32,559 nucleotides of DNA, taken from positions 1 through 32,559 of the forward strand of contig JAQCJA010000003.1 of NCBI GenBank assembly GCA_027593305.1. The letters are read 5' to 3'. Positions within the stretch are counted from its first letter, which is position 1; each line of letters opens with the position of its first letter. Under the pieces are notes generated by a model. The model was not told where the DNA came from, did no database searches, and was given only the letters and a program-made list of their open reading frames with translations. Origin of the DNA: a bacterium (lineage in GTDB: Bacteria; Latescibacterota; UBA2968; UBA8231). This document shows, one piece after another, positions 1 through 32,559 of the stretch. The position numbers were made by a program, and so were the translations under genes.

Positions 1-2
1 CC

Positions 3-839
3 GGCAAGTTCAGGCTCTATCCGCTGCCCAGCTACCAGTTCCTCAGCCACCATCAGTTCCATCTCTACGGGGCTGATATCGTTTCCGCTTTCAACAACTA
101 CACCCTGCGGCGTTATGACCGCCTGTTGCAGGAATTACGGCCCATCGAGCAGCTGTACCAGGCGAAATTCGGGCAGGCACAGCAGATCCCATACAGTGAC
201 GATCAGCTGCTTGAAGCGATTCAACCTTTGTTGAATCTCGTCAACGCCCGCTACATCGTGACCCCCCGCCCGCTCGGCCTCGACGCGCAGAATTTCCCCG
301 AAGTATTTGCCGCAGAGGGGGTTCGACTTTACGCCAACAGACGGGCCCTGCCCTGGTTCCAACTGCTGCCCAGCTCTGAGGTGATAGAAGACGAAGCCGA
401 AATCCTGCGCATCCTGCGCGATGGCGAGGTAGATCTGGCGTCGACTGTGATCCTCGAAGCGCCGCTGGCGCTGGCGCTACCCGGCGCCGATGCGGACCGC
501 TCCCGAGACTCGATCCAGCTGGAGGAGTACGACTATCACGAAGGTGTGATCCGCGTTCGGGTCTCTGCCGCAGGACCCCGGATGCTCGTGGTCAGCGACA
601 ACTACCATCCCAACTGGCAGGCAACAGTCGATGCGACCCCCGTCGATATCGTACGAGCCAACTACGTCTGGCACGCGGTGGCCATTCCGCCCGGTAACCA
701 CGAGGTCCTGTTTGCCTATCACTCCACTCCGGTTGCGGCGGCGCGCGCTGCCGCCATCGGGTCCCTGCTGATCCTGCTCACATGGGGTGGCAGCACGCTT
801 CGACGTCGGCGGACGTCCGAGCAACCATCACCGCCCTGA
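3..839 (+). CDS. YfhO-family membrane protein, C-terminal part (5' end outside window)
   Basis: The reading frame is open from the left edge; the ORF-track start at 126 is only an internal TTG, since codons upstream (FRLYPLPSYQFLSHHQFHLY) read through in frame. Visible is the periplasmic C-terminal part of a large polytopic protein. The segments LLNLVNARYIVTPRPLG and VVSDNYHPNWQATVD are typical of the YfhO family, whose members are large membrane proteins linked to glycosylation of envelope polymers and resembling GT-C glycosyltransferases. A last hydrophobic helix (about AAAIGSLLILLTWGG) lies near the C-terminus, followed by an arginine-rich cytoplasmic tail. The stop TGA (837-839) lies inside the end of the convergent sulfotransferase gene. 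The family call is fairly safe; the substrate cannot be inferred from this fragment. Confidence 0.75.
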   Translation, partial: GKFRLYPLPSYQFLSHHQFHLYGADIVSAFNNYTLRRYDRLLQELRPIEQLYQAKFGQAQQIPYSDDQLLEAIQPLLNLVNARYIVTPRPLGLDAQNFPEVFAAEGVRLYANRRALPWFQLLPSSEVIEDEAEILRILRDGEVDLASTVILEAPLALALPGADADRSRDSIQLEEYDYHEGVIRVRVSAAGPRMLVVSDNYHPNWQATVDATPVDIVRANYVWHAVAIPPGNHEVLFAYHSTPVAAARAAAIGSLLILLTWGGSTLRRRRTSEQPSPP

Positions 840-1736
840 GCGTTGTCTCACGGTTCGCGCGACCATGCTCGCGGCCCGAAGGGGATGTCGCAGTCCTCGT
901 CGTACCGTATGCCAGAGGATCCGGGTCTTTGCTGCGAGCCTCTCGTTGTCCTGGCGAAAAGACCTGAGCTGATCCTCCATATTTCGGCCGCTTTCCTGCT
1001 CGAGGTCGGCCAGTCGGGCCCGAAACAGCACTCCGACCTCCTCGCACAGAATTCGGTCGAGCCGGTTCCAGGACTCCAGCGCCTGCAGGTCGCGCGAAGG
1101 AAGCTGCGGTTTCGTGCCGCGGCGCACGTTCACGCGGCGATAGTACGGCGTGTTCCAACCCAATCGATGTCCCCAATCGAGCAATGCCTCGTCAAATGAC
1201 TCCATGGGCGCGACCAGGACACGGGATCGAGCCGCCTCCAGAGCCAGTTCCAGGTCGGTTTCGTCCATGGCTCGTGTCAGCGGCATGCCATCAAATTCCC
1301 GGGCACCACTCAGATAACGGACCTGGTTGTTGTCGAACAGGGCCAGCGGGCTTCGCTCGCACCAATCGGCAAGTGGCAGCTCAATTTCGGCGGGGATTTC
1401 AGGCAGCCAGGCCAGAGGCTCAGCCTTGAGATGGGCCATATGAGAGATCACGCGGCGCACAGGATCGCGAACCATGGCCATCGCCTGACCCTGCGGCCAG
1501 GAGCCGTCGAAGGAGCGGTGGGCACCAAGCGCCTGCGGTGGCATCCGGCCGGCATTCGCCGCCGCAAGCGGCGTCTGGTGCTTCCCATGGAACCACTGGG
1601 GGATCAGATAGAGAAACGTAGAGTACTGCCGATCAAGCACCCAGCGGAGGGTGGAACCACCGGTCTTGGGGATATGGATGAACAAAACGGTCTGAGGTAC
1701 AGCGTCTTCCTGCGTCACCAAATGGCCTCTTTTCAT
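828..1736 (-). CDS. Sulfotransferase family protein
   Basis: A 302-aa soluble protein. HIPKTGGST (residues 21-29) is the 5'-phosphosulfate binding loop of PAPS-dependent carbohydrate sulfotransferases, and VRDPVRR (89-95) matches the 3'-phosphate binding motif. The predicted reaction is transfer of sulfate from PAPS to a glycan or similar acceptor. The ORF track starts at 1892, but the first 52 residues are Pro/Arg/Ser-rich and unlike the family; ATG at 1736, preceded by GAAGAACCG, places the PAPS loop at the usual distance from the N-terminus. The C-terminal third (LADLEQESGRNMEDQLRSF) looks helical. The gene overlaps the end of the YfhO-like gene by 12 nt in convergent orientation. A role in sulfating an extracellular polymer is inference from that neighbour. 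Confidence 0.8.
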   Translation of the reverse strand: MKRGHLVTQEDAVPQTVLFIHIPKTGGSTLRWVLDRQYSTFLYLIPQWFHGKHQTPLAAANAGRMPPQALGAHRSFDGSWPQGQAMAMVRDPVRRVISHMAHLKAEPLAWLPEIPAEIELPLADWCERSPLALFDNNQVRYLSGAREFDGMPLTRAMDETDLELALEAARSRVLVAPMESFDEALLDWGHRLGWNTPYYRRVNVRRGTKPQLPSRDLQALESWNRLDRILCEEVGVLFRARLADLEQESGRNMEDQLRSFRQDNERLAAKTRILWHTVRRGLRHPLRAASMVARTVRQRSGR

Positions 1737-2079
1737 CGGTTCTTCACGGTGTGAACTCAACCACCCTCGTCCCCCGGGACGCCGGCGTCCAGGGCATGAG
1801 CCATACATTGAGGCAGCCTCCCAGGCCGTCGAATAAGACCACACGACGGGACGAATCCGCGAGTATGGTATCGATCTCAGCGCGACTGGCACGGATCTAG
1901 CTTGAGTCTCGGCCCAAAAAAATCTATCTTACCATCCAACCACATGGTGACAGATGTCACATCGTCGTGGTTCAGGGCGCAGTATTTTGTTGTGTGAAGC
2001 TCCAGACGGCGGGGTGCCAAACGAACGTATCTCCTGATTTCACCCTAGCTTGGCTCCTGAAAACGAACCCAAAAAGTGC
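1737..2079. other. Intergenic region between divergent genes, no gene seen
   Basis: Non-coding stretch upstream of both the sulfotransferase gene (minus) and the 1504-aa secreted protein gene (plus). Small ORFs in the track here have no recognisable features. It holds one clear palindrome (1947-1960). No convincing promoter was picked out for the minus-strand gene. The rest of the non-coding interval, 2080-2411, is described as promoter and leader. Confidence 0.6.
1947..1960. promoter_or_regulatory. CRP/FNR-like palindromic operator candidate
   Basis: GTGACAGATGTCAC is a perfect inverted repeat with 6-bp arms and a 2-nt centre. Read as GGTGA-N6-TCACA (1946-1960 plus the next base) it differs at one position from the TGTGA-N6-TCACA consensus of CRP-type regulators. 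It lies between divergent genes, roughly 160 bp upstream of the predicted start of transcription at about 2115. Which regulator binds, if any, is unknown; no CRP-family gene is in the window. Confidence 0.35.
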
Positions 2080-2108
2080 TTGACACTCCAAAACCGCCGC
2101 AATATTAT
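2080..2108 (+). promoter_or_regulatory. Sigma70-type promoter for the 1504-aa gene
   Basis: A consensus -35 TTGACA (2080-2085), a spacer of exactly 17 nt and a -10 TATTAT (2103-2108) in an AT-rich pocket of a GC-rich region. Predicted transcription start is about 2115, leaving roughly 297 nt of untranslated leader before the ATG at 2412. This is the best promoter match found in the window. Confidence 0.75.
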
Positions 2109-2114
2109 AAGGCT

Positions 2115-2411
2115 CCCCTCACGCCTTCGTGGCATGGGGAGGTCTGCGTACTCCCAAATGGTGAGTGCGCTGGCTGTTATGGAACAGCAAGACAGGCCAA
2201 AAGGAATTCACAGGGTGAACCGCCGAAAGGAGGGGAAGGCGTCGAAGTCGCAAGCAATCCAAAAGAGCGGGTGTCGGTCGCTCGAGGACACTTGCCGTTG
2301 AAACCGATTCTCTCAAAAAAGCGATTCACAGTAATCTTCCTGATGGACAAGAACAACGTCCGCAGACTGCAGTTTCAAACAGGGAGCAGGGCTCCTTGAG
2401 GAGGAAAGAAG
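2115..2411 (+). promoter_or_regulatory. Long, potentially structured 5' leader RNA
   Basis: About 300 nt of untranslated leader between a strong promoter and the 1504-aa gene. Visible pairing potential: a long-range 8-bp match ACGCCTTC (2121-2128) with GAAGGCGT (2235-2242), enclosing hairpins GGGAG/CTCCC (2137-2141 with 2151-2155), GCTGTT-ATGG-AACAGC (2173-2188), TTCAC-AGG-GTGAA (2207-2219) and a GAAA tetraloop hairpin CCGCC/GGAGG (2220-2233). Further down, GAGCG/CGCTC (2265-2269 with 2279-2283) and GTGTC/GACAC (2271-2275 with 2287-2291) interleave, so they must form a pseudoknot or alternate. A strong Shine-Dalgarno, GAGGAGG, stands just before the ATG. It matches no riboswitch class that I can assign. 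Individual short stems can arise by chance. Confidence 0.4.
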
Positions 2412-5400
2412 ATGCAGTATAGGAAATGCGTAGCCCTTTTTGCCGCCATGTTGGTTGGCTTCGGGGTCGTAGCTGTAGACGCCGCTACCGTCCACAGCAT
2501 CACGATCGTGTCGCCATCTGACAGCGGTGCACTCCGAGGTATTGACTCGACCTTCACAGTCCAGGCCAAAGTCCTCGATTTCACCCCGAACGATTCACTC
2601 GAGGTGATTTTTTATCTGCTGACGGCCAATGATTCGACGGTCGTGTCTGATGTCCAGAATCTCCACAGCGGCACCGGTCGAGCACTTGCCTCAATCATTG
2701 GTAAGGCTATCAAGACCACGGCTGGTGTGGCCCAGAAGGTGAGAACATCAACTGGGCAGGTTCTGAACTCGAGTTCCAGTCTTGCCGACGTAATCGTGGG
2801 CAAAGCGAAGGTCGGAACGGTTGACGAGGGTGCCCTCATCGCCGTCCGCGCCACGCGCGGCCGGGTCCTCAAAACGTCCACGTGGTTCCAGGGTGATGCG
2901 GACTCAGTTCGCGCCGTGGCCAGTTCCAACAACGATACCACGACATTTACGTGGTATGGCAAGGTTCATCACTCCAGTGGAACGGTCAACGGCATCCGAG
3001 CTGCTGCCATTTCGATCGACGGAACGGCCACGAACGTGTTGGCGGACACGACAACGCCGAAACTGTCCGCGACAAGTCTCAAGATCAATATCGACGCGGA
3101 TCGTCCGGTCGATGCGGACGCAATGGTGACTGCGACATCGGCAACGGCTCGCGGCAATCGCACCGGCTCACCGGATCTCACCATCGGCGGGCTCGCTAAC
3201 TCCGCCACAAGCGACAAGGTTCTGGGCATCAATGACACCCTGAAGTTGGATGTCAAGCTCGGATCGCAGACGGACGGAGTGTTGATCGGCGACAGTCTCA
3301 CGGTCATCGCCGATGCCTTCGGCAAGTCCTTCGTCGTGAGCAAGTCCGCACGTGCCTCCGACACCCTGCGGTGGCGTCAGGTTATCGCAGAGGGCGACTT
3401 CGCCGACTTTGTCGGTGCGGAGAATGCAAACCACTCCGACACGCTCGCTATCTACCTGGTTGACCTTGCAGGAAACCGCAGTGCTTCGACTGATAGTGCC
3501 ATCAGGGGCGTGACACTCGGCGTGACCTTCTTTGTTGACGCCAAGAAGCCAGTCCTCGACGGCCAGGTGGTCAACGGAGACACAATTCTTCCTGTCAGCA
3601 ATGACACCATTTCCGACGGCAGCCTGAATACGGGTGTCTCCCACGATCTCAATCCCGTAACCTACAATCTGCCTGAAGCCCTCGACACGCTGTTTGTCAC
3701 AGTCGGCAACACGGTGTTGAAGATCAGCAACAATGATCAGACCAAGACCAACACCGCCCTACTCAAGAGCGCGACGAAGCGTGTCAACTTCACGGCCGTC
3801 GGCAATCAGAGCGACACTCCAAGCGGCGGCGACTCTATCTTCGTCTCGAACAGCGATGGAACGTCCCCGGTCAAGTTTGGCGGCCAGGGCGGCCAGGACG
3901 TCGTAACTGGCGATAGCACAATCACCACGGGCGTGCACACCATCAAGTTCAAGGCACAGGATCTGGCCGGTAACGTTGGTCCTGAATTGACACGCACAAA
4001 TGTGTATGTCGATGTCGATGACATAAACCTTGCTCGTCTGTTCCCGACTGCAGCATCGGGGCTGGACACCTTGGAAGAAACAACAGCCAAGATCGTCTTC
4101 CGTCTGAGTGAGCACGCTGACAGCGTCCTGATCTCCTACAAGGGCATTGCCGGCAACGACAACGGTGCATCGCGTTTACGCCCGCTGGTCGGTTCCGAGC
4201 TCACCAATATCACAAGCGAGCAGACGTTCACGGTCGATTCGCTCAAGAGCAACAGCCTGTACACGCTGCAACTCATCGCGGCTGACCTGAGCGGGAACTA
4301 CACGAAGACGAGTCTCGACACCTTCGTCTACGACACAACATTCGTCGTTCCCGTCATCGCGACCTTCAAGATCACAGCCAGCTCTTCGGGTTTTGGTAGC
4401 CCGGTCCTGGCTGGAGCCAGTGTGACACTGACGCTGAAGGCTCGTACGGCTGCCGATGCGGCTGCCGTGACCTACAAAGAAGCCGCAGTACTGAAGGTCA
4501 TCGGTGGTTCGGGTGTCACGATTAAGGGAACAGGCGTCGATACTGTTGGTCTTGTAAGCGGTCGCGCAAATCTGAGTGCTGATGACTGGATCGTCGGTGA
4601 GCGTACTGTCACGCTGACTGACACGTCCTCCATCGACACTCTCGCCGTGAGCGTCCTGGACTGCACGGATATCACCAATCTCTACACCGGCAAGCTCGAT
4701 TCATCGATCGTGGTCAATCCCGCAGCCTATCAGCAGATCGCGCTGAGTGCTGCTGACACGGTTGGACAGGGCGACAATTTCTGGGTGGGCGTGACGCTGG
4801 CTGACAAGTATGGCAACACGCGCGACAAGGACAATCGCTTTGTTGAGGTCACCACCACTGCTCTCGGCGTGCAGCACCCCATCGGTGCCATCGCTGTCAC
4901 TAAGGGCACTGGCGGCTTCTGGGCCAACAGCCAGGGTTACGCAGGTAACCTCACTCTGACGGTCCGTGACATTGTTGACACGCTCAAGAGCACAGGTCCA
5001 GACGCACTGGGCAACCAGTTCACCTACGGCACACTCAGTCTGTATGTCGACGGTGATGGGGCCACGGTCCTCGCAGAGCCCGACACGCTGATCGCCCAGG
5101 ATTACATGGGCGCCAGTGGTGCAGGGGATCAGGGCGGTTTCGTCCTGCTGACCTTCCCGGCCTCTGCTGACCACAGCACGCTTACCGGTTACCGTATTTA
5201 CCGCGATATCAGCGTCGATTACGACGCCGACAGCACGGGCGCTCTTGTGGCCCTGGCTGCGCCCACCACCGCAATGGTGCCGTGGGGTCGCATCGACGCC
5301 GTTCCTGGCGAAAATGTGATGCGCGTCGTTGTCGCAACCCTCGATGGTGATGCTACCACATATGGTGTTGCAGCCGAGCGCGGCAACCTGACCACGAAGG

Positions 5401-6926
5401 AGGCCTTCGACGCCGCCGACGCCGTCAGTACGCCGTACGAGCTCATGGCTCAGACTATGTTGAAGAGCATGGAAGTCGCCCAGGCTGTCCCCGGTGCGCC
5501 AGTATTCGCCACGCTCACACCGGAGGCTCTCGCCTTCAGTGCGGAGGGTGTCGTACCGCGCCTGAAGACAGTAGAGGGTGTGCTTCTCTCCCAGGTCCGT
5601 CAGAGTGAATCCGTCAAGGCGATCGATAACATCCCGCCCGCCGCGGTTCCATTCATGCAGGCTCGGGATACCCAGGGTGACGCAGGCGGCAGTATCACTG
5701 TGCAGTGGGCCAAGTCGGTCGACGACAAGATGCTGACCACAACCGTTCCCAACGCAGTCGGTGGAGTCAATACATTCACCACCGTCGGCGTCCAGGGTTA
5801 CAATGTCTACCGTAAGCTCGGTGACGCCGCATGGCAGCTGGTTGGCCAGGCAGGCGCTGGCGAGACGTCCTTTGAGGATGCAACGGTGTTCAACGGTGTG
5901 CGCTACAGCTACAAGGTTGAAGCGCGCGACGCAGACAACGTTACCACCTCCGAGATCCAGAAGTCGGCAATGGCCATTCGCAACAATGTCGTTGATGCCA
6001 ACGGCAGCCGGATTGCCGGTCTCTTCGGCGCAGATGTCCGCGTCGACTATGACGACTTCTTCATCTTCGCGGACAACTTCGGCCTCACGGCTGGATCGGA
6101 GTCCTTTGACTCGGCCTTCGATCTGAGCCCGAACAATGCGGTCGATTTTGACGACTTCTTCGTCTTCGCCGATAACTTCGGCCGCGAGATGGTTGGGGTT
6201 GGCAAGGTTGTTCCGACGATGACGGGTCTGAACAGTGACGCACGCTACTACCTCGAAGCCGGCACTGAGTTGCCGCGCATCGGTGAAGAGTTGAGTGTCG
6301 CAGTCAGTCTCGAGGACTTCATCGAGGTTCGCGGTTATGGCCTCACTGTCGAGTTCGACAACGAGCTTCTCGAGTTTGTCGAGACGCGTGTCGTCGACAA
6401 CCTCCTGGGCGAGAAGGATCTGGCTGCACCGCAGGTCTTCGCACAGGCTGACGGCAAGGTTTCTATCGCCGCGTTCGGTAACACCGCAAGTGAAGGTGGT
6501 CTCGGCCTGAATCTGATCTTCCGCACCAGGCAGGAGATTCAGGACAGTTATATCGAGCTCACCAATGGCACCCTGCAGGACGGCACCTACGGCCTGAACC
6601 AGATCACGACTCCGGTCTCGGTACGGATTGAGACTCGTCCAGAGGTATACGCTCTGGCCGACAACTATCCGAACCCGTTCAACCCGGAGACGACGATCAA
6701 GTATCAGCTCCCGGAGGCAGGCCAGGTTCGCCTGGAGGTTTACAACATGCTCGGTCAGGCCGTGAAGACGCTGGTTGATAACCAGTTCCAGAACGCTGGC
6801 CGGTATACACTCCAGTGGGACGCCACCAACAACAGCGGGCAGCCCTTGTCCTCTGGTGTCTACTTCTACCGCATCGTTGCGGGCGGAGAGTATCAGAGTC
6901 ACAAGAAGATGCTTCTGCTGAAGTAG
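2412..6926 (+). CDS. Large secreted multidomain protein with dockerin-like, cohesin-like and T9SS-type sorting domains
   Basis: A 1504-aa protein with an N-terminal signal peptide (hydrophobic stretch LFAAMLVGFGVVAVDAA). The long middle is Ser/Thr/Asp-rich beta-sandwich sequence of bacterial Ig-like type, with FnIII-like parts at about 876-996 (LTGYRIYRD) and 1076-1184 (GYNVYRKLGDAAWQLVG). A duplicated dockerin/EF-hand-like segment follows at about 1196-1261 (VDYDDFFIFADNFG, VDFDDFFVFADNFG). Next comes a cohesin-like domain at about 1277-1410 (RGYGLTVEFDNELLEFVET). The end is a FlgD-Ig/T9SS type A sorting domain at about 1413-1504 (YPNPFNPETTIKYQL, ending KKMLLLK). The start is fixed by GAGGAGG 8 nt upstream and by the signal peptide. 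It is probably cell-surface or released; adhesion or scaffolding is inference. The 513-aa secreted protein gene follows after 110 nt that hold only a weak hairpin. Confidence 0.8.
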   Translation: MQYRKCVALFAAMLVGFGVVAVDAATVHSITIVSPSDSGALRGIDSTFTVQAKVLDFTPNDSLEVIFYLLTANDSTVVSDVQNLHSGTGRALASIIGKAIKTTAGVAQKVRTSTGQVLNSSSSLADVIVGKAKVGTVDEGALIAVRATRGRVLKTSTWFQGDADSVRAVASSNNDTTTFTWYGKVHHSSGTVNGIRAAAISIDGTATNVLADTTTPKLSATSLKINIDADRPVDADAMVTATSATARGNRTGSPDLTIGGLANSATSDKVLGINDTLKLDVKLGSQTDGVLIGDSLTVIADAFGKSFVVSKSARASDTLRWRQVIAEGDFADFVGAENANHSDTLAIYLVDLAGNRSASTDSAIRGVTLGVTFFVDAKKPVLDGQVVNGDTILPVSNDTISDGSLNTGVSHDLNPVTYNLPEALDTLFVTVGNTVLKISNNDQTKTNTALLKSATKRVNFTAVGNQSDTPSGGDSIFVSNSDGTSPVKFGGQGGQDVVTGDSTITTGVHTIKFKAQDLAGNVGPELTRTNVYVDVDDINLARLFPTAASGLDTLEETTAKIVFRLSEHADSVLISYKGIAGNDNGASRLRPLVGSELTNITSEQTFTVDSLKSNSLYTLQLIAADLSGNYTKTSLDTFVYDTTFVVPVIATFKITASSSGFGSPVLAGASVTLTLKARTAADAAAVTYKEAAVLKVIGGSGVTIKGTGVDTVGLVSGRANLSADDWIVGERTVTLTDTSSIDTLAVSVLDCTDITNLYTGKLDSSIVVNPAAYQQIALSAADTVGQGDNFWVGVTLADKYGNTRDKDNRFVEVTTTALGVQHPIGAIAVTKGTGGFWANSQGYAGNLTLTVRDIVDTLKSTGPDALGNQFTYGTLSLYVDGDGATVLAEPDTLIAQDYMGASGAGDQGGFVLLTFPASADHSTLTGYRIYRDISVDYDADSTGALVALAAPTTAMVPWGRIDAVPGENVMRVVVATLDGDATTYGVAAERGNLTTKEAFDAADAVSTPYELMAQTMLKSMEVAQAVPGAPVFATLTPEALAFSAEGVVPRLKTVEGVLLSQVRQSESVKAIDNIPPAAVPFMQARDTQGDAGGSITVQWAKSVDDKMLTTTVPNAVGGVNTFTTVGVQGYNVYRKLGDAAWQLVGQAGAGETSFEDATVFNGVRYSYKVEARDADNVTTSEIQKSAMAIRNNVVDANGSRIAGLFGADVRVDYDDFFIFADNFGLTAGSESFDSAFDLSPNNAVDFDDFFVFADNFGREMVGVGKVVPTMTGLNSDARYYLEAGTELPRIGEELSVAVSLEDFIEVRGYGLTVEFDNELLEFVETRVVDNLLGEKDLAAPQVFAQADGKVSIAAFGNTASEGGLGLNLIFRTRQEIQDSYIELTNGTLQDGTYGLNQITTPVSVRIETRPEVYALADNYPNPFNPETTIKYQLPEAGQVRLEVYNMLGQAVKTLVDNQFQNAGRYTLQWDATNNSGQPLSSGVYFYRIVAGGEYQSHKKMLLLK

Positions 6927-7036
6927 GCGGTAGCTTCGCGATGTAAGTGAAATGGGACCCCGCCTAGTGCGGTGGGCCAGGTGGTTATCCTGCAGTGCGA
7001 CCATTTAAGTGCTGAACAATAGAGGGGATTTACGGA

Positions 7037-8578
7037 ATGCAGACAATGCGCAGGGCCACTCCGATCGCCCTCGCCCTCTTCCTCGCACTGGTAAGCGGAG
7101 CTTTCGCTGGCGCAAATCAAGGCGTTACATTCTCGCTTACTAGTTCGGAGACGATTTCAGGGGTGGGGCCGGGTGCATCGGTCACTCTCGACATAGCCGG
7201 AAGCGGCTTCGTCGGTATCAAGAATCTGGATGTCTACGTCACGGTGTCCGACCCCGAGGCTTTTGATCTCGGGGCCGTCAGCGTGGTACCTTTCACTGGT
7301 TGGTTTCCATTGGCCGGACAACTCGTCTCTGGCACCACGGACCAAGTTCGTGTTGGCGCGGCGCTCCTGGGCGCCGGCGGTGTCACTGGCGATGGATCGT
7401 TCACCGTGACATTGACCACCTCAGCGACTTTCACGACTGAGACTGAGGCGACCGTTACGGTAACTCTGATCTCAGTGGGGCCGTCATCCAGCGACCGCGA
7501 CGAGTTCCACGGGGGGGGGGCCCCTTGGTTGGCAGTACAGCTGAACCCGCCGGTGTCGGACCCAACGTTGACCGCCTCCTCGGCAACCGACATCAGCACC
7601 GATTTCTCAAGTGTCGGTGACGGAAATGTCGCAGACGGCAGCGATGGTGAAGTCACACTCTCTGCTGTATTCGCAAACGAAACAGGTGCCGCGACGGCTG
7701 GCCAGGCAATAACATGGACCATCGTCAACAACGGATCTGAGTCGATCTTCGTGCTCGGTAGCACGGTATCCGAGATTGCGTCGGGCGCAACAAGGGTTGT
7801 CAGTGCCACCAGTGGTTCCGGTGGTGCCAGTGCGCTCGTTCTGGATGCTGAAGGTGATAAGTTCGCCGGCAGTACCAGCGCCTCGGTAACGGCAAGTACG
7901 TCCGCCGCGAACTCAGAGGGCGCAACACTGGCTCTCAGTGTTGCCTACTCTGTGACGTGGGACGTCCCGGTACCGGCTGAGTTAGCCAGTTTTGCCGCCG
8001 ATGTCACGGGCGACTCGGATGTTCAGTTGCAGTGGGCCGTCTCTTCGCAGACGAACAATCTGGGTTGGGAAGTCTATCGCAGCGCAGACAACGACGTGTT
8101 CGAGCGTGTCAGTGGCCTGATCTCTGGCGACGGTACCAGTGACACGTTCCGGACGTTTGACTTCCTCGATTCCGAGTTGCCAGCGACGGATGTCCTGTTC
8201 TACTACCTGCGTCAGATCGACCTCAACGGAACTGTTACACGCTCAAACGTCATCGAGGTCAAGTTGGCCCCGACCGCCGTGCTTGAGCAGGCGCTTCCGT
8301 TGGCGACCGCACTGGCACAGAATTTCCCGAACCCATTCAACCCCGAAACGACGATTCACTTCGACCTGGCCACGGAAAGCGGAATCAGTCTCCGCATCTT
8401 TGACATGACAGGGCAAGTGGTTCGGACTCTCGTGCGGGGCAGCCTCCCAGCTGGCAGCTACACAGAGCTCTGGGATGGTCGGAATGAGTTGGGCATCAGG
8501 GTGGGTAGCGGTGTCTACTTCTACGAGCTGCAGGCTGGTTCCTTCAGTTCCAAAAAGAAGATGACGCTTCTCCAGTAG
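7037..8578 (+). CDS. Secreted cohesin-like / FnIII / T9SS-type sorting-domain protein
   Basis: A 513-aa protein. The signal peptide (about 1-25, IALALFLALVSGAFAG) is followed by a cohesin-like beta domain (about 28-160). A Big/Ig-like region comes next (about 185-300), then an FnIII-like domain (about 315-410, NLGWEVYRSADNDVFERVSG). The terminal sorting domain (about 425-513) starts FPNPFNPETTIHFDL and ends KKKMTLLQ. AGAGGGG lies about 10 nt before the ATG. A run of ten G (7511-7520) encodes Gly-Gly-Gly at codons 159-161; both flanks are in the same frame, so the present length gives a full protein, but a change of one base would truncate it. It probably shares the 1504-aa gene's transcript or export route. 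Strong hairpins follow. Function is unknown beyond being an extracytoplasmic structural or binding protein. Confidence 0.8.
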   Translation: MQTMRRATPIALALFLALVSGAFAGANQGVTFSLTSSETISGVGPGASVTLDIAGSGFVGIKNLDVYVTVSDPEAFDLGAVSVVPFTGWFPLAGQLVSGTTDQVRVGAALLGAGGVTGDGSFTVTLTTSATFTTETEATVTVTLISVGPSSSDRDEFHGGGAPWLAVQLNPPVSDPTLTASSATDISTDFSSVGDGNVADGSDGEVTLSAVFANETGAATAGQAITWTIVNNGSESIFVLGSTVSEIASGATRVVSATSGSGGASALVLDAEGDKFAGSTSASVTASTSAANSEGATLALSVAYSVTWDVPVPAELASFAADVTGDSDVQLQWAVSSQTNNLGWEVYRSADNDVFERVSGLISGDGTSDTFRTFDFLDSELPATDVLFYYLRQIDLNGTVTRSNVIEVKLAPTAVLEQALPLATALAQNFPNPFNPETTIHFDLATESGISLRIFDMTGQVVRTLVRGSLPAGSYTELWDGRNELGIRVGSGVYFYELQAGSFSSKKKMTLLQ

Positions 8579-8590
8579 TTCGAATTGTCA

Positions 8591-8658
8591 AACTCCGGTC
8601 ATCGGAGTTGCTCGGAAAAGCCGCCAGTCCCAGCCGGGACTGGCGGCTTCGTTGTTTT
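8591..8658 (+). terminator. Tandem hairpins, intrinsic terminator after the secreted-protein pair
   Basis: Two perfect hairpins follow the stop codon. The first is AACTCCG-GTCAT-CGGAGTT (8591-8609). The second has a 12-bp stem, GCCGCCAGTCCC-AGCC-GGGACTGGCGGC (8620-8647), with AAAA before it and TTCGTTGTTTT after it. The second is a good rho-independent terminator and would insulate the moaDE gene. Confidence 0.8.
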
Positions 8659-8673
8659 CTCGCACGCACATGG

Positions 8674-8702
8674 TTGCCCACCAATTTCATCCCGGCTATA
8701 TT
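8674..8702 (+). promoter_or_regulatory. Sigma70-type promoter for moaDE
   Basis: TTGCCC (8674-8679), a 17-nt spacer and TATATT (8697-8702) lie directly after the terminator and about 43 nt before the chosen ATG at 8745. Predicted start of transcription is about 8709, which excludes the longer ORF beginning at 8652. Confidence 0.5.
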
Positions 8703-8744
8703 CGCCTCCCACACAATGGTACTCGCACGAGTGACAAGGGCCTG

Positions 8745-9440
8745 ATGAAGGTGGACGTGCTGTTTTTTGCTGGGGCGCGCGATGCCGTGGGAGCCAAGGC
8801 ACTTGAGGTCACCTTGCCTGAAGGCGCCACGGCCGGATCGCTGCTGGAAAAATTGGCGCGGCAGTACCCGGCCTTTGTCCGGATGGCCTCGTTTGCTCAG
8901 GTTGCCGTCAACGAAGACTATGTACCAAGGACACACCCCCTGAGTATGGGCGACACCGTGGCCGTGATTCCTCCGGTCAGTGGCGGCTCAGGCTCCAGAA
9001 ATTTCCAGGTAGTGGACAGGCCCATTCGTCCGGAGGAATTCCACGAACTCGTGCGCACCGATTCAGACGGAGCTATCGTCACATTCTCGGGCGTGGTTCG
9101 CGACCACACGGGTGGTCGAGAGACTTCTCATCTGCTGTATGAGGCCTACGCGCCCATGGCCGAGAAGAAGATGGCATCGTTAGCTCAGCAGGCCCGTGCC
9201 CGGTGGAGCCTGGGTGACATCGCCATGATGCACCGCGTCGGTCGCCTGGAAATCGGTGAAATTTCGATCCTCGTGAGTGTCGCCAGTCCCCACCGCGGCG
9301 GGGCATTCGAGGCCTGCCAGTTTCTCATCGATCGTCTCAAAGCCGAAGTCCCCGTCTGGAAGAAGGAAGTGGGACCCAGTGGCGACTTCTGGGTGGAGGG
9401 TCCCGGCGATCACACCCCGGCCCAGGTCGGTCCGCAGTGA
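8745..9440 (+). CDS. moaDE: Fused molybdopterin synthase (MoaD-MoaE)
   Basis: A 231-aa protein joining the small and large subunits of molybdopterin synthase, which inserts two sulfurs into cyclic pyranopterin monophosphate in molybdenum cofactor synthesis. Residues 1-81 are a MoaD ubiquitin-like domain (VDVLFFAGARDAVG) ending in PPVSGG, the motif thiocarboxylated in stand-alone MoaD. Residues 87-231 are MoaE (VVRDHTGGRETSHLLYEAY). The catalytic lysines correspond to K199 and K206 in RLKAEVPVWKKEVG. The ORF-track start at 8652 overlaps the terminator and promoter; ATG 8745 gives the normal MoaD N-terminus. In this fusion Gly-Gly is internal (G80-G81). For the mycobacterial fusion MoaX, cleavage after Gly-Gly is known to be needed for activity, so the same is likely here. 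No other moa or moe gene is visible. Confidence 0.9.
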   Translation: MKVDVLFFAGARDAVGAKALEVTLPEGATAGSLLEKLARQYPAFVRMASFAQVAVNEDYVPRTHPLSMGDTVAVIPPVSGGSGSRNFQVVDRPIRPEEFHELVRTDSDGAIVTFSGVVRDHTGGRETSHLLYEAYAPMAEKKMASLAQQARARWSLGDIAMMHRVGRLEIGEISILVSVASPHRGGAFEACQFLIDRLKAEVPVWKKEVGPSGDFWVEGPGDHTPAQVGPQ

Positions 9441-9904
9441 TCACGAATTTCAGTTGGGTCCTGCCCGGCCAGCTTGCCGGCTTCGGCCTGCCCGAGCAGG
9501 CTACCGTCACGGACCTGCAGGCGCTTCGTGACCAGGGGATCGGTGCCCTGGTTTCCCTGACTGAATTACCCATGGATACCGAGCTGACTTCACAGGTCGG
9601 CCTTCGGTATCGGCACCTGCCTGTTCCGGACATGCAAGCGCCCTCTCTCGACGAAATCAGGTGCTTCACGGAATTTGTCACCGAGGCTCGAGCGGCGGGC
9701 ATCGCAACGGCAACACATTGTCGCGCAGGTCTTGGACGAACTGGCACCATGCTGGCGTGTTATCTGGTGCATGAAGGCCACACCTGGGACCATGCGCTTG
9801 CCACTGTAAGGGTCAACCGCCCGGGCTCTATCGAGACGACAGCGCAGGAAAAGGTAGTATTCGACTACGCCCGGATGCTGCATGCGAACGGGGAGGGGGC
9901 CTGA
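9437..9904 (+). CDS. Dual-specificity (PTP-like) protein phosphatase
   Basis: A 155-aa cytoplasmic protein of the cysteine-based phosphatase fold. The P-loop HCRAGLGRTG holds the CX5R catalytic motif (C95, R101). An aspartate in PVPDMQAPS (D65) sits where atypical dual-specificity phosphatases carry the general acid. The length suits a single compact catalytic domain, as in DUSP23-like enzymes; the substrate could be phosphotyrosine or phosphoserine proteins or a non-protein phosphate. The GTG start overlaps the moaDE stop as GTGA, implying translational coupling; this start keeps the WVLPGQLAGFG N-terminus common in the family. A functional tie to molybdenum cofactor synthesis is not implied by the sequence. 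Confidence 0.85.
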   Translation: MITNFSWVLPGQLAGFGLPEQATVTDLQALRDQGIGALVSLTELPMDTELTSQVGLRYRHLPVPDMQAPSLDEIRCFTEFVTEARAAGIATATHCRAGLGRTGTMLACYLVHEGHTWDHALATVRVNRPGSIETTAQEKVVFDYARMLHANGEGA

Positions 9905-9958
9905 TGACGAAGGGAAGCGAACCCAAGACTCCACATGATCGGGAGGGGAGGTCAAAAA

Positions 9959-10150
9959 ATGGATGCTCCGTATCCTAGTTGCCTCAAGTGTCAGCAGGGG
10001 GTGCTCGTGCCCCTGTCAGACTACGGCCGGGACGGCGCCGCAATTCACTACAAGGCCTGGGTTTGTACCAGCCCGGATTGCGGCTACAATATCCGCATTG
10101 ACAATGGTGAACTCAGTATTGGCAAGGAGTTAAGGGAGTCGTACAAATAA
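9959..10150 (+). CDS. Small zinc-ribbon protein, 63 aa
   Basis: A short protein, MDAPYPSCLKCQQG..., with CLKC near the N-terminus and CTSPDC after about 35 residues. These four cysteines (CX2C and CX4C) make a plausible zinc ribbon. The middle is YKAWVCTSPDCGYNIRIDNG, resembling the generic zinc-ribbon part of many small bacterial regulators or adaptor proteins. The ORF track begins at 9935, but GGGAGGGGAGG ends 8 nt before the ATG at 9959, and that Shine-Dalgarno would be coding in the longer form, so the shorter start is preferred. No specific family or function can be named. It sits 54 nt after the phosphatase gene. Confidence 0.65.
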   Translation: MDAPYPSCLKCQQGVLVPLSDYGRDGAAIHYKAWVCTSPDCGYNIRIDNGELSIGKELRESYK

Positions 10151-10181
10151 GGGGACAAGATCCTGGCGCACCGAGGATCCA

Positions 10182-11114
10182 ATGCAGCGGCTGCTGACGC
10201 GAGACTGGGGCGTCAAACTGGGGGCCGTCCTGCTGTCGACAGCCTTGTGGTTCCACGCCGTCACGGAGCGGACGTATCGCAGGAACCTGCAGGTCCCCCT
10301 CATCGTCGAGGAGTCCTCAGAAAACGTGGGCGACGCGCCCCTGATGATCTCGAGCCCCCTCCCACCAACCGTGAGGGTGGCCGTGTCCGGACGCGGCAAG
10401 GACCTTCTACGTGCAGCCGATGATGACTTCCTCCTGCACGTCCAGCTGCCAACAGGGCGCCCGGGCAAGCGACTCAATCTTCGACTGGACGTCACCCAGG
10501 TTGAGACCCAGGTGGAGTCCAATCTTGCAGTCGACGCCGTGCTCCAACCGACAGATCTCAGTGTGATGCTCGATCACAGGGAGGACCGCCGCGTTCCCAT
10601 CCGGCCCCGAATCGGTTTGCGTCTGGCCGAGTCGTACACCCAGGTCGGTACGTCGCAACTGGACGCCGACTCCGTCGACATTACGGGTCCGCGAGGCCAC
10701 ATCCGACAAATCGACGTGATCTACACCGACAGCCTTTTTCGCCAGGATGTGCGAGCCGATGTTGATCTGGAACTTGCCCTGAACATCCCCCAAGGGAGGC
10801 TGATTGAGCTTCGCCCGGATCACGTTCACGTGCATGTCGACATCCAGGAGTTGGCCGAATACGAGGTGCTCAACGTCCCTGTTGCGGTTGTCAACGCCCC
10901 CCCGGGCGCTGTGGCCGAGCCATCACGCGTCTCGGTTCGGGTTCGCGGCGGAGCCGATCTCATCGGCAACCTCGATCCGGAAAGCGACATCGGTTTGACC
11001 GTGCTTTATGAACTGGCTCGATCCGCTGAAGGTGGTCCGATCGAGGGGAGTACAGGGCAACTGTACGAGATTCGCCGGATTACGCCTGAACGCGCCACCG
11101 TCGTCTTGCGCTGA
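10182..11114 (+). CDS. YbbR/CdaR-like membrane-anchored protein
   Basis: A 310-aa protein with one N-terminal membrane helix (about 9-27, WGVKLGAVLLSTALWFHAV). That helix and the following RTYRRNLQVPLIV have the layout of YbbR-domain proteins. The extracytoplasmic remainder carries about three YbbR-like beta repeats (roughly 35-115, 120-205, 210-305; for example RVAVSGRGKDLL, SVDITGPRGHIRQID and VSVRVRGGADLI). In Firmicutes CdaR (YbbR) binds and modulates the membrane diadenylate cyclase CdaA. No cdaA-like gene is visible here, so the role is open; cdaA could lie elsewhere. GAGGA precedes the ATG. The stop is followed after 1 nt by the proposed tsaD start, so the two are probably coupled. Confidence 0.75.
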   Translation: MQRLLTRDWGVKLGAVLLSTALWFHAVTERTYRRNLQVPLIVEESSENVGDAPLMISSPLPPTVRVAVSGRGKDLLRAADDDFLLHVQLPTGRPGKRLNLRLDVTQVETQVESNLAVDAVLQPTDLSVMLDHREDRRVPIRPRIGLRLAESYTQVGTSQLDADSVDITGPRGHIRQIDVIYTDSLFRQDVRADVDLELALNIPQGRLIELRPDHVHVHVDIQELAEYEVLNVPVAVVNAPPGAVAEPSRVSVRVRGGADLIGNLDPESDIGLTVLYELARSAEGGPIEGSTGQLYEIRRITPERATVVLR

Positions 11115-11115
11115 T

Positions 11116-12153
11116 TTGGTTGTCCTCGGACTCGAGACGTCCTGCGACGAGACTTCGGCGGCTGTCATCACTGCCGATGGCAAACTGCAGTCGAACGTCG
11201 TGCTGTCACAGCACGACCATGCTCGCTACGGCGGCGTCGTCCCCGAACTGGCGTCCCGAGCCCATATCCGAACCGTCGGGCCCGTCGTTGAGCAGGCTTT
11301 GCAGGAGGCCGGCTGTTCTCTGGATCAACTCGACGCAATTGCCGTTACGCACGGTCCGGGCCTGGTCGGCTCCCTGCTCGTCGGGGTGAACATCGCCAAG
11401 GGGCTGGCCTACAGCCGCGATCTGGCTCTCATCGGGGTGCACCACCTCGAGGGACATCTGTACTCGGCCGGAATCGAGCGTCCCCTGCCACCCCCATTCG
11501 TCGCGCTTCTGGTCTCCGGCGGACACACCGAACTGATCCACGTCCGAGACCATGGCTCCTATGAGCACCTTGGCCGGACACTGGACGATGCGGCGGGTGA
11601 GGCCTTCGACAAGGTCGCCCGGCTGCTCGATCTTCTGCCTCCCGACCAATTGGTCGCCGGGGGCCGGGCCGTCAGCGACGCTGCCGAGGCGGGAGATCCC
11701 CAGGCGGTGAAATTCCCCAGGCCCCTGCCCGAAAAGAAGGGGCTCGATTTCAGCTTCAGCGGACTGAAAACTGCCGTCCGCACAGAACTGATACGTCTGG
11801 GTGGCCCCGGCTCCGAGGGGGTGAAGGCACGCACGGCAGATATGGCCGCCAGTTTCCAGCAGGCTGTCATCGATGTTCTTGTCCGACGCGCGTGTGATGC
11901 GGTGGAGAGCACCGGCATCGAGCGACTTTCGCTTGTTGGCGGTGTCGCGGCAAATCGTCTGCTGCGCGAGAGCTTGTGCCACGCGATGGACAAGATCGGG
12001 GTAGAGTTCTTTACACCCAGTTCCATCCTCTGCACTGACAATGCAGCGATGATCGCGGCTGCAGGTCGCCATCGCCTGCTGACAGGGGAACGCAGCGGCT
12101 GGGATCTCGACGCCCATCCCCGCCTGGCGCTGCCAGGCCTGCAGCATGAGTGA
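11116..12153 (+). CDS. tsaD: tRNA N6-adenosine threonylcarbamoyltransferase TsaD
   Basis: A 345-aa enzyme that transfers threonylcarbamoyl to A37 of ANN-decoding tRNAs (t6A), acting with TsaB, TsaC and TsaE. Hallmarks are VLGLETSCDETSAAV at the N-terminus, the metal-binding HHLEGH (H110 and H114), LVSGGHTELI, the ATP-binding DDAAGEAFDKVARLL and the C-terminal TDNAAMIAAAG with the third metal ligand. The track ORF starts at an ATG at 11008 inside the previous gene and adds 36 foreign residues; TTG at 11116 gives the family N-terminus, 1 nt after the upstream stop. No clear Shine-Dalgarno is seen, consistent with translational coupling. The end overlaps the VWA gene by 8 nt (ATGAGTGA). Confidence 0.93.
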   Translation: MVVLGLETSCDETSAAVITADGKLQSNVVLSQHDHARYGGVVPELASRAHIRTVGPVVEQALQEAGCSLDQLDAIAVTHGPGLVGSLLVGVNIAKGLAYSRDLALIGVHHLEGHLYSAGIERPLPPPFVALLVSGGHTELIHVRDHGSYEHLGRTLDDAAGEAFDKVARLLDLLPPDQLVAGGRAVSDAAEAGDPQAVKFPRPLPEKKGLDFSFSGLKTAVRTELIRLGGPGSEGVKARTADMAASFQQAVIDVLVRRACDAVESTGIERLSLVGGVAANRLLRESLCHAMDKIGVEFFTPSSILCTDNAAMIAAAGRHRLLTGERSGWDLDAHPRLALPGLQHE

Positions 12154-14275
12154 TCTTCTCGACGCCGCTCTCCGCCTCGACGCCGTCTGGCCATGGTTGC
12201 TGCCTCTGCCGCCGATGGTATTGTTTGCCAACCTTGTGTATCGGTGGACACGCCCCCCCGTGGCCCAGTCTCGGGTTGTCCTGCTCTGGTTACTCCGAGC
12301 CGCAACTTTCGCAATTGTCGTGCTGCTTCTGGCAGAGCCCGTTCTATCCTATCTCGCCCGGCGGGCACTGCGACCCGGAGTTGTGACGCTCGTTGACGCG
12401 AGCCCATCAATGGATGTCGAAGAGAGGGGTGTAACGCGCCTTGATCGAATCCGGAGATCCATGGCGGATGGACTCGCAGAGGCTCTTGTCGGGCCGGTAA
12501 GAGCGTTCTCTGCATCCGTGCAGGATATCGATCCGGATACCCTTGATCGACTCCACTCTTCTGGCAAAGCCACGGATCTGGCCGCCGCGCTGGCGTCCGT
12601 CCTTGACGAGGCCGCCGACCCACGACTGTTGAGCGCCATCGTCCTGATCACAGACGGCAGGCACAATCTGGGCCCAGACCCGGTCCGCCTCGCCAGCGAG
12701 CACGGAACGCCCATCCATGTTCTCGGCGTGACCTCAGAGACGAGCCCCGATGATGTGCAGGTTCTGGGTCTCGAAATCGACGACCAACCCTTTGCCGGGA
12801 AGCCGATACGACTCCTGGCGCGTCTGCGGAGTTGGGGCTTTCAAGACAGCACGGTGACTTTGCGGCTGGAAGAAGGCGAGCAAATTCTCAGTCAAGTCGA
12901 GATCCCACTCGCTGTCGACGGGCAGGTGCAGCCTGTGGCATTGTCGACGCCCCCCATGAGTCCCGGTCCTCACCTTCTCCAATTGTATGTTGTGCCCAGG
13001 GCCGGGGAACTGACGCCGCACAACAACCAGTCTCTGTTGGCCCTTAATGTCAGGCAGAGCCGGCTTCGCATCCTGCTGCTTGCGGATCGACCGAACCCCG
13101 AATCAGGCTTCGTCCGGCGGACATTAATGGCTGATTCGACGCTGCAGGTTGACGCGTTCATCGGCCGCGGCGAGGCCGCCTACTACGGTGGCGCCCCGAT
13201 ACCGACTGCTTTCGGAGGGTACGACGCCGTCGTTGTGTTGTCCCCCGAGGGGCCGCTCGACACGCTGCCTGAAGCCTTGCAGGCCTACCTGACCGATGGG
13301 GGAGGCACCCTGATTCAGACGCTGGCCAGCGACACAGGCGCGTCCTCCGAGACGTGGTCCGATATTCTGCCCACTGTGACAGAGACAGGTACTGCGGACG
13401 TGCACGATCAGGCGCCCCTTCACCTTGTACCCGAAACGCGCAATCACCCGATTCATCGTGGTATGACGAGAAACGTCTCCGAGGATCCCTGGCAACGATT
13501 GCCGCCGTTGCAGGCACGAACACCCCGAGTTCGGGTGAAGCCAACCGCAAAGGTCCTGTTGGCAGCAGCCGACGGTGCTCCCGTTGTGGTGGCTGGTGCC
13601 TACGGTACGGGCCGCGTCGTACATGTCACAGGAACAGGATTCTGGCGTCAAAGCCTGTTCGGTGAGGGGGCGGGCGGCGACGCCAGGACCGTCCCCGCGT
13701 TCTGGCGGAGTGCCGTCCACTGGCTGGCTTTGGCCGAGTCCGGAGGACGCGTGCAGGCCTCTGCCGAGCAACCGGTATACCGATCCGGACAACCGGCTGC
13801 AGTTACGGCGCAGGTATTCGATGAACTGCAGGAGCCACTCACAGACGCTGAAGTCGAACTCTCCCTCTCTCCGGGGGGCCGTTCCATCATCCTGGAGCCA
13901 ACGGTCCCGGGCCACTACCGGACTGAACTTCCAGATCTCGCTGCTGGCACCTACACCTTCCTGGTCCGGGCCCGGATCGGCATGGAGAGCATTGGTCAGA
14001 CGGAGGGCTCATTCGTCATTGAAGACCATACGATTGAGTCCGACGATCTGCGATCCGATCCCGAGATGCTTGCTGCGATTGCCCGCGCCAGCGGCGGCAC
14101 CTATCGAGGGATCGAGGCCTGGCCGGATCTGGTCCAGACCATCCGCCCAACGCCGATTCTCGTACGCGAGCAGCAGGACATCGGGGTGAAGATTCACCAC
14201 ATGGGTTGGCTCTTGCTGCTGACAGGGCTGTTGACGACGGAGTGGATTCTGCGCAAGCGCTCGGGTATGCTGTGA
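12146..14275 (+). CDS. VWA-domain membrane protein (BatA-like, with glutamine-amidotransferase-like region)
   Basis: A 709-aa protein. Two membrane helices (about 11-32 and 44-64) precede a von Willebrand A domain with the MIDAS motif DASPS (84-88) and LITDG (about 167-171). A middle region follows with an Ig-like part and a class-I glutamine-amidotransferase-like fold (GGYDAVVVLSPEG, YLTDGGGTLIQTL), then another beta domain (about 540-640). A final membrane helix near the C-terminus (MGWLLLLTGLLTTEWIL) suggests a large periplasmic loop anchored at both ends. This layout is frequent in membrane proteins associated with MoxR ATPases and DUF58 proteins, neither of which is visible here. It overlaps tsaD by 8 nt and the lamin-tail gene by 4 nt. 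A metal-dependent binding role is family knowledge; the partner is unknown. Confidence 0.75.
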   Translation: MSDLLDAALRLDAVWPWLLPLPPMVLFANLVYRWTRPPVAQSRVVLLWLLRAATFAIVVLLLAEPVLSYLARRALRPGVVTLVDASPSMDVEERGVTRLDRIRRSMADGLAEALVGPVRAFSASVQDIDPDTLDRLHSSGKATDLAAALASVLDEAADPRLLSAIVLITDGRHNLGPDPVRLASEHGTPIHVLGVTSETSPDDVQVLGLEIDDQPFAGKPIRLLARLRSWGFQDSTVTLRLEEGEQILSQVEIPLAVDGQVQPVALSTPPMSPGPHLLQLYVVPRAGELTPHNNQSLLALNVRQSRLRILLLADRPNPESGFVRRTLMADSTLQVDAFIGRGEAAYYGGAPIPTAFGGYDAVVVLSPEGPLDTLPEALQAYLTDGGGTLIQTLASDTGASSETWSDILPTVTETGTADVHDQAPLHLVPETRNHPIHRGMTRNVSEDPWQRLPPLQARTPRVRVKPTAKVLLAAADGAPVVVAGAYGTGRVVHVTGTGFWRQSLFGEGAGGDARTVPAFWRSAVHWLALAESGGRVQASAEQPVYRSGQPAAVTAQVFDELQEPLTDAEVELSLSPGGRSIILEPTVPGHYRTELPDLAAGTYTFLVRARIGMESIGQTEGSFVIEDHTIESDDLRSDPEMLAAIARASGGTYRGIEAWPDLVQTIRPTPILVREQQDIGVKIHHMGWLLLLTGLLTTEWILRKRSGML

Positions 14276-15117
14276 GAGCTGCTCCGCCGATGTTCTTCCT
14301 GGCTCTCTATATCGCAAGCCCAGGGGCCCTGTGCGGGCAGGCCCGGCTCTCGGAAGTCATGACCGATCCGTTGGGAAGCGAGCCCCACGACGAGTTTGTC
14401 GAGATCTACAACGCCAGCCAGACAGACACGATCGACCTGGCTGGCTGGTCTCTGGGCAATGGCGATGAGATCGACAGAATCATCGCCCTCCGGAACGGCA
14501 CGAGGCTGCAACCAGGAGGGTTCGCCCTGGTGCTGGATGGCAGCTATGCGGGCGCCTCGACGACGTATGATTCGGTGCGAGAGTCCGTCACAATCGTTAC
14601 TATTGAGGACCGCGCATTTGGCAGATCAGGGTGGTCCAATTCGGCACACGAACAAGTGATTCTCGTGGATGCCGCCGGTGATACGGCCGACATGTTTTCC
14701 TACGACCCCGTTGCCAGTCGCGCCGGCCATTCGTGGGAGCGCCGAACCGACTCGCGATGGCAGTTGTCGTTGTGGGTAGGTGGCACACCGGGGCAGCAGA
14801 ACAGTGTCGATCAGGCACCCGCGGAGACGGGCCGTATCGTTATGGACCGGTCGCCCGATCCATTTGTTGAGAGCCTGCAGATTGTCTGTCACCTGCCCTT
14901 TGCACCGGCTCTGCTGTCGGTGACGGTTTACGACACCGAGGGCAACCTTGTACTGCGTTTGCGCGACTGGGAGCCAGCCGTCTTCGAGCAGACCATCCGC
15001 TGGGACGGTCGAACAGCATCGGGGCAATTTTGTCCCCCAGGTTTGTACATTCTGTTGGCCAGGGCCAGTGCTGAGGGACGGACCGTTCACGAAAAAGTAA
15101 CCGTCTCCCGGCAGTGA
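14272..15117 (+). CDS. Secreted lamin-tail-domain protein with FlgD-Ig-like C-terminus
   Basis: A 281-aa protein beginning with a signal peptide (MFFLALYIASPGALCGQA). The mature part opens with a lamin-tail domain, about residues 24-165: RLSEVMTDPLGSEPHDEFV, VEIYNASQTDTIDLAGWSL and FALVLDGSYA. The remainder (about 190-281) resembles a FlgD Ig-like domain (SVTVYDTEGNLVLRLRDW, QTIRWDGRTASGQFCPPGLY) and ends KVTVSRQ without the lysine-rich signal of the other secreted proteins. The ORF track starts at 14206 inside the previous gene; GTG at 14272, overlapping the previous stop as GTGA, puts the signal peptide at the N-terminus. Bacterial lamin-tail domains occur in secreted and membrane-associated proteins, often with nucleases, but no nuclease domain is present here. 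Confidence 0.75.
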   Translation: MRAAPPMFFLALYIASPGALCGQARLSEVMTDPLGSEPHDEFVEIYNASQTDTIDLAGWSLGNGDEIDRIIALRNGTRLQPGGFALVLDGSYAGASTTYDSVRESVTIVTIEDRAFGRSGWSNSAHEQVILVDAAGDTADMFSYDPVASRAGHSWERRTDSRWQLSLWVGGTPGQQNSVDQAPAETGRIVMDRSPDPFVESLQIVCHLPFAPALLSVTVYDTEGNLVLRLRDWEPAVFEQTIRWDGRTASGQFCPPGLYILLARASAEGRTVHEKVTVSRQ

Positions 15118-15246
15118 CAGTTCGTTTTTGAGGTACAACTGGCGATCCCCGTCGCTACACGGTGGCCCTCCCCGGCTGCCGCCACGTTCCCCGACGTCCC
15201 CTACCGAACGCATCGGGCGCCCTTTGAGCGCCGATGATCACAGGAT

Positions 15247-17658
15247 ATGTCCGAACTCGCACAGCGCTTCGTCGCAGGACGCAAGGGATCACAAGTCTCA
15301 GGTGTCCTGCTAACCGCCCTTGGGACCTTTCTGCTTGTCAGTCTCGTCTCATACTCACATTTCGATCCACCCAATTCCAGCCAGTTTCACAGTGGTACGA
15401 TCAACTGGGCGGGCAAGATTGGGGCGCACGTGTCGTACGGTCTGTTCGCAGCCGTCGGCCTCAGCGCCTACACACTGCCTGTGATCGCTCTCCTGTGGGG
15501 ATGGAATCGTCTCCGCCGCCGTGAAGTTCGCGCCGACGCCATGCGGACCGCCGGGTTGCTCGGCATCGCTACGTTCTCCTCCATTGCATCCGGACTGCCC
15601 ACCTGGTCGTCCTATACGGCTTTTGAACTGGGTGGCTGGCTGGGGACGTGGACAACGAACGTCTTCCTGGTTCCTTACACCGGCCGTGTCGGTTCCACGA
15701 TCCTGCTCTCAGCCCTGCTGTTGGCCTCCCTTCTGCTCGTCACCGACCTCGACCCACGTCGACTGCTGACGTTGCTCGCTGCTGCTGGCACACATGTCCA
15801 TGCCGCAGCAACCCGGGCGTTCGCCTCGATCCGGATCATCTCGGCCAGACTCGCCTCCGTCGGACGACGGGATGATCCAGAAGACTCTGAGCCCGAGGAG
15901 GATGACGACGACGACGAGGGGGAGGATGACGAGGAGGGCTTTGAAGGGCAGGATTCAGTCGCCGATGACGAAGAGCGACGGGAAACACGAACGCCACCAA
16001 AGCGTCTGCCAACCATCAGGAAGGACGAAATCCAGGTGCGGCGGCCCCCTGTTGCCGACGCTGTCCCTGTGAGGCCCACTCCCCCGGCTCCATCGCCCAC
16101 AGAGGACCAGGACCTGGCAAAGGAGTCAGACACGAGTGCCGGATCGGGCAAACTGCGCAAGAAAGGCGGACGCTACAAAGTTCCCGTCGTGAGCCTGCTT
16201 GATCCTGTTCCGAATGACCGGGGCGAGCCGGACCGGGAGTCGCTGCTGGCCAATGCGCGAATCCTTGAGGAAGCCATGGCGAACTTTGACGTGATGGGGA
16301 AAGTCGTCGAGATCAGCCCGGGCCCCGTCGTGACTCGTTACGAGGTTGAGCCGGCACCAGGGGTCAAGGTGGGACGAATCTCCGCCCTGGCTGATGACCT
16401 GGCTCGCGTCATGAGTGCCCAGGGCATACGCATCCAGGCCCCGGTCCCGGGAAAGTCCGTGGTTGGTGTTGAGATCGCCAATCATCATCGTGAAACGGTG
16501 TATCTGCGCGAAATCATCGATTCTCCAGCCTTCAAGAACTCTGAGTCTCTCATCACCATGGCGCTGGGCAAGACGATTGCCGGCGAAGACTTCGTCACAG
16601 ACATGGCGAAGATGCCGCACTTGCTCGTGGCAGGCGCCACGGGTGCTGGCAAGAGTGTGTGCATCAACGGCCTGATCTGCAGCATCCTGCTGCGCGCCAC
16701 GCCGGATCAGGTGCGGTTGCTCATGATCGATCCGAAGGTCGTGGAGTTGACGATGTACAACGGCATTCCGCATCTGCTTGTGCCCGTCATCACGGAGCCA
16801 AAAAAGGCATCGGAGGCACTCAAGTGGGCGGTGGCCGAGATGGAGGTCCGCTATCGGTCCCTGGCGCGAATGCATGTGCGCAACCTGGCCGACTACAACG
16901 CCAAAGTTGAGAAAGCGCTGGCCGAGCGCGCCGCCGCCGGTGATGCTGGCGCCGAGACTGAGGAGGCCGCCGCGGGTGAGGAACTGCGGAAATTGCCATT
17001 CATTGTCATCATCATCGACGAGTTCGCCGATCTGATGCTCACGGCACCAGCTGATGTCGAGACCTCTCTCATGGGGCTCGCGCAGAAGTCGCGCGCCGTT
17101 GGCATTCACATCATCCTGGCAACGCAACGCCCCTCGGTGAACGTGATCACGGGTGTGATCAAGGCGAACTTTCCGTCACGCATCGCTTTTCAGGTGGCCT
17201 CCAAGATCGACTCGCGGACAATTCTTGATATGAACGGCGCCGAACGCCTGCTCGGGCGTGGTGATATGTTGTTTCTGCCCAGTGGTCAAGGTGAGCCCAT
17301 CCGCATCCACGGCGCCTACATTTCCGGCGAGGAGACCGAACGACTCGTGGAGAAGATCAAAGAGAGTGGCTACGAGGTGGAGGAGGTCAAGGTCTTTGCC
17401 CCACGAGGTGACGCTTCCGGGGGGAACAGTGATCGGGACGAGTTGTTCGAGGATGCTGTCGCCATCGTTCTCGATACGCAACAGGCAAGCACCTCTTTCC
17501 TGCAGCGAAGAATGAAAGTGGGCTACTCGAGGGCCGCGCGTCTGATGGATGAACTGGAATCGGAGGGCATCGTCGGCCCCGCCGAGGGTGCCAAGCCACG
17601 GGAGATCCTCGTGGAGTCGGGGCCCAGCGCCTACGCGAAGGAGGATGATCTCAATTGA
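15247..17658 (+). CDS. ftsK: DNA translocase FtsK/SpoIIIE
   Basis: An 803-aa septal DNA pump that moves chromosome dimers and trailing DNA during division. The N-terminus has about four membrane helices (SGVLLTALGTFLLVSLVSY and others up to LLASLLLVTDL). A very acidic linker follows (PEEDDDDDEGEDDEEGFEGQ). The RecA-like motor has Walker A GATGAGKS (463-470), DPKVVELTMYNGIPHLL and a Walker B at about 585-594 (IIIDEFADLM). The C-terminal gamma winged helix (AIVLDTQQASTSFLQRRMKV) is the part that reads KOPS-type sequences. The size and domain order are normal. A 129-nt gap precedes it, with no convincing promoter. The stop overlaps lolA. Confidence 0.95.
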   Translation: MSELAQRFVAGRKGSQVSGVLLTALGTFLLVSLVSYSHFDPPNSSQFHSGTINWAGKIGAHVSYGLFAAVGLSAYTLPVIALLWGWNRLRRREVRADAMRTAGLLGIATFSSIASGLPTWSSYTAFELGGWLGTWTTNVFLVPYTGRVGSTILLSALLLASLLLVTDLDPRRLLTLLAAAGTHVHAAATRAFASIRIISARLASVGRRDDPEDSEPEEDDDDDEGEDDEEGFEGQDSVADDEERRETRTPPKRLPTIRKDEIQVRRPPVADAVPVRPTPPAPSPTEDQDLAKESDTSAGSGKLRKKGGRYKVPVVSLLDPVPNDRGEPDRESLLANARILEEAMANFDVMGKVVEISPGPVVTRYEVEPAPGVKVGRISALADDLARVMSAQGIRIQAPVPGKSVVGVEIANHHRETVYLREIIDSPAFKNSESLITMALGKTIAGEDFVTDMAKMPHLLVAGATGAGKSVCINGLICSILLRATPDQVRLLMIDPKVVELTMYNGIPHLLVPVITEPKKASEALKWAVAEMEVRYRSLARMHVRNLADYNAKVEKALAERAAAGDAGAETEEAAAGEELRKLPFIVIIIDEFADLMLTAPADVETSLMGLAQKSRAVGIHIILATQRPSVNVITGVIKANFPSRIAFQVASKIDSRTILDMNGAERLLGRGDMLFLPSGQGEPIRIHGAYISGEETERLVEKIKESGYEVEEVKVFAPRGDASGGNSDRDELFEDAVAIVLDTQQASTSFLQRRMKVGYSRAARLMDELESEGIVGPAEGAKPREILVESGPSAYAKEDDLN

Positions 17659-18323
17659 GACGGACCGCAGCGATCGGCCGATGCCTTGTTTTGTCTTGCC
17701 TGCTGTTGCCAATGGTGGCCCACGCCATCACCGGCGGAGAGGTTATCGAGCGAATGCAGGAGCGTTTCGCCGACGCCAAGTCCTACGAGGCCAGGTTCGA
17801 GAAGCAGTTCTACTGGGCCGTCCTGGATAAGAGCATGTCCCGCGAAGGCCATATCTATACGCGACGCCCGGGGCAGTTTCGCGTGGAGGTCGACGATGGA
17901 GACCTGGTCGTGGCCGATGGTACGACCATCTGGGCCTATAACAAGGCGAACGACCAGGTCATCGTGTCGCACTACGAAGGCGAACTGCGGACGCCCTGGG
18001 AGATCCTCGTGCAGTACACCGACGGATATCGACCTGTGTCGGTCAAAGAGACAAAGATCGATGGCCAGCAGGCATATGAGTTGACCCTGCAGCCCCGCGA
18101 TGACGTGCCGGCCCATCTCCGGTTGCAGCGCATGCGTGTCTGGGTTGAGCGCAAGGACTGGTATCTGCTGCGCGTCGAGCAAGTCGAGGCCAATGATGAT
18201 GTTCGCACCTACATCCTCAAGGATCACCGCAAGGACAAGAAGCTGAAGGACGAACTCTTCACCTTTCTTGCGCCAGAAGGCGCACAGGTCGTCGATCAAC
18301 GCGTCACTCCCGGCGGACCGTGA
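17655..18323 (+). CDS. lolA: Outer-membrane lipoprotein carrier protein LolA
   Basis: A 222-aa periplasmic chaperone that carries lipoproteins from the LolCDE complex to the outer membrane. It has a signal peptide (about 1-24, ending VAHA) and the LolA pattern: VIERMQERFADAKSYEARFEKQF, EGHIYTRRPGQFRVEV, DLVVADGTTIWAYNKANDQVIV and a C-terminal basic, beta-rich half (RVWVERKDWYLLRVEQVEA). The TTG start overlaps the ftsK stop (TTGA). ftsK followed by lolA is also a common order in Proteobacteria. No LolB gene is visible, which is usual outside Beta- and Gammaproteobacteria. Confidence 0.9.
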   Translation: MRRTAAIGRCLVLSCLLLPMVAHAITGGEVIERMQERFADAKSYEARFEKQFYWAVLDKSMSREGHIYTRRPGQFRVEVDDGDLVVADGTTIWAYNKANDQVIVSHYEGELRTPWEILVQYTDGYRPVSVKETKIDGQQAYELTLQPRDDVPAHLRLQRMRVWVERKDWYLLRVEQVEANDDVRTYILKDHRKDKKLKDELFTFLAPEGAQVVDQRVTPGGP

Positions 18324-20029
18324 CGCGCTGCAGGCTTCCTGCCGCCATGTTGGTACTGCTGTGTGCCGCACCGCTGATGGCGACCGAGGCGTTGTGGGTT
18401 TTCCTGGCGGATAAGCCTGCAGCAGATGGTCGCCGAATAGATTGGTCCACAGGGCATACAGCAACCCGCCAGCAGTTGGATCAATCTGTGGATGCCACGT
18501 ATCTGCAGGCCGTACTGGCAACCGGCGTGGTCGTGCGCCAGCGTTCGCGCTGGTTCAATGCGGTCAGCGTCACGGCCACTGCTGACCAGGTGCAGGAGCT
18601 TCGGGCGCTGCCCTTCGTACTCGATGTGCGTCCCGTGCGGAGCTTTCACCGGACGCCGGCGCCGGCCACCGCAAGTGTACCCGCATCCCGCAGAGCAGGT
18701 GCGGCGTTGGACTACGGAGAATCCTTTGAACAGAACGCCGCCGTCGCAGCACATCTGTTGCACGCCCGTGATGTGATGGGCCAGGGGGTGCGCGTCGCGA
18801 TCATTGATGCCGGTTTCAACTGGCAGGACCATCAGGCTTTTGCCAGTCTCAACGTCCTCGCCTGGCGGGATTTTCTCAATGATGACAACGACGTCGGTGA
18901 TGAGACGGACGAGCCGATCACTGGCAACGAGATAGAGACTGGCCAGAACCTCCACGGCACCGAAGTGCTCGGGGTGATCGCCGGCTATGATCCCGGACGA
19001 CTCGTAGGAATCGCGCCCCGCGCGCACTACCTGCTGGCCAAGACGGAGGACGCCCGTGTCGATGATCGGGGTGTGGAACTCGACCCGCCGACGGAGGAGG
19101 ACCGGTGGATCGCTGCCCTTGAGTGGGCCGACAGTCTGGGGGCACAGATCGTCAGTTCATCGCTTGGCTACATCACCTTCGATGATGGCACGGGATATGA
19201 ATACGAAGACCTGGATGGCCGGACGGCACTCACGACACGTGCCGCCGAGCTGGCGGTCGCTCGAGGCATCGTTGTTGTTGTGGCCGCCGGCAACGAGGGC
19301 AACACGAGTTGGCACCACATCACGGTCCCCGCCGACGGTGCAGGTGTCATCGCCGTCGGTGCCGTTCATCCAGTGAACAGCGGCCTCGCCTTCTTCAGTT
19401 CCAGGGGACCAACAGCAGATGGGCGTATCAAGCCCGACGTGGTGGCGCCGGGGCAGCAGATTGTCACCGTCACCGGCAGGGGAGCCGGGTCGTCGTCGCT
19501 CCCATTCAGCCTGCAGGAATATCGTCGGCTGAGCGGCACGTCATTTTCGGCACCCATCGTCAGTGGCGCCTGCGCACTTCTGCTGCAACTGCATCCGACC
19601 TGGACACCCGGGGAGGTGGCGGACGCACTGCGCTCCACGGCAACCGATCTGGGCCCAGCGGGACCCGACACCCTCTTTGGGTGGGGCCTGATCGATGTTG
19701 CCAAGGCGAGCGGACTCGACGCGATCATCCCCGAGATCAGCCTGGCGGCAGCGCCCTTTCCGAACCCCGCCCGTGGCCCGGCGCCGACGATCCACTTCCC
19801 CGTTGCGTTGCATGCAACGGAGAATGTATCCCTGTCACTTTTCGACGCGGCGGGAGAACTGGTGGACCGCGTCGAACCCAGGCGCCTACCCCCGGGAGAC
19901 TACACCAGTCCCACCCTGGCCCCCAGATGGCACGTACCGGAGCGCCTCGCGGATGGTGTCTACCTGTACGTTCTCTCCAGTGAAACGCTCCACTACACAG
20001 GAAAGGTCGCGGTTCTGCGAACTCGCTAG
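18320..20029 (+). CDS. Secreted subtilisin-family (S8) serine protease with T9SS-like C-terminal domain
   Basis: A 569-aa protein: signal peptide (LPAAMLVLLCAAPLMA), an inhibitor-like propeptide (about 25-110), then a peptidase S8 domain. The catalytic triad is D163 (VAIIDAGFN), H212 (LHGTEVLGVIAG) and S408 (SGTSFSAPIVSG), with the oxyanion region AAGNEGN. After about residue 475 comes a sorting-type beta domain (APFPNPARGPAPTIHFPV, GVYLYVLSSETLHYTGKVAVL) with a degenerate YPNPF motif and an arginine-rich end. All catalytic residues are present, so it should be active once exported. The GTG start overlaps the lolA stop as GTGA. Surface attachment or release is inferred from the C-terminal domain; the substrate is unknown. 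Confidence 0.88.
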   Translation: MTRCRLPAAMLVLLCAAPLMATEALWVFLADKPAADGRRIDWSTGHTATRQQLDQSVDATYLQAVLATGVVVRQRSRWFNAVSVTATADQVQELRALPFVLDVRPVRSFHRTPAPATASVPASRRAGAALDYGESFEQNAAVAAHLLHARDVMGQGVRVAIIDAGFNWQDHQAFASLNVLAWRDFLNDDNDVGDETDEPITGNEIETGQNLHGTEVLGVIAGYDPGRLVGIAPRAHYLLAKTEDARVDDRGVELDPPTEEDRWIAALEWADSLGAQIVSSSLGYITFDDGTGYEYEDLDGRTALTTRAAELAVARGIVVVVAAGNEGNTSWHHITVPADGAGVIAVGAVHPVNSGLAFFSSRGPTADGRIKPDVVAPGQQIVTVTGRGAGSSSLPFSLQEYRRLSGTSFSAPIVSGACALLLQLHPTWTPGEVADALRSTATDLGPAGPDTLFGWGLIDVAKASGLDAIIPEISLAAAPFPNPARGPAPTIHFPVALHATENVSLSLFDAAGELVDRVEPRRLPPGDYTSPTLAPRWHVPERLADGVYLYVLSSETLHYTGKVAVLRTR

Positions 20030-20089
20030 AAGCTTCGCCATGTGGCAAGCGGGTTCTCCAGCGAGTACCTTCGTTGTGCGGAGACTCTG

Positions 20090-20620
20090 ATGACATCCAC
20101 GCCTACTGACGCAGCCGCCCACGGGCGGCCGGCACCGACGCGCCGTGTCCGGAACCAACGGCAGATGCGGACGCTGAACCGCATGGGGCTGCTCTGCAGT
20201 GCCGTCTTCATACCGGTATATGTTGCGATCAGACTCACCGGGGGATCAACAGCGAAGCTTGATGAGCTACCGGACCTGCTGAGTCGGATCCAGACACCCG
20301 TTGTCTGGGAAGTACCTGAAAACGGCGTGCGCTACGAGACGTTCTTCCACGGATATCCGGATGCGGGCTACAAGTTCGTCGTCGTCAGAGTACAGATGGA
20401 GGCCCGCATGAAAATCGGGTACGACATTGTCCCAAGATGTTTCCAGTTGGTGGATGATACCGGGCTCCGTCACTACCCGCTGACTCACTCGCCGATTTTT
20501 ATTCATCTCGGCGACAAATTCAAACTCGATCGAGATGACACTCTCGACGAGGAACTTCTGTTCGAAATCCCCAAGGCTGCCAGTGCCGACCGGCTCACTT
20601 TCGAACGCTACCAGGAGTAA
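20090..20620 (+). CDS. Membrane-anchored protein of unknown function, DUF4352-like extracytoplasmic domain
   Basis: A 176-aa protein with a basic cytoplasmic N-terminus (RPAPTRRVRNQRQMRTLNR), one membrane helix (MGLLCSAVFIPVYVAIRL) and an extracytoplasmic beta domain (YKFVVVRVQMEARMKIGYDI, FQLVDDTGLRHYPLT, LLFEIPKAASADRLTF). The pattern of a value followed by 'FVVV.V....' and 'DDTG' recalls DUF4352-like immunoglobulin-fold domains, but this is a weak resemblance. The ORF-track start at 20042 lies in a region without conserved features; ATG at 20090 with GGAG upstream is preferred. It lies 60 nt after the protease gene, and its last codons carry the AGGAG that serves prfB. Function unknown. 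Confidence 0.6.
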   Translation: MTSTPTDAAAHGRPAPTRRVRNQRQMRTLNRMGLLCSAVFIPVYVAIRLTGGSTAKLDELPDLLSRIQTPVVWEVPENGVRYETFFHGYPDAGYKFVVVRVQMEARMKIGYDIVPRCFQLVDDTGLRHYPLTHSPIFIHLGDKFKLDRDDTLDEELLFEIPKAASADRLTFERYQE

Positions 20621-20627
20621 GGTTGCT

Positions 20628-21726
20628 ATGGCTACTCTCGACGAGACGATCTCCGACTGCCAGATTCGGCTTGAACGGTTGCGAGGGTATCTTTGACGTC
20701 GACCTGCGACGTCGACGACTTACCGAACTCGAGGAGCAAATGGCGGTCGGCGATTTCTGGAACGACCGGCAAAGAGGGCAGACCGTATCGCGTGAGGCCC
20801 GTGAGTTGCGCGCCATCCTCGGACCCTTCGCGGCTCTGCACTCACGTATAGCGGACTTATGTGAATTGCACCAAATGAGCACGGAGGAGGGTGACGAGAC
20901 CTCTCTCTCCGAGTTCGAGGCCGAGGCCGCCTCTCTGTTGGTCGAACTCGATCATATGGAGTTCCTGGCGATTCTGTCGGATCCAGATGACTCGAAAGAT
21001 GCCATTCTCGAGATCCATCCTGGCGCCGGCGGGACCGAAGCCGCCGATTGGGCCGAGATGCTGATGCGCCTCTATCAGCGCTGGATCGAGCGGCGCGAGT
21101 TCGAGGCGGAGGTGATGGACCTGGTGCCCGGAGACGAGGCGGGAATCAAGTCTGTCACGATCGAAGTGAAAGGCAGCTACGCATATGGTTACCTCAAGGC
21201 CGAGGCCGGTGTCCATCGCCTTGTGCGGATATCACCGTTCGACGCACAGAAACGGCGGCATACCTCTTTCGCCAGTGTCTTCGTCTACCCTCAGGTAGAC
21301 GAAATGCCAGAGGTGGAATTGAAGGATGTGGACATCCAGGTCGATGTCTACAAGGCAGGCGGTGCCGGGGGGCAACACGTGAACAAGACCTCATCCGCCG
21401 TGCGCATGACCCACCTGCCGACGGGTATCACGGTGTCATGCCAGAATGAGCGCTCGCAGTTGAAAAACAAGGGCGCCGCTCGCAAGGTCCTGACGGCCAG
21501 GGTCTACGCTTTCTACAAGCAGGAAGAATTGAAGAAAATTGCGGCCGTAGAGAGCACGAAGATGGCCATCGATTTTGGCAGCCAGATTCGTTCCTATGTC
21601 TTCCAGCCGTACACGATGGTGAAAGACCACCGAACCGGACACGAGTCAGGCAACCTCCAGGCCATCATGGATGGTGACATCGACAAGTTCATCGAAGCCT
21701 ATCTGACAGCGGCCCGGGCAAAGTAG
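20628..21726 (+). CDS. prfB: Peptide chain release factor 2, expressed by programmed +1 frameshift
   Basis: A 365-aa release factor that ends translation at UGA and UAA. Translation starts at ATG 20628, runs 22 codons (MATLDETISDCQIRLERLRG...), meets an in-frame TGA at 20694 and must shift +1 to continue as DVDLRRRRLTELEEQM. The ORF track lists 20623-21726 because it reads only one frame. The anticodon-mimic SPF (RISPFDAQKRR) and the catalytic GGQ (AGGAGGQHVNKTSS) are both present, and the length is normal. lolC/E follows after 6 nt. The usual neighbour lysS is absent. The call is certain; only the efficiency of the shift is unknown. Confidence 0.95.
20684..20697 (+). promoter_or_regulatory. 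prfB programmed +1 frameshift site
   Basis: AGGGTATCTTTGAC carries the standard elements: an internal Shine-Dalgarno (GAGGG), a 3-nt spacer (TAT), the slippery CTT codon and the in-frame stop TGA followed by C. When RF2 is scarce, the ribosome slips from CTT into the +1 frame and makes more RF2. This is the autoregulation known from E. coli and most bacteria. Confidence 0.93.
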
Positions 21727-21732
21727 GCCGTC

Positions 21733-22986
21733 GTGTCGTACGAACTTTTTGTCGCCCGACGGTACCTGAAAGCCAAACACCGCTCCGGGTTTCTTTCTGT
21801 CATCAGTTTCATTGCCGTGGGCGGCGTGATCCTGGGCGTTGCTGCCCTCGTGATCATGCTCTCTGTGACCAACGGGTTCTCTGGTGAGGTGAAGAACCGT
21901 CTGATCGGCATGAACGCCCATGTCAGCATCGGCCGGTACTATGGCGCTCCCATCGAACAAGCCGATACACTCCTGGCCCATATCGTGAAGATGCCCGTAG
22001 TTCGAGGCGCCGCACCGATCGTCGAAGCGAAATTGGGGTTGTATACCAATGACGGTGATTTTTCTGGGGTCATCGTCTGGGGCATTGACCCGCAGAACTT
22101 CGGCCAGGTGTCTGATCTGCCGAAGCATCTGGAATACGATAAGCAGGGGCAGTTTCACTTTGATCCGCCAGAGGGTGAGAAGTACCCGGGAATCATTGTG
22201 GGGGCGTCTCTGGCGAATCGTCTGCGCATCGGCGTCGGTGACCGTGTCTTTCTTCTGTCGATCCAGAAGCGGCCCATCGAGGAGGTGTTGATGGACGGTC
22301 TGGCACCCAAGTATCACCCCTATGTCGTGACCGATCTCTTCGCCAGTGGTATGTATCACTACGACGACACCTTTGCCTTTGTGGGCCTCGACGAAGCTCG
22401 CCGCATGCTGGCGATGGATGGCGTGTCCGCCATCCATCTGCGCATAGATGATCTGGATGATGCGACGACGCTTCGCGACGAACTCGACGAAGATCTGGGT
22501 TACCCCTTCCACGTCACGGACTGGACACAGCAGTTTCCCGAACTGTTCCACTGGATGGAGCTGGAGAAGATCGTGATCTTCACGGCCCTGAGTCTGATCA
22601 TCGTCGTTGCTGCTTTCAATATCATGTCGATCCTGACGATGTCGATCCTGATCAAGACGCCCGAGATCGGTATCCTTCGAGCCATGGGTGCCCAGGCCAA
22701 AGGGATTGGCCGTGTCTTTATCTTTCAGGGCATGTTCATCGGCGTCTTCGGCACGGCATTGGGATGCCTGATCGGGCTCGCCGTGTGTGTCGTACAGGAT
22801 CGTCTGCAGATTATCTCCATCCCAAGTGACATCTACATCATCAGTTCTCTGCCGGTCGACATGCAGCCCCTTGACTTCGTCGCAGTATCCGTCATGAGTA
22901 TCGTCATCTGCCTGCTGGCGGCGGTCATTCCAGCACGCAAGGCTGCCTCTTTGGAACCTGTCGAAGCCATCCGTTACATCATGTGA
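21733..22986 (+). CDS. Lipoprotein-releasing ABC transporter permease (LolC/LolE family)
   Basis: A 417-aa inner-membrane protein. The N-terminal helix and its flanks (ARRYLKAKHRSGFLSVISF, VSVTNGFS-like SVTNGFSGEVKNRL) are characteristic of LolC/E. A large periplasmic domain (about 50-270) follows, then three helices (VIFTALSLIIVVAAFNIMSI; FIFQGMFIGVFGTALGCLIG; MSIVICLLAAVIPARKA), with the FtsX-type ending PVEAIRYIM. With LolD it would extract lipoproteins from the inner membrane and hand them to LolA. Only one such permease gene is present, so it may work as a homodimer; whether it is LolC, LolE or a LolF-like hybrid cannot be told. The start is GTG, 6 nt after prfB, and it overlaps lolD as GTGA. 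Confidence 0.9.
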   Translation: MSYELFVARRYLKAKHRSGFLSVISFIAVGGVILGVAALVIMLSVTNGFSGEVKNRLIGMNAHVSIGRYYGAPIEQADTLLAHIVKMPVVRGAAPIVEAKLGLYTNDGDFSGVIVWGIDPQNFGQVSDLPKHLEYDKQGQFHFDPPEGEKYPGIIVGASLANRLRIGVGDRVFLLSIQKRPIEEVLMDGLAPKYHPYVVTDLFASGMYHYDDTFAFVGLDEARRMLAMDGVSAIHLRIDDLDDATTLRDELDEDLGYPFHVTDWTQQFPELFHWMELEKIVIFTALSLIIVVAAFNIMSILTMSILIKTPEIGILRAMGAQAKGIGRVFIFQGMFIGVFGTALGCLIGLAVCVVQDRLQIISIPSDIYIISSLPVDMQPLDFVAVSVMSIVICLLAAVIPARKAASLEPVEAIRYIM

Positions 22987-23708
22987 CTGCAATGAGAATC
23001 GATGAATCGACAACCGTTGAGACCTTGTCACCTCGTGGCATCGTCCTGCGTGCGAAGGATGTGCGCAAGGTCTACCGCAGCGGCGACCAGGACCTCGAGG
23101 TGCTGCGGGGGATCAATATTGAACTCCGGGAAGGCGAGACCGTCGCCATTACCGGTGCATCCGGAGTGGGCAAGAGCACGCTGCTCCACATCCTGGGCGC
23201 CCTGGATCGACCAACAGAGGGCCAGCTGCAGATCCGTGACGTCGACGTTCTGGCACTCAACGACGACGATCGGGCGCAGTTCCGTAATCGGCACGTGGGC
23301 TTTGTTTTCCAGTTTCACAATCTTCTGCCAGAGTTTACCGCACTGGAGAATGTGATGATGCCAGCCCTGATCGCCCGACACGCTGATGGAATGGAACCCA
23401 GGGCAAGAGATCTGCTGTCCCTCGTGGGCCTCGATCACCGTCTTGAGCACCGGCCTGGCGAGCTCTCCGGTGGCGAGTGTCAACGGGTCGCGGTCGCCCG
23501 GGCTCTCATCATGAAACCCGAGCTTGTCCTGGCCGACGAGCCTTCCGGCAATCTGGATCACGAGTCCAGCGACCGCCTGCACGGCCTGCTTCGCGAACTG
23601 GCGAGCGCCGAGAACCAGGCTTTCCTGGTCATGACGCATGACAGAGACCTTGCCGCCAGTCTCGATCGATCGGGGCATATCGATGCCGGTCGTCTGGATC
23701 TCAACTGA
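22983..23708 (+). CDS. lolD: Lipoprotein-releasing ABC transporter ATPase LolD
   Basis: A 241-aa ABC ATPase that powers lipoprotein release. Walker A is GASGVGKS (58-65), the signature is LSGGECQRVAVARAL, and Walker B is LVLADEPSGNLD, with the H-loop in VMTHDRDL. FVFQFHNLLPEFTALENVMMP is the Q-loop region typical of LolD. The GTG at 22983 overlaps the permease stop (GTGA); an ATG nine bases later is an alternative. Adjacent permease and ATPase make the complex assignment firm. mcsA starts 3 nt after its stop, so the chain continues without a gap. Confidence 0.92.
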   Translation: MTAMRIDESTTVETLSPRGIVLRAKDVRKVYRSGDQDLEVLRGINIELREGETVAITGASGVGKSTLLHILGALDRPTEGQLQIRDVDVLALNDDDRAQFRNRHVGFVFQFHNLLPEFTALENVMMPALIARHADGMEPRARDLLSLVGLDHRLEHRPGELSGGECQRVAVARALIMKPELVLADEPSGNLDHESSDRLHGLLRELASAENQAFLVMTHDRDLAASLDRSGHIDAGRLDLN

Positions 23709-23711
23709 GCC

Positions 23712-24236
23712 ATGATCTGTGACATCTGCAACAAGCGCCAGGCAACGATCGAGTTCACGGCAATCGCAGGGGACGCGAAAAAGACGCTGCACCTTTGCCA
23801 GGAGTGCTCCAAACAGCAGGGCCAGAAAACGGAACCCGTGAAGCTGGCGCATGTGCCGACGGATGCGAAGAAAGTGGATGTCGTCATCGGCCAGCTGGCT
23901 GGTGCCGAGGCAGGCAAGGGTCTGTGTCCGGGCTGCGGTATGACGTATGAGGAGTTCCGCAAGGTTGGCCGCCTGGGTTGTTCGCAGTGCTACGCAGCTT
24001 TCGGTACACCTCTGCGGCGACTGTTGAAACGCATCCACGGATCCGATCTGCATGTCGGCCGCGGTCCCAGGGCGCCCACTCCGGTTCCCGAGCATGGGGA
24101 CTCCCGAACAGGCACGACGGCTGTCAACGCAGAAGATCTGCGCTCGGAACTGGCAGCAGCTGTCAATGCCGAAGACTACGAACGAGCGGCGGATCTGCGC
24201 GATCGCATCGCCCGCCTGCAGGAAGAGGGCTCTTGA
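23712..24236 (+). CDS. mcsA: McsA-like zinc-finger protein with UVR domain
   Basis: A 174-aa protein. Four CX2C pairs (CDIC, CQEC, CPGC and CSQC) form two zinc-binding units, and CPGCGMTYEEFRKVGRLGC closely follows the McsA pattern. The C-terminal UVR motif (LRSELAAAVNAEDYERAADLRDRI) is the element that McsA shares with UvrB, UvrC and ClpC. In Bacillus McsA activates the arginine kinase McsB. Gene order mcsA-mcsB-clpC supports the same role here. It starts 3 nt after lolD without a strong Shine-Dalgarno, pointing to coupling. Confidence 0.9.
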   Translation: MICDICNKRQATIEFTAIAGDAKKTLHLCQECSKQQGQKTEPVKLAHVPTDAKKVDVVIGQLAGAEAGKGLCPGCGMTYEEFRKVGRLGCSQCYAAFGTPLRRLLKRIHGSDLHVGRGPRAPTPVPEHGDSRTGTTAVNAEDLRSELAAAVNAEDYERAADLRDRIARLQEEGS

Positions 24237-24255
24237 AAGAGGCGGGCTCTTGAAA
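24227..24255 (+). repeat. 12-bp direct repeat at the mcsA/mcsB junction
   Basis: GGGCTCTTGAAA occurs at 24227-24238 and again at 24244-24255, a spacing of 17 nt. The first copy contains the mcsA stop, the second the mcsB start codon TTG. Confidence 0.7.
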
Positions 24256-25311
24256 CTCGATTCCCTGATCCGGACGGCTCCAAGCTGGATGAGCGGCGAC
24301 GGCGACGCGGATGGTATTGTCATCAGCTGCCGGGCTCGCCTGGCGCGCAATCTCGCCGGCTACCCCTTTGGCACACGTATCACGCAAACTCAGCAGCAAC
24401 AGGTCATCGACGAGGTCCTTGCGGCGGCCAAGACGAGCCGTTCGATGAGTACGGCCACGTACTTCGGGATGAGCGTGCTCGACGGCAACGAGCGCAGGGT
24501 GTTGGTGGAACGGCACCTCATCAGTCCGACTCTGGCAGACGAGAAGGGCGAGCGTGGGGTTCTGTTCAATCAGGACGAATCACTAAGTGTGATGATCAAT
24601 GAAGAAGATCACCTGCGCCTGCAGGCGATTTCACCCGGTACTCGGGGCCGGGATGCCTTTGCCGCGATCTGTGCGCTGGATGACGAGTTACTCAATGCAG
24701 TCAACTGCGCGCACGATCCGAGAATCGGATTCCTCACAGCCTGTCCGACGAACACGGGAACGGGCCTGCGTCTTTCTGTTCTGATGCATCTGCCGGCCCT
24801 CGTTCTTACAGAAGACATGGAGCGAGTTTTGCAGGGGTTGAGTCACTTGTCCTTCACCGTCAGAGGCGTATACGGTGAAGGCTCCAATGCGGCAGGAAAT
24901 CTCTTCCAGATATCGAACCAGGCGACGCTTGGTGCCTCGGAACAGAGCATCCTTGAGGGGTTGCTGCGTATTGCCGAGCAACTGATAGGTTACGAAAGAG
25001 ACGCCCAGGACTCGTTGACGAAGGAAGCCCGGGGACAGATGGAAGACAAGGTGTGGCGCGCCTACGGCATTCTGTCCCACGCCCGAATCCTGACGAGCCA
25101 GGAGTTCATGAATCTGTTGTCAGCGGTGCGACTGGGGTGCACCCTCGGGGTTGTGCAGGGCATACCCTCAGGGTTCCTCAATCACCTCATGATCGCCACT
25201 CAGCCCTCCCACTTACGGGCTGAAGCTGGGCGTGGACTGACCCCGGCGGAACGCGACTTGCGGCGCGCCGACCTGGTCCGAGAGAAACTGTCGCAAGTTA
25301 ATAATTCATAG
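24250..25311 (+). CDS. mcsB: Protein arginine kinase McsB
   Basis: A 353-aa guanidino-kinase-fold enzyme that phosphorylates protein arginines, tagging proteins for ClpCP. Conserved blocks are SCRARLARNLAGYPF, RVLVERHLISP, NEEDHLRLQ, the catalytic-cysteine segment CPTNTGTGLR (C165) and RGVYGEGSNAAGNLFQISNQ. ERDLRRADLVREKL contains the Arg-Asp pair (R335-D336) that forms the allosteric phosphoarginine pocket in Bacillus McsB. The ORF-track start at 24052 runs through mcsA in another frame; TTG at 24250, with AGAGG upstream, gives the family N-terminus (KLDSLIRTAPSWMSG) and the normal length. The key residues are intact, so an active kinase is expected. No phosphatase YwlE is visible in the window. 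Confidence 0.93.
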   Translation: MKLDSLIRTAPSWMSGDGDADGIVISCRARLARNLAGYPFGTRITQTQQQQVIDEVLAAAKTSRSMSTATYFGMSVLDGNERRVLVERHLISPTLADEKGERGVLFNQDESLSVMINEEDHLRLQAISPGTRGRDAFAAICALDDELLNAVNCAHDPRIGFLTACPTNTGTGLRLSVLMHLPALVLTEDMERVLQGLSHLSFTVRGVYGEGSNAAGNLFQISNQATLGASEQSILEGLLRIAEQLIGYERDAQDSLTKEARGQMEDKVWRAYGILSHARILTSQEFMNLLSAVRLGCTLGVVQGIPSGFLNHLMIATQPSHLRAEAGRGLTPAERDLRRADLVREKLSQVNNS

Positions 25312-25330
25312 GTACTTGAGAGGCTTCGAC

Positions 25331-25342
25331 CGGGCTTGCCCG
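25331..25342. promoter_or_regulatory. Palindrome upstream of the clpC promoter, possible operator
   Basis: CGGGCTTGCCCG is an inverted repeat with 5-bp arms around TT, 4 nt upstream of the clpC -35 box. It could be a repressor or activator site or a small hairpin after mcsB. It is not a CtsR box (tandem GGTCAAA type) nor a CIRCE element. Confidence 0.3.
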
Positions 25343-25346
25343 AACC

Positions 25347-25375
25347 TTGACACTTCGAAAGCACCTGTGTAGTTT
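25347..25375 (+). promoter_or_regulatory. Sigma70-type promoter for clpC
   Basis: TTGACA (25347-25352), a 17-nt spacer and TAGTTT (25370-25375) stand in the 109-nt gap after mcsB. The predicted start is about 25382, with GGAGG before the ATG at 25421. It would allow clpC to be made independently of mcsAB. Confidence 0.6.
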
Positions 25376-25420
25376 GAGCCAAGCCAATCAACTGGCCCAA
25401 TTATCTGGAGGTCGCGGTAC

Positions 25421-27886
25421 ATGAACAACATGTTCACCGATGGAGTGAAGCGTGTCATGCAGTACGCGCGGGAGGAATCTGCGCGCCTCGGGCACAATTA
25501 CATCGGCACCGAGCACCTGCTCCTCGGCATCATCAAAGAGGGTAAGGGCAAGGCAGTTACCGTTCTAACCAACCTCGGACTCAACCTCGAAACAGTGAAG
25601 CAGTCCGTCGAGGATTACGTCGCCACCTCGGGTGGCACCATGACCATAGGCGAAGTGCCATTCACGCCTCGCGCCAAGCAGATCCTTGAGGTTGCTGCCA
25701 ACGAAGCCAAGGACATGAAGACGCAGTTCGTTGACGTTGAGCATCTCCTGCTTGCTCTGCTCAAGGACAAAGAAGGTGTTGCGGCACAGATTCTTGCCGC
25801 TTTCGGTGTCGATTACAAGACTGCCATGGAAGAGACCGTCGCCGTTCTCGAAGGCAAGACGACAGGATCCAAAGAGAAGGGCAAGAAGAGCAAGACGCCT
25901 TTCCTCGATCATTTCGGGCGCGATCTGACGCAGATGGCCCGCGAAGGCAAGTTGGATCCCGTCATCGGACGCGAGAAGGAAATCGAGCGCGTGACGCAGA
26001 TTCTATCGCGCCGCAAGAAGAACAATCCCATTCTCATCGGCGACCCAGGTGTTGGCAAGACGGCGATCGTCGAGGGCTTGGCCCAACGCATCGTTGAAAA
26101 GCGCGTTCCCCAGATTTTGCTCGACAAGCGACTTGTCACTCTGGATATGGGTGGAGTTGTTGCCGGTACCAAGTACCGTGGACAGTTCGAGGAGCGTATC
26201 AAAGCCGTCCTCAACGAACTCAATCAGAATCCCGATGTCGTGATCTTTATCGACGAACTGCACACCATCGTCGGTGCCGGCAGTGCTGAGGGCACTCTGG
26301 ACGCTTCCAACATGTTCAAACCCGCCCTGTCCCGCGGCGAACTGCAGTGCATCGGTGCGACGACCCTGGACGAGTATCGGAAATACATCGAGAAGGACGG
26401 TGCGCTGGAGCGTCGCTTTCAGTCGATCATGGTCGAACCGCCTTCCGTCCCCGATACCATCGAGATCCTCAAGGGTCTGCGCGCCAACTATGAGAGCCAT
26501 CATCACGTAACGTACTCTGATCAGGTTGTCGCCTACGCAGTGAAGCAGTCGGATCGCTATATCGCCGACCGCTACCTGCCAGACAAGGCGATCGACATCA
26601 TCGACGAGACCGGGTCTCGGGTCCATCTGGCACGACTGAGCCCTCCCGAAGAGATCGGTGCTCTCGAGGCACAGATCCAGGAGATCGATCGCAAGAAGAT
26701 CGAGTGTTCCGAGAAACAGGAATTTGAAGAAGCGGCCCGCCTGCGAGATGAAGCGCACAGTCTGCGCGAGAGTCTGCAGCAGAGGCGCCGAGCCTGGGAG
26801 GAGGAAGTCCGCAACGAAGTCGTCGAGGTCACCGAAGATGACATCGCTGCCGTCATTTCGTCCATTACCGGTGTGCCCATGCAGCGCTTGGCCGCCAGCG
26901 AGACAGAGCGATTGCTGTCCATGGAAGGGGAACTCCGCAAGCAGGTCGTGGGTCAAGAAGTGGCGACAGCCACAGTCTCCAGAGCGATACGCCGCAGTCG
27001 CGCCGGGTTGCAGGACCCAAAGCGACCGATTGGCTCGTTTCTTTTCCTCGGTCCCACGGGTGTCGGCAAGACGTACATGGCTGCCAAGCTGGCTGAGTTC
27101 CTTTTCGGTGACGAAGAGGCCCTCATCACGGTAGACATGTCAGAATACATGGAGAAGTTCACCGTTTCTCGACTCGTCGGTGCGCCTCCGGGTTATGTCG
27201 GCTTCGACGAAGGTGGGCAACTGACCGAGCGTGTTCGGCGGCGTCCCTACTCGGTGATCCTGCTGGATGAGATGGAGAAGGCGCACCCGGATGTCTTTAA
27301 CATCCTGCTGCAGATTCTCGATGAGGGCAGGCTGACAGACAGCACCGGCCGAAAAGTTGACTTTCGCAACACGGTCGTGATCATGACATCAAACGTCGGT
27401 ACCCGCGAAGTCGGCTCCGGCGGCGTCCTGGGTTTCGGCAAGACCGACGACGAATCGATGCAGGAGTTGATGGAAGCGAAGGTCAAAGACGCGATGAAGA
27501 AGGCTTTCAATCCGGAGTTTCTGAATCGCATTGATGACACGGTGATCTTTCATTCGTTGACCCGAGAGAACATTGCGGAGATCATTGATATCTTCCTCGA
27601 AGAGTTCAAGACGCGACTGGTTGATCGTGACATCCAGGTGCGGATTACCCCCGGGGCAAAGAGCCTGATTGCAGAAAAGGGATTTGACCAGCAATACGGC
27701 GCACGTTATCTCAGGCGCACGGCCCAGAAGCTGCTCGAAGACCCACTTGCCGAGGAGATCCTCCAGGGTCGTTTCAGCGAAGGCAGCCGGATCCGGGTTA
27801 CGAAGAAGGGCGAAGCCCTCGTCTTTGATGACGAGAGAGACGCCGCTGAGTCGGTTGATGAAAAAAAACCTGAGGCTGCCTCCTGA
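25421..27886 (+). CDS. clpC: ATP-dependent Clp protease ATPase subunit ClpC
   Basis: An 821-aa AAA+ unfoldase that feeds ClpP. The N-domain has two Clp_N repeats ([18 protein letters not shown] and [14 protein letters not shown]), both keeping the Glu-His that line the phosphoarginine pockets in Bacillus ClpC. AAA-1 has Walker A GDPGVGKT (about 207-214). A middle domain with a UVR motif ([19 protein letters not shown]) marks ClpC rather than ClpA or ClpB. AAA-2 has GPTGVGKT (about 545-552). The C-terminus ends in an acidic tail ([18 protein letters not shown]). It has its own promoter and a GGAGG Shine-Dalgarno. The gene ends in a terminator hairpin that includes the stop. No clpP is seen here. 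Confidence 0.95.
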
Positions 27887-27897
27887 GGCAGCCTTTC
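27873..27897 (+). terminator. Hairpin terminator overlapping the clpC stop
   Basis: AGGCTGCC-TCCTGA-GGCAGCCT forms an 8-bp stem with the clpC stop codon TGA in its loop, preceded by eight A and followed by TTCCC. The T-tract is short, so it may be partial; a stronger hairpin follows 45 nt later. Confidence 0.6.
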
Positions 27898-27940
27898 CCT
27901 GCTACAGCGCTGCACCTGGTTCCGGCGCTTCACGAAACAA

Positions 27941-27978
27941 GCCGCTCTATCACGGACTCAGAGATAGAGCGGCTTTTT
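27941..27978 (+). terminator. Rho-independent terminator between clpC and bamA
   Basis: GCCGCTCTATC and GATAGAGCGGC form an 11-bp perfect stem (27941-27951 with 27963-27973) followed directly by TTTTT. It separates the clpC transcript from bamA. No convincing promoter for bamA was found in the remaining 60 nt. Confidence 0.88.
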
Positions 27979-28039
27979 CGGCTTTCTGCCTGCTGCACGG
28001 TGAGCGACCAATGGTCGACGCAACGGAGGCCCAACGAAC

Positions 28040-30340
28040 ATGTGTGATGTACGCAATCGCTCCCTGATCCGCCTCGACGCAGTTCTTCTCTGCGTACTTC
28101 TGGCGGTACCCGCTCTTGCCCAGACGACGGTCCAGGAAATCGAAATCAGAGGCGATTTCAACCGGGTTGCCGAGTCACTGATTCGATCAACACTCGGCCT
28201 TGAGACGGGCGTCGAACTGTCTCAGGAGAATGTGCAGGAGGCAGTGCGCGCGCTGCAGGGCCTGCACGTGTTTTCCGATATCCAGATCTATGCCGACGAG
28301 AGCGAGTCGGGCAATGGCGTGAAGGTGATCGTTGTTGTTCGTGAGCACCCCACGCTGGAGGGGGTCCGGTTCAAGGGCAACAAGGAGATCAAAGAGAAGG
28401 ACATGAAGGAGGCCGTGGGCCTCGTCTCCGGCCAGGTGGTGGCGCCCAAGGATGTTGCACGCGGCCGTCAGCGTATTCTGGAACTCTATGGAGACAAGGG
28501 TTACCTGAGGGCCGAGGTCGAAGGTCAGTTATTCGACAATGAGTCCGGAACTGTTTTTCTGCAGTATGACATCGATGAAGGTGACAAGATCAAGATTGCC
28601 GCCATCAATGTGATCGGCACAGATGCCATCAGCAGCGGCAAGATCCACAAACAGATGGAGACCAAGCCGAAGCGTTGGTGGCGCAAGGGCGAGTTCAAGG
28701 CGGACACATATCAGGAAGACAAGGAGCGTATCCTTGCCTTCTATCGCTCCGAGGGGTATCAGCAAGCGACAATTCTGCGTGATTCGATCTACTACGACGA
28801 CAGTCGTCGACGGCTTTTCATCGACGTCGAGATCGAGGAGGGCCAGCAGTTTTTTGTTGGCGATGTCAGTTGGGAGGGGAACGAGCTCTTCAGTGTGGCA
28901 GATCTGGAGCGTCAACTGAAGGTCAGCCACGGGGACGTTTTCAAAGCCTCTTCCCCTGAACTGGCCTACCTTGCCAAATCCGCCTACTACGAGCGCGGCT
29001 ACCTCGATACAGAAATCATACCCCACGAGACCATTCGGGGTGACAGTATCGACGTCGCTTTCCAGATTTTCGAGGGTGAGCCCTGGCGCATTCGACGAGT
29101 TGATTTCACCGGAAATGTGAAGACTCAGGAAAAAGTCTTGCGGCGGGAAGTCGCCCTGCGGCCCGGTGATGTGTTCAAATCGAGCCAACTTCAAGAGAGC
29201 CAACGGCGGCTGTATATGCTGGGATACTTCAAGGATGTGCAGTTCCAGCAACATGCCACCCCTTCCATAGACGATGAGAAATTCATCGACCTCTCCTTCA
29301 ACGTGGAGGAGCAGCGGACTGGAGCCGCGTCCATGGGTGCCGGGTACAGCGATCGCGACAAGCTCGTTGGCACGCTTGGTTTGCAGATCCCCAACTTCAG
29401 AGGCAAGGGGCAGAATCTCGATTTCAACTGGGAGTTCGGTACCCGGCGTGAGCAATTCCTCATCGGTTTCACCGAACCATGGTTGTTTGATACGCCAACG
29501 AGTTTCTCTTTCCGCGTCTACACACTGAATCAGCAGTATCTCAACAGTTTCGATTTCCACCGCAACTCGGTCAGCGTCCGTGTCGGACGTCGGCTGAAGC
29601 GACCCGCGTTCTCCTCCATATCTCTGGGCTACGAACTTCGCGACGAGCGCTACAGTGATTTCGTCTCCGGCTATGACGAGAGCAGTTCCAGTTTCACCCC
29701 TCGAACCACGTCCAGTATCGAGTTGGTGTTCCGACGAGATACGCGAGACCTGCCCGACTTCCCCACCACTGGTTCTGTAATCAGCTATACGCCTGAGGTG
29801 GCATCTTCCTTCATTGCTGGCGATGTAGATTTCCACCGACACGAGCTGAATCTGAACGTGTATCGGCCGAGTTTCTGGAAATTCGTGCTCTCTGTGGAGT
29901 CCAAATTCGCCATCATCGACGGTTTCTCGAACTGGGATGATGCCAATATTTCCTTCTGGGACCGGTTCACTCCAGGTGGAGTTGACTGGTGGGACGGGCA
30001 GGTCCGAGGTTACCCTGATGCCTCCCTCGGACCACGGGATGCCAGGGGACAGAACATCGGCGGCCGCTCCATGATGACAATAAACGTCGAGTATCGCTTC
30101 CCGATCACGGAGCGGCAGGTTGTTGGTCTGCTCTTCGCTGACGCGGGCAATGCCTGGAAAGACGTCGATGGTTTTGATCCGACGGACCTGAAACGCTCCA
30201 TCGGCATCGGCTTTCGTGTGTTAACACCCATGCTTGGGATGATCGGCTTCGACTTCGGCTATGGCTTCGATCGACGCAGCATCGACGGCCAGAGGCCCGG
30301 TTTGACCACCCACTTCCAGTTCGGGCCGCGCTTCTTCTAG
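28040..30340 (+). CDS. bamA: Outer membrane protein assembly factor BamA
   Basis: A 766-aa outer-membrane protein that inserts beta-barrel proteins. A signal peptide (LLCVLLAVPALAQ) is followed by five POTRA repeats over about residues 30-430 (for example RFKGNKEIKEKDMKEAVGL and IRRVDFTGNVKTQEKVLRRE). The rest is the Omp85 16-strand barrel (about 435-766), with GYSDRDKLVGTLGLQIPNF and the family ending FQFGPRFF with a terminal Phe, the beta-signal. The length is normal. ATG 28040 has GGAGG 11 nt upstream. skp follows after 34 nt, the usual neighbour. Confidence 0.95.
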   Translation: MCDVRNRSLIRLDAVLLCVLLAVPALAQTTVQEIEIRGDFNRVAESLIRSTLGLETGVELSQENVQEAVRALQGLHVFSDIQIYADESESGNGVKVIVVVREHPTLEGVRFKGNKEIKEKDMKEAVGLVSGQVVAPKDVARGRQRILELYGDKGYLRAEVEGQLFDNESGTVFLQYDIDEGDKIKIAAINVIGTDAISSGKIHKQMETKPKRWWRKGEFKADTYQEDKERILAFYRSEGYQQATILRDSIYYDDSRRRLFIDVEIEEGQQFFVGDVSWEGNELFSVADLERQLKVSHGDVFKASSPELAYLAKSAYYERGYLDTEIIPHETIRGDSIDVAFQIFEGEPWRIRRVDFTGNVKTQEKVLRREVALRPGDVFKSSQLQESQRRLYMLGYFKDVQFQQHATPSIDDEKFIDLSFNVEEQRTGAASMGAGYSDRDKLVGTLGLQIPNFRGKGQNLDFNWEFGTRREQFLIGFTEPWLFDTPTSFSFRVYTLNQQYLNSFDFHRNSVSVRVGRRLKRPAFSSISLGYELRDERYSDFVSGYDESSSSFTPRTTSSIELVFRRDTRDLPDFPTTGSVISYTPEVASSFIAGDVDFHRHELNLNVYRPSFWKFVLSVESKFAIIDGFSNWDDANISFWDRFTPGGVDWWDGQVRGYPDASLGPRDARGQNIGGRSMMTINVEYRFPITERQVVGLLFADAGNAWKDVDGFDPTDLKRSIGIGFRVLTPMLGMIGFDFGYGFDRRSIDGQRPGLTTHFQFGPRFF

Positions 30341-30374
30341 GGCGCGCCTTCAACCCTCAGCGACAGAGTCCTCG

Positions 30375-30926
30375 ATGAAGCGTATCCCCCTTTTCGCCGC
30401 CGCCGCAGTCCTGGGATTGGCCGTTCTCATTCAGCCCGCCCATGCGCAGGCCAAGATTGGCTACATCGATTCCGAAGTACTGCGTGAACGGATGCCCGAG
30501 TTCAAGCAGATCCAGCGCGAGATCGAGCGCCTCCAGCAGGACTACGAGCAGCAGGCCATGGACCGGCAGAGCAAGCTGGTCAAGTTGCAGGAAGATTTTC
30601 GCAAGCAGGAACTGCTGATGAGCGAGGCCAAGAAGGCCGAGATGCAGGCCGCATTCGACAAGCAGGTACAGGAACTGCAACAGTTCACTCAGGGGAAAAT
30701 GGGACCGAGTGGAGAGCTGTTCCGCAAGAATGTGGAACTCTCGCAGCCGATCTTTGAGCAGGTCAACGCCGCTTTGGAGACTCTCGCCAAAAAGGACGGT
30801 TACGATTTCATCTTTGACGTCGCCGGCAACGGGGCGATTGTGTACGCTGATCCGGACCGCTTCAATCTGACGGAGAAGCTGCTTACTGCTCTGGAGGAAG
30901 CGCGTGAGGAGCAAGCCAAGCAGTGA
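30375..30926 (+). CDS. skp: Periplasmic chaperone Skp/OmpH
   Basis: A 183-aa protein with a signal peptide (AAAAVLGLAVLIQPAHAQ), then AKIGYIDSEVLRERMPEFKQ, the conserved first strand of the OmpH family. Two long charged helices follow (QREIERLQQDYEQQAMDRQS and on), which form the tentacles that hold unfolded outer-membrane proteins. The C-terminal part (GYDFIFDVAGNGAIVYADP) completes the trimerisation core. It lies between bamA and fabZ, and its stop overlaps fabZ. Membership is clear from sequence and context. Confidence 0.92.
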   Translation: MKRIPLFAAAAVLGLAVLIQPAHAQAKIGYIDSEVLRERMPEFKQIQREIERLQQDYEQQAMDRQSKLVKLQEDFRKQELLMSEAKKAEMQAAFDKQVQELQQFTQGKMGPSGELFRKNVELSQPIFEQVNAALETLAKKDGYDFIFDVAGNGAIVYADPDRFNLTEKLLTALEEAREEQAKQ

Positions 30927-31375
30927 ACTGTGACGGGGTGGTGCTGGATGCGGAAGCCATCCAACGCACGATCCCGCATCGTGCTCCCTTTCTTCTCGTA
31001 GACCGCATTATCGAGCTGGTGCCACAAGAACGGGCGGTCGGGGTACACGATGTCACGACCCGGGACCCCTGGCTGGCCGGACACTTCCCAGCGCGCCCCC
31101 TGATGCCGGGGGTCCTCATTGTTGAGGCGCTGGCACAGACGGCGGCCATCCTCATGGTGTACAATCAGGATGTCGCCGCTGGACGTCTTCCCTTTATTGC
31201 CGGAATTGACCGGGCCCGCTTTCGCAGGCCCGTTGTCATTGGTGATGAACTGCGGCTCGAAGTCACGATCCTGCACCGAAGATCCGATTCATGCAAGCTG
31301 CAGGGAATCGCCCGAGTTGGATCAGATGTCGCCGCGCAGGCGGAAATCCTGGCGGTTCTGGCGCCAGCGGACTAA
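30923..31375 (+). CDS. fabZ: 3-hydroxyacyl-ACP dehydratase FabZ
   Basis: A 150-aa hot-dog-fold enzyme that dehydrates beta-hydroxyacyl-ACP to trans-2-enoyl-ACP in fatty acid synthesis. IPHRAPFLLVDRI and AGHFPARPLMPGVLIVEALAQT carry the catalytic H54 and E68. The GTG start overlaps the skp stop (GTGA). In Proteobacteria lpxD usually lies between skp and fabZ; here it is missing and no lpxA follows. The transcript ends at a hairpin shared with the convergent minus-strand gene. Confidence 0.93.
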   Translation: MNCDGVVLDAEAIQRTIPHRAPFLLVDRIIELVPQERAVGVHDVTTRDPWLAGHFPARPLMPGVLIVEALAQTAAILMVYNQDVAAGRLPFIAGIDRARFRRPVVIGDELRLEVTILHRRSDSCKLQGIARVGSDVAAQAEILAVLAPAD

Positions 31376-31388
31376 CGCATATTCCAAC

Positions 31389-31437
31389 AAAAAAGACGGG
31401 GCTCCGGGAGATTCATCCGGGCGCCCCGTACTATCAT
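31389..31437. terminator. Bidirectional hairpin terminator between convergent genes
   Basis: ACGGGGC (31396-31402) pairs with GCCCCGT (31423-31429); CCGG elements inside can extend the stem. Read on the minus strand it is followed by CTTTTTTG, a good T-tract for the secreted-protein gene. On the plus strand, where it would serve fabZ, only ATTTT follows some distance away. Confidence 0.75.
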
Positions 31438-31445
31438 TTTGCTGC

Positions 31446-32559
31446 CTACTTCAGCATCATCATCTTTCCGGTGTCTGAGAAATTCGCCGTCGTCAGGCGG
31501 TAGAAATAGAGCCCGTTACCCACAGCATGCCCGGACGCATCTCGACCATCCCAGGTAACGGAGTAGAACCCCGCCGGCAGCTCTGATTCTGCGTGGACCA
31601 GGGTGCGAATGGCTCTGCCAAGCACATCATATATCACGAGACGAGCCGCGGATTCTGCTGCCAGGGAAAAGTCGATCTGCGTAGACGGGTTGAACGGGTT
31701 GGGGTAGGCATCGCCAAGGGCGAAAACCGAGGGCCGCAATCGTGTCGATTCGACGGCAGCGACGCGTCTGACATCATTGACATCCCCCGCGATAAAAGCC
31801 TGCTGCAGATCAAAGCGAGTGTCTGTCGCCAGGTGTCGATCCCGTAAACGGAAGGTCAGTTCTGCCAGGAGCCCCGATCCTGAGACTGGTTCACCCGTCA
31901 CGAGGCCGCTGCCAATTAGCAATCGACCCGGGCGGTCATCTAGGACCCCGAAGAGCCCTGCATCGCCACCCCGACTCTCCAGCAATGACCCAGGACCCTC
32001 CTTTGCCTCGGTGAAGGTCAAGGCAGCGGGGTCATAGCTGATGACGAGACCGAAGGCTGCGACCTTTTCTACGTCGTCGGCAAAAATACGAAGGCGAACA
32101 ATGTCGCGGGGCAGACCATCCGCCGCCGCTTGTGTCATGGGGCCACCACTGGCGACCAGTCGCAGTCTGGCAGTCTCGTCAAGTCGACGAGCAAAAGCCC
32201 AGGTGCCTGCCGACTTTCCGGCACTCGTGCCAAAAGCATCCACGAAGGCGAAGAAATCATCAAAATCAATGAAGCTGCCTGATCCGGAGCCGTTCAGATC
32301 GAAGGCGGGAAAGTCGTCGGCAGATTGACCAAAGGCGTCGACGAATGCAAAGAAATCATCAAAATCGACGGCGCCGGAGTCATTGAAGTCACCTGCCAGA
32401 AGCGGGGCGGATGACACCTGGAACTCCTGAGCCGCGGTGAAGGGCCCGGTCAACGTTCCTTCCATGGCCCGCACTCGCCAGAAGTATGTTTCCCCGTCCG
32501 TCAAAGATCGCGTGATCGTCCATGATGTCTCACCGGCGCCCTCGGTCAACCCCGATTCG
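31446..32559 (-). CDS. Secreted dockerin-like / cohesin-like / T9SS-type sorting-domain protein, 3' part (5' end outside window)
   Basis: About 370 visible residues; the frame stays open to the right edge, so the track start at 32549 is not a real start. In order: the end of an FnIII-like domain (WTITRSLTDGETYFWRVRA), and a duplicated EF-hand/dockerin-like region (DFNDSGAVDFDDFFAFVDAFG, then IDFDDFFAFVDAFG) whose loops keep calcium-type spacing DxNxSGxVD. A cohesin-like domain (VAAFGLVISYDPAALTFTEA) follows, and a sorting domain (YPNPFNPSTQIDFSL ... GLYFYRLTTANFSDTGKMMMLK) closes the protein. The module order is the same as in the 1504-aa protein at the other end of the window. It is probably secreted to the cell surface. 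Terminated by the shared hairpin. Confidence 0.8.
   Translation of the reverse strand, partial: ESGLTEGAGETSWTITRSLTDGETYFWRVRAMEGTLTGPFTAAQEFQVSSAPLLAGDFNDSGAVDFDDFFAFVDAFGQSADDFPAFDLNGSGSGSFIDFDDFFAFVDAFGTSAGKSAGTWAFARRLDETARLRLVASGGPMTQAAADGLPRDIVRLRIFADDVEKVAAFGLVISYDPAALTFTEAKEGPGSLLESRGGDAGLFGVLDDRPGRLLIGSGLVTGEPVSGSGLLAELTFRLRDRHLATDTRFDLQQAFIAGDVNDVRRVAAVESTRLRPSVFALGDAYPNPFNPSTQIDFSLAAESAARLVIYDVLGRAIRTLVHAESELPAGFYSVTWDGRDASGHAVGNGLYFYRLTTANFSDTGKMMMLK

Follow-up and report, generated by a model that had tools for sequence, protein, structure and literature searches.

A conserved, gene-specific control region upstream of a secreted-protein gene in one family of Latescibacterota

Comparison of orthologous loci shows, at the level of sequence, that the roughly 300 nt preceding the gene for a 1504-aa secreted protein are a real, conserved and gene-specific control region, composed of separable short elements that recur across genera. 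Our preferred reading, held tentatively and a little short of an even chance, is that this region serves one gene rather than being a dispersed riboswitch, and that it comprises a CRP-linked leader which would stabilize the mRNA and tune its translation, a mechanism that we infer. Gene control in the Latescibacterota is essentially undescribed, the phylum being known almost only from metagenome bins, and a literature search on leaders in Latescibacteria returned no match. The locus offers something concrete to test, namely a CRP operator together with its likely regulator and, outside the Bacillota, a leader showing features of long-lived mRNAs.

The locus, its main promoter and the extent of the leader

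The window (the whole 32,559-nt stretch analysed) comes as one contig from G000, the metagenome-assembled genome (76% complete) of an uncultured Latescibacterota bacterium. A protein search of 100 genomes retrieved full or partial orthologues of the 1504-aa protein, with 46–62% identity outside the genus. Upstream DNA was at hand for G001, G004, G005, G007, G010, G011, G013 and G017; the orthologous gene runs off the contig end in G002, G009 and G014, and G003 offers no usable upstream sequence. Eight orthologues, the window and seven besides it, carry a long leader of 259–308 nt and represent four genera of one Latescibacterota family. G001, which belongs to the genus of the window, has the same promoter with a leader of just 83 nt.

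Named relatives carrying the locus were submitted under Candidatus Latescibacterota or, for several of them, under Gemmatimonadetes. Loci L126–L132, from MAGs with the latter label (one deposited as Gemmatimonas phototrophica), hold the same orthologous locus and group with the Latescibacterota MAGs in the family used here, so that the deposited names look inconsistent.

Table 1. Elements of the control region and the gene it precedes (window coordinates).
Feature	Position	Strand	Basis or conservation
Possible further upstream promoter, -10-like TATCTT, 29 nt before palindrome centre	1925–1930	+	conjectural
CRP-type palindrome GGTGACAGATGTCACA (TGTGA-N6-TCACA, 1 mismatch)	1946–1961	.	in 8/8 full-leader orthologues; absent from G001
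Candidate class II CRP-dependent promoter, -10-like TATTTT, exactly 30 nt downstream of palindrome centre	1983–1988	+	predicted
Main promoter TTGACA-17-TATTAT	2080–2108	+	11/12 consensus positions; kept in 9 orthologues
5'-terminal hairpin of the transcript	2113–2142	+	comparable hairpin of other sequence at the same place in 7/8 long-leader orthologues
Core motif GAAAGGAGGGGAAGGCGTCGA, SD-like, no usable start codon, conserved 3' flank	2225–2245	+	GAAAGGAG in 8/8 full leaders
TTTC able to pair with GAAA 2404–2407, 3' side of SD	2373–2376	+	both kept in 7 orthologues
SD-proximal hairpin X, CAGGGAG-CAGGG-CTCCTTG	2380–2398	+	7/7 pairs in 7 orthologues; z -1.2 to -3.1
Alternative hairpin Y, CTCC-TTGA-GGAG, would mask SD, excludes X	2392–2403	+	CTCCYTGAGGAGG in 8 orthologues including G001; -4.5 kcal/mol
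Shine-Dalgarno (SD) AGGAGG of the secreted-protein gene	2399–2404	+	sequence; conserved
1504-aa secreted protein	2412–6926	+	N-terminal signal-like segment; C-terminal FlgD_ig / T9SS type A sorting-like domain

The original prediction opened a leader of about 300 nt with a consensus promoter, and both claims were borne out. The promoter is conserved in the orthologues as (A)GTGCTTGACAC..GATATTAT, shuffled versions of the region yield 0.6 promoter-like sites of any kind, and the leader predicted from it measures ~298 nt. Across 64 genomes of the phylum, leader and promoter are restricted to this one gene: pattern searches with the core motif, the promoter and the SD module, together with BLAST using the G013 leader, returned orthologues and chance matches only, and two further core matches were dismissed as low-complexity. 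The gene on the upstream side differs by genome. In the window it is sulfotransferase-like and divergent; for the others, as named by reading the translations, it is flippase-like and co-directional in G010, encodes a YfhO-like membrane protein in G005, and is a divergent NapH/NosR-like ferredoxin gene in genus g5.

Between genera, BLAST aligns the last 41 nt of the leader alone (90% identity between the window and G005/G010), the rest being mostly divergent among orthologues. A protein-coding leader was rejected on the in-frame stops found in homologues; a 107-aa open reading frame of the window (2076–2399) begins upstream of the predicted transcription start.

The CRP-type site and its candidate regulator

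The CRP-type palindrome, which was absent from the original prediction, occurs with 0–1 mismatches in 8/8 full-leader genomes, its centre lying at -158 to -164 from the predicted transcription start and at -115 in G004. Since it is kept in all of them though the upstream gene differs, the palindrome travels with this gene. A TANNNT hexamer stands at +30 from the palindrome centre in G000, G010, G011, G013 and G017, at +31 in G005 and at +27 in G004. Measured from the start of the main promoter the palindrome is at about -160, while for a putative distal start set by the hexamer at +30 it would be at about -41.5, the spacing of a class II CRP promoter, which would lie ~120 nt upstream of the main one. 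The counterparts of the further upstream -10-like hexamer are TATCTT or TATTTT at -29 in G000, G011, G013 and G017, TACGTT in G007, and sites at -41 and -44 in G010 and G005, respectively.

The genome of the window encodes a CRP-like protein (G000:C676, L182 330–1070, minus strand) with a GTTRETVTRAL helix and FGELSLLDNRPRSA. Its best NCBIfam model is CRP, with a score below the equivalog cut-off, and among solved structures it matches regulators of the CRP/FNR type best; G013 and G004 each have a single CRP/FNR protein, with a RETVSR helix. In E. coli, too, CRP uses a RETVxR helix to read TGTGA. Both a TGTGA-N6-TCACA site and a regulator with an RExxxR helix, as looked for in a CRP-regulated promoter, are found in this genome. 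Likeness to class II CRP promoters extends to the site, to the -10-like hexamer suited to a centre near -41.5 and to a CRP-like protein with RETVxR; here, however, the site lies upstream of a second, near-consensus promoter, and binding is predicted only.

Every full-leader genome has a helix-turn-helix protein of the CRP/FNR type that scores above the family cut-off, and G001 (96% complete) has no such protein. Among 25 family genomes, sorted by hand, orthologue and regulator occur together in 12 and are both missing in 10, leaving 1 and 2 genomes as exceptions (Fisher p 2e-4, a value that ignores shared ancestry and incomplete bins). The G001 locus (L061, G001:C87) appears as a natural deletion variant in which the promoter and the SD hairpin are kept and the CRP-like regulator, the palindrome, the 5' hairpin and the core are missing.

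The same palindrome is also seen in G009 (L185 5087–5102, G009:C178), 90 nt before a gene for a 1056-aa secreted metalloprotease-like protein that ends in the same kind of sorting domain, and with TATATT at about +29 from the palindrome centre; this site hints at a CRP regulon of exoproteins. In G005, three exact TGTGAC-N4-GTCACA palindromes (L181 3443, 3889 and 8083, G005:C63) lie within 5 kb of one contig, among short repeated ORFs.

Palindrome and promoter are, with the ribosome-binding site, the most constant features of the locus, the leader mostly diverges, and whole-leader folding in the homologues is near random, all of which would suit a control that is mostly transcriptional, with the CRP operator and the promoters regulating and the leader acting as a passive spacer with an ordinary ribosome-site hairpin. 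We regard this explanation as possible but doubtful, since GAAAGGAG and the 5' hairpin recur at similar positions in four genera and the length of the leader is held at 259–308 nt.

The 5'-terminal hairpin and the SD-like core

The hairpin at the predicted 5' end keeps its pairing, and its position relative to the predicted start, while its sequence turns over: the stems are CUCCCC/GGGGAG in the window, CCCCUGC/GCAGGGG in G010, UACACCCUAC/GUAGGGUGUA in G017 and CUCCUCCC/GGGGGGAG in G004. Taken singly, its stability gives p 0.02–0.2 against shuffles; it is weak in G007 and absent from G001. It may be comparable with the 5' stem-loop stabilizers of E. coli ompA and papA, being free in sequence, kept in structure and placed at the predicted 5' end or a few nt from it, with the difference that in our case this end is predicted only and the hairpin is weak in one homologue.

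Further in, the core consists of GAAAGGAG(G) followed by a GA/AGGCG.CGA-like stretch, and GAAAGGAG(G) lies at +88 to +112 in 8/8 long leaders, against a chance expectation of 1–2% per leader. In 7/8 full leaders it takes the form GAAAGGAGG, which is complementary over its full length to CCUCCUUUC, the anti-SD tail listed for bacteria (PMC10783764). By sequence, a properly spaced start follows the core in no lineage: there is none in G000, G005, G010 and G007 (the last with ATT where three g5 genomes have ATG), the ATG of G011, G013 and G017 comes merely 2 nt past the motif, and in G004 a TTG opens a frame of 3 codons.

A blocked 5' end and/or a strong SD that lacks a start codon is common to the leaders of long-lived mRNAs (PMC3997798), and the STAB-SD was described in cry3A (PMC4113751). 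With STAB-SD-type leaders (cry3A, aprE and ermC of Bacillota; PMC4113751; PMC3997798) the present one has in common a strong SD-like sequence in the 5' UTR that lacks a usable start, complementary to the 16S 3' end as given by the tabulated bacterial tail, and with the aprE leader it shares a 5' stem-loop beside that sequence. However, it comes from another phylum, its stabilizing effect is presumed, and its motif stands ~100 nt into the predicted transcript, where that of cry3A is at the 5' end. Because a distance of +88 to +112 does not put the motif close to the 5' end of a stable RNA, we liken the leader to STAB-SD leaders and do not file it as one; conceivably, 5' processing could alter the distance of the core from the RNA end.

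Folding of the leader and the hairpins at the ribosome site

The original prediction proposed a possible undescribed structured leader RNA, in which a long-range 8-bp helix (2121–2128 with 2235–2242) encloses several hairpins. The complement ACGCCTTC/GAAGGCGT is present in the window. It is not part of the minimum-free-energy fold, a perfect 8-bp inverted repeat turns up in 34% of dinucleotide-shuffled leaders, and the helix is absent from 7/7 homologues, where the same two regions give a best complement of 4–5 nt (five leaders) or unrelated 7-nt matches (two). It is a chance match kept in no homologue, as the prediction had itself cautioned it might be, and it fails the check for covariation in homologous leaders that had been proposed along with it. 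A GNRA hairpin, CCGCC-GAAA-GGAGG, does exist, in the window only, the homologues keeping GAAAGGAG without its 5' partner. An attractive long-range helix drawn from a single sequence can thus be chance while adjacent conserved elements are missed.

The view that the leader fits no known riboswitch class held up: Rfam 15 has no family at the gathering score in the window and no match in the homologous leaders, and at E<=10 the leader gave one spurious miRNA on the opposite strand. Folding energy against shuffles is z -2.5 for the leader of the window and z +0.3 to -1.4 for the seven other full-length leaders. With the homologous leaders folding near random, a large conserved aptamer is not supported; nor is a riboswitch, because Rfam gives no match, core and promoter are confined to this gene and folding in the homologues is not unusual. 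What stands of the structured leader is its set of elements conserved in orthologues, the riboswitch-like long-range fold being refuted.

Two downstream, interleaved hairpins had also been proposed as possibly mutually exclusive. If 2380–2398 and 2392–2403 were meant, these exist and are kept in seven orthologues, without compensatory double changes. Hairpin X, with consensus CRGGGAG-(4-5 nt)-CTCCYTG, lies within a 45-nt block before the start codon and directly abuts AGGAGG. G001 retains 6/7 of its pairs. Its changes are one-sided at 3 pairs (A-U to G-U or G-U to G-C) and its loops are unrelated (CAGGG, AGGG, GACA, GGAA, ATTT). Pairing of CTCC, in its 3' arm, with GGAG of the SD would give the alternative hairpin Y, whose stem is invariant among orthologues; G004 has neither hairpin. 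The support for the pair is consistency and conservation, as read from the alignments, and not full covariation.

Mechanistically, the stabilizing, CRP-linked leader that we favor would start at the near-consensus promoter, giving an mRNA with the hairpin closing off its 5' end. About 100 nt in, GAAAGGAG(G), without a properly spaced start, would bind 30S subunits, and bound 30S and 5' hairpin would together protect this long message against decay, in the manner of STAB-SD/aprE-type leaders. Hairpin X would hold the CTCC strand that otherwise masks the SD, leaving the initiation site open by default, and the CRP-like protein on the palindrome would add control by carbon/energy state, probably via the class II promoter ~120 nt upstream. 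The transcription start, the mRNA decay and the 30S binding of this model are predicted from sequence.

The most interesting rival is a regulated translational switch, in which a ligand, protein or small RNA would open X, CTCC would form Y over the SD and translation would go off, the variable upstream part being the sensor. The SD-proximal hairpins alone leave such a switch possible: GGGAG, CTCC and GGAGG are all kept, X and Y can both form in seven orthologues, and conservation is highest in the 42-nt SD block (90% between genera). Translational riboswitch platforms have the same three strands and exclusive hairpins adjoining the SD, but here there is no conserved aptamer, no Rfam match and no copy at other genes. 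We consider the switch unlikely, because Y is invariant save one loop base, hence without covariation, X is the more stable (about -10 to -15 kcal/mol for its segment against -4.5 for Y), no conserved aptamer-like fold lies upstream, Rfam gives no match, and G001 retains X/Y yet has lost the remaining elements.

A bolder proposal, to which we give rather little credence, is a new cis-regulatory RNA of one Latescibacterota family that combines an SD-like loading site ~180 nt upstream with the X/Y pair; an upstream 30S or other factor would decide the opening of the initiation site, coupled to a CRP-dependent choice of two promoters giving two leaders. Leader-peptide attenuation, with GAAAGGAGGG-ATG opening a short ORF (MRRRDEPKFLSS in genus g5), is highly improbable: the 12-codon ORF of G011, G013 and G017 is confined to these three g5 genomes, with ATT in G007 and no counterpart in g1, g2 and g3, its ATG is too near the SD, and the + strand holds no terminator-like site. 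Repression of the CsrA type, acting on GGA motifs near 2230, 2383 and the SD, is scarcely credible, as a search for CsrA found none in all four g1 genomes and none in G004 and G005, both of which carry the leader.

As regards the gene itself, codon usage, compared in G010 and G013, ranks the orthologue top in the former, which suggests high expression, and not in the latter; the MAG of the window was left out because it lacks ribosomal protein S8. At the other end of the window (31446–32558, minus strand) a second gene runs off the contig; over its C-terminal 360 residues the 1504-aa protein matches the product of this gene with 34% identity.
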